Below, one piece after another: positions 1 through 64,000 of a DNA stretch of 64,000 nt. How positions within the stretch are numbered: the first letter of the stretch is position 1; each line of letters starts with the position of its first letter. The notes below the pieces were generated by a model. The model did not search any database. It saw nothing but the letters and a program-made list of their open reading frames with translations, and had not been told where the DNA came from. Origin of the DNA: Malaciobacter halophilus (GTDB lineage: Bacteria > Campylobacterota > Campylobacteria > Campylobacterales > Arcobacteraceae); NCBI RefSeq assembly GCF_002837275.1, contig NZ_NXIF01000027.1:62001-126000 (forward strand), given 5' to 3'. Position numbers and translations under genes: made by a program.

Positions 1-947
1 GAAATGTCATTCTTTTTTAAACCAAAATAACACATTGATTGAGTAATAGAATTAAATTCATTAGAAGATTCATTTAGTAAATATATTTTTTTAATCTTTG
101 AATTATTAATCATATATTGTCTTAATGAACTAGATGTATGATCAGATAATAAAGAGGATGGAATAATAACTCCAATTACAGATTCATCTGCACTAAACCG
201 AGTATATATAAGTTCAAGAAAAACTTTGTATAAATTTATTGTACCTTGTTGTAAATATAACTCTTTTTTAATTAATTTAGACACTTGCTTACAATAACTC
301 TGATACTCTTTATAGTCTTCTTTATTAAATTCTTTTGAAGATGCCTTTAGATTTCTATAAGGAGGGTTTGTTAAAACAATATCGAATTTAAAATTTTCAC
401 CAAATAATGATTTTACAGTGTGTACTTTATTATCATTATAAATAACATTACCTACATAAGTATTATTATTCTTTATTTTGTATTTAATTTTAAATTTAAC
501 CTCTATAAATTTTGAAATCAATTTTTTAGCTAATTTTATAGCTAAATTATCAATATCTGATATATAAATATTTGATAAGACATCTTTTATTTCTATCTCA
601 TTTAAAGAACAATGCTTATCTATGTATTCTAAGTATGCAATTACAAAAACACCTAGTCCTACACAAGGTTCTAAAAGCTTTGAATTTATTATTTCTTTAT
701 TAAAACCATCCATTGCTTCTTTTGTTATTTGGTAAGCTAACTTAAAATTTGTATAGTAAATACCGTGTTGTTTTCTTATAGATATTTTAGAATACTTTTC
801 ATATTCTTTTAAAAGTTGATAATCTAGTAAAATTTCATCTATTAACTGTATGTAGTTATTTTTATCAATTAAATTAATTTTCTCTAAAATTTCGTTAACT
901 TTCATATCATTATAAACAGATGAATTTGAAATGATTGATTTGGTCAA
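1..947 (-). CDS. N6-adenine DNA methyltransferase (partial, runs off left edge)
   Basis: About 315 codons are visible; the C-terminus lies outside the window. Reading from the TTG at 947, I see HGIYYT (residues 61-66), a SAM-binding motif I of the form EPCVGLGVF (93-101) and the catalytic motif IV TNPPY (193-197). This order is that of gamma-class adenine methylases of restriction-modification and related defence systems (Eco57I-like). The TTG start is chosen because AAGGG lies five bases upstream; an in-frame ATG at 905 has no ribosome binding site. Whether a nuclease or specificity domain follows cannot be seen. Identification as an adenine methylase is firm; the system type is inference. 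Confidence 0.85.
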   Translation of the reverse strand, partial: MTKSIISNSSVYNDMKVNEILEKINLIDKNNYIQLIDEILLDYQLLKEYEKYSKISIRKQHGIYYTNFKLAYQITKEAMDGFNKEIINSKLLEPCVGLGVFVIAYLEYIDKHCSLNEIEIKDVLSNIYISDIDNLAIKLAKKLISKFIEVKFKIKYKIKNNNTYVGNVIYNDNKVHTVKSLFGENFKFDIVLTNPPYRNLKASSKEFNKEDYKEYQSYCKQVSKLIKKELYLQQGTINLYKVFLELIYTRFSADESVIGVIIPSSLLSDHTSSSLRQYMINNSKIKKIYLLNESSNEFNSITQSMCYFGLKKNDI

Positions 948-996
948 AATTACCCTTTTTATTTATATAATACAATAATTTTTGCTAAATATATGA

Positions 997-1019
997 AAAT
1001 ATTTCATTTTGAAATATTT
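997..1019. promoter_or_regulatory. Perfect inverted repeat upstream of the methyltransferase gene
   Basis: AAATATTTCA and its exact complement TGAAATATTT are separated by TTT. The repeat lies about 50 bases upstream of the methylase TTG, just upstream of an AT-rich -10-like stretch (about 965-975 on the minus strand), so it would cover the -35 region. An operator is plausible, since methylase genes are often autoregulated or controlled by a C protein, but it could simply be an AT-rich palindrome. Confidence 0.4.
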
Positions 1020-1571
1020 ATTTGGATTTTATCAAATGAGTTCCTAAAGACACATAAAGTATGCTTTTACAAATTAGATTTTTAATTTAATTCTTGTGTT
1101 TTCAACCTAAATTTATATTACATATATTAGTATTTAATTTAGGAAATTAGTATTTTTTATTGTTGTTAGTAATGAAGAAAATCTAAATAAATAGTTTTTA
1201 TATATTTTGCTAAACTACCTCTAACTTGTATGGTTTTATAACCTTTTTTTAGAGATATAATTTGTTCCCAAAAGTGTTCAAGAAGTAGAATTTATAGATT
1301 CTCTCAAACCCTTAAGACTTTTTGAATAACAAAAATCATTTTAAATAAGTTACTAAAATTAAACTTCTAATCAACTCTCCTTATTATTAATAATAATTAT
1401 TGAAACATATGAAGAACAATTTGAGAGTTTCAAATTTAAAAAATTTAGAAGTGGCAATACTGAATACAATCTATTATTAGAAGATTACATATACTTTTTT
1501 GAAGAATATTTTGAAAAAGAAAAAGATATTTATATAAAAAAATAGATATATAGCTAGAAATAAGCTAGAAA
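1020..1571. other. Gene-poor AT-rich region with decayed reading frames
   Basis: No intact gene was found on either strand. Short stretches read like protein C-termini without starts, for example at about 1265-1330 (ending SLKPLRLFE then stop) and 1363-1545. The region separates the methyltransferase from aroE and looks like the edge of an accessory island, but I see no integrase, tRNA or flanking repeat that would prove it. Confidence 0.4.
1363..1545 (+). pseudogene. Possible gene remnant (C-terminal fragment)
   Basis: An open frame of 60 codons without an ATG, GTG or TTG start ends in TAG at 1543. From about 1396 it reads like real protein, with acidic and aromatic residues (ETYEEQFESFKFKKF, then LLLEDYIYFFEEYFEKEK). 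There is no ribosome binding site and a stop lies just upstream at 1360. I do not recognise the family. It may be the decayed tail of a gene, or chance in AT-rich DNA. Confidence 0.25.
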
Positions 1572-1594
1572 AAGAGGAGTTTTATTCTCCTCTT
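1572..1594 (-). terminator. Rho-independent terminator of aroE
   Basis: An 8-bp stem (AAGAGGAG at 1572-1579 with CTCCTCTT at 1587-1594) has a 7-base loop and is followed on the minus strand by TTTTTC. It overlaps the end of the aroE coding sequence. Confidence 0.8.
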
Positions 1595-2397
1595 AATCCT
1601 TTTCTCATTGTCTCAACTACTGAATTATCGGCTTTTGTGTTAGTGAAAAGCTCAAATGCAAGTAAGCCTTGATATAAAAGCATATCTTCTCCATCTTTTG
1701 TTTTTAAACCCTCTTTCTTTGCGAGTTTTAAAAATGCAGTTTCTTTCCCATATACACAGTCAAAAGCGTATTTAGAGTTTAAAAATACATTTTCTAATTG
1801 CGCTTTATTCATAGGAAGATTTTCATCTTTTAATCCTGCACTTGTAGAGTTTACAACTAAGTCAAAATAGTCTAATCTAAAATCTTTCCATGAAAAACAT
1901 TTAATATTTTTTTGTTTAAAAAATTCTAGTTTTGAATCACTTCTATTTACAACTGTAACATCAATCTTTTTTTCTTGTAGTGCAAGAGCAATTGCTTTTG
2001 CCGTTCCACCAGCACCTAAAACAAGAACTTTATTAACATCTTTAAAGCTTTCAATAGCTTTTAAGAATCCAGGAGCATCTGTATTGTATGCTATTACTTT
2101 TTTGTCTTTTTTTATATATGTATTTACAGCTTGAATCTCATTTGCAATACCTACAACTTCATCAGCTTGTTTAAAAGCTTGTTCTTTATGAGGTACTGTA
2201 ATATTTGCACCACTATATAAATTGTTTAAAAACTCTTCTTTTAGTTTTTTACCATCTTTTAAGTGGTGTTTTTTATAAACTGCATCAATATTTAAAAATT
2301 CGAAAGCACTATTATGCATTTGAGGTGACTTAGAATGTTCTACTGGATCACCAAAAATTGCATATACTTGTGTATTATTTGTTATATTTTCCGACAT
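1582..2397 (-). CDS. aroE: Shikimate dehydrogenase
   Basis: This enzyme reduces 3-dehydroshikimate to shikimate with NADPH in the cytoplasmic aromatic amino acid (chorismate) pathway. The 271-aa length is normal. Substrate-binding SKSPQMHN is at residues 22-29, NITVPHKE with the catalytic Lys71 at 65-72, NTDAPGF near 105, the nucleotide-binding GAGGTAKA near 128, and DCVYG near 215. It is transcribed alone, divergently from pgeF, and ends in its own terminator. No other aro gene is nearby. Identification is firm. Confidence 0.96.
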   Translation of the reverse strand: MSENITNNTQVYAIFGDPVEHSKSPQMHNSAFEFLNIDAVYKKHHLKDGKKLKEEFLNNLYSGANITVPHKEQAFKQADEVVGIANEIQAVNTYIKKDKKVIAYNTDAPGFLKAIESFKDVNKVLVLGAGGTAKAIALALQEKKIDVTVVNRSDSKLEFFKQKNIKCFSWKDFRLDYFDLVVNSTSAGLKDENLPMNKAQLENVFLNSKYAFDCVYGKETAFLKLAKKEGLKTKDGEDMLLYQGLLAFELFTNTKADNSVVETMRKGLRGE

Positions 2398-2461
2398 TAT
2401 TTACCTTTATGAAGTCGTGATTTTATCTAAAATATTATAATATAAAATTAAATGAAAAAAG

Positions 2462-2475
2462 TTACAATATTGTAA
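2462..2475. promoter_or_regulatory. 14-bp perfect palindrome between aroE and pgeF
   Basis: TTACAATATTGTAA is a perfect palindrome in the 96-bp divergent intergenic space, about 18 bp before the pgeF start. Its position would let a dimeric regulator act on pgeF or on both genes. In DNA this AT-rich a chance palindrome is possible. Confidence 0.3.
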
Positions 2476-2493
2476 TCCTTTTAAAAGTGAGAT

Positions 2494-3165
2494 ATGATGG
2501 AAGTTTTAAAAATATTTACAAATAAAAAAGATGGTAATCTTGCATATCATGTAAACGATAAAAAATGTAATGTTGATAGAAATAGAGAAGCTTTAAAAAA
2601 ATATGGATTTACAATAAACAATTTAAGATATATGAATCAGGTTCATAAAAATAGAGTTATTTGTGTTTCTAAAAACTCTTTAAAATTAATAGATGAGTGT
2701 GATGCACTTATTACATCTGAAAAAAATCTTCCTTTGATGGTTATGGTTGCAGATTGTATACCAATATTGCTTTATGATGAAGTTTCAGAAGTTATCGCAG
2801 CTATTCATGCAGGTAGAAATTCAACTTTTTTGAATATAAGTAAGATAACTGCACAAAAAATGATAAAAGAGTTCAATTGTCAGCCAAAAAACATAAAAGC
2901 AATTTTAGGGCCATCTATTCAAAAGTGTTGTTATGAAGTAAGTCAAGAATTAGCAAATATTGTAAAAACTTCTTTTGGAGAAGAGTTTGTAAACAATAGA
3001 AATATTGACTTACAAGGAATAAATAAAAAACAACTAAAAGAGCTTGGAATAACAAATATTGAAGTTTCAAATCATTGTACAAAATGTACTGATGATAAAT
3101 ACTTTTCATATAGGCTTATTTCTGATACTGGAAGATTTGCAGGAGTTATAGAATTAAAAGAGTAG
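2494..3165 (+). CDS. pgeF: Polyphenol oxidase / laccase-domain protein, PgeF (YfiH) family
   Basis: Family members act on purine nucleosides, and E. coli PgeF edits mis-incorporated L-serine in peptidoglycan precursors. The metal-site residues are visible in order: His in NQVHKNRV (about 50), Cys in VADCIPILLYD (about 87) and His in AAIHAGR (about 104). The ends CTKCTDDKYFSYR and TGRFAGVI are also typical. The usual HAGWRG is reduced to HAGRN. Length is 223 aa. Two ATGs in tandem (2494, 2497) make the start uncertain by one codon. It stands alone before the malic enzyme gene. The family is firm; the substrate in this organism is not known. Confidence 0.88.
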   Translation: MMEVLKIFTNKKDGNLAYHVNDKKCNVDRNREALKKYGFTINNLRYMNQVHKNRVICVSKNSLKLIDECDALITSEKNLPLMVMVADCIPILLYDEVSEVIAAIHAGRNSTFLNISKITAQKMIKEFNCQPKNIKAILGPSIQKCCYEVSQELANIVKTSFGEEFVNNRNIDLQGINKKQLKELGITNIEVSNHCTKCTDDKYFSYRLISDTGRFAGVIELKE

Positions 3166-3289
3166 GTTATATTTAAGATAAATGTTTATAATATGTATTA
3201 ATTATGTAAAAAATATATAAAAATCGGCTTAAGTATATAAAAAATAGAGATTTTTCATAAAATATTAATAAAATTAAGTTTCGATTTGT

Positions 3290-3295
3290 TACAAT
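3290..3295 (+). promoter_or_regulatory. Probable -10 box of the malic enzyme promoter
   Basis: TACAAT follows a T-rich stretch, 33 bp before the ATG at 3328, with no clear -35 box. This is the usual form of a housekeeping sigma promoter in Campylobacterota. AAAGG seven bases before the ATG is the ribosome binding site. Confidence 0.5.
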
Positions 3296-3327
3296 TGCGC
3301 TTCAAATTACACTGAGAAAGGTTAGAG

Positions 3328-4584
3328 ATGAGCGTTAAAGTTACAAAACAAGAGGCTTTAGATTATCATAAAAGTCCAAATCCAGGGAAAGTTGCAATTG
3401 CAACAACTACTGAATTAGAAACACAAAGAGATTTATCACTTGCATATTCACCAGGTGTTGCTTTTCCTTGTGAAGAGATTAAAAAAGATCCAAAATTAGC
3501 ATATGAATATACTGCAAAAAGTAATCTTGTAGCAGTAGTTTCAAATGGTACAGCTGTACTAGGTTTAGGTGACATTGGGGCACTGGCATCAAAACCTGTA
3601 ATGGAAGGTAAAGCTGTATTATTTAAAAAATTCGCTGCTGTTGATTCTTTTGATATTGAAGTTGATGCAACTGATGTTGATAAATTTTGTGAAGCAGTAA
3701 AAGCTATTTCTCCTACATTTGGAGGTATTAACTTAGAAGATATTAAAGCACCTGAGTGTTTTGAAATAGAAAAAAGATTAATTGAAGAGTTAAATATACC
3801 AGTTATGCATGATGACCAGCATGGAACTGCAATTATTACAACTGCTGCATTAATAAACGCAAGTGAAATGATGAATAAAGCAGTAGAAGATATGAAAGTA
3901 GTTGTTGTAGGAGCTGGTGCTTCTGCTATTGCTTGTTCTACTATGTATAAAGAGCTTGGAGTAAAAACATTAATTATGTGTGACTCAAAAGGAGTTATTC
4001 ATAAAGGAAGAAAAGATTTAAATAAATATAAAAAAGATTTTGTAGTAGAAGAAGCTCTTAGTTTAGAAGAAGCATTTACAGGAGCAGATATGGTACTTGG
4101 ATTATCAAGACCAGGAACTTTTACTAAAGAGCATATTGCACTTATGAATGAAGAACCAATTGTATTTACATTAGCAAATCCAACTCCAGAGTTATTCCCT
4201 GATGAAGTTAAAGAAGCTAGACCAAAAGCTATTGTCGGAACAGGAAGAAGTGATTTTCCTAACCAAGTAAATAATGTTTTAGGATTTCCTTTTATTTTTA
4301 GAGGGGCACTTGATGTTAAAACTAGAAAAATCAATATGACAATGAAAATGGCTGCGGCAAAAGCAATTGCTAATTTAGCAAGACAACCATTAACTGATGA
4401 ATTAAAAGAGTCTTTTGGTGATTTAACTTATGGAAGAGAGTATATTATTCCTATCCCATTTGATAAAAGACTTATGGTAGAAGTTTCTAGTGCTGTTGCA
4501 AATGCTGCTGTTCAAACAGGTGTAGCAAGAGTAAAAGAGTTTGATTTAGAGGCTTACAGAAAAAATTTAGCTGCAATGATATAA
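3328..4584 (+). CDS. maeB: Malic enzyme (malate dehydrogenase, oxaloacetate-decarboxylating)
   Basis: The enzyme converts malate to pyruvate and CO2 with reduction of NAD(P), linking the TCA cycle to gluconeogenic carbon. The 418-aa protein is the short bacterial form without the C-terminal phosphotransacetylase domain of E. coli MaeB. GDIGALASKPVMEGK is near residue 80, NLEDIKAPECFEIE near 135, HDDQHGTAI near 162 and the nucleotide-binding GAGASAI near 196. It has its own promoter and a good ribosome binding site, and lies 67 bp upstream of purU. Cofactor preference (NAD or NADP) cannot be told by eye. Function is firm. Confidence 0.94.
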   Translation: MSVKVTKQEALDYHKSPNPGKVAIATTTELETQRDLSLAYSPGVAFPCEEIKKDPKLAYEYTAKSNLVAVVSNGTAVLGLGDIGALASKPVMEGKAVLFKKFAAVDSFDIEVDATDVDKFCEAVKAISPTFGGINLEDIKAPECFEIEKRLIEELNIPVMHDDQHGTAIITTAALINASEMMNKAVEDMKVVVVGAGASAIACSTMYKELGVKTLIMCDSKGVIHKGRKDLNKYKKDFVVEEALSLEEAFTGADMVLGLSRPGTFTKEHIALMNEEPIVFTLANPTPELFPDEVKEARPKAIVGTGRSDFPNQVNNVLGFPFIFRGALDVKTRKINMTMKMAAAKAIANLARQPLTDELKESFGDLTYGREYIIPIPFDKRLMVEVSSAVANAAVQTGVARVKEFDLEAYRKNLAAMI

Positions 4585-4651
4585 ATCAATAATTAATCAA
4601 TAAAATGGTATTATTCTCATTTTAAAATTTAATGAGAATAATACTAGGATA

Positions 4652-5488
4652 ATGATGAAAGAGTACATACTTTTAATTGATACTACAGATGATAAAGGAC
4701 TTGTTTATAATATCTCAAAAGTTCTTTACGCAAATAACTTAAATATAGAACAAAACTCCGAATACGTTGATCCAGATACACTAAAATTTTTTATGAGAAC
4801 AGTTATTTCTGGAGATATTAAAAAAGATATTTTATTAAAAGAGTTAAAAGAGGTTCTTCCTTCAAACTCAACTATTAAGCTAACTGAAAAACAGAATAAA
4901 GATGTGGTTATATTAGCAACTAAAGAGAGTCATGTTTTAGGTGATTTATTAATTAGATATTTTGATGGCGAATTAAATGCAAATATAAAAGCAGTTATTG
5001 CAAATCATGAACATTTAAGAGATTTAGTTGAAAAATTTGATATACCATTTTATTGTATTAGTGCTGATGGTTTAAGTAGAGAAGAGCATGAAGATAAAAT
5101 GATTGAAAAAATCAATGAGTTTGAACCTGAGCTTATTGTATTAGCAAAATATATGAGAATATTGACACCAAAGTTTGTTAAAACTTATCCAAAAAAGGTT
5201 TTAAATATTCATCACTCGTTTTTACCTGCTTTTATTGGTGCAAACCCTTATAAACAAGCACATGATAGAGGTGTAAAAATTATTGGTGCAACGGCTCATT
5301 ATGTTACTGATGATTTAGATGAAGGTCCAATTATTTTTCAAGATGTTGTTAGAGTTGATCATACTTACTCTTGGCAAGAGATGAGAAATGCAGGAAGAAA
5401 TGTAGAGAAGATTGTTTTATATAATGCTTTTCAACTTCTACTTGATGATAAAGTTTTTGTACACAAAAATAAAACGGTAATTTTATAA
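4652..5488 (+). CDS. purU: Formyltetrahydrofolate deformylase
   Basis: PurU hydrolyses 10-formyl-THF to formate and THF, balancing one-carbon pools and supplying formate. An N-terminal ACT regulatory domain (about residues 5-80, starting EYILLIDTTDDKGLVYNISK) precedes a formyltransferase-fold catalytic domain. This includes NIHHSFLPAFIGANPYKQA (about 185-203), with the catalytic His, and ATAHYVTDDLDEGPII (about 215-230). Length 278 aa is normal. Two ATGs are in tandem; AGGA is better spaced for the second (4655). The stop abuts the trmL start, so the two are one operon. Confidence 0.95.
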   Translation: MMKEYILLIDTTDDKGLVYNISKVLYANNLNIEQNSEYVDPDTLKFFMRTVISGDIKKDILLKELKEVLPSNSTIKLTEKQNKDVVILATKESHVLGDLLIRYFDGELNANIKAVIANHEHLRDLVEKFDIPFYCISADGLSREEHEDKMIEKINEFEPELIVLAKYMRILTPKFVKTYPKKVLNIHHSFLPAFIGANPYKQAHDRGVKIIGATAHYVTDDLDEGPIIFQDVVRVDHTYSWQEMRNAGRNVEKIVLYNAFQLLLDDKVFVHKNKTVIL

Positions 5489-5953
5489 ATGTTTAATATA
5501 GTTTTACACGAACCAAGAATTCCTGGAAATGTTGGAACAATAGGAAGACTTGCTTTTGCATTAAATTGTAAGTTACATCTTATTAAACCTTATGGTTTTG
5601 GTGAAATCAATGAAAAACAAGTAAGACGAGCTGGACTTGATTATTGGTATGATTTAGAAGTTTATGAGTATGAAAATATAGAAGAGTTTTGGCAAAAATA
5701 TCCTATGAATGATAGACATTTTTTTGCAACTACAAAGACAAATAGAGTATATTTTCAAGCAGAGTTTAAAGAGGGTGATTTTTTCTATTTTGGTAGAGAA
5801 GATGCAGGACTTCCTCAAAGTTTTTTAGAAAAAAATGAACAAGGGTGTATTACTATTCCTATGACAAATAACGCAAGAAGTTTAAATATTGCAAACTCTG
5901 TATCTATTGTAGCTTATGAGGCACTAAGACAAAACTTTGCTAATTTTAAATAA
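5489..5953 (+). CDS. trmL: tRNA (cytidine/uridine-34 2'-O) methyltransferase
   Basis: TrmL methylates the wobble-base ribose of tRNA-Leu isoacceptors. This is a minimal 154-aa SPOUT (trefoil-knot) protein without an extra RNA-binding domain. EPRIPGNVGTIGRLAF is at 8-23, FGREDAGLP near 110 and the knot segment IPMTNNARSLNIANSVSIV near 127-145, all typical. Its ATG directly follows the purU stop, so translation is probably coupled. A terminator hairpin sits about 30 bp after the stop. Identification is firm. Confidence 0.94.
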   Translation: MFNIVLHEPRIPGNVGTIGRLAFALNCKLHLIKPYGFGEINEKQVRRAGLDYWYDLEVYEYENIEEFWQKYPMNDRHFFATTKTNRVYFQAEFKEGDFFYFGREDAGLPQSFLEKNEQGCITIPMTNNARSLNIANSVSIVAYEALRQNFANFK

Positions 5954-6170
5954 GTTTTTTACTTTTTTTAATTAGTTTTTTAACAGCTTCAAGTTTTTTT
6001 CGAAGCTGTTTTTTATCACTTTTATTTATTGCTTTTTTCTTTGCTTTTTTTAATTTGTCTTTTTTTATATACAACTCTTCAAGTATTTTTAAAACTTTTT
6101 TTGTTTTTATCTCTTCTTTGTTATTTCCCATCATCTCTTTTACTTTATTTATTAGTTTACTAAGAGGCAT
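5946..6170 (-). CDS. Small Lys-rich coiled-coil protein, unknown function
   Basis: This is a 74-aa, strongly basic and probably wholly helical protein; about a third of its residues are Lys (for example KKDKLKKAKKKAINK). No family was recognised. AGGAG lies nine bases before its ATG, which is inside the 3' end of the Na/Pi cotransporter gene (11-bp overlap), so it would be translated from that transcript. Its 3' end overlaps trmL by 8 bp, and the trmL terminator lies antisense within it. A low-complexity frame opposite T-rich DNA can be spurious, but the ribosome binding site and operon position favour a real gene. Confidence 0.5.
   Translation of the reverse strand: MPLSKLINKVKEMMGNNKEEIKTKKVLKILEELYIKKDKLKKAKKKAINKSDKKQLRKKLEAVKKLIKKSKKLI
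5982..6014 (+). terminator. Rho-independent terminator of the purU-trmL transcript
   Basis: AACAGCTTC (5982-5990) pairs perfectly with GAAGCTGTT (6002-6010), with an 11-base loop, and is followed by TTTT. It lies inside the antisense 74-aa reading frame. Confidence 0.75.
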
Positions 6171-7926
6171 CGTTTTCTTCTCCTATCTCTTTTAATAGTT
6201 CATCTTCTATAAATAGAATCATTGCTATTTCAAGAAGTTTTTTTTGAATAGAGTAAACAGTTGCGCTGTCATTTATAAAAGATGTTGCCATAGAAGCTTT
6301 GATTTTTTGTGTTCTAATTAGTTCATCTATTTTTTCACTGTTTGAAATATCATTTTGTATCAATGTATTTTTAATCACTTCTATTTGTGTTATTTTATCA
6401 AGTTCAGGTGTAGTTGCGTTATTTAATACATTAATATCAATAAAAATAGTTGCTAACTCTTCTCTTAATATATTGTACTCTTTTTTTATATACTCATTTT
6501 TACTTTTTAAATAAAAGTCCATATTTTTTTGTATATCTCTTGTATCTTTTAGAACTTCTACAATTAGCTTTGCACTTCTTTTAAAGTTTCCTGCAAGTTT
6601 TTGTTGAGAACTTGTCATATGTTCTTGTGCAAATGAAGAGTATTTTATTATTTCTCCATATAGATTTTTTATATTTGTTTGATATATTTCATCGATATTT
6701 GTATTTATTTTTTTAGGCTCTTTTTCTAATTGAAGTTTTAAATCCTCTTTTGTTTTTAATTGTGTTGTATGTAAACTTAAAGCATGAAGCATAGCTTTTT
6801 GACAAATTTCATAAAGATTTATGCACTCTTTTTTTAATGAAATTAAAGAACTGTTTGGAATATCAATATTTGATTTTAATAGATATTTTGGTTTTGAACT
6901 CTTTGAAACTTTTTTTCTAATAGTTCTTTTTGCTAAATTTACAATTACATTTATAAAAGGAGCAACTAAAATAACACCTAAAAGATTAAATATTGTGTGA
7001 AACAATGCAAGTTTCATACTATAATTTTGAGCATCAATACCAAAAAATGGAGCAAGAATATCAACTAAATCTCTTAATGAATATATAAATATTACAGCTA
7101 TAAATGCTGTAATTATATTAAATATAAAGTGTGCAAAAGCTAATCTTTTACCATTCTCATTTGAGGCAAGAGAACCAATAATTGCTGTAACTGTTGTCCC
7201 TATATTTGCACCAATTGCTAAAGCTAAGGCATTTACATAAATTATATTTCCTGCACTTAATGCTGTAATAATTATTGCCATAGTCGCACTACTAGATTGA
7301 ATAACTATTGTAGCAATAGCACCAATTAGAATATAAAGTATAATTCCTTTTATTCCTGTCAATGCAAATTGTGCTAAATCAATTGAGTCTTTTAATGTAT
7401 CAAAACCATCTTTCATATAAGAAATACCTAAAAAGATAAAACCTAAACCTAAAAGTACATTTCCTAAACCTTTGTAACCATTACTTTTAAAAAACCTAAG
7501 AATAACACCAAATATAATCATAGGCATAGCATAAGCAGAAATTTTTATTTTTAATCCTAAACTAGATACAATCCATGCAGTTGTTGTACTTCCTAAGTTT
7601 GAACCAAATACAATTCCTATCCCTTGTGCTAGTGTTAATAACTCAACAGATAAAAAAGAGATTACAATTACTGAAATTAAAGAAGAACTTTGCACAATAG
7701 AAGTAGCTAAAAAACCAGTAGTTATTGACTTAAAAAGATTATTTGTAAATCTTTGTAGCACTTTTTCCAATACTCCTCCAGAAAAGAGTTTGAATCCATT
7801 TTCCATAAAGTACATACCAATTAAGAAGATTGCAATACCACTTAAGATTATCTTTACGTTTTCTAAAGAAGATATAAAGTATGCTGCAAGTAGAAATGCC
7901 AACGCAATTGTTAAGTTTTTAACCAT
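6160..7926 (-). CDS. Na+/phosphate cotransporter family protein with PhoU-like domain
   Basis: This is an inner-membrane sodium-dependent phosphate transporter of the NptA/YjbB type. About eight or nine membrane segments occupy residues 1-330, arranged as two inverted repeats, each with the family signature QSSS (SIVQSSSLISV near 80 and IVIQSSSATMA near 210). Residues 345-588 are helical and soluble, like PhoU, and may gate transport. AGGATG precedes the ATG. It is followed by the overlapping small Lys-rich gene and diverges from the response regulator at 8032. Whether it imports or exports phosphate cannot be decided. Confidence 0.88.
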   Translation of the reverse strand: MVKNLTIALAFLLAAYFISSLENVKIILSGIAIFLIGMYFMENGFKLFSGGVLEKVLQRFTNNLFKSITTGFLATSIVQSSSLISVIVISFLSVELLTLAQGIGIVFGSNLGSTTTAWIVSSLGLKIKISAYAMPMIIFGVILRFFKSNGYKGLGNVLLGLGFIFLGISYMKDGFDTLKDSIDLAQFALTGIKGIILYILIGAIATIVIQSSSATMAIIITALSAGNIIYVNALALAIGANIGTTVTAIIGSLASNENGKRLAFAHFIFNIITAFIAVIFIYSLRDLVDILAPFFGIDAQNYSMKLALFHTIFNLLGVILVAPFINVIVNLAKRTIRKKVSKSSKPKYLLKSNIDIPNSSLISLKKECINLYEICQKAMLHALSLHTTQLKTKEDLKLQLEKEPKKINTNIDEIYQTNIKNLYGEIIKYSSFAQEHMTSSQQKLAGNFKRSAKLIVEVLKDTRDIQKNMDFYLKSKNEYIKKEYNILREELATIFIDINVLNNATTPELDKITQIEVIKNTLIQNDISNSEKIDELIRTQKIKASMATSFINDSATVYSIQKKLLEIAMILFIEDELLKEIGEENDAS

Positions 7927-8031
7927 AAAACATCCTGTAAAATATAGTTTAATTGTACATTATAACAAGAATTTTTATTAAATAAGGCTTGTTTAGATAA
8001 AATTTTAAAGATTTTTTTAAAGAAAGTAACA

Positions 8032-8691
8032 ATGAATAAAATATTAATATTAGAAGATGATGAACTTTTTGCACAAACTTTAGAGGATTTTTTGGAAGAA
8101 GAAGGCTTTGATGTTGATTTAGCATATAATGGAGAAGAAGCTTTAGAACTTAATTATGAAAATAATTATGATTTATATTTACTTGATATAAATGTACCTA
8201 AAATAAATGGTTTAGACTTATTAAAAGAGTTAAGAACAAGTGGAGATATGACTGCAACTATTTTTCTTACTTCTTATAAAGATAAACAAACTTTAGAAAA
8301 GGGATTTAACAATGGTTGTGACGATTATCTAAAAAAGCCAGTTGATTTAGATGAGTTACTTCTTAGAGTAAAATCTGTACTAAAAAGATGTGGAAAAAGT
8401 ATTAAAGAGATTAAACTTTGTGAAGATATTATATTTAATCCTATTACAAGAAGAGTCTATAAGAATTCACAAGATTTAAATGTTCCTATTAAAATAGTAT
8501 CTTTACTTGAACTTTTTTTAGAGAATAGAAATTCAATTATTTCAAAAGAGATGATTATTTCAAAACTGTGGAGTGTTAGTGAAGAGTATAGTGAAGGCTC
8601 AATTAGAGTTTACATAAATAATTTAAAAAAGATAATAGGAAAAGATAAAATTATAAATATAAAAGGAATAGGGTATAAAATTGAACTCTAA
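8032..8691 (+). CDS. OmpR/PhoB-family response regulator
   Basis: A receiver domain fills residues 1-118, with acidic residues in ILEDDELFAQTLED, the phospho-acceptor Asp in LYLLDINVP (about 52) and Lys in DYLKKPVD (about 103). A C-terminal winged helix (about 130-219) includes EEYSEGSIRVYINNLKK and GIGYKIEL. It is a transcription factor paired with the kinase at 8681, whose start overlaps this gene by 11 bp. The next genes are exbB-exbD-tonB, and the Na/Pi transporter is divergent. Either could be a target, but no binding site was identified. Confidence 0.92.
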   Translation: MNKILILEDDELFAQTLEDFLEEEGFDVDLAYNGEEALELNYENNYDLYLLDINVPKINGLDLLKELRTSGDMTATIFLTSYKDKQTLEKGFNNGCDDYLKKPVDLDELLLRVKSVLKRCGKSIKEIKLCEDIIFNPITRRVYKNSQDLNVPIKIVSLLELFLENRNSIISKEMIISKLWSVSEEYSEGSIRVYINNLKKIIGKDKIINIKGIGYKIEL

Positions 8692-9547
8692 AATAAAAGA
8701 CTTTTTAATCTCAATATCTATTGTTTTTACTTTTACTACCATTTTAACACTTTTTTTAAACTATATTTTAATTAGTAATTTTGGTTTAAATAAAGATAAT
8801 TTTATTTTGATAGTTTTACCATTAGTTTTATTCTCTTTAACACTTTTTTTAGCATTAAGTAAATCTATTTTAGAACCTCTTTTCAAAAGTGATGCAAATT
8901 TACAAAAAACTGTAAAGCAGACTCTTCATGAGTTAAATATTCCTGTATCAACAATAATTTTAAATACACAAATGCTTGAAAGAAAAATAGAAGATGAAAA
9001 GGCATTAAAAAGATTACAACGAATAAAAAAAGCATCAAATGACTTGTTGAAATTATATGAACAGATGGAATATAGTATAAAAAAAGAGATAGATAATATT
9101 GATAAAGATGAGTTCTTTTTATATGAGGTTGTAAATAGTTCTATTGATAAATTTGAAGACATAAAAAGAAATATACAGATTAAAAATAGTATTAGTAAAA
9201 ATTTGATTATAAAAACTGATAAAAATGGTTTTTGTAAAGTTATAGATAATCTTTTATCTAATGCAATTAAATATAATGATATTGATGGCTATATAAAAAT
9301 AGGATTGAAAGAAAATACTATTTTGTATATAGAAAATAGTGGACATACTATTGATACAAAGCATCTTTTTGATGTATTTGATAGATTTTTTCAAGAAGAT
9401 AGTTCAAAAAATGGTTTTGGGCTAGGACTTAGTATCGTAAAAGAGTTTTGTGATAAAAATAAAATTGCAATAAATATAATTCCTTTAGAAAAAGGAACAA
9501 GATTTGAATTAAATCTAAAAAGACAGCTTCAAGGTAGTTTGAATTAA
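8681..9547 (+). CDS. Sensor histidine kinase
   Basis: This 288-aa membrane kinase has two hydrophobic segments (about residues 9-30 and 41-60) with almost no periplasmic loop. It therefore probably senses within the membrane or through a partner. The phospho-acceptor is in QTLHELNIPVS (about 86-96), followed by the N box DNLLSNAIKYND and the G box GFGLGLSIVKEF. There is no HAMP or PAS domain. It overlaps the response regulator gene by 11 bp and forms a pair with it. The signal is unknown. Confidence 0.9.
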   Translation: MNSKIKDFLISISIVFTFTTILTLFLNYILISNFGLNKDNFILIVLPLVLFSLTLFLALSKSILEPLFKSDANLQKTVKQTLHELNIPVSTIILNTQMLERKIEDEKALKRLQRIKKASNDLLKLYEQMEYSIKKEIDNIDKDEFFLYEVVNSSIDKFEDIKRNIQIKNSISKNLIIKTDKNGFCKVIDNLLSNAIKYNDIDGYIKIGLKENTILYIENSGHTIDTKHLFDVFDRFFQEDSSKNGFGLGLSIVKEFCDKNKIAINIIPLEKGTRFELNLKRQLQGSLN

Positions 9548-9607
9548 CATATATTTAACACAATAAAATTAAAATCTATAAAAATTTTAATTTAGGTTAA
9601 ATAAATC

Positions 9608-10024
9608 ATGAATATTGAAGTTTTAAAAAATTTAGTTGATTATGGGGTTATATCTTTACTTGTAGGGATGAGTTTTATTGCAGTTATGTTTTTTATAGAA
9701 AGAATTCTTTTTTATAAAAAACTTGATGTAAAAAAGTATGAATCTAAAAAAAGACTAGAAGTAGCCCTAACAAAAAATTTAACTTTTATAGGAACAATAG
9801 CTTCAAACTCTCCATATATTGGTTTACTAGGAACAGTTCTTGCAATCATGCTTACTTTTATGACTATGAGTGAAGGGGACATTGAAGCAACTAAGATTAT
9901 GGCCTCTTTAGCTTTAGCACTTAAAGCAACAGCAATAGGGCTTGTTGTTGCAATTATATCAATGATTTTTTATAATATTTTATCAAGGTATGCAGAGGTT
10001 TTAGAAAGTAGCTATGAAGATTAA
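9608..10024 (+). CDS. exbB: ExbB/TolQ-type proton channel subunit
   Basis: This subunit forms the proton-driven inner-membrane motor that energises TonB. The 138-aa protein is short, typical of Campylobacterota ExbB. A first membrane helix spans about 13-32. The conserved pore part has SNSPYIGLLGTVLAIMLTF (about 63-81) and LALALKATAIGLVVAIISM (about 98-116). It heads exbB-exbD-tonB, 60 bp after the histidine kinase, and overlaps exbD by 11 bp. TolQ is the alternative, but a genuine tonB follows and no tolA or tolB is present. Confidence 0.9.
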   Translation: MNIEVLKNLVDYGVISLLVGMSFIAVMFFIERILFYKKLDVKKYESKKRLEVALTKNLTFIGTIASNSPYIGLLGTVLAIMLTFMTMSEGDIEATKIMASLALALKATAIGLVVAIISMIFYNILSRYAEVLESSYED

Positions 10025-10394
10025 AAAGTTTGATTCAATAAATGTAATTCCTTTTATTGATGTATTGTTAGTTCTTTTAGCAATAGTTTTAATGACTTCA
10101 ACTTTTATTAGTAAAGGTATGATACCTGTGAATCTTCCTAAAGCAACTAGTGCTCAAAATTTAAAACTAAATAAAGAAGTAATTATAGTAATAAAAGATG
10201 ATAAGCAACTTTATTGTAATAACAATATTACAAATTTGAAAGAGATAATTAAGCATATTTTGCAGTTTAAAAAAACTACACCAGTTTATATAAAAAGTGA
10301 TAAGAATATAAAGTTTGATACTTTTGTTAAAGTTCTTGATATGTTAAAAACTAATGGTTTTAACAATATATCTATCGTGACAAAAAATGAATAG
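10014..10394 (+). CDS. exbD: ExbD/TolR-type motor subunit
   Basis: A single-pass membrane protein of 126 aa couples proton flow to TonB movement. The membrane helix (about 13-34) carries the essential Asp in NVIPFIDVLLVLLAIVLM. The periplasmic C-terminal domain ends VKVLDMLKTNGFNNISIVT, the usual fold signature. Its start overlaps exbB and its end overlaps tonB, so the three are tightly coupled. Confidence 0.92.
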   Translation: MKIKKFDSINVIPFIDVLLVLLAIVLMTSTFISKGMIPVNLPKATSAQNLKLNKEVIIVIKDDKQLYCNNNITNLKEIIKHILQFKKTTPVYIKSDKNIKFDTFVKVLDMLKTNGFNNISIVTKNE

Positions 10395-11070
10395 ATACAT
10401 TAACTCTTTTTTTATTACTGTTTTTTTATATATTTTAATATTTAGTTCTTTTTATTTTCTTTTTTTTAAAAATATAGAAAAGAAAGAGCATATAAAAAAT
10501 AGTAAAACAATATCTTTGTCGCATATTAAACTAGAAACTAATAAAAAAGAGTTTGCAAATAAAGTACTTAAAAAAGAGAAAATTGTTAAAAAGAAGTCTG
10601 CAAATAAAGTAGTTAAAAAAAAGAAGATTATAAAAAAAGCAGAAGAGTTAAAAAAGCCTAAAAGAAAAATCAAAAATGAAAAAAAAGAGGTTAAAAATTT
10701 TGTAAAAAAAGAGTCTATTAAGAAAAGTAAAGAGTTAACATATAGTAAAAAGATTGATAAACAAGTTAGTATAAAATCTAAAAAAGATATAAAAAAAGAG
10801 TATCTTGATAAATATCTTCATCTAATCAAAGAAGAAATTCAAAAAAATGTAATTTATTCAAAAAGAGCAAAAAGATTTAATATACAAGGTATAGTTACTG
10901 TAAAATTTAAAATAACAGTAGATAAAGAAGTTAAAATAATAAATATAGTTAAAGGACATAGACTTTTGCAAAAATCAACAATTAGTGCTATAAAAAAAGC
11001 TTCTAAGAACTTTCCAAAAGTTCCTAAAAGCTTAATACTTACTCTACCAATAGAGTATAGATTGATTTAA
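10387..11070 (+). CDS. tonB: Energy-transducing protein TonB
   Basis: TonB spans the periplasm and transmits motor energy to outer-membrane receptors. Residues 1-28 contain the membrane anchor. About 35-145 is a highly charged Lys/Glu linker, where enteric TonB has Pro-rich repeats. The C-terminal domain (about 150-227) begins IQKNVIYSKRAKRFNIQGIVTV and ends LTLPIEYRLI, the expected beta-alpha-beta pattern. It overlaps exbD by 8 bp. The btuB-like receptor at 20565 is one possible client. TolA is unlikely given the neighbours. Confidence 0.85.
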   Translation: MNRYINSFFITVFLYILIFSSFYFLFFKNIEKKEHIKNSKTISLSHIKLETNKKEFANKVLKKEKIVKKKSANKVVKKKKIIKKAEELKKPKRKIKNEKKEVKNFVKKESIKKSKELTYSKKIDKQVSIKSKKDIKKEYLDKYLHLIKEEIQKNVIYSKRAKRFNIQGIVTVKFKITVDKEVKIINIVKGHRLLQKSTISAIKKASKNFPKVPKSLILTLPIEYRLI

Positions 11071-13368
11071 TTAAAAACTTTCCCACGAGTCATCATCTTT
11101 AAGTGAAGATTTAAACTCTAAATCTTCTTTTTTTTCTTTTACTTTGACTTCATTTTTTATATCAATGTGAAGCTGTTTTGCTTTAACTTCACTTTTACCT
11201 TCAAACTCTTTTTCATCAGCATTTTCAACTACTTTTTTAGCAATAGTAGATGTATTTAATGCAACTTCTTGAGTTTGTGTTGCTATAAGTGCATTTTGTT
11301 GTGTTTGTTGGTCTAAATTATTAATTGCATCATTGATTTGAACAATACCACTTTCTTGTTCTTTTGCTGCATTAGAAACATCAGAAACTAAAATACTTGT
11401 TTTATTGATATCCTCTTTTAAGTGGTTATAACCTTTTATCATCTCGTTTGCAATATTTTTACCTTCATTTGCTTTAAGTGTAGCATTTTCTACTAATTCT
11501 TTTATCTCTTTAGCAGCTTGTGCACTTCTACTAGCTAAGTTTCTTACCTCTTGTGCAACAACTGCAAAGCCTTTTCCTGCCTCTCCTGCTGTTGCTGCTT
11601 CTACTGCTGCATTTAAACTTAAGATATTTGTTTGAAAAGCAATTTGGTCTATTACAGTTATTGCTTCATTTATTGAGCTTACTTGTTCATTTATATCTTC
11701 CATAGAAGAAGTTGTTTTAATAGCTAAATCTTCTCCTTTTTGCGCAGATGAAGAGACATCTTTTGTTAAAATATCAATTTCTGAAATTTTATTTGTAGTT
11801 AATTTTATATTTCCTGTTATTTGTTCAATTGCAGCAGCAGTCTCTTCTAAACTTGTTGCAGCTTCATTTGAACTTGTATTTAAAGTATCTACATTTTGTA
11901 ATAAAATATTTGAACTTTCGCTAAGTGTTAATCCATTTGCTTTATTTTCTAATAGCATTTGTGTTATAGAAAGACCAAGATTATTCACACCTTTTGCAAG
12001 TTTTTCAAGATGTTTTTTTATACCATTAGTATCAATTTTCTTTAAATAGTTATATTTTGAGAACTCTTCTAAAACATCCAAAATATTATCAATATTATTT
12101 TCAAGATTTTGTCCCATACTATTTAATACATCTTTTAACTCATTAAGTGCTGGATTTGCAACATTTGTTGAAATTCTTTGACATAAGTCTCCTTGTTGAA
12201 ACTCATTTAAAACAGCAACTGTTTCGTTTATAATAGCTCTATCCTCTTCAATAGATTTTTTAGTTATAGTAATGTTTTCATTTACTACTTTTGACATAAC
12301 TCCAAACTCATTATTTGAATTATTTGTTAGTGGTTTTACTTCATTTGTTTCTCTATTTAAATATCTAAAGAAGTTTAATAAACCCTCTTGAAATTCATGT
12401 ATTTGTGTATTAATATTTTTAGGAATATATGCCCCAAGCAACAATATAATCAAAAGAACAATAGCTGATAAGATTTCAATTGTTAATGTTAAACTTGTAT
12501 TTATATTCTCTACTTGTGTTCCAATAAGTTTTTGTTCTTTTTTAATTGATAGTTTTATGTTAGCAGTTATATTTGCAATTTTAGGTCCAATAGTTCTTAA
12601 TTCGCTAACTAAGGCATTTTCATTATCAATAATGAATATAAGTTTATCAACATCTTGTTTGTATGTGTCAATCAATTTTATTGCACTATTTAGTTTTTTA
12701 ATATTCTCATTTGAATATAACATAGGTTTAATTTCATTTATTTGTACTCGTAAAGTATCAAATCTTTTCATTACTTCATAATTATGCTCTTTTTTATTAG
12801 ATGTTACAAATTTTAATGAATAAAATCTTCCTAATAATAAAGTTCGAATAGCTTTTGCTGTTTTTAATGAGGCTTTTATATTACCTTGTTTACTAGAGTT
12901 TAACATGATTTGATTTAGTAACTGTTCTATTTTTTTACCATTAATTGTTAAATTATTTTCAACAATTCCATTATTTTGAGCCCTATAATCATTTAATTCA
13001 TAAAAGTTTACTTTATAAATTTCTAATAGTTGTGATAAGGTATCTACTACTTTTTTTTCTTCTATACTTTTGGAACTTTGTTTTAATTGTTTTTCAAACT
13101 CTTTAGTTTTATTGTAATATTGTTCAAAACGCTTTAGATTAAAGTTTTCATTTTTATTAATAAAATCTTTTACCTCCATTCTTACCATAAGCATATTTTC
13201 TTGAATACTACTTGCAAGATTAGTATTCATTGTCATATTTTTATATTTATCAAAGCCTTGTGAAGATTTTGACAATCCATATATACTATATGCAGCCAAT
13301 GAAATTATTAGTAAGCTTATAGTGATAAATGAGACAATTAGTTTTACTTTAATAGATAGATTCTTCAT
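11071..13368 (-). CDS. Methyl-accepting chemotaxis protein
   Basis: A membrane chemoreceptor. I place the start at 13368 ([14 protein letters not shown]), preceded by GAGGAG; an upstream in-frame ATG at 13437 would add 23 residues without a ribosome binding site. After TM1 (about 9-31) comes a helical periplasmic sensor (about 35-285), TM2 (about 290-315), a HAMP-like part and the signalling domain. The hairpin tip reads [20 protein letters not shown] and the following [15 protein letters not shown] is typical. The C-terminus SWESF resembles the xWxxF pentapeptide that tethers CheR/CheB in enteric receptors. The ligand is unknown. Confidence 0.92.
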
Positions 13369-13489
13369 AAAATTTTTCTCCTCAAAAATAAGTGCATTAT
13401 GATAGCCGTTATCACTTAAGTTTAGTTTAAAATACAACTCATTTTTTATTTAAGTTACAAATATACATATAAAAATTATTTTTAAAGGA

Positions 13490-13636
13490 TTATTTTCTTA
13501 TTTTTTTCTTTTCTTTGTTGCTATTTTGTAATTTCAATAGCCTATCGCAAAATTCAATCTTTTTACTTTTTTTGAAAAAAGTTTTTTTTATTAATATAAT
13601 AAAAATTAATAATAAAATAAGAAAAAAAGTTTCCAT
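13490..13636 (-). CDS. 48-aa membrane-anchored basic small protein
   Basis: An unlisted short gene. The start METFFLILLLIFIILI is one membrane helix, followed by a strongly basic tail (KKTFFKKSKK, ending KEKKKIRK) with one Cys near residue 30. The ribosome binding site AGGG lies five bases before the ATG and overlaps the stop of the 84-aa gene just upstream (TAG at 13644-13646). The two are therefore probably translated together. No family was recognised; small single-pass proteins of this form often bind a larger membrane partner. Confidence 0.5.
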   Translation of the reverse strand: METFFLILLLIFIILIKKTFFKKSKKIEFCDRLLKLQNSNKEKKKIRK

Positions 13637-13643
13637 ATTATCC

Positions 13644-13898
13644 CTAAAATACCATAACTACAAAAAGTATTTTTAAAGATTTTTTATATAAATGGTAATG
13701 TTCTTTTATTCTTTTATACTTTTCAAAAGTAAATTTTGCATCTAAACCTTTAGTTATGTGATTTTGTGCATATTTTTTTAGAAGTAAAGAGTAGAATCTT
13801 TTGCTAGTTTTTTTATAAATACTATAAGAATATTTTTTTTCTTTATTTAAAACTTCAATTGAAACACAGAAGAATTTATTGTATTTTTTTTCTTCCAT
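13644..13898 (-). CDS. Hypothetical 84-aa basic protein
   Basis: No family was recognised. The sequence is rich in Lys, Tyr and Phe, with a hydrophobic C-terminal end (LYKKSLKILFVVMVF) that may touch the membrane. AGGA lies about 11 bases before the ATG. It sits between the chemoreceptor and HAD phosphatase genes on the same strand, with 126 bp of non-coding DNA before it. The adjacent 48-aa gene follows after 7 bp. Composition is like its neighbours. Confidence 0.55.
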   Translation of the reverse strand: MEEKKYNKFFCVSIEVLNKEKKYSYSIYKKTSKRFYSLLLKKYAQNHITKGLDAKFTFEKYKRIKEHYHLYKKSLKILFVVMVF

Positions 13899-14024
13899 TT
13901 ATAGAAAAATCCTTTAAATAATTTTATTACGTACTTTGTGTTTCAAAATTATATATAAAAAGTGTATCAAAATATTAACACTTTTTAAAATATTAAAAAA
14001 TTATTTAATTATGGATAAAAATTA

Positions 14025-14648
14025 TTATTTGAATTTTTCTATGATTTTAACTTCTAATTCTTCGACTGTTTCAATTGCATCTTCTTTATGGTCTGAAAAT
14101 CCCCAGTTAACTAAAACTGAATCAACATTTGCTTTTGTTGCCGCCATAGTATCTTTTAAACTATCTCCTATGAGTTGCGCATTTGTATTTAAAATATTAT
14201 GTTTATCAAGGATTTTTTGTACCATTTCTGGGTGAGGCTTGGGATTTGTAACACTATCATAGCCTAAGATTGTAGGAAATAATGAACCAATTCCCACATA
14301 ATCTAGCATCTTTTTTGCATATTGAGAGTTTGCATTTGTTGCAACTGCAAGTGTAAAGTCATTTTTCAAATCATCAAGTAACGTTGCAATTCCATCATAT
14401 AATTCCAAATCAGTTAAACAGTGTTCATTATAGTAGTTTTCAAATAGATGAACTTGTTCATCAGTAAACTCTTTTGTTCCATAAAAGAACTCTGCTGAAT
14501 TTATTTCTGGTTTATTTATATGTTCCAAAATATAATTATCTTCTAATCTATGAAGACCTGTATTTTCTCTAACATAATTTATTGTATTTGTAATGGCTTT
14601 TGAACTATTTACTAAAGTTCCATCCATATCAAACATTATTAATCTCAT
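14025..14648 (-). CDS. HAD-superfamily phosphatase (phosphoglycolate phosphatase-like)
   Basis: A cytoplasmic haloacid-dehalogenase hydrolase of 207 aa. Motif I DMDGTLVNS is at 6-14 with the nucleophile Asp6. A helical cap follows, then motif II in LAVATNANS (about 105), Lys in TNPKPHPEM (about 135) and motif IV IGDSLKDTMAATKANV (about 155-170). This is the subfamily of phosphoglycolate phosphatase and beta-phosphoglucomutase. The exact substrate cannot be read from sequence, and there is no pathway neighbour to help. Confidence 0.88.
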   Translation of the reverse strand: MRLIMFDMDGTLVNSSKAITNTINYVRENTGLHRLEDNYILEHINKPEINSAEFFYGTKEFTDEQVHLFENYYNEHCLTDLELYDGIATLLDDLKNDFTLAVATNANSQYAKKMLDYVGIGSLFPTILGYDSVTNPKPHPEMVQKILDKHNILNTNAQLIGDSLKDTMAATKANVDSVLVNWGFSDHKEDAIETVEELEVKIIEKFK

Positions 14649-14744
14649 TTAGTTCTCTTTATAAAAAATTTAATATATTATACGCTTTTGAGTTCAAATA
14701 TTAGTTTAAGAAATAAAATTAACACTTACTTAACAAACCATAGT

Positions 14745-14853
14745 TATAATAATCTTACAAAACAAGAGTTAGATTTCTCCTACATATTTAATTTCTTGCG
14801 AATTTTTTATATATCAGGTTTAGCTTCACTTTTATAAAGTGAAGCTTATTTTT
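14745..14853 (+). ncRNA. Candidate small RNA or attenuated leader with own promoter and terminator
   Basis: TATAAT at 14745-14750 resembles the local -10 boxes, so a transcript would start near 14757. A perfect 11-bp hairpin (AGCTTCACTTT, loop TAT, AAAGTGAAGCT, 14822-14846) followed by TATTTTT would end it after about 95 nt. No gene lies between, and the next start is at 14879. The body contains a pyrimidine stretch, TTTCTCCTAC (about 14773-14782), that could pair with ribosome binding sites. It could be a free small RNA or an attenuator of the ABC/NosL operon. Confidence 0.5.
14822..14853 (+). terminator. Strong hairpin terminator upstream of the ABC/NosL operon
   Basis: A perfect 11-bp stem with a 3-base loop is followed by a T-rich run. 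Since the gene upstream is on the other strand and points away, this terminator can only end a transcript that starts in the 14649-14820 gap. Confidence 0.75.
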
Positions 14854-14878
14854 AATAAAGTTTAAATAAGATAATAAA

Positions 14879-15124
14879 ATGATTTTTAAAGTTTTTTTTA
14901 CAATATTTTTTACAATTTTTTTAGGATTTTGTTTTATTTTCTATTTTAACTTTTCTTATGATAAAGAGAATAAATATAATAGATTAAATAGCATGGTATT
15001 ATTAACAAATAATTTCAAAATATCTTTTTCAAACTCTTATACTGAAGATAACTCACAACTGCAAAATAAGCCATTTTTATTTCATAAAAGCACTAATCAT
15101 ATGGATTTTATATATGTTAAATAA
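14879..15124 (+). CDS. Hypothetical 81-aa membrane-anchored protein
   Basis: An N-terminal hydrophobic stretch (about residues 4-27, rich in Phe) serves as signal anchor; the rest is polar and presumably periplasmic. No family was recognised. It is the first gene of the operon with the ABC permease, whose start it overlaps by 11 bp, so a role in the same system is likely. The ribosome binding site is weak. The small size leaves some doubt. Confidence 0.6.
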   Translation: MIFKVFFTIFFTIFLGFCFIFYFNFSYDKENKYNRLNSMVLLTNNFKISFSNSYTEDNSQLQNKPFLFHKSTNHMDFIYVK

Positions 15125-16292
15125 ATCTTTTTATAGTTTTTTATTTCTTATGCTTTTTACTCATAGAAGCAAGCACTTTTCTATATTTATTATCTCAATA
15201 ATTTTAGTTTTTATTTTAAGTTCTGTAATGTTTATTTCAACTTCACTATCAAAAGATATTCAATATACACTAGATTCTCAACCTGACTTTGTAGTTCAAA
15301 AAATGAAAGCAGGGGAAGTTATTGATATTGATTTATCTTTAATTGATAAAATTGAACAAGTTTATGGAGTAAAAAATGTAACTTCAAGAGTATATGGAAA
15401 ATACTTTTTTAAACCATTAAAACAAAGTTTCACAATCGTTGGAGTAGATTTTTTTGAAGAGCAAAATAGTAAAAATTTAAAAAAGTTATCTAAAAAACTT
15501 GATATGTCAAAATTTTTAGAAAAAGAGTATATGATAATAGGAAGCGGAGTTAAAAAGCTTTTTGATAAGTTTAAATATGAAAAGAGTTATTTTTTTACAA
15601 CACCTTTAGGAGAATCAATAGAAGTTGAAATTTATGATGTTCTTGATGATACAACCTCACTTCTTTCAAATGACATGATAATTTTACCAAAAGAGTTAGC
15701 AAAAATAGTTTTAGGTGTAGATGAGTATAAAACTTCTGATATTGCTTTAAATGTTCCAAATGAGTTAGAAAGAGCAAATGCAAAAGTAGAAATAATCTTA
15801 AAAGATGATAACTTAAGAGTTATCTCAAAAGATGATATGAAATCATACTATTTAAATCTTTTTAATTATAAAACTGGACTTTTTTTAGTGCTTTATATTG
15901 TTACTATTCTTACATTTTTACTAATACTATATCAAAGATACTCTATGATAAATTCAAGTGATAAAAAAGAGATAGCAATACTTAAAGCAGTAGGGTGGAG
16001 TATCAAAGATATATTAAAACTAAAAGTTTTCGAAAACTTTTTAGTTGCATTTTTCTCTTTTAGTATTGGAATTATTTTATCTTTTATTTATATATTTGTG
16101 GCAAAAGCACCTTTTTTAATGCAAATATTTTTAGGTTTTTCAAATTTAGATTTTAGTTATGAATTAACACCTTACATACCATTTGGTTCAATTGTAACTT
16201 TGTTTATATTTTATGTGGTACCATTTTTATGTGTAATTTTAATTCCTGTGTGGAAAATAGCTACAGTTGATGTAATAAAGAGTATAAAATGA
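15114..16292 (+). CDS. ABC transporter permease, FtsX/MacB type
   Basis: Inner-membrane subunit of 392 aa. TM1 (about 20-44) is followed by a large periplasmic domain (about 45-250) like MacB/LolC. Three C-terminal helices follow, with the characteristic cytoplasmic segment KKEIAILKAVGWSIKDILKLK. Transporters of this family usually move lipoproteins or act mechanically across the periplasm and do not import solutes. It overlaps the ATPase gene by 4 bp. The NosL-like and SafE-like genes downstream suggest a role in metal-enzyme maturation, by inference. Confidence 0.85.
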   Translation: MLNKSFYSFLFLMLFTHRSKHFSIFIISIILVFILSSVMFISTSLSKDIQYTLDSQPDFVVQKMKAGEVIDIDLSLIDKIEQVYGVKNVTSRVYGKYFFKPLKQSFTIVGVDFFEEQNSKNLKKLSKKLDMSKFLEKEYMIIGSGVKKLFDKFKYEKSYFFTTPLGESIEVEIYDVLDDTTSLLSNDMIILPKELAKIVLGVDEYKTSDIALNVPNELERANAKVEIILKDDNLRVISKDDMKSYYLNLFNYKTGLFLVLYIVTILTFLLILYQRYSMINSSDKKEIAILKAVGWSIKDILKLKVFENFLVAFFSFSIGIILSFIYIFVAKAPFLMQIFLGFSNLDFSYELTPYIPFGSIVTLFIFYVVPFLCVILIPVWKIATVDVIKSIK

Positions 16293-16957
16293 TAGAAGTT
16301 AAAAATCTTTATAAAATCTTTAATCAAAATAGAAAAAATGAGTTTACTGCACTTGAAAATGTAAGTTTATTTATTCCAAAAGAGCAAATTGTTCTTTTAA
16401 AAGGTGTAAGTGGTAGTGGAAAATCTACTTTATTATCAATAATTTCAAGTTTACAAAAACCTACAAGTGGAGATGTTATTGTAGATGGTGAACATATTGC
16501 AAAACTACCTGATTTGCATGCTTCAAAGTTTAGAAATGAAAAAATAGGGTATGTTTTTCAAGATTTCAATTTAATAAATAGTTTAGATGTATTTCATAAT
16601 GTACTGACTCCTTTAATAGTTCAAAACCTTTCTAAAAAGGATATAGAAACAAAAGTTATACATGCTTTATCTTTAGCTAATATAAAACATAAAAAAGATG
16701 AATTTGTATCAAATTTAAGTGGGGGAGAAAAACAAAGAGTAGCAATAGCAAGGGCTTTAGTTTGTGATGCTAATATTTTACTTTTTGATGAACCAACGGC
16801 AAATTTAGATAAACAAAACTCTTTAAAGTTTTTATCTTTACTAGAGGATTTTAAAAAGCTTAAAAAAACAGTTGTTATAGCTACTCATGACTCTATTTTT
16901 GAACAAAGCAATGTTATATTTAAAACTATAAATATGCAAGATGGAAAAATAGTTTAA
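16289..16957 (+). CDS. ABC transporter ATP-binding protein, LolD/MacB type
   Basis: Energises the permease encoded just upstream. This 222-aa ATPase shows Walker A GVSGSGKST (about 39-47), a Q-loop in YVFQDFNLI, the signature LSGGEKQRVAIARAL (about 138-152) and Walker B LLFDEPTANLD. The order and spacing are those of the LolD/MacB/FtsE group. It overlaps the permease gene by 4 bp and the next gene starts directly after its stop. Confidence 0.92.
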   Translation: MIEVKNLYKIFNQNRKNEFTALENVSLFIPKEQIVLLKGVSGSGKSTLLSIISSLQKPTSGDVIVDGEHIAKLPDLHASKFRNEKIGYVFQDFNLINSLDVFHNVLTPLIVQNLSKKDIETKVIHALSLANIKHKKDEFVSNLSGGEKQRVAIARALVCDANILLFDEPTANLDKQNSLKFLSLLEDFKKLKKTVVIATHDSIFEQSNVIFKTINMQDGKIV

Positions 16958-17926
16958 ATGTTTAATGAAGTTTTATTATCAAATGAAGTGATAATCTATC
17001 TTGTATCACAAACAATACTTTTAATATTGCAAATATTTGCTTTGTTTTGGGTCTTTGATATTTTAAAAAATTGGGATTTTAATAGTACAAAACCAAAACA
17101 GTATAGATTAGAAAAAAACTCTTATTTAGTAATGCTAATAATATTTTTTGCATTAATTGTAAAAATAGCATTGATTCCATATTTTGCTTATGTTATTGAT
17201 AACTTATCAAATATTGTTCCAGGTGCTATGTGTGCAGCAGGAGTGATTAGTGCAAATGATTATGGGGTAAAGCTTCTTGCTTTAAAAGTTTTTATAGTGT
17301 TTTTTAACTCTATTTGGATTATTATAAATAGTGAGGATTTAAAAGAGAAAAACTATCCATATATAAAAACAAAGCTATATTTTTTTATATTTATATTTAT
17401 TTTTGTTTTAATAGAGTATATTTTAGATATTTTATATTTTACAAATATATCTTTAGATGAGATTGTACTTTGTTGTTCGGTTATATTTGGTGTACAAGGA
17501 GAAAACACTCTTCCTTTAGGCTTAGATACAACAAAGTTATTGATACTTTTTTATCTGTTTTATTTATTAAATATTATGTCAAATATTTCAAGACAAGCTT
17601 TACTTAGTTTTGTAGTAAATATAATCTTTTTATATGTTTCATATTTAAGTGTTGTTGAGTTTTTTGGAACATATATTTATGAGCTTCCAACACATAAATG
17701 TCCTTTTTGTATGTTGCAAAAAGAGTATTACTATATAGGGTATTTATTGTGGAGTATGCTGTTTTTAGGTGTATTTTACGCAATAAGTTCCTTTGTGTTA
17801 AAATTTTTGATTAAAAAAGAGTTAACTTATACATATAAATATTCAATCATATTTAATACAATTTTTGTACTAATTTGTACTTTATATGTTGGAGTTTATT
17901 ATTTAAAAAATGGAGTATTTTTATAA
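16958..17926 (+). CDS. Multi-pass membrane protein with CPFC motif, unknown function
   Basis: A 322-aa protein with about eight hydrophobic segments. Cysteines stand out: C92 in GAMCAAG, the pair C172-C173, and CPFC at 248-251 beside a membrane segment (HKCPFCMLQKEYYY). A CPFC near a membrane is reminiscent of redox-active or metal-binding sites in DsbB/VKOR-type or copper-handling proteins, but I recognise no family. It lies between the ABC ATPase and the NosL-like gene, overlapping the latter by 1 bp. Its place in one operon suggests thiol or metal handling in the membrane. Confidence 0.75.
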   Translation: MFNEVLLSNEVIIYLVSQTILLILQIFALFWVFDILKNWDFNSTKPKQYRLEKNSYLVMLIIFFALIVKIALIPYFAYVIDNLSNIVPGAMCAAGVISANDYGVKLLALKVFIVFFNSIWIIINSEDLKEKNYPYIKTKLYFFIFIFIFVLIEYILDILYFTNISLDEIVLCCSVIFGVQGENTLPLGLDTTKLLILFYLFYLLNIMSNISRQALLSFVVNIIFLYVSYLSVVEFFGTYIYELPTHKCPFCMLQKEYYYIGYLLWSMLFLGVFYAISSFVLKFLIKKELTYTYKYSIIFNTIFVLICTLYVGVYYLKNGVFL

Positions 17927-18429
17927 TGAAAAAACTAATACCAATATTAACTATTTTTGTTCTTATTGCAATTGTAGTTACAATATTTTTATCGATGAGC
18001 GAACAAAAAAAGATGGTAGTAATTCATAGTGGTAATCATGAAAAAAAACCTGTTGATATTACATTAAATCATTTTCAAGACACACAATGTGGTATGACTA
18101 TTACAACAAAAGAAAACTCTGCTCAAGTTGTATCTGCTGATGGTAAAACATGGTTTTTTGATGATGTTGGATGTATGGCTTTATGGTTTGAAAATATTGA
18201 TTTTAAAGATGAAGCAACAATTTGGGTATATTCTCATGATACAAATAGATATATAAATGGTAGAACTGCATGGTATAGTAGAGTAGCAAAAACACCTATG
18301 TCTTATGGTTTTGGTGCATATGAAAAGAAAAAAGATGGTTTTATAGATTTTAATCAGATGCTTTTATATATGTTAAGAGGTGAAAATTTAACTGACCCTT
18401 ATGTAAAACAAAAATTATTAGGTAAATAG
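17926..18429 (+). CDS. NosL-like membrane-anchored metal-binding protein
   Basis: The start is set at the ATG at 17926, overlapping the preceding stop by 1 bp; a longer frame from 17875 lies inside the upstream gene. The 167-aa protein has an N-terminal signal anchor (about 4-23) and a periplasmic domain. That domain has QCGMTI (Cys55, Met57) and VGCMALWF (Cys83, Met84), the Cys/Met pattern of NosL copper chaperones. NosL delivers copper to nitrous oxide reductase, but no nos genes are in the window. Here it may serve another copper enzyme. Confidence 0.8.
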   Translation: MKKLIPILTIFVLIAIVVTIFLSMSEQKKMVVIHSGNHEKKPVDITLNHFQDTQCGMTITTKENSAQVVSADGKTWFFDDVGCMALWFENIDFKDEATIWVYSHDTNRYINGRTAWYSRVAKTPMSYGFGAYEKKKDGFIDFNQMLLYMLRGENLTDPYVKQKLLGK

Positions 18430-18431
18430 TA

Positions 18432-19142
18432 ATGGAAACAGTAAGTATAATAACTATTATAACAATTGCTTTTTTAGGCTCTTTTGGACATTGTGTTGGA
18501 ATGTGTGGTGGAATTGTGGTTGCTTATTCAAGTACAAAAGTAAAAAGTGGTTGGAGTAAGCAACTTCAAGCACTTTCTCATCTTTTGTACTCTTTTGGAA
18601 GAATAACAACTTATGTAATACTTGGCTTTATTTTTGGATATGTTGGTGGAGTAGTTACTTTTGATAATCTTACAAGTGGTATTTTACTATTAACTACAGG
18701 ATTTTTGATGGTGCTAATTGGTCTTTCTTTAAGTGGTAAAATAAAGTTTCTAACAAATCTTGAGCATTCAGTTTCAAAATCACCTTTATACCAAAAAACA
18801 TTTAAATCATTAATTGGCTCAGACTCTTTAACAAGTTTTTATCTTTTAGGGATGTTAAATGGCCTTTTACCATGTGGTTTTGTATATGTTTTTGCTATTA
18901 CAGCTGCAAGTACAGGAAGTCCTTTATGGGGAGCATTTGTAATGTTGATTTTTGGGCTTAGTACAATACCTGCACTTTTTTCTTTAGGTTTTTTTGTATC
19001 TATATTTAAACAAACTGCACTAAGAAATACATTGATAAAAATAGCCTCTCTTGTTGTTATTGGATTTGGAATTTATATCGCATATTTAGGATATGAGTAT
19101 ATTGTTGATCCAAATAAATCAATACTTAGTTGTCATATCTAA
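18432..19142 (+). CDS. Sulfite exporter TauE/SafE family protein (DsbD_2/UreH-like membrane domain)
   Basis: A 236-aa protein with about six membrane helices. GHCVGMCGG (about 17-25) and NGLLPCGFVYVF (about 135-146) are the paired Cys motifs of the UreH/DsbD-like family. In epsilon- and gammaproteobacteria this family is often linked to cytochrome cbb3 oxidase assembly or copper delivery. It is the last gene of the cluster, 3 bp after the NosL-like gene, and is followed by a terminator. The family label 'sulfite exporter' is historical; a copper or thiol role fits this context better, by inference. Confidence 0.85.
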   Translation: METVSIITIITIAFLGSFGHCVGMCGGIVVAYSSTKVKSGWSKQLQALSHLLYSFGRITTYVILGFIFGYVGGVVTFDNLTSGILLLTTGFLMVLIGLSLSGKIKFLTNLEHSVSKSPLYQKTFKSLIGSDSLTSFYLLGMLNGLLPCGFVYVFAITAASTGSPLWGAFVMLIFGLSTIPALFSLGFFVSIFKQTALRNTLIKIASLVVIGFGIYIAYLGYEYIVDPNKSILSCHI

Positions 19143-19168
19143 GAGAAGAAAACTCTCTTAGATATATT
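19137..19168 (+). terminator. Terminator of the ABC/NosL/SafE operon
   Basis: A 10-bp stem (ATCTAAGAGA with TCTCTTAGAT, 7-base loop, 19137-19163) overlaps the stop codon and is followed by ATATTTTT. Confidence 0.75.
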
Positions 19169-19500
19169 TTTACTTCTTTTTTTATACTCTTTTAATTTAT
19201 TATTTTATAAAAGCAAGTAAAAGTTTGTAAACTATTTATATGGTTTAAAGTTTTACAATACTTTAAATCAATTTTTTAAAACTAAAAACTTGTATTATAT
19301 AAAACCATATTAAAACTATACAAAAGTCAAGCAACTCTTTTTATGTAAACTTTTAATACTATTTAATATATACAATAAAGAAAAATCAAGTAGTACTATT
19401 TAAAGTTAATGATTTATTTTTTATAAATAAATAAAACTATTATTTTAACTCTTTGTAAAAAAAATTAGCTAAAATTAAGTATTTATATAAAAGTGAAAAT
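19169..19500. other. 330-bp AT-rich intergenic region without a gene
   Basis: No reading frame of interest was found on either strand. ATATGGTTT (19238-19246) has its exact complement AAACCATAT at 19302-19310. AGTAGTACTA at about 19389-19398 matches ten bases of the palindromic operator at 42695-42711. A TAAAAT -10-like box lies at about 19471, ahead of thrB. Confidence 0.4.
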
Positions 19501-20325
19501 ATGGGAGTAAAAACTAAGTTAAGTTTGTATGAAATAAATAGTTTTTTTGATGCTTACAATTTTGTAAGTATTAAAAATACAAAAGAAGGTATAACAGATA
19601 CTGTTTACATACTAAAAGATATAAATAAAAAATCATATGTATTAAAACTTTATGAAAATAGTAGTTTTAAAAAAGTAGAAGAAGAGATAATTATTTTAAA
19701 AAGTATCAGGCATTTAAAATGTGTTCTAGTTATAGATACTTCTAAAAAATATAAAAAACCTTTAGTTCTATTTAGTTTTGAAAAAGCACAAGTAAAGAGT
19801 AAATTTACTTTTGAGCATCTTAAGCAAATATCTATTTTTTTAAGACAATTACACAATGTTGATTTTGATTATAATATAAGTGGAGATTTTGAATTAAAGT
19901 TTTACTTAGAAAACTTTGTTAAAAGTGATGAGTTTTTAAAAAGATTTGAGTTTATTAAAACATTAAAATTAGAAAAAAACTGTTTAATTCATGGAGATTT
20001 ATTCCCTGATAATGTACTTTTTTATAAAAATAGTTTAAAAAGAGTAATAGACTTTTCAAACTCATGTATTGGTGATAAGCAAATTGATTTAACAACAGTA
20101 GTCTTAACTTGGTGTTATGATAATAATAGACTTGATATAAATAAAGCAAACTTTTTTTTGCAAGAGTATGATAAAAGTTTAACAATTGAATATATAAAAG
20201 ATTATCTTTTGTATGTTTGCTTATATTATGCAACTAAAAGATATATAAATTTAAAGAACGGGGTTTATAAAGATGTTTCATATAAGCATTTTTTGAACAT
20301 GTTTGATAATATAGTTTTAATTTAA
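19501..20325 (+). CDS. thrB: Homoserine kinase, APH-fold (ThrB type II)
   Basis: Phosphorylates homoserine on the way to threonine. The 274-aa protein has the choline kinase / aminoglycoside phosphotransferase fold. The ATP-binding lobe includes YVLKLYEN (about 49). The catalytic loop is LIHGDLFPDNVLF (about 161-173), followed by the metal-binding VIDFSNSC (about 182). The start MGVKTKLSLYEIN and the YDLT-like segment after the metal site fit homoserine kinases better than antibiotic kinases. Other APH kinases remain possible. It appears monocistronic, 37 bp before a small frame and 240 bp before btuB. Confidence 0.75.
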   Translation: MGVKTKLSLYEINSFFDAYNFVSIKNTKEGITDTVYILKDINKKSYVLKLYENSSFKKVEEEIIILKSIRHLKCVLVIDTSKKYKKPLVLFSFEKAQVKSKFTFEHLKQISIFLRQLHNVDFDYNISGDFELKFYLENFVKSDEFLKRFEFIKTLKLEKNCLIHGDLFPDNVLFYKNSLKRVIDFSNSCIGDKQIDLTTVVLTWCYDNNRLDINKANFFLQEYDKSLTIEYIKDYLLYVCLYYATKRYINLKNGVYKDVSYKHFLNMFDNIVLI

Positions 20326-20362
20326 TAAACTATTTTTTAATAAAATTTTAAAGGAGGGAAGT

Positions 20363-20548
20363 TTGAGAAAGCAAAAAAGATACTTTACGCTGTTTACTAT
20401 ATTGTTAGCAACAATTGAATCAAAGCTATTAAGTTTAATGAGTCTAATTTCTACACTTAATAAATTTACTTTTGCAAGAATATATAAACTGCTTTTATTA
20501 ACACAATTAAAACCAATAAAACTTTATTCGACAAATCATATAAATTAG
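20363..20548 (+). CDS. Possible 61-aa leader ORF ahead of the btuB-like gene
   Basis: A TTG start is preceded by AAGGAGGG, the strongest ribosome binding site in the region. The 61-aa product is hydrophobic and basic (RYFTLFTILLATIE near the start) and resembles no family I know. It ends 16 bp before the btuB-like ATG. It may be a leader peptide coupling translation to the receptor gene, a small membrane protein, or a decayed frame. The TTG start and lack of family lower confidence. Confidence 0.4.
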   Translation: MRKQKRYFTLFTILLATIESKLLSLMSLISTLNKFTFARIYKLLLLTQLKPIKLYSTNHIN

Positions 20549-20564
20549 GGAGAAAAACAACACA

Positions 20565-22418
20565 ATGAAACAGAATAAAAAACTATCTATAAGCTTAGTA
20601 GCAAGCTTACTAATTGCTACAACAACTGCATGTGCAAAATATGATATTACACCAATTACTATTACAAGTGCTTCTAAAACAGAACAATCAATAAAAGATG
20701 TAACAGCAAATGTTGAAGTAATTACAAAAGAAGAGATTGAAGATAGACATTATACTTCAATTACAGAAGCTTTAAATAGTTTATCAGGAATCTCTTTTAG
20801 CAGAAATGGTGGAATAGGAGGAAGTACTTCATTAAATTTAAGAGGTACAAATAATAATAGAACTTTAATTTTAATTGATGGAGTAAGATTTAAAGACCAA
20901 TCAAGTATAAATGGTACAGATATATCTAATTTAATGGTTACAGATATTGAAAGAATAGAAGTAATTAAAGGAGACCAATCTGGTATCTGGGGTGCGGATG
21001 CTGCAGCTGGAGTTATTAATATTATTACAAGAAGTGCAAAAAATGGTTTTCATGGTTCAGCTTTTGTCGAAGGTGGTAGCTTTGATACTAAGAAGTATGG
21101 TTCATGGCTTTCTTATAGAAATGATAAGTTCTCATTAAAAGTTGATGCACAGAAAATAGATAGTGATAGTTTTACTTCTAAAACTATTAAAAGAAAAAAT
21201 ATTGATTCTTTTGAAGATGATTCTTATAAGAATACTACAGTAAGTTTAAAAGGTAGTTATAATATCACTAATACATCAGAAATAAACTTTAATGTTATAG
21301 ATATTGATTCTTTTAAAGAGTATGATGCATCTGACCCAGATGATACTTCTATGAAAAATGATTCGGAAACAAGAATTTATACTTTAGGATATGACCAAAA
21401 ATATAAAAATCATAATTTTACATTAAAATTTGATAAGACTAGAATACAAAGAGATCAAATAGGTACTACTTGGGGAGTAAAATATACTAATAATGAAATT
21501 AAGAATTTTGAAATATTAGATAATATTTCATATAACACAAAAGATTTTTTTGTACTAGGAGCAGGAGTAACAAAAGATGAAATAGCTTATACAAAAGCTG
21601 ACTCTAGTAAAGCAGATGCTTCTAATAAAGCAAAATATATATATGCAACAAATAGTAATTATTTTGATAATTTTATATTGACTCAATCATTAAGATATGA
21701 TAGTTTTGATAATTTTGATAATAAATTAACAGGTAAAATAGGTGCAAGATATAGTTTTAACTCAGGAGTTATATTATCAACTAATATTGGTACTTCTTAT
21801 AGTGTTCCTCAATTAATACAAAATATAAATCCATGGGGAGCTACAAATTATGATATTTCACCTGAAAAGAGTAAGTCTTATGATTTAAGCTTAGAGTATG
21901 AAGGTTTAAAAGCTACATATTTTTATCAAAAAGTTGAAGATTTGATAGATTGGTATGACCCAACACCAACAAACCACTCTAATAATGATGCAATCTATAA
22001 AAATTTAGATGGTACTTCAAAATTTAAAGGATTAGAGTTATCATATAAAAAAGATTTCTTAGATGATTTATTAGCTACATTTTCATATACAAGGCTTAGT
22101 GCAAAAAATACAGATAATGAATTTTTAGCAAAAAGAGCAAAAAATAGTTTTAAATTTGCTTTTGATTATTATGGAATAGATAGTTTTCATTTTAATATAA
22201 ATGGAGAATATGTTGGTACAAGATATAATAAAGATGATAGTAAAGGTGAACAAACAGGTAGATATACACTTTTTAACTCTGTGATTAATTACTCAATCAA
22301 TGATAAAACAAAACTATATTTAAAACTTGATAATATAACAGATAAATATTACCAAACAATATATGGTTATGCAACAGCTGGAAGAAGTGCTTATGTTGGT
22401 TTAAAGGTTAACTTTTGA
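20565..22418 (+). CDS. btuB: TonB-dependent outer-membrane receptor, BtuB-like
   Basis: Imports a scarce nutrient across the outer membrane using TonB energy. A signal peptide (about 1-24) precedes the TonB box region (ITPITITSASK, about 28-38). The plug domain (about 45-155) contains SLNLRGTNNNRTLILIDGVR and GADAAAGVINIIT. The beta barrel ends in the aromatic motif YVGLKVNF. The 617-aa size and the BtuF/D/C-type genes that follow point to cobalamin, but no B12 riboswitch is visible upstream, so heme or another chelate cannot be excluded. A ribosome binding site (GGGAG) precedes the ATG. Confidence 0.85.
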   Translation: MKQNKKLSISLVASLLIATTTACAKYDITPITITSASKTEQSIKDVTANVEVITKEEIEDRHYTSITEALNSLSGISFSRNGGIGGSTSLNLRGTNNNRTLILIDGVRFKDQSSINGTDISNLMVTDIERIEVIKGDQSGIWGADAAAGVINIITRSAKNGFHGSAFVEGGSFDTKKYGSWLSYRNDKFSLKVDAQKIDSDSFTSKTIKRKNIDSFEDDSYKNTTVSLKGSYNITNTSEINFNVIDIDSFKEYDASDPDDTSMKNDSETRIYTLGYDQKYKNHNFTLKFDKTRIQRDQIGTTWGVKYTNNEIKNFEILDNISYNTKDFFVLGAGVTKDEIAYTKADSSKADASNKAKYIYATNSNYFDNFILTQSLRYDSFDNFDNKLTGKIGARYSFNSGVILSTNIGTSYSVPQLIQNINPWGATNYDISPEKSKSYDLSLEYEGLKATYFYQKVEDLIDWYDPTPTNHSNNDAIYKNLDGTSKFKGLELSYKKDFLDDLLATFSYTRLSAKNTDNEFLAKRAKNSFKFAFDYYGIDSFHFNINGEYVGTRYNKDDSKGEQTGRYTLFNSVINYSINDKTKLYLKLDNITDKYYQTIYGYATAGRSAYVGLKVNF

Positions 22419-23242
22419 TGAGATTTTTTATTCTTATATTTTGTCTTGTTAATATAGTTTTTGCAAAACAAAGAATTGTAACCTTATCTCCTTCAATAAA
22501 TGAGATAGTTTATGCCTTAAATAAAGCAGATGAAGTGGTTGCAAATACAACTTATTGCAATTACCCACAGGAGTCTAAAACAGTGACTAAAGTTGGTGGA
22601 TATGCAAATGTATCATTAGAAAAAATATTAAAAATGAAGCCTACTCTTGTTTTAGCACAAGATTATAATCAAAAGTTGATAGATAATTTAAAAGCCTTGG
22701 GTATTAAAACAATGGTTTTTAAAACTGATACTTTAGATTCTATAAAATATACAATAAAAAGTTTAGGGAAGGTATTTAAAGAAGAAAAAAGAGCAAACAA
22801 GCTTATCTCTTCTATTGATACAGCTTTAAATAGTACAAAAAATATTGTAAAAAATCAAAAAATTATGATTGTTATACATCCTAGCAAAAATTTGAAAAAA
22901 AGTATATTTATTGCTGGTAATAACCTGTATTTCAATGATATTTTAGAAGCATCAGGCAATAAAAATGCCTATGCTTCTAAAAACCAAGCGCAACCTGTAT
23001 TAAATGTAGAGAAAATAATAGCTTTAAATCCTGATATTATTATAATTTTAGCTGCTTTTTTTGAAAATGATAAAAAAGGACTTGATGAGGTAATTGATGT
23101 TTGGAAAAGATTACCTATAAATGCAAGTATTAATAATAATATCTATGCAATTGCTAAAGAGTATTCAGGTATTCCAAGTCATAGGATAAAATATTTTATT
23201 CAAGATTATAAAAAGATATTGATTGATGTTAAAAGTAAATAA
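22418..23242 (+). CDS. btuF: ABC transporter periplasmic binding protein, BtuF-like
   Basis: Binds the nutrient in the periplasm and hands it to the inner-membrane ABC transporter. After a signal peptide (about 1-17) it reads RIVTLSPSINEIVYAL, the typical start of BtuF/FhuD-type proteins. Then come GGYANVSLEKILKMKPTLVLA and the second lobe with ALNPDIIIIL. The ATG at 22418 overlaps the receptor stop by 1 bp. Class III binding proteins also carry hemin and siderophores, so the B12 assignment follows from the cluster and is likely, not proven. Confidence 0.82.
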   Translation: MRFFILIFCLVNIVFAKQRIVTLSPSINEIVYALNKADEVVANTTYCNYPQESKTVTKVGGYANVSLEKILKMKPTLVLAQDYNQKLIDNLKALGIKTMVFKTDTLDSIKYTIKSLGKVFKEEKRANKLISSIDTALNSTKNIVKNQKIMIVIHPSKNLKKSIFIAGNNLYFNDILEASGNKNAYASKNQAQPVLNVEKIIALNPDIIIILAAFFENDKKGLDEVIDVWKRLPINASINNNIYAIAKEYSGIPSHRIKYFIQDYKKILIDVKSK

Positions 23243-23924
23243 TTACAATAATTTTATTTTAAAAAATATAAGTTTTTTTATTAAAAGTAATGAAAACTTA
23301 GTAATACTTGGAGAAAATGGTGCAGGTAAAAGTACCTTAGCAAAAGTTATTTGTGGACTTATTGAAAATGATTCTGTTGAGTTATATGAAAAAAACTTAC
23401 AAGATTTATCTTCTCAACAAAGAGCAAATTATATAAACTATATTCCTCCAAAACTATCAATTTTTGATGAATATATTACATTAAAAGAGTTTTTAGAGCT
23501 TTCAAGTGTAAAAAGTGTTGATGTAAAAAGATTAAAAAAAGTTATATCCTTGTTAAATCTAAAAAGATTAGAGCATAGATACTGTAATGATTTAAGTTCA
23601 GGAGAAAAACAACTATTATTATTAGCTTCAAGTTTGATGCATAATGCTAAAATAACTATTTTTGATGAATTAACTGCAAATTTAGATATTAATAGATTAA
23701 AAGAGGTTTTTGATATTTTTAAATCAACTCTTTTAAATCAAAAAATCATTATTACTCATAATCTTGATTTAGCATATGCTTTAAAATTTAAAATACTTTT
23801 TTTAAAAGAAGGAAAAATTGAATTTTTTGGAACAAATGAAGAGTTTTTTACAAATAAAAATCTAAATAAATTTTATGATAGTTCAATTTCAAAAATAGAT
23901 AATCATTTGGTGGTAAATCTATGA
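23226..23924 (+). CDS. btuD: ABC transporter ATP-binding protein, BtuD/FecE-like
   Basis: ATPase of the cobalamin/iron-chelate importer. From the ATG at 23226 it is 232 aa. Walker A is GENGAGKST (about 32-40), the signature is LSSGEKQLLLLASSLM (about 121-136) and the Walker B end is IFDELTANLD, with Leu in place of the usual Pro after the catalytic Glu. It overlaps btuF by 17 bp and the permease gene by 4 bp (ATGA), so the operon is translationally coupled. Confidence 0.87.
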   Translation: MLKVNNYNNFILKNISFFIKSNENLVILGENGAGKSTLAKVICGLIENDSVELYEKNLQDLSSQQRANYINYIPPKLSIFDEYITLKEFLELSSVKSVDVKRLKKVISLLNLKRLEHRYCNDLSSGEKQLLLLASSLMHNAKITIFDELTANLDINRLKEVFDIFKSTLLNQKIIITHNLDLAYALKFKILFLKEGKIEFFGTNEEFFTNKNLNKFYDSSISKIDNHLVVNL

Positions 23925-24882
23925 AGAAAACTCTTTTATATTTAATTAGTATTTGTATTTTAATTATTACTCCTTTTTTAGGAGAGATAAATTTAAAACT
24001 TTCAAATATTTTATTAAGTGATACTATTGATTATAAAGTATTTTGGGATTTGAGGCTACCAAGAATGGTTTTAGCTTTTTTTGTAGGGGCTGTTTTAGCA
24101 CTTAGTGGATTGATTTTTCAAACTATTTTTAAAAATCAGCTAATTACTCCATATACTTTAGGAATTGCAAGTGGAACAACTTTATTTACTGCTATTTCTA
24201 TTGTTTTTTTCCCTTCCTTATTGCTTTTTATTTCTGGAGTAGTAGGAGCTATTTTTACTATTTTAATTCTTTATTTTATCTCTAAGTATATAAATAAAAA
24301 TCAAATTGCTGTTTCAACAAATACAATTTTATTGATTGGAATATCTTTATCTTACTTCTATTCATCAGCTTTAATGCTTATTTTTTATATTAGTAATTTA
24401 CAAGAAAACTACTCAATAGTTAGATTTACACTTGGAAGTTTAGATACGGTTGGCTTTTTTGATGCTTTGGTAGTTTTTTTCTTTTCTTTGATTTTATATT
24501 TCGTAGTTTTTAAAAATAGATTTAATATAAAACTTTTATTAGTGTCAAATGATACTGCTTTTTTGAAAGGATTAGATGTACAAAAAACCAATATAACACT
24601 TCTTATAACTATTTCTTTAAGTGTTGGAGTATCAATTAGTATTGTTGGACCTATTGGTTTTATAGGCTTAGTTGTACCTCATATAATCAAAATCATTTAT
24701 AAAAAAAGTGCTGAGAAACTAATTTTTCCTGTATTCTTTTTTGGAGGAGTTTTTTAGTTTTTTGTGATTTGATTGCAAGAAATTTAAATACAGATTCTGC
24801 ATTACCTATTGGAGTAGTTACAGCATTTATTGGAGCTCCTTTTTTCATATATTTATTGATTAGAAGAAATAAAAAACTATAA
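23921..24882 (+). pseudogene. btuC: ABC permease BtuC/FecD-like, frameshifted near the 3' end
   Basis: FecCD-family importer permease. The first frame gives 278 aa with the expected LRLPRMVLAFFVGAVLALSG (about 43-62), TPYTLGIASG and GPIGFIGLVVPH, then stops at TAG 24755 right after FFFGGVF. Reading on in the next frame from 24757 gives the normal family ending (CDLIARNLNTDSALPIGVVTAF, stop at 24882). The run after GGAGGAG has six T; seven would restore one frame of about 320 aa. A one-base loss, sequencing error or slippage site are the options. The truncated protein would lack its last one or two helices. Confidence 0.8.
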
Positions 24883-24883
24883 A

Positions 24884-25498
24884 TTAGATTTTCCAATGTT
24901 CAATTTTTCTTGAATCAAGTTCTTTTTTTACAACTTTACATAATAAAGGGAAAAATTCTAAAAAATCTTCTTCTAAATCATCAATATTTTTACAAACATG
25001 TTCATAATAACTAATAGTTGTATCCCTTGCTAATACTCTATTTGATAATCTTAAATCAACTCTTTGAAAAGCTAATTTTAGATGTTCTAAATCTTGATAT
25101 TTGTTTAGTAAATCTCTTTTTATTAAGCCTTTTATTAGTCTATTTGCTTTTAAGGGAAAATAAATAGCTCTTCTATTTGCTTTCATATAAAAATCATATG
25201 AAAATTTATCTATTGGAATATTGCAAAAGCTTTGCCAGTTTTTTGTCAATAAATAATCATATGTTAAATCTACAACAATAGCTTTTAACAAACCTTTGTT
25301 TTTTAATCTCTTCTTACTTTTTATTACTATTTCATTTGAATCAGTAAAAGAGTCTATGATTTTATGAACTCTAACACCTTGTTTTAACTCTTTACTTGCA
25401 TGATTCCAAAGTCTAGTTTTAAGCGGGTCTGCTAAAAAATTACCTAATTGAAAATCTATATTTTGTTCTGATAAAAATATATGTGCTAACCAATTCAT
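24884..25498 (-). CDS. ACP phosphodiesterase (AcpH, DUF479 family)
   Basis: Family members remove the 4'-phosphopantetheine arm from acyl carrier protein. The 204-aa length and the start MNWLAHIFLSEQ, then QLGNFLADPLK (about 17-27), GVRVHKIIDSFTDSN (about 41-55) and VDLTYDYLLTKNW (about 72-84) match the family. His and Asp in HKIIDSFTDSN are likely metal ligands. It is convergent with the btuC frame, one base apart. The biochemical role of AcpH in vivo is debated. Confidence 0.88.
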   Translation of the reverse strand: MNWLAHIFLSEQNIDFQLGNFLADPLKTRLWNHASKELKQGVRVHKIIDSFTDSNEIVIKSKKRLKNKGLLKAIVVDLTYDYLLTKNWQSFCNIPIDKFSYDFYMKANRRAIYFPLKANRLIKGLIKRDLLNKYQDLEHLKLAFQRVDLRLSNRVLARDTTISYYEHVCKNIDDLEEDFLEFFPLLCKVVKKELDSRKIEHWKI

Positions 25499-25617
25499 TT
25501 CTTACCTTTATTTTTTATTTTAACATATGAAAGTAAATGAAATATTTATTATTATAAGTTTAGGTTATATATAAGTAAAAATTATTTAAGAAAAATAAGG
25601 TATAATTATATTTATAG

Positions 25618-25827
25618 TTAGCATAAAGGGTTGAGTTTTGCTTTTAATTTCTTCGGGATATGTGCAAAAGCAATAGTGCTATTTTTGATAAATTTATCTT
25701 TTTCATAAATAGCTACTTCAATATTCATGCTATTTGGATTTATGCTTAAGAGTTTAAGTTCTTCTTTTTTATCATTTTGAAAAGATAGATTTTGTTTACT
25801 TAAATTTACCAAAGCTTTTTTTGCCAT
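25618..25827 (-). CDS. Hypothetical 69-aa protein
   Basis: A small, mildly basic, soluble protein (start MAKKALVNLSKQNLSF, end PKKLKAKLNPLC). No family was recognised. GGAG lies shortly before the ATG, supporting translation. It is divergent from the SLAC1-type gene at 25880 and lies 119 bp from acpH, with no clear operon partner. Its sequence is not low-complexity, which favours a real gene. Confidence 0.65.
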   Translation of the reverse strand: MAKKALVNLSKQNLSFQNDKKEELKLLSINPNSMNIEVAIYEKDKFIKNSTIAFAHIPKKLKAKLNPLC

Positions 25828-25879
25828 ATAAACTCCTTTTTTGCTAATTATAATAAATTTATTATAAAAAGGTTTTTTA

Positions 25880-26851
25880 ATGAGTGATGAGACAATAAAA
25901 TCTATTCCCTCAAATAGGTTGCAGTTTTTTCCTGTGATGATGTTTGCAGTTATTATGGGGCTTAGTGGTTTAACTTTAGTTTATGAACGTGCCCATGAAG
26001 TTTTAGGCTTAAGTTCTATTTTTTATATAACTTTAAAACTACTTACTACTACTATTTTTATATTTGTTATAATTACTTACTTAGCTAAGTTTTTTATTTA
26101 TCCAAAAGAGGTTAAAAAGGAGTTCTCTCATCCTATAAGAGTAAACTTTTTTGCTGCTATTTCAATCTCTTTCTTACTTGTATCTGTATTATATAAACAT
26201 AATATAAATATTTCAAATATACTATTTTATTTTGGATTATTTTTGCATCTTTTTTTCACATTTAATACTTTAAAATTTTGGATAAATAATAATTTGGAGA
26301 TGAAACATTCAAATCCTGCTTGGTTCATCCCTATTGTTGGTAATCTAATTATACCAGTAGTAGGAACAACTCATTTAGATAGTATGTATTTAATGTTTTT
26401 CTTCTCAATTGGTATCTTTTTTTGGGTAATAATGCTTTCAATTATTTTAAATAGAATAATTTTTCATAATCAGTTTGCTCCTAAATTTATGCCAACACTT
26501 TTTATCTTAATTGCACCACCCTCAGTTGGGTTAATTGCTTATTATAAAATGACTCATACTCTTGATTTCTTTGCATTGGTTTTATTTAATTTAGGTCTAT
26601 TTTTTACATTTTTACTATTTTTTATGTATAAAAATTTTGTAAAAATAAAATTTTTTATTTCTTGGTGGGCATTTACCTTTCCTATGGCTACGATAGCTCT
26701 TGCATCAATTTTGATGTATGAATTAACAAGTAAAGATATATACGAGTTTTTTGCATACTTTTTTAGTTTTGTTCTAACTATGATTGTTTTAATTGTTGCT
26801 TATAATACAATTGTACATATGTTTAAAAAAGAGATATGCATAATGGAGTAA
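25880..26851 (+). CDS. SLAC1/TehA-family anion channel or C4-dicarboxylate transporter
   Basis: A 323-aa inner-membrane protein with about ten helices. The early segment RLQFFPVMMFAVIMGLSGLT (about 12-31) and the middle NPAWFIPIVGNLIIPVVGTTH (about 144-164) are characteristic of the tellurite-resistance/dicarboxylate transporter (TDT) family that includes TehA and plant SLAC1. The family's gating Phe is probably among these helices. The transported anion cannot be predicted. It stands alone between divergent small gene and tas-like gene. Confidence 0.85.
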   Translation: MSDETIKSIPSNRLQFFPVMMFAVIMGLSGLTLVYERAHEVLGLSSIFYITLKLLTTTIFIFVIITYLAKFFIYPKEVKKEFSHPIRVNFFAAISISFLLVSVLYKHNINISNILFYFGLFLHLFFTFNTLKFWINNNLEMKHSNPAWFIPIVGNLIIPVVGTTHLDSMYLMFFFSIGIFFWVIMLSIILNRIIFHNQFAPKFMPTLFILIAPPSVGLIAYYKMTHTLDFFALVLFNLGLFFTFLLFFMYKNFVKIKFFISWWAFTFPMATIALASILMYELTSKDIYEFFAYFFSFVLTMIVLIVAYNTIVHMFKKEICIME

Positions 26852-26928
26852 AATAATTTTTCTTATAATAGTTTATGAAACCTTTTGTTATACTCATGCT
26901 AACTTATACATAAAAGGTAATAGTTATT

Positions 26929-27948
26929 ATGGAATTTAGATATATAGGAAATAGTGGATTAAGAGTTACTCCAATTTGTTTAGGAACTATGACATTTGGA
27001 AGTACTACTACTAAAGAAGAAGCATTTAAAATAATGGATAAAGCATATGATTTAGGAATTAACTTTTTTGATACAGCAGAGCTTTATCCTGTTCCTCCTA
27101 ATGCAAAGGATGCAGGAATTACTGAAGAGATAGTAGGTCAATGGCTAAAAACAAAACCAAGAGACTCTATAATCTTAGCAACAAAAGTAGCAGGAGCTGC
27201 TTCTGGATGGTTTGTTCCTCCTATTAGACATGGACTTACAGCAATTGATTCTTTTCATATAAAAAGAGCAGTTGAAAAGAGTTTAAAAAAATTAGATACA
27301 GATTATATAGACCTTTATCAAATGCATTGGCCAGATACAGTTGTACCAATTGAAGAGTCTTTAAAAGCTTTTGATGAACTTGTAAAAGAAGGGAAGGTTA
27401 GATATATTGGTACTTCAAATGATAGTGCTTATGGACTTACAAAAGCAAATGAAATTTCAAAACATAAAAACTTAACAAGATACCAATCAATTCAAAATAA
27501 TTTTTCATTATTAAATCCAAGATTTTTAGATGAGTTAGCAAATGTATGTAAAAAAGAGAATATTTCATTGCTTCCTTATTCCCCAATTGCAGGAGGAGTT
27601 TTGGCAGGAAAATATAACAGTGGACTTTTCCCTGATGATGCTAGATTTGGAATTTATATGAAAAATAAGAGTTCTAGAGTACAAGCTATGGCAAAGAGAT
27701 TTGTAAATGAAAAAACAATTGAAGCCACAAAAAAATATGTAACTTTAGCTAAAGAATATGGTATTTCACCAGTAACTTTAGCAGTTTCATACTCTAAACA
27801 TTTTGATTTTGTTGCTTCAACTATTATTGGAGCAAGAAAAGTTGAACAATTAGATGATTCTTTAAAAGCTTTAAACTTTAAAATTGATGATGAGTTATTT
27901 AGACAAATACAGAAGATACAAAAAGAGATTTTATATCCTATGGGATAA
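26929..27948 (+). CDS. Aldo/keto reductase, Tas-like
   Basis: NADPH-dependent reductase of aldehydes or ketones, cytoplasmic. The (beta/alpha)8 barrel shows the catalytic tetrad segments: Asp and Tyr in FFDTAELYP (about 46-54), Lys in ILATKVAG (about 85) and His in YQMHWPD (about 120). Cofactor-binding TIIGARKVEQLDDSLKAL lies near 300. The wording DTAELYPVPP and the 339-aa length fit the Tas/YajO subgroup. The physiological substrate is unknown. Confidence 0.92.
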   Translation: MEFRYIGNSGLRVTPICLGTMTFGSTTTKEEAFKIMDKAYDLGINFFDTAELYPVPPNAKDAGITEEIVGQWLKTKPRDSIILATKVAGAASGWFVPPIRHGLTAIDSFHIKRAVEKSLKKLDTDYIDLYQMHWPDTVVPIEESLKAFDELVKEGKVRYIGTSNDSAYGLTKANEISKHKNLTRYQSIQNNFSLLNPRFLDELANVCKKENISLLPYSPIAGGVLAGKYNSGLFPDDARFGIYMKNKSSRVQAMAKRFVNEKTIEATKKYVTLAKEYGISPVTLAVSYSKHFDFVASTIIGARKVEQLDDSLKALNFKIDDELFRQIQKIQKEILYPMG

Positions 27949-27964
27949 TTAAGTAAGGAATTGG

Positions 27965-28963
27965 ATGGAACTATTTTTTTTCTTTTTTCTTTTTGCTTTG
28001 TTAATAATGCAATACATAAGTCTTTTGACAAGATTTAGAGTATTTAGAATTTCAAGAAAGGTATTTGATAAAAAGTTGAAAATTGAACAAATAAAACTTC
28101 ATTTTTCTACTTTTCCACTTTTTCCTATACCAGATGGAAATAAGTTTGTTACCTTACTTGATTTAAATGACAATGAATACTTCTCTTTTTTAGTTGAAAC
28201 AAATGATGATGAACAAGAATTAGTAAAAAAGATTGCAAAATCTAGAGATAAAAAGAACATATTAGTAAAAGAGTCTAAAGAGTTTTACTCTTTACTTAAT
28301 AAAAATATAAAAGATGATTTTTTTGTAAATTTAAAAGTTGCAGACTTGCCAAGAAGCTTAAATAAGGGAATAGATAAAGAGGTTATTGTATTTGTTGATG
28401 AAAATTTGCTTCAAGAAACAAAACTTTGTATTAGTTTTGAGTTTATAAAATATTTTGTTAGATATTATGATGATGTAATGTTTAAATTTTACTCAAATTC
28501 TTATAAAAAGAGTTTTGATTTTATTATCCAAAAAGGTTATCTTGGTGCATATGAAAAGATTGATTCACTTATTATGGACTCAAATGAAGTATATACAAAT
28601 AAATTAAGTGAACACTTATACAGTATTAAGAACAAAAAGTATAATTACTACAATAAAATATTTGATAAAAATGAAAAATTGAGTGCTTATCAAAATTTAA
28701 GAAAAACTATTTATAACGAAAGTTTCAAGAAAAACTACTTTTTAAATGAAGAGGATATTTATTTAGAAGTAGGAGAAGATTTAAGACAAATTGTTAAAAA
28801 ACAGTTTCAAGTGACTTTATTTAGGGATAAGGCATTTGAGTTAGAAACTTTTCTTACAAAAGAGAAAGATAGTTTTATTTTAGAAAGTTATATTCCAGAA
28901 GATGACTCAAAGATTAAAAGAATTACTTTTAACTTTAAACAGAAAAGTTTTAGTGTGGAATAG
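27965..28963 (+). CDS. Hypothetical 332-aa membrane-anchored protein
   Basis: No family was recognised. A strongly hydrophobic N-terminal helix (about 2-23) is followed by a charged, mostly soluble region, probably cytoplasmic given the RFRVFRISRK after the helix. The middle has a beta-rich segment (FPLFPIPDGNKFVTLLDL) and the rest is rich in Lys, Asp and Tyr. It starts 16 bp after the aldo/keto reductase, so it may share its transcript, and is followed by a strong hairpin at 28979. Confidence 0.75.
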   Translation: MELFFFFFLFALLIMQYISLLTRFRVFRISRKVFDKKLKIEQIKLHFSTFPLFPIPDGNKFVTLLDLNDNEYFSFLVETNDDEQELVKKIAKSRDKKNILVKESKEFYSLLNKNIKDDFFVNLKVADLPRSLNKGIDKEVIVFVDENLLQETKLCISFEFIKYFVRYYDDVMFKFYSNSYKKSFDFIIQKGYLGAYEKIDSLIMDSNEVYTNKLSEHLYSIKNKKYNYYNKIFDKNEKLSAYQNLRKTIYNESFKKNYFLNEEDIYLEVGEDLRQIVKKQFQVTLFRDKAFELETFLTKEKDSFILESYIPEDDSKIKRITFNFKQKSFSVE

Positions 28964-28978
28964 ATTTTAAAACTATTT

Positions 28979-29011
28979 AATTAAACAAAAAATTAATTTT
29001 TTTGTTTAATT
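28979..29011 (+). terminator. Hairpin after the 332-aa gene
   Basis: A perfect 13-bp AT-rich stem (AATTAAACAAAAA with TTTTTGTTTAATT) with a 7-base loop. The T-rich 3' arm could act as a terminator, although the tract after the stem is weak. Confidence 0.5.
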
Positions 29012-29129
29012 TTAAACTTATATTAATTATTAAAAACTATAATAAATAACAAAAAAGTAACAAAAAAATCAATAGTTTTTTTAACTTTTTTATACATACT
29101 TTCAAAATGTAATTTATTCTAGGATATTA

Positions 29130-31034
29130 ATGACTGAAAATAAAGCTGAAAAAAAACTATTATTACTTGTAAAATATGCAATGCCTCTTGTAACAATTTT
29201 TGTTTCATTGATTTTTACAGTATTTATAATAGTAAATAATTTTGAAGAGTTCAAAAATGACTCTAAAAATTTAAAAGCAGAATATATAAAAACTCAAAAA
29301 GTGTTAATGAAAAGTGAAGTTCAAAGAGTTTATGATTGGCTGCAAAAAGCACAAAATAGTATTCGTCCAACAATTAAAAAAAATATTAAAAATAGAATAT
29401 ATGAAGCTTATGAAGTTGCAATTAATATCTATAATGAGAATAAACATAAAAAGAGTAATAAACAAATAATTAAACTTATAAGCGACTCATTAAGAGGAAT
29501 AAAGTTTAATAATAATAGGGGCTATTACTATATTTTTGATTTAAAAGGAAACTCTATATTGTACCCTCCTAATAGAGAACTAGAGAGTAATAACTATTTA
29601 GAGTATAAAGACCCTAATGGCTTTAAAATAGTAAAAGAATCAATACAAATTGCTAAAAATAAAAAAGAGGGATATTTAGAGTTTTTATGGAAAAAACCTA
29701 ATAATAAAAAACAGTATTATAAAAAACTTTCATATATTAAAGTTATTGATGAACTTGGTATATATATAGGAACAGGTGAGTATATAAAAGATTTTGAAGA
29801 TACTATTAGAAAAAAAAGTATTGAGAGTTTACAAAATTTAAGATATGGTCTTAATAGTTTTGTTTTTTTAGTTTCATATGATGGAGTATATTTATCTCAC
29901 TTAAAAAGTGACTATGTAGGATTAAACAGAATTGATTTAAAAGATGAAAATGGTATTTTTATAACAAAAGAGATAATAAAAACTGCAAAAAAAGGTGATG
30001 GTTTTACAAGCTATATCTCTACTATTATGCCAGAAACTAATAAACCAGCAAAGAAGACTACATATGTAAAAGGTTTTGATAAATGGCAAATAGCTATTGC
30101 TTCAGGTTTTTATAATAAAAAAATTGATGAAAAGATAGAACAAAAAGAAAAAAGTTTAAATAAAAGAAATAGTGAATATATTTTGAAAATAGTTTTTATT
30201 TCTATAATTATTACTATTTTTTTATTTGGATTATCTCTTTATGTTTCATACTATTTAGAAAAATATTTTTTAAAATATAGAAAAAAAATATTTGAAGAGA
30301 TGGAGAAAAATAAGAAAAAAGATTTGCTTCTTGCTCATCAAACAAAAATGGTTGCAATGGGTGAAATGCTTGAAAATATTGCCCATCAATGGAGACAACC
30401 ATTATCTATTATTACTACAAGTGCAAGTGGAATGCAGTTAAACAAAGAGATGGGGATTTTAACAGATGAAAATCAAAAAGAGTCAATAGATATTATTATT
30501 TCAAATGCTAAACACCTTTCTCAAACAATAGATGATTTTAGGGATTTTTTAAGTAGTAAGAAAAGTACAAAGCTTTTTGAGATTCAAACTGTATATGAAA
30601 AGACTTTAAAATTAATAAGTTCAAAATTAAAATCAAATGAGATTACCATAGATGCAAATATTGAAAATATTAAAATTGATGCATATGAAAATGAGTTAAT
30701 ACAAGTACTTATGAATCTATTTAATAATAGTTTTGATGCATTTAAAATAAAACAGATAAAAGATAGAAAAATTACATTTAATGTATTTAAAAAAGCTGAA
30801 AATGTAATCATAGAGTTTAGTGATAATGCAGGGGGAATCCCAGAAGATTTGATAAATAGGATATTTGAACCATATTTTACAACAAAACACAAATTTAATG
30901 GTACAGGAATTGGACTATATATGTGTCAGCAGATAATAAATAAACAATTTAATGGAGAAATTAAAGTAAAAAATTTAAAAGATGAAGTAAAAGTGTTAGG
31001 TGTAAAATTTATAATAAAAATACCAATTAATTAA
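29130..31034 (+). CDS. Sensor histidine kinase with periplasmic Cache domains
   Basis: A 634-aa membrane kinase. TM1 is at about 15-36. The periplasmic sensor (about 40-345) holds two Cache-like repeats, with GYYYIFDLKGNSILYPP and GIYIGTGEYI in the first and FVFLVSYDGVYLSH in the second. TM2 is at about 350-372, then a short coil, the phospho-acceptor site NIAHQWRQPLS (about 415-425) and the ATPase domain with NNSFDAF, DNAGGIP and GTGIGLYM. Cache domains usually bind small acids or amino acids. There is no response regulator next to it. Confidence 0.92.
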   Translation: MTENKAEKKLLLLVKYAMPLVTIFVSLIFTVFIIVNNFEEFKNDSKNLKAEYIKTQKVLMKSEVQRVYDWLQKAQNSIRPTIKKNIKNRIYEAYEVAINIYNENKHKKSNKQIIKLISDSLRGIKFNNNRGYYYIFDLKGNSILYPPNRELESNNYLEYKDPNGFKIVKESIQIAKNKKEGYLEFLWKKPNNKKQYYKKLSYIKVIDELGIYIGTGEYIKDFEDTIRKKSIESLQNLRYGLNSFVFLVSYDGVYLSHLKSDYVGLNRIDLKDENGIFITKEIIKTAKKGDGFTSYISTIMPETNKPAKKTTYVKGFDKWQIAIASGFYNKKIDEKIEQKEKSLNKRNSEYILKIVFISIIITIFLFGLSLYVSYYLEKYFLKYRKKIFEEMEKNKKKDLLLAHQTKMVAMGEMLENIAHQWRQPLSIITTSASGMQLNKEMGILTDENQKESIDIIISNAKHLSQTIDDFRDFLSSKKSTKLFEIQTVYEKTLKLISSKLKSNEITIDANIENIKIDAYENELIQVLMNLFNNSFDAFKIKQIKDRKITFNVFKKAENVIIEFSDNAGGIPEDLINRIFEPYFTTKHKFNGTGIGLYMCQQIINKQFNGEIKVKNLKDEVKVLGVKFIIKIPIN

Positions 31035-31068
31035 AAATATCATAATTAAATAATTAACAAAAGTTAAG

Positions 31069-31074
31069 TATAAT
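31069..31074 (+). promoter_or_regulatory. Probable -10 box of the ybgC operon
   Basis: TATAAT lies 22 bp before the ybgC ATG, with AAGGG (31086-31090) as ribosome binding site. This suggests a promoter inside the gap after the Cache kinase, driving ybgC, the second kinase and the PLD-like gene. Confidence 0.55.
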
Positions 31075-31096
31075 TGCTTATTATTAAGGGAATGGG

Positions 31097-31468
31097 ATGA
31101 AAATTAGAGTCTATTATGAAGATACTGATGTAGGTGGTGTAGTATATTATGCAAACTATTTAAAGTTTTGTGAAAGAGCAAGAAGTGAGCTTTTTTTTAA
31201 AAAAGGTTTGACTCCTCACATAAGTGATATGGAATTCTTTGTTGTAAAAGAAGTAGATGCAAAATATATAAAACCTGCAAAATTTGGTGATTTACTTGAC
31301 GTATCTGCAAAACTTGAATCAAAAAAAAGTGCTTCTTTAATTATGCATCAAGAAGTAAGAAGAGAAAATGAACTTCTTTTTACAGCTAGATTTAAATTAG
31401 CATATTTAAAAGAGTTTAAACCAGCAAAGATTCCACAAGAACTTTTTGAAGTATTTTTAAATGATTAA
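31097..31468 (+). CDS. ybgC: Acyl-CoA thioesterase, YbgC family
   Basis: A hotdog-fold thioesterase of 123 aa that hydrolyses short- or medium-chain acyl-CoA or acyl-ACP. The start RVYYEDTDVGGVVYYANYL (about 4-22) contains the catalytic Asp in the classic YbgC arrangement, followed by FCERARSELF. In many bacteria ybgC belongs to the tol-pal cluster, but here it lies between two sensor kinases and overlaps the second by 8 bp, so the usual context is missing. Confidence 0.93.
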   Translation: MKIRVYYEDTDVGGVVYYANYLKFCERARSELFFKKGLTPHISDMEFFVVKEVDAKYIKPAKFGDLLDVSAKLESKKSASLIMHQEVRRENELLFTARFKLAYLKEFKPAKIPQELFEVFLND

Positions 31469-33638
31469 AAAACTATTATTACTTTTTTTTGTTTGTAACT
31501 CTTTTTTATATTCAAAAAATATTTTAATACTAAACTCATATCATCCATCATTTTCATGGACAAAAAAGCAAGTTGATGGAATAGTTAACACTTTAACCTC
31601 CTCAAAAAAAGATATAGATATCTATATAGAGTATATGGATACTAAAAGAAATAATCCTACATTAATGTATAAATATAAATTTTTAACTCTTTTAAAATAT
31701 AAATACATAAACAAAAAGATTGATTTAGTAATCTCTACTGATGATACAGCCTTAAACTTTTTAAAAATGTTTAGAGATAAAATATTTACAGATAGTAAGA
31801 TTGTTTTTAGTGGAGTAAATAATTTAAATATATTAGAGGACTACACTAAAAATGATATTACAGGTGTTTTTGAGAGAATGACACCTATTGTTAATTATGA
31901 ACTTGCAAAGAAAATTAATCCTAATTTAAAAAAACTTTATTTAATAGGAGATGATTCTGTAACTTTTGAAGTGCTTAAAAAGCTTGTATTAAAAGAGTTA
32001 GACAGAACAAAAATTGATTATGAGTTTTTAAGTTATAAAAGTATTGATAAACTTACTTCACGATTAAAACAGCTTGATGATGACTCTATGGCAATGCTTA
32101 TTATGACTGCTAGATATGTGGATAAAAACAATAATCCAATCTCAATGGAAAGTGCTTTAAAAAAAATTAGCGACGCTTATAAAAAACCTATAATCTCTAC
32201 TGCAAAAGTTTTTAATAGGGGTGGAAAAATTATAGGTGGTTATGTAGTTGATGGAAATAGACAAGGTGTTTTAGCAGCAAAATTAGCCCTAAGAGTTCTT
32301 GAAAATCCCACTTTAAATATAAAACCTATATTAAATGGTACAAATTCATATGTTTTTGATTACAATGCATTAAGATTTTTTGGTATTGATATAAAAAAAC
32401 ATTTACCCTCTTTAAGTATAGATATTGCAAATAAACCAATTTCATTTTTTGAACATTTTAAACAAACTATTATCATAATTTTTATTATTGCTTTGTCTTT
32501 AATTGTAATACTTTTAATTTCATTATTTTATAACTTTAGATTAAAAAAAGTAAATAAAAGATTAGAAGAGTCTAATAAAAATATTCAAATATTTATTGAT
32601 AATATTTTAGAAGGTATTATTATCTCAAAAGATAGTATTTGTATAGATTTAAATAAAGAAGCAGTAAAACTTTTAGGCTATAAGAAAAAAAATGAATTAA
32701 TAAATAAAAACATATTAGAGTTTTTACCTAAAAATCAACATGATTTTTTAAATAGTGAAAATGCAGGAGAAGCGGTATTTATAAAGAAAAATAAAGAACG
32801 AATAAATGTATTAGCAATGAATAAAGAAGTTACTTTTGAAGATATGAAAGTAAATGTAACTTCTTTTGTAGATTTAACTCATTCAAAAAAGAGGGAAAAA
32901 GTACTTTTTGAACAAAGTAAATTGGCATCTATGGGAGAGATGATAGGAAATATTGCTCATCAATGGAGACAACCCTTATCTGCTATTTCAACATCTGCTT
33001 CTGGTTTAAAACTTCAATATGAAGTAAAAGTTATGGATGATGAGATGTTTCATAAGTCAATAGATAATATTTTAAAAAGTACTAACTATTTATCAAACAC
33101 TATTGATGATTTTAAAAACTATATTAAAGGAGATAAGGTTGTAACAAAATTTGATGTTTCACATGCAATAGATAACAGTATTGAATTATTAAGTGCAACT
33201 TTTAAGAATCATGGAATAAATATTGTTAAAAACTTTGATAAGATTGAAATTTATAGTTGTTTTAATGAATTGATTCAAGTTTTGATAAATATTTTAAATA
33301 ATTCAAAAGATGCTTTAAATAAAAATTGTAAAGATGAAAAAGTAATTTTTATTACTATAAAAGATGAAAAAGATACAGTAATTATTGAAATAACTGATAA
33401 TGCACTAGGAGCAAAAGATAAAATACTCCCAAAAATATTTGAACCATATTTTACAACAAAAAGTCAATCACAAGGAACAGGTTTGGGGCTTTATATGAGC
33501 CATAATATAGTAACTGAGAGTTTAAAAGGAACTATTTTTGCATCAAACAAAGAGTTTATTTATAATTCAAAAGATGCAAAAGGTTTATGTATGCAAATTA
33601 CACTGCCAAAATATATTGAAATAAAGGATGAAAATTAA
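31461..33638 (+). CDS. Hybrid sensor: ABC-substrate-binding-like domain, PAS, histidine kinase
   Basis: A 725-aa kinase. After a signal peptide (about 1-18) the periplasmic part (about 20-320) has the ABC_sub_bind-like fold, starting ILILNSYHPSFSWTKKQVDG and including VFSGVNN and GGYVVDGNRQG. TM is at about 333-356. A PAS-like domain follows (about 375-470), then NIAHQWRQPLS (about 493-503) and the ATPase motifs NNSKDAL, DNALGAKD and GTGLGLYMSHN. It overlaps ybgC and is followed with 1-bp overlap by the PLD-like gene. The ligand and response regulator are unknown. Confidence 0.9.
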   Translation: MIKKLLLLFFVCNSFLYSKNILILNSYHPSFSWTKKQVDGIVNTLTSSKKDIDIYIEYMDTKRNNPTLMYKYKFLTLLKYKYINKKIDLVISTDDTALNFLKMFRDKIFTDSKIVFSGVNNLNILEDYTKNDITGVFERMTPIVNYELAKKINPNLKKLYLIGDDSVTFEVLKKLVLKELDRTKIDYEFLSYKSIDKLTSRLKQLDDDSMAMLIMTARYVDKNNNPISMESALKKISDAYKKPIISTAKVFNRGGKIIGGYVVDGNRQGVLAAKLALRVLENPTLNIKPILNGTNSYVFDYNALRFFGIDIKKHLPSLSIDIANKPISFFEHFKQTIIIIFIIALSLIVILLISLFYNFRLKKVNKRLEESNKNIQIFIDNILEGIIISKDSICIDLNKEAVKLLGYKKKNELINKNILEFLPKNQHDFLNSENAGEAVFIKKNKERINVLAMNKEVTFEDMKVNVTSFVDLTHSKKREKVLFEQSKLASMGEMIGNIAHQWRQPLSAISTSASGLKLQYEVKVMDDEMFHKSIDNILKSTNYLSNTIDDFKNYIKGDKVVTKFDVSHAIDNSIELLSATFKNHGINIVKNFDKIEIYSCFNELIQVLINILNNSKDALNKNCKDEKVIFITIKDEKDTVIIEITDNALGAKDKILPKIFEPYFTTKSQSQGTGLGLYMSHNIVTESLKGTIFASNKEFIYNSKDAKGLCMQITLPKYIEIKDEN

Positions 33639-34123
33639 TGAAAAAAATAGTTTTTTGTTTAATGCTATTTTTAACGACTATTTATGCTCATGATGAGCTT
33701 TATTATTTACCTAAAGAGTCAGATAATGCTATTAAAAGAGTTGAAGAATTGATAAATAATAGTAAAAATTCTATTGATTTAGCAATGTATAATTTTACAT
33801 ATAAAAGATTTGCAAAACTTCTTAAAAAAAGTGCTCAAAGAGGTGTTAGAGTAACAGTAGTTTTAGATAAAAAGAAAGTTTTAAAAGAGAAAAAAACTCA
33901 ATATGATTATCTGATAAAAAATGGAATAGATGTAATTTTATTGGATACAAAACTTCATATGAAAATGGCAATATTTGATAAAAAAGAGGTTGTTTTTGGA
34001 AGTGCAAACTGGAAAAAAGAGTCTTTTAAAAATGATTATGAAATTCTTTATATTTCAAGAGATAAAGAAGTATTAGAAAGATTTAACTATATATTTAAAG
34101 AACTGCTAGAAGAGTATAAGTAA
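33638..34123 (+). CDS. Phospholipase D-like nuclease, exported (single HKD motif)
   Basis: A 161-aa protein with a signal peptide (about 1-17, ending IYAHD). One HxK motif is present, LHMKMAIFDKKEVVFGSANW (about 107-126), plus the supporting NSIDLAMYNF (about 43-52). This is the size and order of the Nuc-type endonucleases, which work as dimers with two such motifs. It is in the same operon as the preceding sensor kinase (TAATG overlap), so it may be co-expressed with it. Nuclease versus phospholipase activity cannot be told apart here. Confidence 0.87.
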   Translation: MKKIVFCLMLFLTTIYAHDELYYLPKESDNAIKRVEELINNSKNSIDLAMYNFTYKRFAKLLKKSAQRGVRVTVVLDKKKVLKEKKTQYDYLIKNGIDVILLDTKLHMKMAIFDKKEVVFGSANWKKESFKNDYEILYISRDKEVLERFNYIFKELLEEYK

Positions 34124-34133
34124 TTTATACTCT
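34111..34133. terminator. Terminator hairpin after the PLD-like gene
   Basis: AGAGTATAA pairs perfectly with TTATACTCT across a 5-base loop, overlapping the stop codon. The following T-tract is weak. Confidence 0.5.
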
Positions 34134-34198
34134 TTACTAATCTACAAGTACAAAAACAGTATTATTCAAAATAATTATCAATATAAAAAAGGATAGAT

Positions 34199-35455
34199 GT
34201 GTTAGAAATATTTGTAATTGCATATTGTTTATATTTTTTAGTAAATATATATACTTCATTTATGCAAGTAGGTTTTGTAAAAAAAGCAAAAAACATGCCA
34301 GCAATAATACTTGATGATAGTAAGTATCTTGAAGCTGGAAATTATAGTATAGAAAAACAGAAGCTTTCTATACTTTCAACATTTTATGATTTTGTGATTT
34401 TTATGCTTTGGATAGGTGTTGGATTAAAACTATTAGACTCTTTAATAGTAGTTGAGCAAGGTTGGTTAAAAGCAGTACTTTTTATTGATGCTTTTATTAT
34501 TATAAATTGGATACTATCTTTGCCTTTTGAATTATATACAACTTTTAAACTAGATAAAAAATATGGTTTTTCAAATATGACACCAAAACTATTTATTAAA
34601 GATACATTTAAAAGTTCAGTTCTTTTTTTAGTTTTTGGAAGTTTAATAATCGCAGCAGTTGCTTTAATTATCGAAACTCTTCCTTTATGGTGGATATGGG
34701 GATTTGTATTTATATTTGCAGTGATTATATTAATTAATATGATTTATCCTTTAGTAAGAGATAAAATGTTTGATAAGTTTGAGCCTTTAAAAGATAAAGA
34801 GCTTGAATCAAAAATTGAAAAACTTTTAGATGAAGTAGGGTTCAAAAGTAGTGGTGTTTTTTCTGTTGATGCAAGTAAAAGAGATAATAGATTAAATGCT
34901 TATTTTGGTGGGCTTGGAAGTACAAAAAGAGTGGTTTTATTTGATACATTAATTGAAAAATTAACACACAATGAACTATTAGCTGTATTAGGACATGAAT
35001 TAGGACATTTTAAAAATGGAGATATTTTAAAAAATATTGGAATTATGGGTGTAGTGATGTTTTTATTTTTCGCAATTTTTGGTAATTTAAGTGAAGAGTT
35101 ATTTTTAAAGCTTTCATTAAATAATGAACCATATGCAATAATAGCAGTATTTTTGCTTTTTTCTCCAATTTTATCATTTTTTCTAATGCCTTTAGTATCT
35201 TTAATCTCTAGACATAATGAGTATGCAGCAGATGAGTTTGGTTCAAACTTACAATCAAAAAGCGATTTAGTAAATGCTTTATTGAAACTTGCAAATGAGA
35301 ATAAATCTTTTCCTTTATCTCATCCTTTATATATCTTTTTTTATTATTCTCATCCACCCCTTGTAGAGAGATTTAAAGAGTTGGGTTATGATGTATATAA
35401 AGTAAATAATTCAGCTCAAGCTATGAAAGATGATTTTAGAATAGATTATGAGTAA
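34199..35455 (+). CDS. M48-family zinc metallopeptidase, Ste24-like
   Basis: Integral-membrane protease of 418 aa. The zinc site HELGHFKNGD lies near residue 266-275 and the third ligand is probably Glu in NEYAADEFG (near 341). Several membrane helices flank the domain, and an N-terminal Ste24-specific region precedes it. The start codon is GTG at 34199; the overlapping ATG at 34197 is out of frame. Bacterial Ste24 relatives work in membrane protein quality control; prenyl-CAAX substrates are not expected in bacteria. It overlaps rmuC by 8 bp. Confidence 0.92.
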   Translation: MLEIFVIAYCLYFLVNIYTSFMQVGFVKKAKNMPAIILDDSKYLEAGNYSIEKQKLSILSTFYDFVIFMLWIGVGLKLLDSLIVVEQGWLKAVLFIDAFIIINWILSLPFELYTTFKLDKKYGFSNMTPKLFIKDTFKSSVLFLVFGSLIIAAVALIIETLPLWWIWGFVFIFAVIILINMIYPLVRDKMFDKFEPLKDKELESKIEKLLDEVGFKSSGVFSVDASKRDNRLNAYFGGLGSTKRVVLFDTLIEKLTHNELLAVLGHELGHFKNGDILKNIGIMGVVMFLFFAIFGNLSEELFLKLSLNNEPYAIIAVFLLFSPILSFFLMPLVSLISRHNEYAADEFGSNLQSKSDLVNALLKLANENKSFPLSHPLYIFFYYSHPPLVERFKELGYDVYKVNNSAQAMKDDFRIDYE

Positions 35456-36701
35456 TGAAATTTATATTTACTATATAATAATAGCCTTTTTTATAGGTTT
35501 TTCACTCTCTGGCATCATATTTTACTTTTTATTTAAAGTAAAATATGATGCAAAGCTTCAAAATTTGACAAATGAAGCTAATATTAAACTTCAATCAATT
35601 AATGATAAATTAATTTCTCAAAAAGAGCTTTATGAACAAAAGCTTCAAAATAAACAAAGAGAATTTGAATTAAAACAAGATAGTTTTAAAGAAAAAATAG
35701 AACTATTAGAGTCTTCAAAAGTTAAGATGAAAGAGGAGTTTGAAAATCTTGCAAATAGAGTTTTTGAACAAAATAGTAAAAAATCAAATGAGAATATAAA
35801 TCAAGTTCTAACACCTTTAAAAGAGCAATTAAATAACTTTGGGAAAAGAGTAAATGATATTTATTCTGAAGAAACAAAACAAAGAAGTTATTTATTAAAT
35901 GAAATTAAAAATTTAAAAGAGCTAAATAATCAAATTTCCAATGATGCAGTTAATTTAACAAAGGCTTTAAAAGGTGATAATAAAATCCAAGGGGATTGGG
36001 GTGAACTTATTTTAGAAAAAGTTTTAGAGCAAAGCGGCTTAAGAGAGGGTATAGAGTACACAACACAAAGCTCTTTTTCAAATGAAGGGAAAAGATTAAG
36101 ACCTGATGTTATTGTTCATCTTCCTTTAAAAAAAGATATTGTTATAGATTCAAAAGTATCTTTAAACTCATATATTAATTATACACAAGCTGAAGATGAA
36201 CAAAATAGACAAAAAGCAATTAAAGAGTTAATCTCTTCTTTAAAAGCCCATATAAAAGGTTTAAGCGTTAAAAGATATGAGGATATTAAAGAGGTTAGAA
36301 CTTTAGATTTTGTATTGATGTTTATTCCTATTGAACCTGCTTTTTTATTAGCAGTTTCAAAAGATAATAATCTATTTAAACTAGCTTTTGAAAATAATAT
36401 TATGTTAGTTTCTCCTTCTACATTGTATGTATCTTTAAGAACTATTGAAAATATTTGGAAGATGGAGTATCAAAATCAAAATGCAGAACTAATATCAAAA
36501 AAAGCAGCTAATTTATATGATAAGTTTGCACTGTTTGTAAAAGATATTGAAGATATAGGAACTCATATAAAAAGGACATCAAACTCTTATGAAAATGCTT
36601 TAAATAAGTTATCAAAAGGGAAAGGAAATCTTTTAACTAGAAGCCAAGAGTTTATAGATTTAGGAGTAAAGCCTAATAAACAAATCAATTTAAAACAGTA
36701 G
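35448..36701 (+). CDS. rmuC: DNA recombination protein RmuC
   Basis: A membrane-anchored protein of 417 aa thought to limit DNA inversions at short repeats. The N-terminal helix (about 4-28) is followed by a long coiled coil (about 35-130). The RmuC nuclease-like core (about 175-350) contains GDWGELILEKVLEQSGLREG, RPDVIVHLP, VIDSKVSLNSY and VLMFIPIEPAFL. Asp and Lys in IDSKV resemble a PD-(D/E)xK site. It overlaps the protease gene and is followed by an MFS gene after 64 bp. Confidence 0.93.
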   Translation: MSNEIYIYYIIIAFFIGFSLSGIIFYFLFKVKYDAKLQNLTNEANIKLQSINDKLISQKELYEQKLQNKQREFELKQDSFKEKIELLESSKVKMKEEFENLANRVFEQNSKKSNENINQVLTPLKEQLNNFGKRVNDIYSEETKQRSYLLNEIKNLKELNNQISNDAVNLTKALKGDNKIQGDWGELILEKVLEQSGLREGIEYTTQSSFSNEGKRLRPDVIVHLPLKKDIVIDSKVSLNSYINYTQAEDEQNRQKAIKELISSLKAHIKGLSVKRYEDIKEVRTLDFVLMFIPIEPAFLLAVSKDNNLFKLAFENNIMLVSPSTLYVSLRTIENIWKMEYQNQNAELISKKAANLYDKFALFVKDIEDIGTHIKRTSNSYENALNKLSKGKGNLLTRSQEFIDLGVKPNKQINLKQ

Positions 36702-36765
36702 TAATTAAAGATAAATTTATTTATGTAGTGCTATGCTTGTGAATATTATATTGCAAGGATTGCTT

Positions 36766-38001
36766 TTGAAACTACGTACAATAATCTTTCCTATTTCATC
36801 TTTATTTTTTTCAATAGGCTTTTTGGCTATTGGATATGGAATGATATTAACTTTTGTTGGTGTATATTTAAAAGAGTTGCATGTAAGTAATACTGTTATT
36901 GGTATTATTAATGCTGCATTTTTTTTAGGAGCAGTTAGTTCATCTATTTTTAGTCAAAAAATAATTTCAACAGTTGGTCATATAAGAAGTTTTGCTGCTT
37001 TTGCTTCAATTATGGTAGTTTCATTTTTATTACATTCAGTTTTTTTTAATGAAGTATTATGGGCAGTTTTAAGATTAATTTCTGGTTTTGCATTTTATGC
37101 ACTTTTAATTATTATTGAAAGTTGGCTAAATGAAAAAAGTAGTGAAGAGGATAGGGGAAAAATTTTAGCAATTTATACTATTATTTTTTATCTTTCAACT
37201 GCCTTGGGACAACTATTTTTAAATATTGACGAGCATTTTAAACAAGCAATTTTTACTATTGGTTCAGTATTAGTTCTATTTTCTGTGGTTACTATTGCAT
37301 TAACAAAGATAAAAGAGCCTAAATTAACTGCATTTGAAAAGTATAGTGTTCCTAAAATATTTTCAATTGTGCCTCTTGCTACTGTTTCTAGTTTTATTGG
37401 TGGTTTTTTTGTTGGTGGCTTTTTTACAATGGTGCCTGTATATATCTTGATGCAGAATCAGTCAATTGAAGTTGTTTCATATTTTATGTTAGTATCTTTA
37501 CTTGGTGGACTAGCTTCACAATGGCCCATTGGACTTTTATCTGACAAATATGGAAGAAGAAAACTTATTGCATTTTCAGCTTTTTTTTCTTTTGTTATTT
37601 CTTCTTTGTTTGTACTATTTACACCAAGTAGTACATCTTTATATTTATTGGGATTTTTATTAGGGTTTTCGATTTTCTCAATTTATCCTTTAGCAGTTGC
37701 AAGGGCAAATGATGTAGTAGATGAAAATAAAGATATAGTTGAGATAAGTAGAGCTTTACTTTTTGCTTATGGTATTGGTTCTTTTATATCTCCTATATTA
37801 GTAGGTTTTGGATTAAGTTTTTTCCCAGAGTTTTTATTTGCTAGTTTTGCTTTTTTAGGACTATTCTTGAGTTTTTATTCTCTTTCTAAGAAAAGAGTAG
37901 CAGATGATGATTTAAGCACATTTGTTAATATTCCTGTAGCTTCAGGAGCTGAACTACCAGAACTAGACCCAAGACAAGATGAACATATGCCATCATCTTA
38001 A
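36766..38001 (+). CDS. MFS transporter (UMF/YcaD-like)
   Basis: A 12-helix major facilitator. I place the start at the TTG at 36766, with AAGGA six bases upstream; an ATG at 36733 gives 11 more residues but has no ribosome binding site. GQLFLNIDEHFKQ lies between the two halves, and the cytoplasmic loop motif is GLLSDKYGRRKL (about residue 255). The C-terminal tail ends DPRQDEHMPSS. The pattern resembles the YcaD family. The substrate is not known. Confidence 0.88.
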   Translation: MKLRTIIFPISSLFFSIGFLAIGYGMILTFVGVYLKELHVSNTVIGIINAAFFLGAVSSSIFSQKIISTVGHIRSFAAFASIMVVSFLLHSVFFNEVLWAVLRLISGFAFYALLIIIESWLNEKSSEEDRGKILAIYTIIFYLSTALGQLFLNIDEHFKQAIFTIGSVLVLFSVVTIALTKIKEPKLTAFEKYSVPKIFSIVPLATVSSFIGGFFVGGFFTMVPVYILMQNQSIEVVSYFMLVSLLGGLASQWPIGLLSDKYGRRKLIAFSAFFSFVISSLFVLFTPSSTSLYLLGFLLGFSIFSIYPLAVARANDVVDENKDIVEISRALLFAYGIGSFISPILVGFGLSFFPEFLFASFAFLGLFLSFYSLSKKRVADDDLSTFVNIPVASGAELPELDPRQDEHMPSS

Positions 38002-38007
38002 AGAATT

Positions 38008-38916
38008 TTATTTAAAAGATAAAAATAGTGATAAATAAATACCTATTGCTATAAAACAAGCACCAATTAAATGATAAAGTTCTATTTTCTCACCTAAGAA
38101 CATATAAGCTAAAATAGCTCCAAATAAAGGCATTAGATGGGCAAATTGACTAGATTTTTCTGGTCCAATTTGTGCAATGGCACTATTCCAAAAATAGAAT
38201 GATAATACAGAAGCAAATAAAGATACATATATTATAATTGGCCAGTTTTGTGTAATTATATAAATCTCTCTTTGTAAGTTATATCCTTGATATAAATAAA
38301 CAGGTAAGAGATATATTACTCCTAAAAATACGAGTGTTGTAAATAGTTCAACATGATTTAACTCTTTTGGCTTAAATCTAAGTAATACAGAGTATAAAGC
38401 CCAAATTGAAGCACTAAGAATAATCCATAAGTCCCCTGTTTTAAAATCTAGTACTAAAAGTTTTGTAATATCTGCTTGTAAAACTAAAAATATAACTCCA
38501 AATGTAGAGAATAAAAAACCTAATAATTGAGTCTTATTTACTCTATTTTTTAAAATTAAAACTCCTAAAAAAAGTACAAGTAAAGGAGTGATAGAATTAA
38601 TTAAAAGTGCATTTGTAGCTTGTGTTGTCTTTAAAGCAATATATACAATCGTATTAAATAAACTAATTCCTAAAATTGCTAAAATAGAGAGTATTAAAAA
38701 CTGTTGCTTTAATATTTTTATGCATTTTTTTATATTCATATATTTTATAGAAAAAGGAATCATTAAAATCAAAGCAAGAACCCACCTAAAAAAAGCAAGT
38801 TCTAAAGGTTCAATATCATCTTTGATAAATCTTCCTAAGATAAAATTACCTGACCAAAAAAGTACACAAAGTATTAATAAAAAATATACTTTGTATACTC
38901 TATAAAGTTGTATCAT
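38008..38916 (-). CDS. EamA-family (DMT) transporter
   Basis: A 302-aa inner-membrane protein with ten predicted helices in two EamA repeats. The first begins FWSGNFILGRFIKDDIEPLELAF, the second near WALYSVLLRFKPKE, and the end is FLGEKIELYHLIGACFIAIGI. Family members export or import metabolites and drugs; the substrate is unknown. Its start overlaps the moeA stop by 4 bp, so the two are co-transcribed. It is convergent with the MFS gene. Confidence 0.9.
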   Translation of the reverse strand: MIQLYRVYKVYFLLILCVLFWSGNFILGRFIKDDIEPLELAFFRWVLALILMIPFSIKYMNIKKCIKILKQQFLILSILAILGISLFNTIVYIALKTTQATNALLINSITPLLVLFLGVLILKNRVNKTQLLGFLFSTFGVIFLVLQADITKLLVLDFKTGDLWIILSASIWALYSVLLRFKPKELNHVELFTTLVFLGVIYLLPVYLYQGYNLQREIYIITQNWPIIIYVSLFASVLSFYFWNSAIAQIGPEKSSQFAHLMPLFGAILAYMFLGEKIELYHLIGACFIAIGIYLSLFLSFK

Positions 38917-40133
38917 TTTAATTGATTTAATAGTAGTATATCTACCATATCTCCAGCTTTAATATCTTTGCTATCATCTTCTTGTATTAATAGTGCAGGG
39001 TTTTCAAGCATATTTGTCAAGATTGCACTTGTTCCTTTTTTCTTACCATCAAAATTGATTTGATAAATACCATCTTTATACTCAACATTACAAGCAGTAA
39101 AAACAGTTTTTGGCATTCTTCTTGGAAAATCTTGATTTATTTTCGCTTTTACAATTGGCAAGCTTTGTTTTGTCTGTTTTAGTTTATAAATAAAAGGAAG
39201 AACGTATAAAATTGCGCAAACAGTTGAAGAGTAAGCAAAGCCAGGAAGAGCAATAATTAATTTACCATCTTTTATAGCCGCTAAAAGATGCATTCCAGGT
39301 TTAATAGTAACTCCATGAAATAGTACTTGTGCATTAAGTTTATCTTTAATTACATCTTGAACAAAATCATAATCACCAACACTAACACCACCTGTAGTAA
39401 TTACTATATCTGCTTTATCAAGACCAGTTTTCAGTAGTTGTGTAATAGAGTTTATATCATCTTTTACAATTCCCATTTGAATAGTATTTGCTCCTGCTTT
39501 TTTACATAAAGCTTCAATTGTAAGATGATTTGAACTTCTAATTTGAGAATCATTTGTTTGCATTTGACCTAAATCTAAGATTTCACTACCTGTACTTGCT
39601 ATTGCAACTGTAGGATTAACAAAAACAGGAACTTGGGCTATATTAAGCGATGCTAATACACCAACTTCTGCAAAGCCAATAACAGTTCCTTTTTTTATAA
39701 GAACTTCTCCTTTTTTATAATTTTCTGCAACATCTCTTACTGCAAAACCTGCTGTAACTTCTTTTATAATTTTAATTTCATCACCATTTACTTCAACATT
39801 TTCTATTGGAATTAATGTATCACTTCCTTTGGGCATAAGTGAACCTGTAAAAGTTTTTATACATACACCTTGAGTAACTATAGATTCTACAACACTTCCT
39901 GCTGGGTTTTTATCTATTACTTTTAATGTTTTTTTATTTAAATCTTCAGCTTTTAATGCATAGCCATCCATTCCTGAAGTTGGGAACTCTGGACTATTAT
40001 GATTTGCAACAATATCTTCTGCAATAACATAACCTAAAGCTTGAGTTAAAAACATTTTTTGAACCGGAGGCGTTTTAATGTCTATTTTTTCTAAAATTTC
40101 TAAAGATTGTTTATAACTAATAAAATTTCTCAT
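38913..40133 (-). CDS. moeA: Molybdopterin molybdotransferase
   Basis: MoeA inserts molybdate (or tungstate) into adenylated molybdopterin, the last step of molybdenum cofactor synthesis. The 406-aa protein has the usual order: domain with NSPEFPTSGMDGYAL (about 42-56), GTVIGFAEVGVLASLNI, then the MoCF-binding part with STGSEIL and VITTGGVSVGDYDFV, and GVTIKPGMHLLAAI before the C-terminal domain. It is followed by a DMT transporter gene overlapping by 4 bp. No other moa/moe genes are in the window. Confidence 0.95.
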   Translation of the reverse strand: MRNFISYKQSLEILEKIDIKTPPVQKMFLTQALGYVIAEDIVANHNSPEFPTSGMDGYALKAEDLNKKTLKVIDKNPAGSVVESIVTQGVCIKTFTGSLMPKGSDTLIPIENVEVNGDEIKIIKEVTAGFAVRDVAENYKKGEVLIKKGTVIGFAEVGVLASLNIAQVPVFVNPTVAIASTGSEILDLGQMQTNDSQIRSSNHLTIEALCKKAGANTIQMGIVKDDINSITQLLKTGLDKADIVITTGGVSVGDYDFVQDVIKDKLNAQVLFHGVTIKPGMHLLAAIKDGKLIIALPGFAYSSTVCAILYVLPFIYKLKQTKQSLPIVKAKINQDFPRRMPKTVFTACNVEYKDGIYQINFDGKKKGTSAILTNMLENPALLIQEDDSKDIKAGDMVDILLLNQLK

Positions 40134-40281
40134 ATTTATTCTCCAAAATTAATGCAAAATCTTATCAAAAACTAAGCAAATATGCAATCTTTTAAAGGCA
40201 AAAATTATGATTATTTAAAAGAAAAGTAAAAATTTAATAAATTAAAAGTTTGATTGAAAAGTAAATTTAAAATCTTATGAT

Positions 40282-40308
40282 TAATAAAGGTAGTTGTTAC
40301 CTTTATTA
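40282..40308 (-). terminator. Terminator of the 105-aa HTH gene
   Basis: TAATAAAGGTA pairs perfectly with TACCTTTATTA across a 5-base loop, overlapping the stop codon of the minus-strand gene. Confidence 0.6.
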
Positions 40309-40623
40309 GTGAGCATTTCTTTGAATATACTCTTTATATTTATTTGCAGTGTTATAACTAACTTGAGCCTCTTTTGCAACACTGTAAACTGTTATTTTTT
40401 GGTTAAATAATCTCATCATATTAACTGTACTTTCAATTTTTTTTCTAGCAGTATCTTGTCTAACTTTTGTCGCTTTTTGAGTAGCTTTTGTTTTTTTTAC
40501 AGTTCTACTTTTTATAGATTTATGCTCTTCATGTGAAAGTTTATTAAATAACTCTTGTTTTCCATTTTCCAAACAGAGTTTTTGTAATTCATGTAACTCT
40601 TTGTGAGTGAGGGTAATTCTCAC
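40306..40623 (-). CDS. Small basic protein with predicted helix-turn-helix
   Basis: A 105-aa protein of unknown family. The N-terminal part (ITLTHKELHELQKLCLENGK) looks helical. A Lys/Arg/Thr-rich linker (about 38-62) follows, then a segment MMRLFNQKITVYSVAKEAQV (about 69-88) continuing SYNTANKYK, which has the pattern of a DNA-binding helix-turn-helix. The start is GTG with AAGG eight bases upstream. It is monocistronic with its own terminator. A role as small transcription factor or nucleoid protein is inferred. Confidence 0.65.
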   Translation of the reverse strand: MRITLTHKELHELQKLCLENGKQELFNKLSHEEHKSIKSRTVKKTKATQKATKVRQDTARKKIESTVNMMRLFNQKITVYSVAKEAQVSYNTANKYKEYIQRNAH

Positions 40624-40765
40624 TTTGCAAACCTTTATATTTTTTTTGGGGACGAAATTATATCAACTCTTTTTTAATATATGCTAAAAGAGTAAAAAAA
40701 GTAGTGACTACATTATAACGTATTGAAATAGCTTTTTAAATTTTGTTAATGTTTTATATTAGTTA

Positions 40766-40796
40766 AAAGCTATACAAGAATAGTATGTATAGCTTT
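40766..40796 (-). terminator. Terminator of the orphan response regulator gene
   Basis: AAAGCTATACA and TGTATAGCTTT form a perfect 11-bp stem with a 9-base loop. On the minus strand the T-run within and after the 3' arm supports termination. Confidence 0.65.
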
Positions 40797-40805
40797 ATAG
40801 AGGTA

Positions 40806-41552
40806 TTATATATCTACAAATACATCTTTATTAACTCTGTATCCTTCTCCATAAATATTTTTAATCATATCTGTAGGAATCTTTTTTCTTATTCTTTTAA
40901 TAAGTGATTTTATAGAATCAATACTAAGTTCTTTATCAAATTTATCACTATAAATTGTATTATAAATATCTTCATTTGAAAATGTAATATATGGATTATT
41001 AATAAGTAAATTTAGTAGTATAGTTTCACTTGAAGATAGCTTTACTTCTTTACCTTTTTTTATTAAGGCTTTTTTCTCTTTATCCCATACAAAATTCTCT
41101 ATTAAAAATACTTTTTCAGAAGCCTCTTTTGAGTTATTTATTTTTTTAGAAATTGATAATAAAGGCTCTACTAATTGATCAATTAATAAAGGTTTTTGTA
41201 CAAAGTTATTAACACCTAAATTTATTAATTCAATAAGGTATTTGGAATCTTCATATGCAGAAATAACAATAACATCTTGGTCTTTATTTATTTTTAAAAT
41301 ATCTTTTGTTAATTCAATACCGTTTTTCTTTGGCATTTTTATGTCAGTAATTACTATATCGTAATAGAAATTTTTCTCTTCATAGAACTTTAAATACTTT
41401 TCTAAACCTTCTTCTCCATTTGTTGCTAAATCAACTTGGTTAAAAAGAGTCTTAAAAATTTTTTCACTTTGAAGTCTTAAATCTTCATCATCTTCAATAA
41501 AAAGTATATTTAAAGCACTAGATTCTTTTTGTAATTGTTTGTATTTATTCAT
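40806..41552 (-). CDS. Orphan OmpR-family response regulator
   Basis: A 248-aa transcription factor. The receiver (about 13-135) starts NILFIEDDEDLRLQSE and has the phospho-acceptor Asp in IVITDIKMPKKNG, Ser in VISAYED and Lys in FVQKPLL. The winged helix (about 160-248) contains LSSSETILLNLLINNP and ends YGEGYRV. AGGA precedes its ATG. No kinase gene is adjacent; the two unpaired kinases at 29130 and 31461 are candidates by inference only. Confidence 0.9.
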   Translation of the reverse strand: MNKYKQLQKESSALNILFIEDDEDLRLQSEKIFKTLFNQVDLATNGEEGLEKYLKFYEEKNFYYDIVITDIKMPKKNGIELTKDILKINKDQDVIVISAYEDSKYLIELINLGVNNFVQKPLLIDQLVEPLLSISKKINNSKEASEKVFLIENFVWDKEKKALIKKGKEVKLSSSETILLNLLINNPYITFSNEDIYNTIYSDKFDKELSIDSIKSLIKRIRKKIPTDMIKNIYGEGYRVNKDVFVDI

Positions 41553-41649
41553 ATTTTGTCCTAATACTTTTATCTTTATAAAATTATTAGATAAATAGAG
41601 TTAAACTAATCTTAATGAAAAGCAAATAATCAACAAACTTCGTTATTTT

Positions 41650-42573
41650 TTGTTATTTTTTGTTAAAATTAAAGGATATATCATAAAATCAAATTCAAAA
41701 GCATATAAATTTGCATTAACTGCTATCTTCTTTTGGTCAACTGTTGCAACGGCATTTAAGCTCTCTTTAGAGTTTTTAACTCCAGAAATGTTAGTTTTTT
41801 TAGCTTCAATTGCATCTACGGTTATATTATTTATAATTCTCTTGTATGAAAAAAGATTATATTTAGTTAAAACTCATATAAAAAACAATTTTAAATTGAC
41901 TCTTGCAATGGGAATACTTAATCCTTTTTTGTATTATCTTGTACTTTTTAAAGCTTATTCACTACTTCCTGCACAAGAAGCACAAGCCATTAATTATACT
42001 TGGGCATTAATGTTAGCATATTTAGCTGTTCCTTTTTTAAAACAAAAATTAACATTTCAAGATATTATTGCAGGAATTATATGTTATTTTGGAGTTTTAA
42101 TAATCTCTACAAGAGGAGAGCCTTTTTCTTTAAATTTTTCAAATCTTTATGGAGTTTCTTTAGCTTTATTTAGTACAGTTTTATGGGCTATGTATTGGAT
42201 ATTTAATACAAAATCAAAAGCTCATCCAGAAGTTGGGCTTTTTGCTAATTTTTTAGTAGCTTTACCTTTAATAGTTTGTTATTTATATTTTACAGATGGA
42301 TTTTTTGTTCCTGAAATAAAAGCTATTTTGGCTGCTTCTTATGTAGGTGTTTTTGAGATGGGAATTACTTTTATGTTTTGGTTAAAAGCTATGCAATATA
42401 CTACAAGTACTTCTAAAATTGCTAATTTAATATTTATATCTCCTTTTTTATCTTTAATCTTTATATATTTTATTTTAGGAGAAAAAATTTATATCTCGAC
42501 ATTGTTTGGATTAACCTTGATTGTATTTGGATTAATTGTTCAGCAAAAAAGAACAAAAATAGCAAAGAAATAG
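41650..42573 (+). CDS. EamA-family (DMT) transporter with unusual start
   Basis: Ten-helix inner-membrane transporter with two EamA repeats (FALTAIFFWSTVATAFKLS near the start; WAMYWIFNTKSKAHPE in the middle; ending FILGEKIYISTLFGLT). Substrate unknown. Coordinates use the outermost standard start, a TTG at 41650 without a ribosome binding site. AAAGGA at 41671-41676 is ideally spaced for the in-frame ATA at 41683, which suggests a non-standard or mutated start codon. No in-frame ATG occurs before the second helix. It diverges from the response regulator gene. Confidence 0.85.
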   Translation: MLFFVKIKGYIIKSNSKAYKFALTAIFFWSTVATAFKLSLEFLTPEMLVFLASIASTVILFIILLYEKRLYLVKTHIKNNFKLTLAMGILNPFLYYLVLFKAYSLLPAQEAQAINYTWALMLAYLAVPFLKQKLTFQDIIAGIICYFGVLIISTRGEPFSLNFSNLYGVSLALFSTVLWAMYWIFNTKSKAHPEVGLFANFLVALPLIVCYLYFTDGFFVPEIKAILAASYVGVFEMGITFMFWLKAMQYTTSTSKIANLIFISPFLSLIFIYFILGEKIYISTLFGLTLIVFGLIVQQKRTKIAKK

Positions 42574-42682
42574 CATTTTATTATTAATTTAAAAAAAACT
42601 CTAAAAATGATTAAAAATACATATTTATAACACAATTTTTAAGATTCAGTTAAGTTTTGCTGTGAAATAATGAGTAATGTTT

Positions 42683-42711
42683 TTTTAGTACTACTTTTAG
42701 TACTACTAAAA
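42683..42711 (+). promoter_or_regulatory. Tandem repeat with perfect palindrome, probable operator of the RHH gene
   Basis: TTTTAGTACTAC occurs twice head to tail (42683-42694 and 42695-42706). The second copy extends into a perfect palindrome, TTTTAGTA-C-TACTAAAA (42695-42711). It ends 22 bp before the start of the 77-aa ribbon-helix-helix gene. Dimeric RHH repressors bind exactly such repeated half-sites, so autoregulation of this two-gene unit is likely. Confidence 0.6.
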
Positions 42712-42732
42712 TTTTATTAGGAATTAAAAGTA

Positions 42733-42966
42733 ATGGCAAAGCAAAAACATAAAAGAAAAGTAATTAGAAATGTAATTGACAAACATACTAAAAATGGTAA
42801 AAAAGAGATATCACAACTTACAATTAAGATTGATAAAAAATTGGATAATGCTTTAATTGTTTTATCAAATGAAATTAATATCTCTAAAAATAGACTAATT
42901 GAAGATATATTGTATGAGAGCGGGATACTTCAAGAAGTTGATGAAAATTATGAAGGAGTAGAGTAA
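42733..42966 (+). CDS. Small ribbon-helix-helix (CopG/MetJ-like) DNA-binding protein
   Basis: A 77-aa protein. A basic N-terminal tail (KQKHKRKVIRN) precedes the beta strand QLTIKIDKKLDN (about 28-39) and two helices (ALIVLSNEINISKNRLIEDIL), the pattern of antitoxin-type RHH repressors. AGGA precedes the ATG and a tandem palindromic repeat lies just upstream. Its stop overlaps the next gene's ATG by 1 bp, so the pair is translated together. This layout is like that of toxin-antitoxin operons, although the partner is not a known toxin. Confidence 0.75.
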   Translation: MAKQKHKRKVIRNVIDKHTKNGKKEISQLTIKIDKKLDNALIVLSNEINISKNRLIEDILYESGILQEVDENYEGVE

Positions 42967-43625
42967 TGAGTAGTTTTCCTTCTCAAGAAAAAATAATTAA
43001 GTGTGTTTTAGATGGAATAATTACAGCTAAAAATAACTTTACTTTTTGGACTGCTGATGAACTTTACTTATCATATGCGCCACCAAAATTTTTAACTATT
43101 CATGTATCTCAAGAAATATCAAAACTTAAAGATGCACCTGAAATATTTATTGATGCAACTATTGCAGATATACTTAGATGCTCTTTACCTTCAAGAGATG
43201 CTTTTAGAGAGTTTATGAAAAAAAGATATTTATCACAAGATGTTTTATGTTTAACATTAGATGAAAGATTTGAACATAAAAGTGATAATGATTCTATTTC
43301 TAGAGTTATAATGAGTATTAAAAATGGTGTTAGAAATGTTAAGGAGGAGTACAAATATGAGATAGAAAAAATGTGTAAAATGCTTTATAGAAATAAGTTG
43401 GATGATTCAACTTTAGATTATGCAATTTTCGCATTTTATTTAGATATTTCAAATAGTGATAGAAAGAAAAGTGAGCAAAGACTAAAAGAGATTACAGAAT
43501 CTTTTGATAAAATAGTATACTCATTTGAAAACTTAGAATCAAGATTTGAAGGAGGGAAGGTAAATATCATACCAAATATTGGTGAATGGGCAGTTGGTTG
43601 CTATATAATCGAGCCTAAGTTTTAA
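42966..43625 (+). CDS. Unknown 219-aa protein partnered with the RHH regulator
   Basis: No family was recognised. The N-terminal half contains FTFWTADELYLSYAPPKFLT (about 21-40), a Trp/Pro-rich segment leading into helical sequence, and FIDATIADILRCSLPSRDAF (about 58-77). The C-terminal half is charged and helical, ending in a compact hydrophobic piece (IGEWAVGCYIIEPKF). There is no signal peptide or membrane segment. AAGGAG precedes the ATG and the gene overlaps the RHH gene by 1 bp; livK starts 18 bp later. It may be a toxin-like effector or a co-regulator of the liv operon. Confidence 0.65.
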   Translation: MSSFPSQEKIIKCVLDGIITAKNNFTFWTADELYLSYAPPKFLTIHVSQEISKLKDAPEIFIDATIADILRCSLPSRDAFREFMKKRYLSQDVLCLTLDERFEHKSDNDSISRVIMSIKNGVRNVKEEYKYEIEKMCKMLYRNKLDDSTLDYAIFAFYLDISNSDRKKSEQRLKEITESFDKIVYSFENLESRFEGGKVNIIPNIGEWAVGCYIIEPKF

Positions 43626-43643
43626 TAAATTAAAGGAGAAAAA

Positions 43644-44771
43644 ATGGGAAAAATCACAAAAGTTGCAAAAGCTGTTGCACTTAGTGCAATAGTTGCAAGT
43701 TCAAGTCTGCTAGCAGCAGATACAGTTAAAATCGGTGTTCAAGCACCTATTACAGGAAAATATGCAAATGAAGGTCAAGGAATTGATCAGTTTGTTAGAT
43801 TAATTGTAAATGAAAAAAATGCACAAGGTGGATTACTTGGTAAAAAAATCGAAGTAGTTACTTGTGATGATGAAGCTAAAGCTCAAAAAGCAGCGGTTTG
43901 TGCTAGAAAACTTGTAAATGCAGGAGTTTTTGCTGTAATTGGTTCTTATACATCAGGTGCAACAGAAGCTGCACAAACTACATATTATAGAAATAAAGTA
44001 CTTCAAACTAGTGATGGTACAAGTGATTCTTTAATTAAAAGAAAGTATTGGACTTTTTTTAGAAACTCATTTCCTAACTCTGCACAAAGTGATTTTACAG
44101 CAGACTATTTTGTAAATCAAAAAAAATATGAAAGAATAGTTGTTTTATCTGATTACTCTTCATATTCAACTGGTTTAGGTGATGCAACAGAAAACTCTAT
44201 TAAAAAAATAGGTGGAAATGTAATCTTTAGAGGAAAAATAAAATCAGGTACTCAAAATTTTACTGCAATGCTTACTAAAATTAAAGCTATGAATCCAGAT
44301 GTTATTTATTATTCAGGGTACTATACAGATGGAGGTCTTTTAAGAGCACAACAAAAACAATTAGGAATAAATGCAGATTTTGTTGGTGGAGATTCAAATG
44401 ATAATCCAGACTTCTTAAAATTAGCAGGTAGTGCAGCAGAAGGTACAGTATTAATAAACTTCCCAACACCAGATATATTACCTTATAAAGAGGCTAAAAA
44501 ATATTTAAAAGCTTATGAAGATACTTATAATATGAAGCCACCTTCAATTTGGGCAGTTGTAAATGCAGATGGTTTAAGAGCTATTATGCATGGAGTTGAA
44601 CAAACAAAATCTTTTGATACTAAAAAAATCTCTGATTTTTTACATAATTTAAAAGATTATCCAGGAATCACTGGACCAGTTACTTTTAGAAATGACGGTG
44701 AAAGAATTGGAGCAAAATTCATGGTTTATGAGATTCAAAAAGATGGTTCTTATAAAGTATTAGGGAAATAA
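43644..44771 (+). CDS. livK: Branched-chain amino acid ABC transporter, periplasmic binding protein
   Basis: Captures leucine, isoleucine, valine or related amino acids in the periplasm. A signal peptide (about 1-25, SSSLLAAD at the cleavage region) precedes the mature domain, which opens VKIGVQAPITGKYANEGQG. The ligand-binding segment VFAVIGSYTSGATEAAQTTY (about 93-112) is typical of the Leu/Ile/Val family. AAAGGAG precedes the ATG. It is the first gene of livKHMGF, 18 bp after the RHH-linked unknown gene. The exact amino acid cannot be read from sequence. Confidence 0.93.
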   Translation: MGKITKVAKAVALSAIVASSSLLAADTVKIGVQAPITGKYANEGQGIDQFVRLIVNEKNAQGGLLGKKIEVVTCDDEAKAQKAAVCARKLVNAGVFAVIGSYTSGATEAAQTTYYRNKVLQTSDGTSDSLIKRKYWTFFRNSFPNSAQSDFTADYFVNQKKYERIVVLSDYSSYSTGLGDATENSIKKIGGNVIFRGKIKSGTQNFTAMLTKIKAMNPDVIYYSGYYTDGGLLRAQQKQLGINADFVGGDSNDNPDFLKLAGSAAEGTVLINFPTPDILPYKEAKKYLKAYEDTYNMKPPSIWAVVNADGLRAIMHGVEQTKSFDTKKISDFLHNLKDYPGITGPVTFRNDGERIGAKFMVYEIQKDGSYKVLGK

Positions 44772-44779
44772 GGTAAAAA

Positions 44780-45682
44780 ATGGATATTTTTCTTCAACAG
44801 TTAATTAATGGTTTAACTATTGGAAGTCTATATGCATTGGTAGCTTTAGGTTATACAATGGTTTACGGTGTGATGAAGTTAATTAACTTCGCACACGGTG
44901 ACCTTGTTGCCTTTTCTGCTTATGTGGGGCTAACAATTTTTTCTCAATTTTTTGGGGCGAGTGCTAACTCATTAATTAATGTAGTAATTATATTTTTATT
45001 AACAGCAATTGTAGTTGCATTTGTAGGTGTTCTTCTTGAGCGTCTTGCCTATAGACCTTTAAGAACGGCACCAAGATTAAGTGCTGTTGTTTCAGCACTA
45101 GGTGCCTCACTTGTAATTCAAAACGCAATTATGTTAATTTGGGGACCAAATATGAAAATCTTTCCTTCTGATTTATTACCAAATACAATTTGGCAAATTG
45201 GAGGAGTTATTTTAACATTTACTCAAGTATTAATCTTAATTTTATCAGCAGTTTTAATGACTGGACTTTATATGTTTATTAATAAAACAAAAATTGGTAC
45301 TGCAATTAGGGCAACTGCAATAGATCAAGATGCAGCTAAATTAATGGGTATTAATGTAAATAGAATAATTATGATTATTTTTATAGTAGGTTCATCATTG
45401 GGTGCTATTGGTGGATTATTTATTGGGATTTATTATAGAGGTTTGACTTTTGATATGGGATGGCTTTATGGGCTAAATGCTTTTATTGCAGCTATTATTG
45501 GTGGTATTGGTAATATTCCAGGTGCTATGCTTGGTGGTTTACTTTTAGGACTATTTAATGCAATGATTGCAGGATACATCTCAACAGAATGGGCTGAAAC
45601 TTTTACTTTTATACTTCTAATTGTAATCTTAATTGTTAGACCAACTGGTATTCTTGGTGAAAAAACAGCGGAGAAAGTGTAA
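44780..45682 (+). CDS. livH: Branched-chain amino acid ABC permease LivH
   Basis: One of the two inner-membrane permeases. The 300-aa protein begins QLINGLTIGSLYALVALGYT (about 6-25), the hallmark of LivH, followed by KLINFAHGDL. The ATPase contact region is AIRATAIDQDAAKLMGINVN and the end contains ETFTFILLIVILIVRPTGILG. It lies 8 bp after livK and overlaps livM by 1 bp. Confidence 0.95.
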   Translation: MDIFLQQLINGLTIGSLYALVALGYTMVYGVMKLINFAHGDLVAFSAYVGLTIFSQFFGASANSLINVVIIFLLTAIVVAFVGVLLERLAYRPLRTAPRLSAVVSALGASLVIQNAIMLIWGPNMKIFPSDLLPNTIWQIGGVILTFTQVLILILSAVLMTGLYMFINKTKIGTAIRATAIDQDAAKLMGINVNRIIMIIFIVGSSLGAIGGLFIGIYYRGLTFDMGWLYGLNAFIAAIIGGIGNIPGAMLGGLLLGLFNAMIAGYISTEWAETFTFILLIVILIVRPTGILGEKTAEKV

Positions 45683-46647
45683 TGAATAAAACAACAATTA
45701 TAGCAACACTATTTATTGCCATAATGGCAGTTTTCCCGTTTTTAGTTGATTCAGCTTGGTTAACTATTGGAATTACATTTTTAGTTTTCTCAGTTGTAGC
45801 TTTTTCTCAAGATATTATTTTGGGACGAGCAGGTGTTTTTAATATGGGGCATGCAATCTTTTTTGGTATTGGTGCTTATTCAACTGCTATATTAAATGTA
45901 CATTTTGGTTTAGAGATTATTGAAACTCTACCTTTTGCAATAATCTTTCCTGTAATTATTGCTATTTTATTAGCTGGACCTATTATTCATTTAAGAGGTG
46001 ATTATTTACTTGTTGCAACAATTGGATTTAATATTATTTTTGAACAAGTATTATCAAATGATCCTTTTGGTTTAACAGGTGGGCCTAATGGTATTTTTGG
46101 GATTGATGTTGTAAGAGTTTTTGGATATGAACTTTGGTCACAAACAGCAATATATTATATTGCATTTTCTTTATTGATTATTACACTTTTAATAATTAGA
46201 AATCTTGATAATTCAAAATATGGTAGAGCACTTTATTATATTAATAAAGATGAAATCGCAGCTAAGTCTATGGGTATAAATGTATCTTACTATAAACTTT
46301 TTGCTTTTGCTCTAGGAGCTGCAATTGCAGGGGCTGCTGGTTCAGTATTTGCGATTCAATATTCAGCTGTATCTCCTGAATCTTTTAATTTTATGCAATC
46401 AGTAATGTTTTTTGCTATTGTACTTGTTGGTGGTTCTGCTTCACTTCCTGGTGTAATTATTGGTACATTTGTTATGTTTGTACTTCCTGAACTATTTACA
46501 GAGTTTAAAGAGTCAAGATATTTAATATTTGGTGCTGCAATGATTTTAACAATGATTTTAAGACCAAATGGAGTTTGGCCTGCAACTTTTGGAAATATCC
46601 CAAACTATTTAAAAAGAAAAGCAGCTAAACTAAAAGGAGAAAAGTGA
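45682..46647 (+). CDS. livM: Branched-chain amino acid ABC permease LivM
   Basis: Second permease of the liv importer. LivM features are visible: GRAGVFNMGHAIFFGIGAYS (about 50-69), PIIHLRGDYLLVATIGFN, GGPNGIFGI, the ATPase contact AAKSMGINVSYYKL and the end MILRPNGVWPATFG. Its 321-aa length is normal. It overlaps livH by 1 bp and livG by 1 bp. Confidence 0.95.
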   Translation: MNKTTIIATLFIAIMAVFPFLVDSAWLTIGITFLVFSVVAFSQDIILGRAGVFNMGHAIFFGIGAYSTAILNVHFGLEIIETLPFAIIFPVIIAILLAGPIIHLRGDYLLVATIGFNIIFEQVLSNDPFGLTGGPNGIFGIDVVRVFGYELWSQTAIYYIAFSLLIITLLIIRNLDNSKYGRALYYINKDEIAAKSMGINVSYYKLFAFALGAAIAGAAGSVFAIQYSAVSPESFNFMQSVMFFAIVLVGGSASLPGVIIGTFVMFVLPELFTEFKESRYLIFGAAMILTMILRPNGVWPATFGNIPNYLKRKAAKLKGEK

Positions 46648-47426
46648 TGAAATATGTATTAGAGATTGAAAATGTTTCAAAGCTGTTCTTTGGATTAGTT
46701 GCTATTGATAATTTGACAATAAAAGTTAAACCAGGACAAATTTATGGAATTATTGGACCAAATGGAGCTGGTAAAACAACACTATTTAATTGTGTTACTG
46801 GGATTTACAAACCAGAAAAAGGAACAATAAAATATAAAGGCGAAGATATTACAGGAATGTCTTCTTATAAAATTGCACAAAAGGGTGTATTAAGAACTTT
46901 CCAAAATATTAGACTTTTTAAAGAGATGAGTGTTGCAGAAAATATTATGGCAGGTTGCCATACAAAATCTAAACAAAAATGGTATCACTCTATTATTCAT
47001 ACTCCTTTTTATAAAAAAGATAATGAAGCTAGTTGGAAGACAGTTGAAGAATTAATGGAGTTTTTTAATCTTACTAAGTTTGCATTAACTCCCGTAGGAG
47101 ATTTATCATATGGGAATCAAAGAAAAGTAGAAATGGCAAGAGCATTAGCTGCTAAACCTGAGCTTTTGATATTAGATGAGCCAGCTGCTGGCTTAAATGA
47201 GAATGAAACAATTGAACTTACAAATATAATCTTAAAAATCAAGGAAATGGGACTTGGGATTATGATGATTGAACATGATATGGATATGGTTATGAAATTA
47301 ACAGATTATATAACTGTAATTAATTTTGGAAAAGAGATTTCTCAAGGTATTCCAAGTTTTGTTCAAGATGACCCAAGAGTAATTGAAGCATATATTGGAA
47401 GTGATGATGATGAGGATGAAGAGTAA
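46647..47426 (+). CDS. livG: Branched-chain amino acid ABC ATPase LivG
   Basis: First ATPase of the liv importer. The ATG at 46647 overlaps the livM stop and is preceded by AAGGAG; an in-frame GTG three bases upstream is less likely. Walker A is GPNGAGKTT (about 37-45), then LRTFQNIRLFKEMSV (about 85-99), LSYGNQRKVEMARALA and LLILDEPAAGLNENE, all typical of LivG. The C-terminus is acidic (GSDDDEDEE). It overlaps livF by 1 bp. Confidence 0.94.
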   Translation: MKYVLEIENVSKLFFGLVAIDNLTIKVKPGQIYGIIGPNGAGKTTLFNCVTGIYKPEKGTIKYKGEDITGMSSYKIAQKGVLRTFQNIRLFKEMSVAENIMAGCHTKSKQKWYHSIIHTPFYKKDNEASWKTVEELMEFFNLTKFALTPVGDLSYGNQRKVEMARALAAKPELLILDEPAAGLNENETIELTNIILKIKEMGLGIMMIEHDMDMVMKLTDYITVINFGKEISQGIPSFVQDDPRVIEAYIGSDDDEDEE

Positions 47427-48145
47427 TGCAAACTGAAATTTTATTAGATGTAAGAGATTTACATGTAAGTTACGGAGCTATTGCTGCAATCAAAGGAATT
47501 TCTTTGAAAGTTCATAAAGGTGAGGTTGTTACAATTCTTGGAGCAAATGGTGCAGGTAAAACAACAACTTTAAAAACTATTTCTGGATTATTAAAATCAA
47601 AATCAGGAAATATTATATTTGATAAAAATGATATTACAAATACACCTGCACATGATATTGTAAGTTTAGGGATGTCTCACTCTCCTGAAGGAAGAAGAGT
47701 TTTTGGGACTTTAACTGTTGAAGAAAATCTCATGATGGGTGCATATACTTTAAAAGACCATGATAAGGAGACTTTGGAGTGGATTTATGATATTTTACCA
47801 AGATTAAAAGAGAGAAGAAAACAACTTGCAGGAACTTTAAGTGGAGGTGAGCAACAAATGCTTGCAATTGGTAGAGCTATTATGAGTAAACCCAAACTTC
47901 TTATATTAGATGAACCAAGTTTAGGTCTTGCTCCAATTTTAGTAAAAGCTATTTTTAAAGCAGTAAAAGAGATTGCTCAAAGTGGCGTAACAGTACTAAT
48001 TGTTGAACAAAATGCAAAAGCTGCATTGAAATTAGCAAATAGAGGTTATGTTCTTGAAGTTGGAAAGATTACCCATGAAGGTACATCACAAGAGTTATTA
48101 AGCTCAGAAGCAATTCAAGAAGCATATTTAGGTAAAAAACACTAA
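47426..48145 (+). CDS. livF: Branched-chain amino acid ABC ATPase LivF
   Basis: Second ATPase of the liv importer, 239 aa. Walker A is GANGAGKTT (about 38-46), followed by SHSPEGRRVFGTLTVEENL (about 84-102), the signature LSGGEQQMLAIGRA (about 138-151), LLILDEPSLGLAPILV and VEQNAKAALKLANRGYVLE. It is the last gene of livKHMGF. No simple terminator follows; instead a folded element lies before putA. Confidence 0.95.
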   Translation: MQTEILLDVRDLHVSYGAIAAIKGISLKVHKGEVVTILGANGAGKTTTLKTISGLLKSKSGNIIFDKNDITNTPAHDIVSLGMSHSPEGRRVFGTLTVEENLMMGAYTLKDHDKETLEWIYDILPRLKERRKQLAGTLSGGEQQMLAIGRAIMSKPKLLILDEPSLGLAPILVKAIFKAVKEIAQSGVTVLIVEQNAKAALKLANRGYVLEVGKITHEGTSQELLSSEAIQEAYLGKKH

Positions 48146-48150
48146 AGTTA

Positions 48151-48222
48151 TAAGTAGCAAGAGGGGCATACTTGGCGGTTGCTCCCCTCTGACACAGAAA
48201 ATTGTGCGTGTTAAGCTACTTA
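48151..48222 (+). ncRNA. Compact folded intergenic element between livF and putA
   Basis: Unlike the surrounding AT-rich DNA, this 72-nt segment is GC-rich and foldable. TAAGTAGC (48151-48158) pairs perfectly with GCTACTTA (48215-48222), enclosing two arms. These are AGAGGGG/CCCCTCT (48160-48166 with 48184-48190, 17-base loop) and CACA/TGTG (48193-48196 with 48203-48206). The CACA arm can also pair in another register, GACAC with GTGTT. No T-run follows, so it is not a simple terminator. Options are a riboswitch-like leader of putA, an RNA-processing element, or a short mobile repeat with 8-bp ends. It matches no riboswitch consensus I know. Confidence 0.5.
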
Positions 48223-48260
48223 AAATTTATTTAAAACTCAATTAATTTTAAGGATATAGT

Positions 48261-51200
48261 ATGAAAAATGAACAAGAATTAATACAAAAAGCTGTAAATC
48301 TTGCGGAAAAATGGCAAAATAGAGCAACTGAACTTGTAAATGATTGGGATAAACAGTTCTCTATAAAAATGAAAAAAATGCTTGCACACCCAGAGGATAA
48401 AGCACTTTTAATAGAGTTAATGGATCAATGTTTTAGAACAAACTCTAATAAAAGAGTAGCAGACCAAATTATCTTTTTGCTTGAAAAACATGGAATGGCA
48501 CATTTTTTTACTACTAAAGATAAAACACTTTTATGGCTTTTTCAAAACTTTGGTAAATATTTACCAGATTTATCAGTTCCTTTATTTGTTAATCAAATTA
48601 GAGAAGATACAAAAACAGTTGTAATTAAAGGTGAAGATGAGCCTTTTAATGAACACTTAGAAAAAAGAAAAAAAGAGGGAACTAGAATCAATATTAATCT
48701 TATTGGTGAAGTTGTTCTTGGTGAAGATGAAGCAGAAGAGAGAATTCAAAAATATTTAAAAGCTTTAGAAAATCCAAATATTGATTATATTTCTATTAAA
48801 ATATCTACAATATATTCACAAATAAATTCAATGGATTTTGAAGCAACAGTTTCAACTTTAGTTAATAAACTAACAAGAATTTATGAGCAAGCAAAAAAGT
48901 ACCCATATATTGCCCCAGATGGTACAAAAACAAATAAGTTTATAAACTTAGATATGGAAGAGTATAAAGATTTAACAATTACTGTAGAAGTATTTAAAAG
49001 AACACTCTCTTTGCCTCAATTTAAAGATTTTTATGCAGGAATAGTTCTTCAAGCTTATATCCCAGATTCATTTTTAGTTCAAAAAGATTTATGCCAATGG
49101 GCTAAACAAAGAGTAAATGAGGGCGGAAGTCCTATTAAATTTAGATTAGTAAAAGGTGCTAATATGGAGATGGAAGAGACAGAAGCATCTCAAAAGCACT
49201 GGCAAATGGTAACTTATACAAATAAAAGTCATAGTGATGCAAACTATAAAAGAATGGTAAAGTATGCACTTGATAAAGATAATGCTACTTATATGCATGT
49301 AGGAACAGCTTCTCATAATCTATTTGAGTTAGCATTTGCAACAGTTTTAGCTGAACATAATGCAACTACAAAGTTTCATACTTTAGAGATGTTAGAAGGA
49401 ATGAGCGAATCAGCAAGACTAGCAATCAATGAAATTTCAAAAGATGTAATCTTATATGCACCAACTGCTGCAAGAGAACAGTTTACAAATGCTATTGCAT
49501 ATTTAGTTAGAAGATTAGATGAGAATACTGGGCCAAATAACTTTATTAGATACTCTTTTGGATTAAAAGTTGGAACAAAAGATTGGAATGACCAAAAAGC
49601 ACTATTTATAAAATCTTTTGCTTTAGAAGATGAAGCTTTTATTGGAAGTTTTAGAACTCAAAATAGATTAACAGAAAAATGGGATACTTTTAATAACTCT
49701 TCATATGATACAAATGAGTATCATGCTGAAGCAGACACGGACTTTATATTATCTCAAAATCAAAAGTGGGCAAGACAAATTGTTAAAAAATGGCAATTTA
49801 CAAAAGATACTACACATGAAACTAAACCAATAGTTGTAGCAGGAAAAGAGATTGTAACTGGAAGAAAAGTTTACAAAGCATTAGATAAATCACAGTTAAA
49901 AGATGAAGTTTTAGCTGGTAAGTTTGCAATGGCCAATGAAGATGATTTGAAAAGAGCTGTTGAAACTGCTAAAGCTGATGTTGATGGTTGGAGAGCTAAA
50001 ACATATGAACAAAGACATGCTATTTTAAAACAAGCAGCAATTAAAGTAAGGGAAAGAAGAGGTGACTTAATAGGTATAGCAGCTGCAGAAGTTGGTAAAG
50101 TATTTACGGAAACTGATGTAGAAGTTAGTGAAGCTGTTGATTTTATCGAGTTTTATTCTCATTCATCAAGATATTTTGAGAAATATACAAACTTACAATT
50201 TAAAGGAAAAGGTGTAGGTGTGGTTATTCCTCCTTGGAATTTCCCTGTTGCAATTCCTTTAGGAGGAGTAGCAGCTACTTTAGCAGCTGGAAATACAGTA
50301 ATTATTAAACCTGCAACAGTTGCAGCACTTACAGCATATGAAATGTGCAAATGTTTTTGGGATGCTGGAATATCAAAAAATGTGTTACAGTTTGTGCCTT
50401 GTCCTGGAGTATTAGCAGGTGAGCATTTAGTTGCAAATGAAGATGTTGATTATGTGATTTTAACAGGTGGAGAAGATACAGCAGCATCAATGCTTGAAAC
50501 AAGACCTAATCTATTTTTAACTGCTGAAACAGGTGGAAAAGATGCAACTATTGTTACAAATATGGCAGATAGAGATCAAGCAATCAAAAATATTTGTCAA
50601 AGTGCTTTTGGTAACTCTGGTCAAAAATGTAGTGCAACTTCACTTCTTGTTTTGGAAGAAGAGGTTTATAATGATGAAAGCTTTAAAAAGGCACTTGTTG
50701 ACGCTGCTAAGTCTATGAGTGTTGGTTCTGTTTGGAATTTAAAAAATAGAATAGGTACTTTAGCAAATAGTGTGTCTGGAAAATTGAAAGAAGCGATTGA
50801 AAATCTTGAAGAAGGTGAAGAGTGGGCATTAGCACCATCTTTTGCACAAGACAATGAATATATGTTAAAACCATCAATAAAATGGAATGTAAAAGAAGGA
50901 AGTTTTATTCATATGAATGAACTTTTTGGACCAGTACTTGCTGTTATGAAAGCAAGAAATTTAAAGCATGCAGTAGATATTGTAAATGCAACAGGTTACG
51001 GACTTACTTCTGGTATTGAATCTTTAGATGAAAGAGAAGTTAATTATTGGAAAGAGCATATAAAAGCTGGTAATTTATATGTAAACAGAGGAACAACAGG
51101 AGCGATTGTTTTAAGACAACCTTTTGGAGGAATGGGCAAATCTGCAATTGGTGCAGGAAGAAAAGTTGGTATTTACAACTATATAACACAATTTGTTGAT

Positions 51201-51842
51201 TTTGAAGAAGTAGCAAAACCAGAGATAACAAAAAGTTTTCATACTGATTTAAGTAGATTTATTAGTCATTGTAAAGATAAGTATATAAATGACAAAGAAG
51301 ATTTTGAAAAACTTGAAGTTGCATTGCAATCTTATTATTATAATTTAAATACAGAGTTTAATAAACAAAAAGATTATTTTAAAGTAAGAGGAGAAGATAA
51401 TCATTTTAGATATATACCTTTAAATAGAGTAATTATTAGAGTTAGTGATGATGATACTTTATTTGAAGTAGTTAGTAGAGTTTTAGCTGCAAGAGTATCT
51501 AAAGTTCATTTTACTGTATCAATTAATAATAATGATAAAGTAGAAGAGTTTTTTAAAGAAGCTACTATTTTATTTTCATCAAAAGATAGATTAGTAAAAC
51601 ATACAGATGAGAAACTTGCAAATGTAATAGGAAGTTATGAAAGGGTAATTTATTCTGACATATCAAAAGTTCCTGATACTATTTTTAAAGCAGCCAGTAA
51701 GCATCTTGGGACATTTATTGTTAGAATGAAACCTATGATGGAAGGAAGATTAGAGCTTCTAAATTATTTTAAAGAACAAAGTATTTCTCATTCATACCAT
51801 AGATATGGAAATATTGGGGCAAGAGAGTATAGTAAAAAGTAA
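48261..51842 (+). CDS. putA: Bifunctional proline dehydrogenase / glutamate semialdehyde dehydrogenase
   Basis: PutA oxidises proline to glutamate in two steps, feeding electrons to the quinone pool and NAD. The 1193-aa protein has the proline dehydrogenase barrel (about 90-480, with FRLVKGANMEMEE and FGLKVGTKDWN). The aldehyde dehydrogenase domain (about 530-1000) has PPWNFPVAIPLGGVAATLAA, ETGGKDATIV with the general base Glu, and SGQKCSATS with the catalytic Cys. A C-terminal extension follows. There is no N-terminal RHH repressor domain as in E. coli PutA. AAGGA precedes the ATG, and a strong terminator overlaps the stop. Confidence 0.96.
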   Translation: MKNEQELIQKAVNLAEKWQNRATELVNDWDKQFSIKMKKMLAHPEDKALLIELMDQCFRTNSNKRVADQIIFLLEKHGMAHFFTTKDKTLLWLFQNFGKYLPDLSVPLFVNQIREDTKTVVIKGEDEPFNEHLEKRKKEGTRININLIGEVVLGEDEAEERIQKYLKALENPNIDYISIKISTIYSQINSMDFEATVSTLVNKLTRIYEQAKKYPYIAPDGTKTNKFINLDMEEYKDLTITVEVFKRTLSLPQFKDFYAGIVLQAYIPDSFLVQKDLCQWAKQRVNEGGSPIKFRLVKGANMEMEETEASQKHWQMVTYTNKSHSDANYKRMVKYALDKDNATYMHVGTASHNLFELAFATVLAEHNATTKFHTLEMLEGMSESARLAINEISKDVILYAPTAAREQFTNAIAYLVRRLDENTGPNNFIRYSFGLKVGTKDWNDQKALFIKSFALEDEAFIGSFRTQNRLTEKWDTFNNSSYDTNEYHAEADTDFILSQNQKWARQIVKKWQFTKDTTHETKPIVVAGKEIVTGRKVYKALDKSQLKDEVLAGKFAMANEDDLKRAVETAKADVDGWRAKTYEQRHAILKQAAIKVRERRGDLIGIAAAEVGKVFTETDVEVSEAVDFIEFYSHSSRYFEKYTNLQFKGKGVGVVIPPWNFPVAIPLGGVAATLAAGNTVIIKPATVAALTAYEMCKCFWDAGISKNVLQFVPCPGVLAGEHLVANEDVDYVILTGGEDTAASMLETRPNLFLTAETGGKDATIVTNMADRDQAIKNICQSAFGNSGQKCSATSLLVLEEEVYNDESFKKALVDAAKSMSVGSVWNLKNRIGTLANSVSGKLKEAIENLEEGEEWALAPSFAQDNEYMLKPSIKWNVKEGSFIHMNELFGPVLAVMKARNLKHAVDIVNATGYGLTSGIESLDEREVNYWKEHIKAGNLYVNRGTTGAIVLRQPFGGMGKSAIGAGRKVGIYNYITQFVDFEEVAKPEITKSFHTDLSRFISHCKDKYINDKEDFEKLEVALQSYYYNLNTEFNKQKDYFKVRGEDNHFRYIPLNRVIIRVSDDDTLFEVVSRVLAARVSKVHFTVSINNNDKVEEFFKEATILFSSKDRLVKHTDEKLANVIGSYERVIYSDISKVPDTIFKAASKHLGTFIVRMKPMMEGRLELLNYFKEQSISHSYHRYGNIGAREYSKK

Positions 51843-51861
51843 GAGAAATCTCTTACTTTTT
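51834..51861. terminator. Bidirectional terminator between putA and the ATP-grasp gene
   Basis: AAAAAGTAAGAG and CTCTTACTTTTT form a perfect 12-bp stem with a 4-base loop. The T/A runs at both ends let it work for both convergent genes. Confidence 0.8.
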
Positions 51862-52834
51862 AAAAATTAGTTTGTGAAAAGTGTACTCTTTTTTTTGGAT
51901 CAGTTTCTATATATTTTACTTCATCTATTTTTTTAAATCTTGTTTGAGCACCTATACCATTTGCAATTTGTATAGCTAAGCCTGGTCTTGCATTTAGCTC
52001 TAATACTAAAGGACCTTTATCTTTATCAATTACAATATCAGCTCCTAAGTAGCCCATATTTGTCATATCAAAACATCTTGATGCAAGAATTAAAATATCA
52101 TTCCAAAAAGGAATTTTTAACTCTTTTAGAGGTTTTTTTGTATCTGGATGAATATACACAGGTCTATCAAATTGAACTGCATTTAATGCCTTTCCTGTTT
52201 TTATATCTATACCAACTCCAACAGCACCTTGATGAAGATTCGCTTTTCCATCACTATTTGAAGTGGATAACCTCATCATTGCAAGGGCAGGGTAGCCTTT
52301 ATATACAACAACCCTAACATCAGGAACACCTTCATAACTAAATTCATCAAAAGCACTATCAAAATTGACTAATTTTTCAAAAATTGCAACATCATTTCTT
52401 CCTCCAAGAGAGTATAAGCCACTTAAAATATTTGAAATATGTCTTTTTATATCTGAATACTCAAGTTCAACACCATTTGGTTTGATAAATTTATCACCAA
52501 CAGTTTTTACAATTACAAGGATACCTTTCCCTCCACTTCCTTGTGCTGGTTTAATAACAAAACCATTTTCATTTTTAATATAATGTTTAAAGTTATTAAT
52601 CTGAACTTGATACTCTATAAATCCTAAAAGTTCAGGAACAGCAATATTATGTTTTTGTGCAATTTGTTTTGTTTTTAGTTTATTATCAACTAAGGGAAAG
52701 TTTTTTCTTTCATTTAAATTTCCTATATAGTTGATATTTCTATTATTCATACCTAAAATACCTAGTTTTTTTAGTTTAAAAGGATTTGCAAAAAACATAT
52801 TAATCAACCATTGATTTAAATCTATAAAGCTCAC
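51860..52834 (-). CDS. ATP-grasp amino acid ligase (RimK/alpha-L-glutamate ligase-like)
   Basis: A 324-aa ATP-grasp enzyme expected to form a peptide or amide bond. ATP-binding segments include FVIKPAQGSGGKGILVIVK (about 92-110) and the metal-binding end YLGADIVIDKDKGPLVLELNARPGLAIQ (written here only in part by name). Residues Asp, Glu and Asn of LELNARPG are the expected Mg ligands. It follows the 7TM-transglutaminase gene with a 35-bp overlap and the retropepsin gene, a trio known from comparative genomics of amidoligase systems. The substrate is unknown. Confidence 0.85.
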   Translation of the reverse strand: MSFIDLNQWLINMFFANPFKLKKLGILGMNNRNINYIGNLNERKNFPLVDNKLKTKQIAQKHNIAVPELLGFIEYQVQINNFKHYIKNENGFVIKPAQGSGGKGILVIVKTVGDKFIKPNGVELEYSDIKRHISNILSGLYSLGGRNDVAIFEKLVNFDSAFDEFSYEGVPDVRVVVYKGYPALAMMRLSTSNSDGKANLHQGAVGVGIDIKTGKALNAVQFDRPVYIHPDTKKPLKELKIPFWNDILILASRCFDMTNMGYLGADIVIDKDKGPLVLELNARPGLAIQIANGIGAQTRFKKIDEVKYIETDPKKRVHFSQTNF

Positions 52835-54332
52835 TTAATCTATATCCACTATATCTTCCAAGAAGTATAATTAATCCAAGAACTGCTAATAATACTTCAG
52901 GAAAATTAAATGTTATAAAACTAAGTACACTATTTGTCATGGCAAAAAATGCTAAAATCGATACAAGTAAAGAACCACTTCCTTGTAAAATTACCTCTTT
53001 AGGTCCATCTTCTTCCCAAATAATTGACATTCTTTCTATTGTCCATGCTAAGATGATAATAGGAAAGAATGTAATACTTGTTGCATATTGTAATCCAAGT
53101 TTTTGTGATAAAATAGCAACAAATGCCATAATTCCAACAACAACAATTAATACAGCAGATATTCTAGCTACTAATAAAAGATTTAAATAGGATAAGTATG
53201 ACCTCACAATAAGTCCAATTGTAACTACTAAAATAAACATTAAAATACCTGGAAGAAGTTGAGTTTCAATAAAGGCCATTGATAATAAAATTGGCATAAA
53301 TGTACCTGATGTTTTAATTCCCACAAAAACTCTCATTATTACAACTACAAGAGCTCCTAGTGGAACTAATAATAGTAGTTTAAAGGTATTTTGGGCTTCA
53401 TTTGGTAAAACAAATAAAGAAAAATCAAGTAGTGTATTTTGATTTTTTATATCTTTAGATAAAGCCGCACTTCTTGCAGGAACAATACTTTTAGTTACAG
53501 AAAATCTTACACTTGAGTTTCTAACTCCTTCTGCATCAAGTAAGTATTGAGAACCTCTTTGCCAAATAAAAATATCGTTATTATTTGAAACTTGTCCTTT
53601 GTTTATATCAAATAAATACCATTTGTCTTTATATAAAACTTCAAGCATAGGAGTTAATTCGATATTTCTTTGTCTATCTTTTAAATACAAAGCTCCAATA
53701 GTTCTTACTTTATAGCCCATCTTATCTAATAATTGAACTAAAGTATCTCTTTTTTGTTTGCTTGATTTCATAAAGTTATTTTTTATCATTATTGTGGCTT
53801 GAGAAGCCTCTTTTTTATTAAATTCATCTATTAAAAGTGCAGTAAAACTTAAACTATTTGCACTTTTTTGATAAATATTATTTAATAAAGATGTTGCTGC
53901 TTGTACAAAAGCAGTAGGCACTTCTTTTCTAATAATATCTTGTTCTATTATTTCAGTTTTTTCTGCTTTGAAGTATTTATCTTTTATGGCATCAATTGAG
54001 TAATATAATACTTGTTTACCTTCTACTTCTCTTTTTGTCCAATTTCCTTTTTTTACTCCATTAATATAGCTATTTGCATAACCAAAGTTTGAAGAACTTG
54101 ACTCTTCGTTAATAATTATTAAACCGTCTTGTTTTGATGGGAGAGCCATTGAGATGGATGCACTTTGATTTTTTCTCCCTGTGAAACTAATTTTTGCTTC
54201 AATATTCCATATATTAACTGTTTCATCTTGAACTAAAGGAAAACTTAAGAATTTAACTTTATATGTCATAAGTGCAACAGAAGCAATTATAAGTAATAAA
54301 GAGAATATTACAATATTATTTTTTAATTTCAT
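52800..54332 (-). CDS. Inactive-transglutaminase protein fused to seven-helix membrane domain
   Basis: A 510-aa protein. An N-terminal helix (about 8-26) anchors a periplasmic domain (about 30-290) with a transglutaminase-like fold. The Cys of active transglutaminases seems absent; the region around TRDTLVQLLDKMGYKVRTIG-like sequence has no Cys-His-Asp set. About seven membrane helices follow (about 310-500), including GVMRVFVGIKTSGTF-like and TFFPIIILAWTIERMSIIWEE segments. It overlaps both neighbours and belongs to the ATP-grasp/retropepsin trio. A membrane scaffold or sensor role is inferred. Confidence 0.8.
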   Translation of the reverse strand: MKLKNNIVIFSLLLIIASVALMTYKVKFLSFPLVQDETVNIWNIEAKISFTGRKNQSASISMALPSKQDGLIIINEESSSSNFGYANSYINGVKKGNWTKREVEGKQVLYYSIDAIKDKYFKAEKTEIIEQDIIRKEVPTAFVQAATSLLNNIYQKSANSLSFTALLIDEFNKKEASQATIMIKNNFMKSSKQKRDTLVQLLDKMGYKVRTIGALYLKDRQRNIELTPMLEVLYKDKWYLFDINKGQVSNNNDIFIWQRGSQYLLDAEGVRNSSVRFSVTKSIVPARSAALSKDIKNQNTLLDFSLFVLPNEAQNTFKLLLLVPLGALVVVIMRVFVGIKTSGTFMPILLSMAFIETQLLPGILMFILVVTIGLIVRSYLSYLNLLLVARISAVLIVVVGIMAFVAILSQKLGLQYATSITFFPIIILAWTIERMSIIWEEDGPKEVILQGSGSLLVSILAFFAMTNSVLSFITFNFPEVLLAVLGLIILLGRYSGYRLSELYRFKSMVD

Positions 54333-55044
54333 TTTTGCTCTTTTTTGGTTTTGTTATATACTCTTTAGATACATCAACTAAAAAAAGTCCATATAAATAG
54401 TTTTTTCCAATTAGTACCGGATATGTAAACTTGCTTCTATTAGTTAAAGATACATCAATTAATTGGCTTACATTTGCAAGATTTAATTTCATTCTTACTA
54501 CATATCTTTTTTGGTTTTTAGCACCATGTCTTTTTATCTTTACAATTCTATGTAAAGGAAGAGTTTTATTTATAAGTTTTCCATCTTTATCTTCTAAATC
54601 AAATTTTATCCACTTATTTCCATCTCTTTCAAACTCTTTTATGTTTAAAGCATGAATAGAAGTAGTTGTTGCTCCTGTGTCTATTTTTGCTTTTAAAGTA
54701 ATATCTGAAGAAGGTATATAAACATTTTCAGATGTTCCTACTACAATCATTGAATCTTTTATAGCTGGTTTTTTGATAATGATTTTTTTAACAATTTGTT
54801 TTATTATTTTTGGTTGGGGTTCTTGTTTTTTGTCTTTTTTTTCAATTTGTTCATTTTTTTCGATTTTCTTATCAAGATTTAAATCAGTTTTTGTAGCTTT
54901 TTCTTCTTTTTTAATCTTTTTTTGGTACTCTTTTTTGTTATTATTAGAGTCTTCTATATTTTTTTTGGGTATATTAGTAGTAGCACAACCACTAATAAAG
55001 GCACATATAGTAAGTGCTGTTATGGTTTTAAGATAACTGTTCAT
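54316..55044 (-). CDS. Retropepsin-like aspartic protease (RimB/'ATP-dependent zinc protease' family), lipoprotein
   Basis: A 242-aa protein with a lipoprotein signal (TICAFISGCATT, Cys about 19). A Lys/Glu-rich spacer (about 25-95) precedes the protease-like domain. That domain has KIDTGATTTSIHA (about 123-135), the DTGA motif of single-domain aspartic proteases, then RFVV-like strands and YPVLIGKNYL (about 213). Database names call the family zinc protease, but the motif is that of retropepsins. It is the first gene of the trio with the 7TM protein and the ATP-grasp ligase and may trim the ligase product. Confidence 0.82.
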   Translation of the reverse strand: MNSYLKTITALTICAFISGCATTNIPKKNIEDSNNNKKEYQKKIKKEEKATKTDLNLDKKIEKNEQIEKKDKKQEPQPKIIKQIVKKIIIKKPAIKDSMIVVGTSENVYIPSSDITLKAKIDTGATTTSIHALNIKEFERDGNKWIKFDLEDKDGKLINKTLPLHRIVKIKRHGAKNQKRYVVRMKLNLANVSQLIDVSLTNRSKFTYPVLIGKNYLYGLFLVDVSKEYITKPKKSKNEIKK

Positions 55045-55137
55045 TTATCTACCTTATAAATTAGTATATTTTAAGAATGAAATTATAATATTTTTATCTA
55101 AAATTGCAGTAAATTGAAGAAATATTAATATTGATAA

Positions 55138-55156
55138 AAAGAGTTTAACTCTCTTT
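55138..55156 (-). terminator. Terminator of the 64-aa gene
   Basis: AAAGAG and CTCTTT pair across a 7-base loop at the end of the 64-aa gene, followed on the minus strand by TTTTT. Confidence 0.55.
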
Positions 55157-55339
55157 ACCATACTTTAAAAACTTTATTTGTTCTAAAAGCATATTACCAA
55201 AGCCCATTGGTAAATTTGGATTTTGATTTTGCACAGTTTCTATTAGAGTTTGTATCTGTTCCTCTGTCATATTTTGTGCATAAGGCATAATTGTCTCTTT
55301 TATTTTGTCAATAAACTCTTGTTCTTCTTCTTTTGTCAT
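55145..55339 (-). CDS. Hypothetical 64-aa soluble protein
   Basis: A small acidic helical protein. The start MTKEEEQEFIDKIKETI and the repeat-like MTEEQIQTLIETVQNQNPN suggest two helices, ending GFGNMLLEQIKFLKYGKES. No family was recognised. It has its own terminator. It lies upstream of the retropepsin trio on the same strand with 100 bp between, so co-transcription is unlikely given the hairpin. Confidence 0.6.
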   Translation of the reverse strand: MTKEEEQEFIDKIKETIMPYAQNMTEEQIQTLIETVQNQNPNLPMGFGNMLLEQIKFLKYGKES

Positions 55340-55530
55340 AAATTAGGCTCTCTTAAATAAGTTTGAGGTTAAAATTATAATGTTTTAAACTAAAACTTGA
55401 GTAAAATTTGCTCAAATTGTTTTAATATTAAATAAAAAAATAATATAATGAAAAAGTAATTAATTTACATCTAATCTGTTATTTACTTCTTAATGAATAA
55501 CAAATCAAAATCACACTTACAAGGAACACT

Positions 55531-56856
55531 ATGTTTAATCCCGTTGTTGTGGCAGTAATACTTATGATTGTATTAAGTTTATTTAGAATCAATGTAGTTA
55601 TTGCTTTAATTTTTAGTGCTATTATTGGAGGCTTAGTTTCAGGTTTATCTTTATTTGAAACAGTTGATGCTTTTAGTAGTGGACTTGGTGGAGGTGCAAG
55701 TATTGCACTTAATTATGCTATGCTTGGGGCATTTGCTGTTGCTATTTCCAAATCTGGAATTACTGACTTATTAGCAAAAAAGATTATTTCAAAAATGAAA
55801 AGTGATGCAACAAAAAAAGAGATTATTTGGTTTAAAGCAGTGCTTTTAACTTTAATTTTATTGGCTTCTGTTTCATCTCAAAACTTAATACCTGTGCATA
55901 TTGCATTTATTCCTATTTTAATTCCACCTTTATTACATGTATTTGCAGAGTATAAAATTGATAGAAGATTAATAGCTTGTGTACTAACTTTTGGTCTTAC
56001 TGCTACATATATGCTTCTTCCTGTTGGATTTGGGGGAATTTTTTTAAATAATATTTTACATAAAAATCTTGTTGAAAATGGAGCTAATATTGCAGTTGAA
56101 CAACTTCCTTTTGTTATGGCAATACCTGTTTCTGGAATGTTTTTAGGACTTTTAGTTGCTATCTTTTTTACTTATAAAAAACCAAGAGATTACTCTATTA
56201 AAAAAATAAAAGAGATTGAACCAGAAAATAAGCAAATGAAACCTTCATATATTGTTACTGCATTAGTTGCAATTGTTGCAGCTTTATCATTACAGTTATA
56301 CACAGACTCGATTATTGTAGGTTCACTTGTTGGATTTATAATTTTTATGATGGGTGGTGTTATAAAAGTAGATGAAACACAAGATGTATTTACAAAAGGT
56401 GTTCATATGATGGCAATGATAGGTTTTATTATGATTGCAGCTTCTGGATTTGCAGAAGTTATGAAAGCAACACAAGGAATAGAAAGTTTAGTAGGTTCAA
56501 TTACATCTGTAATAGGAGATAATAAATCTTTTGCTGCTTTATTTATGCTTGTTGTTGGTTTATTAGTTACTATGGGAATTGGTTCATCTTTCTCTACAAT
56601 ACCAATCATTGCTGTTATATATGTTCCTTTAGCTATGCAGTTTGGTTTTTCTCCTTTAGGAGTTGCTGTTTTAGTAGGTACAGCAGCAGCATTAGGTGAT
56701 GCAGGAAGTCCTGCTTCAGACTCTACACTAGGCCCAACTTCTGGTTTAGGAGTAGATGGGCAACATGATCATATTTGGGATAGTGTTGTTCCAACATTTC
56801 TTCACTATAATATACCATTAATACTTTTTGGATGGTTAGCTGCTTTATATCTATAA
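55531..56856 (+). CDS. Na+/H+ antiporter family protein (YuiF/NhaC-like)
   Basis: A 441-aa inner-membrane protein with about eleven helices. The opening [20 protein letters not shown], the loop [20 protein letters not shown] (about 50-69) and the C-terminal [19 protein letters not shown] (about 396-414) are typical of the family that includes Bacillus YuiF. Members move Na+ and protons or small organic cations such as amino acids; the substrate here is not known. The gene is monocistronic with a hairpin after the stop. Confidence 0.88.
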
Positions 56857-56860
56857 AAAT

Positions 56861-56886
56861 AACTACCACTTTTAAAGTGGTAGTTT
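56861..56886 (+). terminator. Terminator of the antiporter gene
   Basis: AACTACCACTT and AAGTGGTAGTT form a perfect 11-bp stem with a 3-base loop, five bases after the stop. The T-tract after it is short. Confidence 0.65.
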
Positions 56887-56918
56887 AATAAAATATTCAT
56901 ATTTCTTGATTTATAAAT

Positions 56919-57012
56919 AAAGGCAAAAGAGATTTAGCTTTGAGATTAAGTAGGGGGAGAACAACATTGCTAAATAAATAAAAATAAGTATGTAAATCTT
57001 TGCCTTTTGTTT
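56919..57012 (+). ncRNA. Candidate structured RNA between the antiporter gene and ttcA
   Basis: AAAGGCAA (56919-56926) and AGATTTA (56930-56936) pair with TAAATCT (56993-56999) and TTGCCTTT (57000-57007), giving 15 bp with one 3-base bulge. TTGTTTT follows directly. Inside, ATTTAGC (56932-56938) can instead pair with GCTAAAT (56969-56975), excluding half of the outer stem, so two states are possible. The loop holds an AGGGGGAGA tract. A -10-like TATAAA lies just upstream (about 56912). ttcA has its own promoter further on, so this is probably a separate small RNA. Confidence 0.4.
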
Positions 57013-57120
57013 TAATAGTAAAATTATAACTTTTTTATGTGTAGTTTACATGTAGTAATAATTTTTTGAAATAATCATTACAATTTAAATCTATTTTATT
57101 TCATTTTTTAAACTTTTTGA

Positions 57121-57126
57121 TATAAT
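57121..57126 (+). promoter_or_regulatory. -10 box of the ttcA promoter
   Basis: TATAAT after a T-rich stretch puts the transcription start at about 57133. The ATG at 57137 would then have almost no leader, while the TTG at 57158 has a normal one with AGGAA, so this box helps decide the ttcA start. Confidence 0.6.
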
Positions 57127-57157
57127 TGCGAAAAAAATGATAGATAGGAATTTTAAA

Positions 57158-57925
57158 TTGGTAGAATTAAGTAAAAAAATATCAAAGCTTGTTGGAAAAA
57201 CTAATGCCGAGTATGGACTAATAAAAGAGGGTGATAAAGTATTAGTTGGGTTTAGTGGAGGTAAAGACTCTACTACACTAATTCATGCATTAAAGCATCT
57301 TCAAAGAGTTGCACCTTTTAAATTTGAATTTAAAGCTGTAACGGTAACTTATGGAATGGGTGAAGAGTTGCAATTTCTGGCAAATCATTGTAAAGAGCAT
57401 GGAATTGAACATGAAATAGTTGATACTGAAATTTTTGAAATTGCTGGTGAAAAAATCAGAAAAAACTCTTCTTTTTGTTCATTTTTCTCAAGAATGAGAA
57501 GAGGGTATTTATATACAACAGCACAAGAGCAAGGATATAATAAATTAGCATTGGGACATCATTTAGATGATGCAATGGAATCATTTTTTATGAATTTTTT
57601 ATATAATGGTGCTTTAAGATCAATGCCTCCAATATATAAAGCAGAAAATGGTTTGGAAGTTATTAGACCTCTTATTTTTTGTAGAGAGAGACAATTAAGA
57701 GCATTTGCACAATCAAATGAGATTAGTGTAATTGGTGATGAGGCTTGTCCTGCAATGAGATTTGATATAAAAATGCCTTACGCAAGAGAAAAAACAAAAA
57801 AACTATTAGAGCAAATGGAAGAAGATAATCCTCAAATGTTTATTTCAATGAAAGCAGCATTTAACAATATTCAAACATCTACTTTTTTTCAAAAAGAGTT
57901 CTTAGACAATTATAAAAAGGATTAA
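57158..57925 (+). CDS. ttcA: tRNA 2-thiocytidine-type thiolase, TtcA family
   Basis: TtcA thiolates C32 of some tRNAs. I prefer the TTG at 57158 (reading VELSKKISKLVGKTNAEYG after the initiator), with AGGAA seven bases before; an ATG at 57137 lies almost at the predicted transcription start. The PP-loop SGGKDSTTLIH is near residue 32. The iron-sulfur site of E. coli TtcA has CxxC; here it reads FCSFFSRMRRG, with only the first Cys. A further Cys is in DEACPAMRF. LALGHHLDDAMESFFMNF is typical. DUF523 follows after 2 bp. Confidence 0.85.
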   Translation: MVELSKKISKLVGKTNAEYGLIKEGDKVLVGFSGGKDSTTLIHALKHLQRVAPFKFEFKAVTVTYGMGEELQFLANHCKEHGIEHEIVDTEIFEIAGEKIRKNSSFCSFFSRMRRGYLYTTAQEQGYNKLALGHHLDDAMESFFMNFLYNGALRSMPPIYKAENGLEVIRPLIFCRERQLRAFAQSNEISVIGDEACPAMRFDIKMPYAREKTKKLLEQMEEDNPQMFISMKAAFNNIQTSTFFQKEFLDNYKKD

Positions 57926-57927
57926 TA

Positions 57928-58395
57928 TTGAATATATTAATCTCATCTTGTCTTTTAGGTGAAGATGTAAGGTATGATGCAAAAAGTTCTTCCTCTTCTA
58001 TAAAAGATAAAGAACTTTTTAATAAGATAATAAACGAATTTAAAATTTTTTCTATTTGTCCAGAGGTTAGTGGAGGATTAAGTATTCCAAGACCTCCTAG
58101 TGAAATTGTAAATGATAAAGTTATTACAACTGATGGATTAGATGTAACTAAGATGTTTAATAAAGGTGCTTTAAATACTTTATCATATTGTAAAGATAAT
58201 AATATAAAAATTGCCATATTAAAATCAAAATCTCCTTCATGTGGCAATAGTATGGTATATGATGGAACATTTACTTCAACATTAAAAAAATCAAAAGGTA
58301 TAACAACTAAACTTTTACAAGAAAATGGGATAAAAGTATTCAATGAAACACAATTAGAACAATTTTGTGACTATATAAAGAGTAGTTTAAAATAG
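57928..58395 (+). CDS. DUF523 family protein (YbbK-like)
   Basis: A 155-aa cytoplasmic protein of unknown biochemical function. The family pattern is clear: ISSCLLGEDVRYDAKSS (about 4-20), ICPEVSGGLSIPRPPSEI (about 42-59) and ILKSKSPSCGN (about 96-106), with conserved Cys in each. The start is TTG, preceded by AAGGA, two bases after the ttcA stop. Conserved cysteines beside a tRNA thiolase suggest sulfur or metal chemistry, by inference only. Confidence 0.88.
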   Translation: MNILISSCLLGEDVRYDAKSSSSSIKDKELFNKIINEFKIFSICPEVSGGLSIPRPPSEIVNDKVITTDGLDVTKMFNKGALNTLSYCKDNNIKIAILKSKSPSCGNSMVYDGTFTSTLKKSKGITTKLLQENGIKVFNETQLEQFCDYIKSSLK

Positions 58396-58437
58396 TTTAT
58401 ATTATATTAACTAATTATTTTTATATAAGGAAAACAA

Positions 58438-58920
58438 ATGAAAAAACTTCTAATTGCTCTTATGTTAAGTACTTGTACTTTATTCTCTTTTGATAAGGTA
58501 AGTATTGGTTATTCAACTACTAGTTATGACTCAAATATTTATGACCTCTCTTTAATAACAGATACAAATTATAAGCTTTTTTCTCTTCCAGTATCTTTAG
58601 AATTAGCTTTTGATTATATAGATTCTACAAATAATAGTGATGAGTTATTTATTTCAAGTTTTCAACCAGTTATAACTTATGATTTTAATAAGTATTTTTT
58701 TATTCAAGGTGCTTTAGGATTTGCTTATTTAAGTGATAAGTCTTTTGAAGATAGAAAGTTTGGTACAAATTTTCAGTTTAAACAGAGTGTTATCTTTGGT
58801 TATAACATAAACAAACATTTATCGACTACTTTAAGATATAATCATATATCAAATGCAGATTTAGATGATAATAATAGCGGTTTAGATATTTTTGGTCTTA
58901 ATTTAATCTATAAGTTTTAA
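58438..58920 (+). CDS. pagL: Outer-membrane lipid A 3-O-deacylase-like protein (PagL family)
   Basis: A 160-aa outer-membrane barrel with signal peptide (about 1-18). PagL removes the 3-O acyl chain from lipid A. The catalytic His-Ser pair appears in RYNHISNADLDDNNSGLD (about 135-152), like the HxSN motif of PagL, and the protein ends in an aromatic beta-strand, LNLIYKF. AAGGA lies before the ATG. It is 42 bp after the DUF523 gene and convergent with trxC through a shared hairpin. Small barrels diverge quickly, so activity is likely but unproven. Confidence 0.75.
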   Translation: MKKLLIALMLSTCTLFSFDKVSIGYSTTSYDSNIYDLSLITDTNYKLFSLPVSLELAFDYIDSTNNSDELFISSFQPVITYDFNKYFFIQGALGFAYLSDKSFEDRKFGTNFQFKQSVIFGYNINKHLSTTLRYNHISNADLDDNNSGLDIFGLNLIYKF

Positions 58921-58931
58921 ACTTATAGATT
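58905..58931. terminator. Bidirectional terminator between pagL and trxC
   Basis: AATCTATAAGT and ACTTATAGATT pair perfectly, with a short central TTTAA loop. The hairpin overlaps the ends of both convergent genes. Confidence 0.75.
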
Positions 58932-59354
58932 TTCATTTACTAAACTAGATAGTTTTAAAGGGTCTAATGCTCCACTTACTCTTTTAACTTCTTCTGCTTG
59001 TTTAAATATTGCAATTGTAGGAATAGATTTTATTAGAAATCTTGAAGCTAATGATTCTTGTTCTTGGGTATTTACTTTTACAAATAATGCTTTTAAAGAG
59101 TATTTATTTGAAACTTCATTAAAAATTGGAATCATCATCTTACATGGGTTACACCAAGGTGCCCAAAAATCAATAATAACAGGAATATCAGAGTTTACAA
59201 CTACATGATCAAAAGTCTGCTCAGTTAATTCAATAGGAGTTGTATCTAATAAAGAGTTTTTACATTCTCCACAGTTTGCTTTTAAATAAGAGTCTTTTTT
59301 AGGTATTTTATTAACTTTTAAACAGTGAGGACAAACTACATTTATCTTGTGCAT
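58923..59354 (-). CDS. trxC: Thioredoxin 2 with N-terminal zinc finger
   Basis: A 143-aa thiol-disulfide reductase of the cytoplasm. The N-terminal zinc ribbon has CPHC (about 9-12) and CGEC (about 28-31). The thioredoxin domain has the active site WAPWCNPCKMM (about 65-75) with CNPC in place of the usual CGPC, and the cis-Pro in IKSIPTIAIF. The zinc-finger type is often induced by oxidative stress. It follows the 81-aa gene by 3 bp, so it may be co-transcribed with it. Confidence 0.93.
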   Translation of the reverse strand: MHKINVVCPHCLKVNKIPKKDSYLKANCGECKNSLLDTTPIELTEQTFDHVVVNSDIPVIIDFWAPWCNPCKMMIPIFNEVSNKYSLKALFVKVNTQEQESLASRFLIKSIPTIAIFKQAEEVKRVSGALDPLKLSSLVNENL

Positions 59355-59357
59355 AAT

Positions 59358-59603
59358 TTAAGCCTTAATATTTAGCAGCATACTTGAAGTTTCATTTTGT
59401 GTTTCTATTGCATTTGCATTAGCGCTATAAGCAATTGTATTTGGTATTTGAGAAGTAATTGCGTCAATTAACTCTTGAGTTACTTCTTGATTTTGAGAGT
59501 CTGGTATACTATTTGCAACATTAGCAATTGTTTGGGCATTATCTGCAACTTGAACTTGTGTTGCAACCATTGCATTTAAATTCATACTATTATCAATTCG
59601 CAT
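59358..59603 (-). CDS. Hypothetical 81-aa secreted or flagellum-related protein
   Basis: No family was recognised. The sequence is rich in Asn, Gln, Ala and Ser (MVATQVQVADNAQTIANVAN), contains almost no charge and ends SSMLLNIKA. That composition resembles small axial or putative motility proteins. It overlaps the end of the metalloprotease gene by 11 bp and precedes trxC. The overlap suggests it is made together with the metalloprotease and could be its substrate or partner, by inference. Confidence 0.65.
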   Translation of the reverse strand: MRIDNSMNLNAMVATQVQVADNAQTIANVANSIPDSQNQEVTQELIDAITSQIPNTIAYSANANAIETQNETSSMLLNIKA

Positions 59604-60090
59604 TTTGTACTCCTTCTTGCTCTTTACTTAAAAGAAGCATTTTATTTAAGTTTGCAGTTCTTGCTATTGAAGCATCAGCACTACTTAATCCATCTGGTGC
59701 AGTAGAAGCTTTTTGAAGTCTATCTAGTTTTGCAATTGCAGATGCTTCATCTTTAGGTATTGAAGTATCAAGTCTTACATGTCCTCCAGTTGCATAAAGC
59801 TTTCCATCTGGTCCCATTTGATAATTGTAAGAAATAGCACCCTTTGTATTAGCTAAAGAAGCATGAAGTTGTTCATGTGCTCTAGTTTTTGCATCTAGAT
59901 TTTCAAATTTATCTAAAACTCTTTGATAATCTTTTTCATCAATATTTTTACCATTTGTTAAATTAACAGAGTCATTTTTTTCATGTGATGATTTTTCAAA
60001 ATCTTTTTTATCTATATTAGCTAACTGTGCTTTTTTTTGTGCTATTTGTTGATAAATAGATGATGCTGTTAAGTTATCATTTATTAACAT
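59593..60090 (-). CDS. Putative metalloprotease, CJM1_0395/SprA-related family
   Basis: A 165-aa protein. The zinc motif HEQLH lies at about residue 71-75 in TRAHEQLHASLANTKGAIS, followed by the conserved YNYQMGPDGKLYATGGHVRLDTS (named here by its ends YNYQMG and GGHVRLDTS). These features match the small putative metalloprotease family named after a Campylobacter protein. The N-terminal third (LTASSIYQQIAQKKAQL) is helical. There is no signal peptide, so it may be cytoplasmic or exported by another route. It overlaps the 81-aa gene. Confidence 0.8.
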   Translation of the reverse strand: MLINDNLTASSIYQQIAQKKAQLANIDKKDFEKSSHEKNDSVNLTNGKNIDEKDYQRVLDKFENLDAKTRAHEQLHASLANTKGAISYNYQMGPDGKLYATGGHVRLDTSIPKDEASAIAKLDRLQKASTAPDGLSSADASIARTANLNKMLLLSKEQEGVQNAN

Positions 60091-60212
60091 GGTTTTCTCT
60101 TTTTTTATATTTTAAATATTCTAACATATTTTAATTGTTTTGTAAAGATTTTTTAATGTATCATAAAGCTTTAAAAAGTGTTGAAAATTAATAATAGTTA
60201 AACTTATTTTGG

Positions 60213-60218
60213 ATATAA
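60213..60218 (+). promoter_or_regulatory. -10 box of the diguanylate cyclase promoter
   Basis: TATAAT lies only nine bases before the ATG at 60227, so the transcript would start at or next to the start codon. This suggests a leaderless mRNA. Confidence 0.5.
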
Positions 60219-60226
60219 TCAAACCT

Positions 60227-61324
60227 ATGAAAAGTAAATTTTTTAAATCAATCTCTTTTAAACTTACAATTTTAGTAACTATAATAATTGTTACTTTAAT
60301 AAGTGCAAGTTTTCTATTTAATTCACAAATTGATAAATTAAAAAAACAGATTGATAATATCTATTTTGGAAATTTTGTTCCTTTAATTACTTTAGATTTA
60401 GTTTTAAAAAACTATCAAACTATTATTCAATGTAAAAAAATAACAAATAATAAATGTGATATTACAGCTGAAAGAACTGTGATTTTAAAAAATTGGAATT
60501 CATATAATAACTCTTATAAAACACAAAAAGAAAGAAAGATTGTTGATGATGTTAATAAATCAATAATAAACTCTTTTAAAATCGATAAAATCGATATTTA
60601 TGAACTTGTTATGAAGCAAATAAATTTTTTAAAAGATTATGAAGTTGATGTTGCTTATAAACAAAGAAGAGCTTTTTTAACTGACTATTCAGACATGAAA
60701 AAATATCTTTTATACAATATAATAGCTATTATTATAGTTTCTTTTGCTATAATAATATTTATAATCTACCAAATAATAAAAAAAGATAATCAATTAACTA
60801 TATTAACAAGAAAGTATAAAATAGAATCTATTACTGATTCTATGACAAATCTTTATAATAGAAAGTATTTTGATAATATTTTTGATAACTTACCTTTTAT
60901 TTCAAATGCAAATAACTGGAAAAGTGCTTTTGTAATGGTAGATATTGATTTTTTTAAGCAGTATAATGACACTTATGGACACGATTTAGGTGATGAAACA
61001 TTAAAAGCAGTTGCTAATACTTTAAAAGAGTATTTTAACAAAGAGTATGAATATGTTTTTAGACTCGGTGGTGAAGAGTTTGGAGTTGTACTTTTTGATA
61101 CAGATGAAGATATTTTAATTGAGTGTTTAGATGACATTAATAAAAAAATTATTCAATTAAATATTGAACATAAAGCTAGTAAGATATTAAATGTAGTATC
61201 AATCTCTATTGGTGCAGTAATTTATGAACCTTATAGTTATGTTTCAGCAAATAAGTTGTATAAGATTGCAGATGAAAATCTTTATAAATCAAAACAAAAT
61301 GGTAGAAATCAGTTTACACTTTAA
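60227..61324 (+). CDS. Membrane-bound diguanylate cyclase (GGDEF)
   Basis: Makes cyclic di-GMP. I place the start at the ATG at 60227 (MKSKFFKSISFKL); a TTG at 60209 lies upstream of the predicted transcript. TM1 is at about 12-32, a helical periplasmic sensor spans about 33-155 and TM2 about 157-180. The GGDEF domain (about 200-365) has DSMTNLYNRKYFD, VDIDFFKQYNDTYGHDLGD and the active site RLGGEEFGVVLF. The inhibitory RxxD site seems absent. It is followed 11 bp later by pssA. Confidence 0.93.
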   Translation: MKSKFFKSISFKLTILVTIIIVTLISASFLFNSQIDKLKKQIDNIYFGNFVPLITLDLVLKNYQTIIQCKKITNNKCDITAERTVILKNWNSYNNSYKTQKERKIVDDVNKSIINSFKIDKIDIYELVMKQINFLKDYEVDVAYKQRRAFLTDYSDMKKYLLYNIIAIIIVSFAIIIFIIYQIIKKDNQLTILTRKYKIESITDSMTNLYNRKYFDNIFDNLPFISNANNWKSAFVMVDIDFFKQYNDTYGHDLGDETLKAVANTLKEYFNKEYEYVFRLGGEEFGVVLFDTDEDILIECLDDINKKIIQLNIEHKASKILNVVSISIGAVIYEPYSYVSANKLYKIADENLYKSKQNGRNQFTL

Positions 61325-61335
61325 AAGGAGAGTAG

Positions 61336-61893
61336 TTGACTTTTTTATTTAATAAAAATAATCACTTTAATTTAGCAAATACTGTAACATTTTTCAATAT
61401 TGCTTCAGGTATTTTAGCTATTTATTTTCTTACTCACGAACAGTTTTTTGGTGCAGCGCTATTTGCATGGTTAGCTGGAGGGTTTGATATTTTAGATGGA
61501 AAAATTGCAAGAAAATATAATTTATCAACAGATTTTGGAATTCAGCTTGATTCATATGCTGATTTTTTATCTTTTGTTATTGTTCCAACAATGTTTATAT
61601 ATTTTGCAATAATTGATGGAAAAGAGTTGATGTTATTTACTCCTTTAGTTGTTTTTGCTTTTATATATTATGTAATTTCTGGTCTTAGAAGATTGATACA
61701 ATTTAATTTAAATGCAGATGTTGGTGAAGTTGAAAAGTACTTTACAGGTGTTCCAACTCCACTTGGTGCAATTTTATTATGGGTTGTTTATCTAATTTGG
61801 TTAGGTGGATTTATCTCAGAAGGTTTTGTTTTAATTGCAATGATTGTAATTGGTTATTTATTAAATTCTAAGATAAAAATACCTCATCCATAA
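61336..61893 (+). CDS. pssA: CDP-diacylglycerol--serine O-phosphatidyltransferase
   Basis: Makes phosphatidylserine, precursor of phosphatidylethanolamine. This is a 185-aa membrane protein, short for the family. The CDP-alcohol phosphotransferase motif is intact: DGKIARKYNLSTDFGIQLD (about 52-70) continuing SYAD, with all conserved Asp, Gly and Arg. The start is TTG, with AAGGAG seven bases upstream. It overlaps the ppx stop/start junction by 1 bp. No psd gene is nearby. Phosphatidylglycerophosphate synthase is an alternative but the early segment NLANTVTFFNIASGILAIYF fits PssA. Confidence 0.88.
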   Translation: MTFLFNKNNHFNLANTVTFFNIASGILAIYFLTHEQFFGAALFAWLAGGFDILDGKIARKYNLSTDFGIQLDSYADFLSFVIVPTMFIYFAIIDGKELMLFTPLVVFAFIYYVISGLRRLIQFNLNADVGEVEKYFTGVPTPLGAILLWVVYLIWLGGFISEGFVLIAMIVIGYLLNSKIKIPHP

Positions 61894-62801
61894 TGAATAA
61901 AGTTATTTCAATAGATTTAGGCTCAAACTCTTTTAGAGTTTTAGTTTATGACTGTTTAAATCACAAGGCCATTTCGGAATTTAATCAAGTTGTAGGAATG
62001 GCTGATGGTTTAGTAGATACTGGAATGATTTCAAAAGATGCACAAGAAAGAGTAATTAATACAATACGATATTCAAGTGAAAAATTAAACTATAATCCAA
62101 AAGAAGCTGTTTGTGTTACAACTGCTGCTATGAGAATGGCAAATAATTCACAAGAAGTACTTGATAATTTTTATAAACAAACTGGTGCAAAATTTAAGAT
62201 AGTTGATGGAAATGAAGAAGCAAGACTAACTCTTTTAGCAGTTAAATATGCTTTAAAAAGAGAAAAACTTAACTCAGATAAATTTATATTACTTGATATT
62301 GGTGGTGGTTCTACTGAAATAATAATTAACACAAAAGATGAGTATCAAGCTCATAGTTTTAATTTTGGTATAGTCACATTAACACAAAAATTCAATAGTT
62401 ATGAACTTTTACAAGAAGAATTAAATTTAAGAAAAAATGAAATAAAAAACTTTTTAAATACTTTCCAAATAAACTTAGAAGATTATACATTTGTTGCAAC
62501 GGCAGGAACACCTACAACAATTGCTGCAATTAAATTAGGGCAAGATTTTTTCCATTATGATAAAGAGCAAGTAAATGGAACAGTAGTAAATTTAAATGAT
62601 TTAAATGAATGTTTAGAACTTTTTAGAACATCTTCTACAAAAACAATAACTAAGCTTGTTGGAAGTGGAAGGGTTGAATTTATTGAAGTTGGTGTTTATA
62701 TATATAAAACAATTTTTGAAGCTTTAAATAAAAAAGAGTCTATTGTTTTAGATGATGGATTAAGAGAGGGTGTAGCTATTAATCAATGTTTATTAAAATA
62801 A
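61893..62801 (+). CDS. ppx: Ppx/GppA phosphatase family protein
   Basis: Hydrolyses polyphosphate or (p)ppGpp-type substrates. The 302-aa protein is the short form without the C-terminal HD domain. The actin-like ATPase fold shows SIDLGSNSFRVLVYD (about 5-19), CVTTAAMRMA, LLDIGGGSTEIII (about 133-145) and TAGTPTTIAAI. It overlaps pssA by 1 bp and is convergent with the flagellin-like gene. Polyphosphatase versus pppGpp phosphatase cannot be decided. Confidence 0.9.
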   Translation: MNKVISIDLGSNSFRVLVYDCLNHKAISEFNQVVGMADGLVDTGMISKDAQERVINTIRYSSEKLNYNPKEAVCVTTAAMRMANNSQEVLDNFYKQTGAKFKIVDGNEEARLTLLAVKYALKREKLNSDKFILLDIGGGSTEIIINTKDEYQAHSFNFGIVTLTQKFNSYELLQEELNLRKNEIKNFLNTFQINLEDYTFVATAGTPTTIAAIKLGQDFFHYDKEQVNGTVVNLNDLNECLELFRTSSTKTITKLVGSGRVEFIEVGVYIYKTIFEALNKKESIVLDDGLREGVAINQCLLK

Positions 62802-62802
62802 A

Positions 62803-63597
62803 CTATGATAATAGTCTAACACTTTGCTCTTGCACAATATTTGCTTGTGAAACAGCTAAGTATCCTACATTTGCAAATAGATTATTTTTAGTAAAATCAT
62901 TGGCTTCTTTGCCAAAGTTTATATTATTTGTTTGATTGTTTTTAACTAATTCTTGTTGCTGTTTTAAAACATCTTTTGCATTCTCTTGTATTTGTTGAGA
63001 TGTTTGTTCAAATTGATTAGATAAGTCATTTAAATATTTTTCACTAGTATTAAGTTTACCCACTAAAGTATCAAGTTCTTCACTATTATTTAAATCTGAA
63101 TTTTTAATATCATTTGCTAATTCATTAGAAATTATTGGAGTATTTACTTTATTTATTTGCAAATAGGCCTCTTTTGTATCTATTGTAAAACTATTATTTT
63201 CTTGGTTTGAGTCTTGAGTTGCTAAAATTGATTCTTTTTTATATTTTGTTTCAATTGCAATAGAAGTAAAATCTTTTAGTTGATTTGTAAATTGTTCTTT
63301 TAATTGATTTTTATCTTCAATGTTTTTATCAAGTAAATTTTGTTTTATATCAGATATTATTTCTTGTTGTTTTTGAATACCATTTTTAGCAATAGAACTA
63401 ATAGCAATACCTTCGTTAAAAGTTTGTAAAGAGTTTGATAATTCATCTCTTTTAAGATTATATGATTCACTTATTGATAGATTTAAAGCATCATTTGTTA
63501 TTGGTTCAATTCTACTGTTTTGAGTAGTTCTATTTAATTGTTGTTGTGGTAGCGAATTAAGATTCGTGACATTATTACTAATACTATTTACATCCAT
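62803..63597 (-). CDS. Flagellin-like protein
   Basis: A 264-aa protein. I use the ATG at 63597, with AGGAG nine bases before. The region ALNLSISESYNLKRDELSNS (about 40-59) and GIAISSIAKNGIQKQQEIIS (about 66-85) align in pattern with the conserved N-terminal part of flagellins, and the end NVGYLAVSQANIVQEQSVRL resembles the flagellin C-terminus. The variable middle is short and Asn/Gln-rich, and the usual first 30 residues are degenerate. It may be a minor flagellin, hook-associated or secreted protein. It has its own promoter. Confidence 0.65.
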   Translation of the reverse strand: MDVNSISNNVTNLNSLPQQQLNRTTQNSRIEPITNDALNLSISESYNLKRDELSNSLQTFNEGIAISSIAKNGIQKQQEIISDIKQNLLDKNIEDKNQLKEQFTNQLKDFTSIAIETKYKKESILATQDSNQENNSFTIDTKEAYLQINKVNTPIISNELANDIKNSDLNNSEELDTLVGKLNTSEKYLNDLSNQFEQTSQQIQENAKDVLKQQQELVKNNQTNNINFGKEANDFTKNNLFANVGYLAVSQANIVQEQSVRLLS

Positions 63598-63659
63598 CTT
63601 AATCAACTCCTAGTTTATACTTGCTTAATTTTATCTAAAAACTACTAAAACTTAGCTAA

Positions 63660-63665
63660 ATTATA
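63660..63665 (-). promoter_or_regulatory. -10 box of the flagellin-like gene
   Basis: On the minus strand this reads TATAAT after a T-rich stretch, about 63 bp before the ATG at 63597. It is a housekeeping-type box; no sigma-28 or sigma-54 motif typical of flagellar genes was seen. Confidence 0.45.
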
Positions 63666-63746
63666 GAGGCAAAAACACTTATTAAAGGCTGTTTAATGAA
63701 TATTTTTGTAGAATACAAACTTTAATTTAACGAGGGAGAAAGAACT

Positions 63747-64000
63747 ATGAAAATGACTGGCGCAAAGATGGTTATTGAATCATTACACCAAGAAGGGGTA
63801 AAAACTGTATTTGGTTACCCTGGAGGCGCTATTATGAATGTCTATGATGAGATATATAAGCAAAACTATTTTGAACATATATTAAATAGACATGAACAAG
63901 CATCTATACACGCAGCAGAAGGTTACGCAAGATCAACAGGAAAAGTTGGTGTTGCAATAGTTACAAGTGGACCAGGATTTACAAATGCCGTAACGGGTCT
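63747..64000 (+). CDS. ilvB: Acetolactate synthase large subunit (partial, runs off right edge)
   Basis: First common enzyme of valine, leucine and isoleucine synthesis. The visible 84 codons start [19 protein letters not shown], followed by [14 protein letters not shown], the thiamine-diphosphate glutamate in [16 protein letters not shown] and [13 protein letters not shown], all diagnostic of the large subunit. GAGGGAG lies 8-9 bases before the ATG. The rest, and the ilvH small-subunit gene expected after it, lie outside the window. Confidence 0.93.

Follow-up and report, generated by a model that had tools for sequence, protein, structure and literature searches.

Organization of the liv-putA operon

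The window, by which we mean the whole 64,000-nucleotide stretch of Malaciobacter halophilus DNA that was analyzed, carries an operon in which a tandem repeat is followed by a gene for a ribbon-helix-helix (RHH)-like protein, a gene for a 219-aa protein, livJ, livH, livM, livG, livF, and, in the last position, putA. The operon features used below are listed here.

42687–42706, + strand: tandem operator-like repeat AGTACTACTTTTAGTACTAC (GTACTAC repeat), at the operon head
42733–42966, + strand: 77-aa RHH-like protein that probably regulates transcription of the liv-putA operon
42966–43625: 219-aa protein, no Pfam match, encoded between the RHH-like gene and livJ
47426–48145, + strand: livF, the upstream neighbor, ending 5 nt before the element
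48261–51842, + strand: putA, proline dehydrogenase/glutamate-semialdehyde dehydrogenase of 1193 aa (Pfam Pro_dh and Aldedh)

The element studied here is about 72 nt long (48151–48222) and lies in the gap between the end of livF (48145) and the start of putA (48261).

The PutA protein of E. coli regulates its own expression at the DNA level through an N-terminal RHH domain. Pfam detected no RHH domain in the PutA of the window, and the RHH-like protein at the operon head is the probable proline-operon regulator equivalent to the domain that is fused to E. coli PutA. Its family is present in 43 of the 104 Arcobacteraceae genomes, all of which are putA-positive, and Pfam RHH_1 is found in 3 of its 33 relatives. 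An AlphaFold prediction from the single sequence gave a long helix and was uninformative; the prediction with 33 relatives gave a beta-alpha-alpha-like core with weak Foldseek matches, mostly to RHH proteins. The arrangement resembles the E. coli type in that RHH-type control is linked to putA, the tandem operator and the RHH-like protein occurring only in putA-positive genomes. Unlike the E. coli type, the RHH is a separate protein encoded at the operon head and putA also carries an RNA element.

Structure of the element

The element is predicted to fold into three arms around a junction.

48151–48158, + strand: P1 5′ strand TAAGTAGC, nearly invariant in sequence among 29 homologues
48160–48190, + strand: P2 hairpin, AGAGGGG (48160–48166) with CCCCTCT (48184–48190), 7 bp and a 17-nt loop
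48170–48179, + strand: P2 cap ACUUGGCGGU, with an ACU/GGU mini-stem and a UGGC loop
48192–48211, + strand: P3 arm, ACAC (48192–48195) with GTGT (48208–48211)
48215–48222, + strand: P1 3′ strand GCTACTTA, forming 8 bp with 48151–48158; its CTTA also belongs to the 5′ strand of a further hairpin, P4

On the + strand, positions 48151–48222 read in the order TAAGTAGC, A, AGAGGGG, CAT, ACUUGGCGGU, UGCU, CCCCUCU, G, ACAC..GUGU, UAA, and GCUACUUA. Positions 48140–48235 have an MFE of −26.9 kcal/mol, whereas dinucleotide shuffles average −18.6 ± 2.75 (z −3.0) and only 1 in 200 of them is equally good, and the reverse strand of the element folds slightly more poorly (z −2.5).

The 8-bp closing stem, the 7-bp hairpin with a 17-base loop, and the small arm agree with the description in an earlier note on this DNA. 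That note had also called the element GC-rich and not a terminator, and both statements hold: its G+C content is 0.49, compared to 0.17–0.46 in the surrounding 72-nt windows, and no G+C-rich stem followed by a T run, the mark of an intrinsic terminator, was found at the element. The comparison with Rfam that it had proposed matched no family, as Rfam 15 gave no match in the window at the gathering cut-off and a permissive local E-value scan gave chance matches only. The element is a real structured RNA that is absent from Rfam. The small arm had been said to switch register, and P3 does have a slipped alternative, CACA (48193–48196) with TGTG (48203–48206). Both registers can indeed form in the window and in several relatives, but the P3 sequence varies so strongly that a function of the slip is no more than possible.

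The P2 cap ACUUGGCGGU is nearly invariant and is the most conserved unpaired part of the element, while the internal loop that flanks it is free to vary. Only L086, L087, and the decayed copies of genus g3 have degenerate caps. A possible kissing interaction of the P2 cap with the P3 loop was abandoned, as the P3 loop varies without matching changes in the cap.

Distribution in Arcobacteraceae

Related DNA before putA was first found in two congeners, and other Arcobacteraceae loci were then fetched via PutA. A covariance model built from the sequences of 13 relatives was run over 104 Arcobacteraceae genomes and matched 31 of them with one copy each, 30 of these matches being confident; M. halophilus itself has no second copy. 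All 30 confident copies lie directly before putA. In 29 cases the preceding gene is livF, and in the remaining one (L075, genome G098) it encodes another ABC-transporter ATPase; there the element has stayed with putA although the upstream transporter belongs to a different type. Of the 104 genomes, 49 encode PutA, and no confident element was found in the 55 putA-less ones (Fisher p 1.6e-13, computed without phylogenetic correction). A weak match in one putA-less genome (G032) has P2 unpaired and was taken as chance. No members outside Arcobacteraceae were found in overlapping order-level (399) and phylum-level (397) genome samples, for which stricter filters were used, so that strongly diverged copies may be missed. 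The element is restricted to one family and is decayed in some members. Copies in genus g3 and one related genome (L087, L088, L089, and L096) are decaying: they retain P1, P3, and the Shine-Dalgarno (SD) flank and have an eroded or missing P2 and cap.

Of the 30 genomes with the element, 27 have the RHH-like gene 3.9–5.6 kb upstream and in the same orientation, and in the remaining three it was not found or is located on a different contig. In five genomes that lack the element, the RHH gene and putA are divergently oriented, 222–244 bp apart, and operator-like repeats stand just upstream of putA in these five and in two others. Loci in which putA adjoins the regulator gene and has a tandem operator of its own lack the RNA element, which implies that the RNA belongs to putA as a distal operon gene.

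Covariation of the paired regions

Base pairing was assessed in a model-fitted alignment of 29 sequences and, separately, in a hand structural alignment combined with a PutA protein tree; in the tree-based null, columns were simulated independently along this tree. When RNAalifold was applied to a plain MAFFT alignment, misregistration of P2 and P3 led to a poor consensus fold, and the model-fitted and hand structural alignments were used for this reason. In the model-fitted alignment, 92% of the cells are paired, compared to 39–58% when the partner is slid by one column, and 53 cells show double changes, compared to 14 ± 4 in shuffles.

All four pairs of P3 covary (p about 0.001 or less under the tree-based null) with 16 independent double-change events, the P3 register having been chosen by hand in L066, L071, L082, and L084 in a way that leans toward pairing. 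Variants of this arm include ACAC/GUGU, GAGC/GCUC, AAGC/GCUU, and UUUG/CAAA. On the PutA tree, P2 shows 9 independent compensatory double changes, and P2 and P3 together show about 25. P1 hardly varies and is therefore weakly supported by covariation, its two inner pairs having 3 independent double changes between them. None of 150 control column pairs passed both tests. The stem cells contain 16 G-U compared to 6 A-C combinations, an excess that favors an RNA of the + strand.

Compensatory changes, whose absence the earlier note would have taken as evidence against the fold, are thus present across 29 relatives. As judged from these alignments, the results show that the three-way junction (P1, P2 with the ACUUGGCGGU cap, and P3) has been selected as a + strand RNA that is tied to putA. 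Genome comparison further indicates that the three-armed fold is kept for a single gene, that of proline breakdown, across many Arcobacter-like marine bacteria.

Predicted link to putA translation

The region between the element and the putA start codon contains the following features.

48219–48252, + strand: P4, predicted SD hairpin, CUUAAAAUU (48219–48227) with AAUUUUAAG (48244–48252)
48250–48254, + strand: conserved putA Shine-Dalgarno sequence AAGGA, 6 nt before the ATG at 48261

P4 and the outer part of P1 are predicted to be mutually exclusive, as P4 takes the CUU that closes P1 and covers the AAG of AAGGA. P1 is separated from the putA start codon by 37–41 nt, mostly 39, in the 30 confident copies. 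Most homologues can pair P4 (mean z −1.8); six, including three from the genus of the window, lack it or have an altered form. The P4 sequence is A/U-rich and has no clear covariation. With forced folding, the mean SD accessibility falls from 0.68 with the junction to 0.41 with P1 blocked, compared to a fall from 0.69 to 0.55 for shuffled linkers. The shift exceeds 0.15 in 22 of 29 homologues, with single sequences rarely beyond 5% of shuffles, and blocking P1 costs about 0.5–8 kcal/mol in silico. Since the P1 3′ strand is common to P4, which covers part of the SD, formation of P1 should favor translation. These modeling data, together with the similar linker and SD hairpin in two Sulfurospirillum putA leaders described below, support, without proving, a translational switch in which P1 is the ON state.

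Proposed role and alternative explanations

The element probably controls the amount of PutA that is made. A role in the control of putA, which the earlier note had proposed from position, is strongly supported by the placement of the copies before this gene, the fixed distance to the start codon, and the compensatory changes. In a more specific form, the element would act in cis, as a structured part of the liv-putA operon mRNA, and set putA translation through P1 and P4, a reading for which we see about equal chances of being right or wrong. A stable junction and P1 would make the CUU at the P1 end unavailable to P4, leaving AAGGA exposed and putA translated; when P1 opens, P4 would cover part of the Shine-Dalgarno sequence. 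In a weaker, further step, proline, pyrroline-5-carboxylate, or glutamate might stabilize the junction, and the element would then act as a translational ON riboswitch beneath a first layer of control, that of the whole operon by the upstream RHH regulator. The conserved loop bases and the overlap of P1 with the Shine-Dalgarno hairpin make ligand control plausible. Because the element never stands before another gene, gene context cannot identify a ligand, and to name proline or a metabolite of its pathway is to guess. We propose only tentatively, as the less probable outcome, that the Arcobacteraceae liv-putA operon contains a new riboswitch class which senses proline or a metabolite of proline catabolism and switches on putA translation under an RHH repressor.

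Control of putA translation could also be exerted by a protein (PutA, the 219-aa operon protein, or a general RNA-binding protein) that binds the junction or cap, a possibility that we regard as unlikely but deserving of serious attention. Association with a single gene and a narrow range are typical of autoregulatory leaders, a conserved cap loop atop a variable stem would suit protein binding, and autoregulation by PutA is known in E. coli, although at the DNA level. On the other side, Pfam shows no RNA-binding domain in PutA, and the 219-aa protein has no known domain and has relatives, as read by eye, that adjoin putA in element-less loci too. An intercistronic stability or processing element that sets the putA mRNA level apart from that of the liv genes seems rather improbable. 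Its position between two genes of one operon, without a terminator or strong promoter, and its absence where putA directly adjoins its own operator fit such a role, but a stabilizer would require neither the three-way junction nor the conserved cap, nor would it have to stand at a fixed 39 nt from the start codon.

The near invariance of the P1 arms and their resemblance to a half-site of the tandem operator raise the question of whether AAGTAG..CTACTT represents RHH regulator half-sites (a AGTAGTAC-like operator), with P2 and P3 incidental. We consider a DNA operator of this kind very unlikely, as the half-sites are about 58 nt apart, unlike known RHH operators, the arms in L068 have changed to AAGTAAC..GTTACTG while the GTACTAC operator is kept in that genome, and the covariation of P2 and P3 and the G-U bias are left unexplained. 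Even less credible is a leader-peptide attenuator that starts at the UUG of the P2 loop. The window does read TTG GCG GTT GCT CCC CTC TGA, with GAGGGG as a possible ribosome site before it, but UUG is replaced by CUG in L069, UUU in L086, and UUA in L087. Across the alignments, moreover, the frame ranges from six codons to past the end of the element and contains no run of proline codons, and a hidden leader peptide was dropped since neither start codon nor frame is conserved. The small mobile repeat with TAAGTAGC ends that the earlier note had offered as an alternative is refuted to the point of near certainty: it would account for the terminal inverted repeats, but the copy count revealed no scattered copies, and the single copy per genome, the constant site, and the compensatory changes together rule out both a mobile repeat and a chance fold.

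Comparison with known systems

Compared to translational ON riboswitches, in which a compact junction aptamer is coupled to competition between P1 and an SD hairpin, the element is alike in its three-way junction, its conserved loop bases, its metabolic gene, and the presence of the P1 3′ strand in a predicted SD-sequestering hairpin as well. Unlike the known examples, it is a candidate without a sequence or structure match in Rfam and is found with one gene, in one family, and inside an operon rather than at its 5′ end. It has a conserved aptamer-like domain with covariation and, in the genome sequences, a site directly before a metabolic gene (30 of 30). The element would work like a compact ON riboswitch but is filed as a candidate only, since ligand binding is the defining feature of the class.

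To our knowledge, few natural amino-acid riboswitches are known, namely those for lysine, glycine, and glutamine, and the phrase "proline riboswitch" was absent from the open literature searched. An RNA of about 72 nt with a single gene, a single pathway, and a strong covariation model offers a small list of ligands and a quick bench test. It would add a second, RNA layer to the control of proline use in a family whose regulation is little described, and its distribution shows that RNA control and a promoter-proximal DNA operator replace each other in nature.

A screen of GC-rich intergenic regions by the Breaker laboratory, which followed the same discovery logic as used here and included Arcobacter sp. 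L, describes in its main text most novel Arcobacter regions as rare, genus-confined, and unnamed (PMC6429828). Proline is unmentioned in that main text, and the element may have been sighted earlier among these unnamed regions. The proX and opuB riboswitch candidates are RNAs near genes for compatible-solute or proline-related transporters (PMC8632094, PMC11109978). They differ from the element in genes, hosts, and function, the likeness being one of proline-related gene context by description only.

Other arrangements upstream of putA

A conserved short frame, MRHKRR..KVQDLHKGQ, is present between an ABC-transporter ATPase gene and putA in L011, L012, L018, L088, L089, L093, and L096; most of the genomes with this frame have a decayed or shortened RNA element or none. 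Sequence related to the 219-aa protein stands directly before putA in L051 and L092. Many Sulfurospirillum loci (L027, L028, L049, and others) have a terminator after livF and then a AGTACTACTTTTAGTACTAC operator-like repeat before putA, which suggests that regulators of this family may also operate outside Arcobacteraceae. Two Sulfurospirillum putA leaders, L034 and L038, were excluded as members of the element: in the 130 bases upstream of putA they have the linker (similarity 19, compared to a shuffle expectation of 9.2 ± 1.7) and form the SD hairpin in common with it, but their upstream arms differ. They possibly carry a different sensor on the same expression platform.
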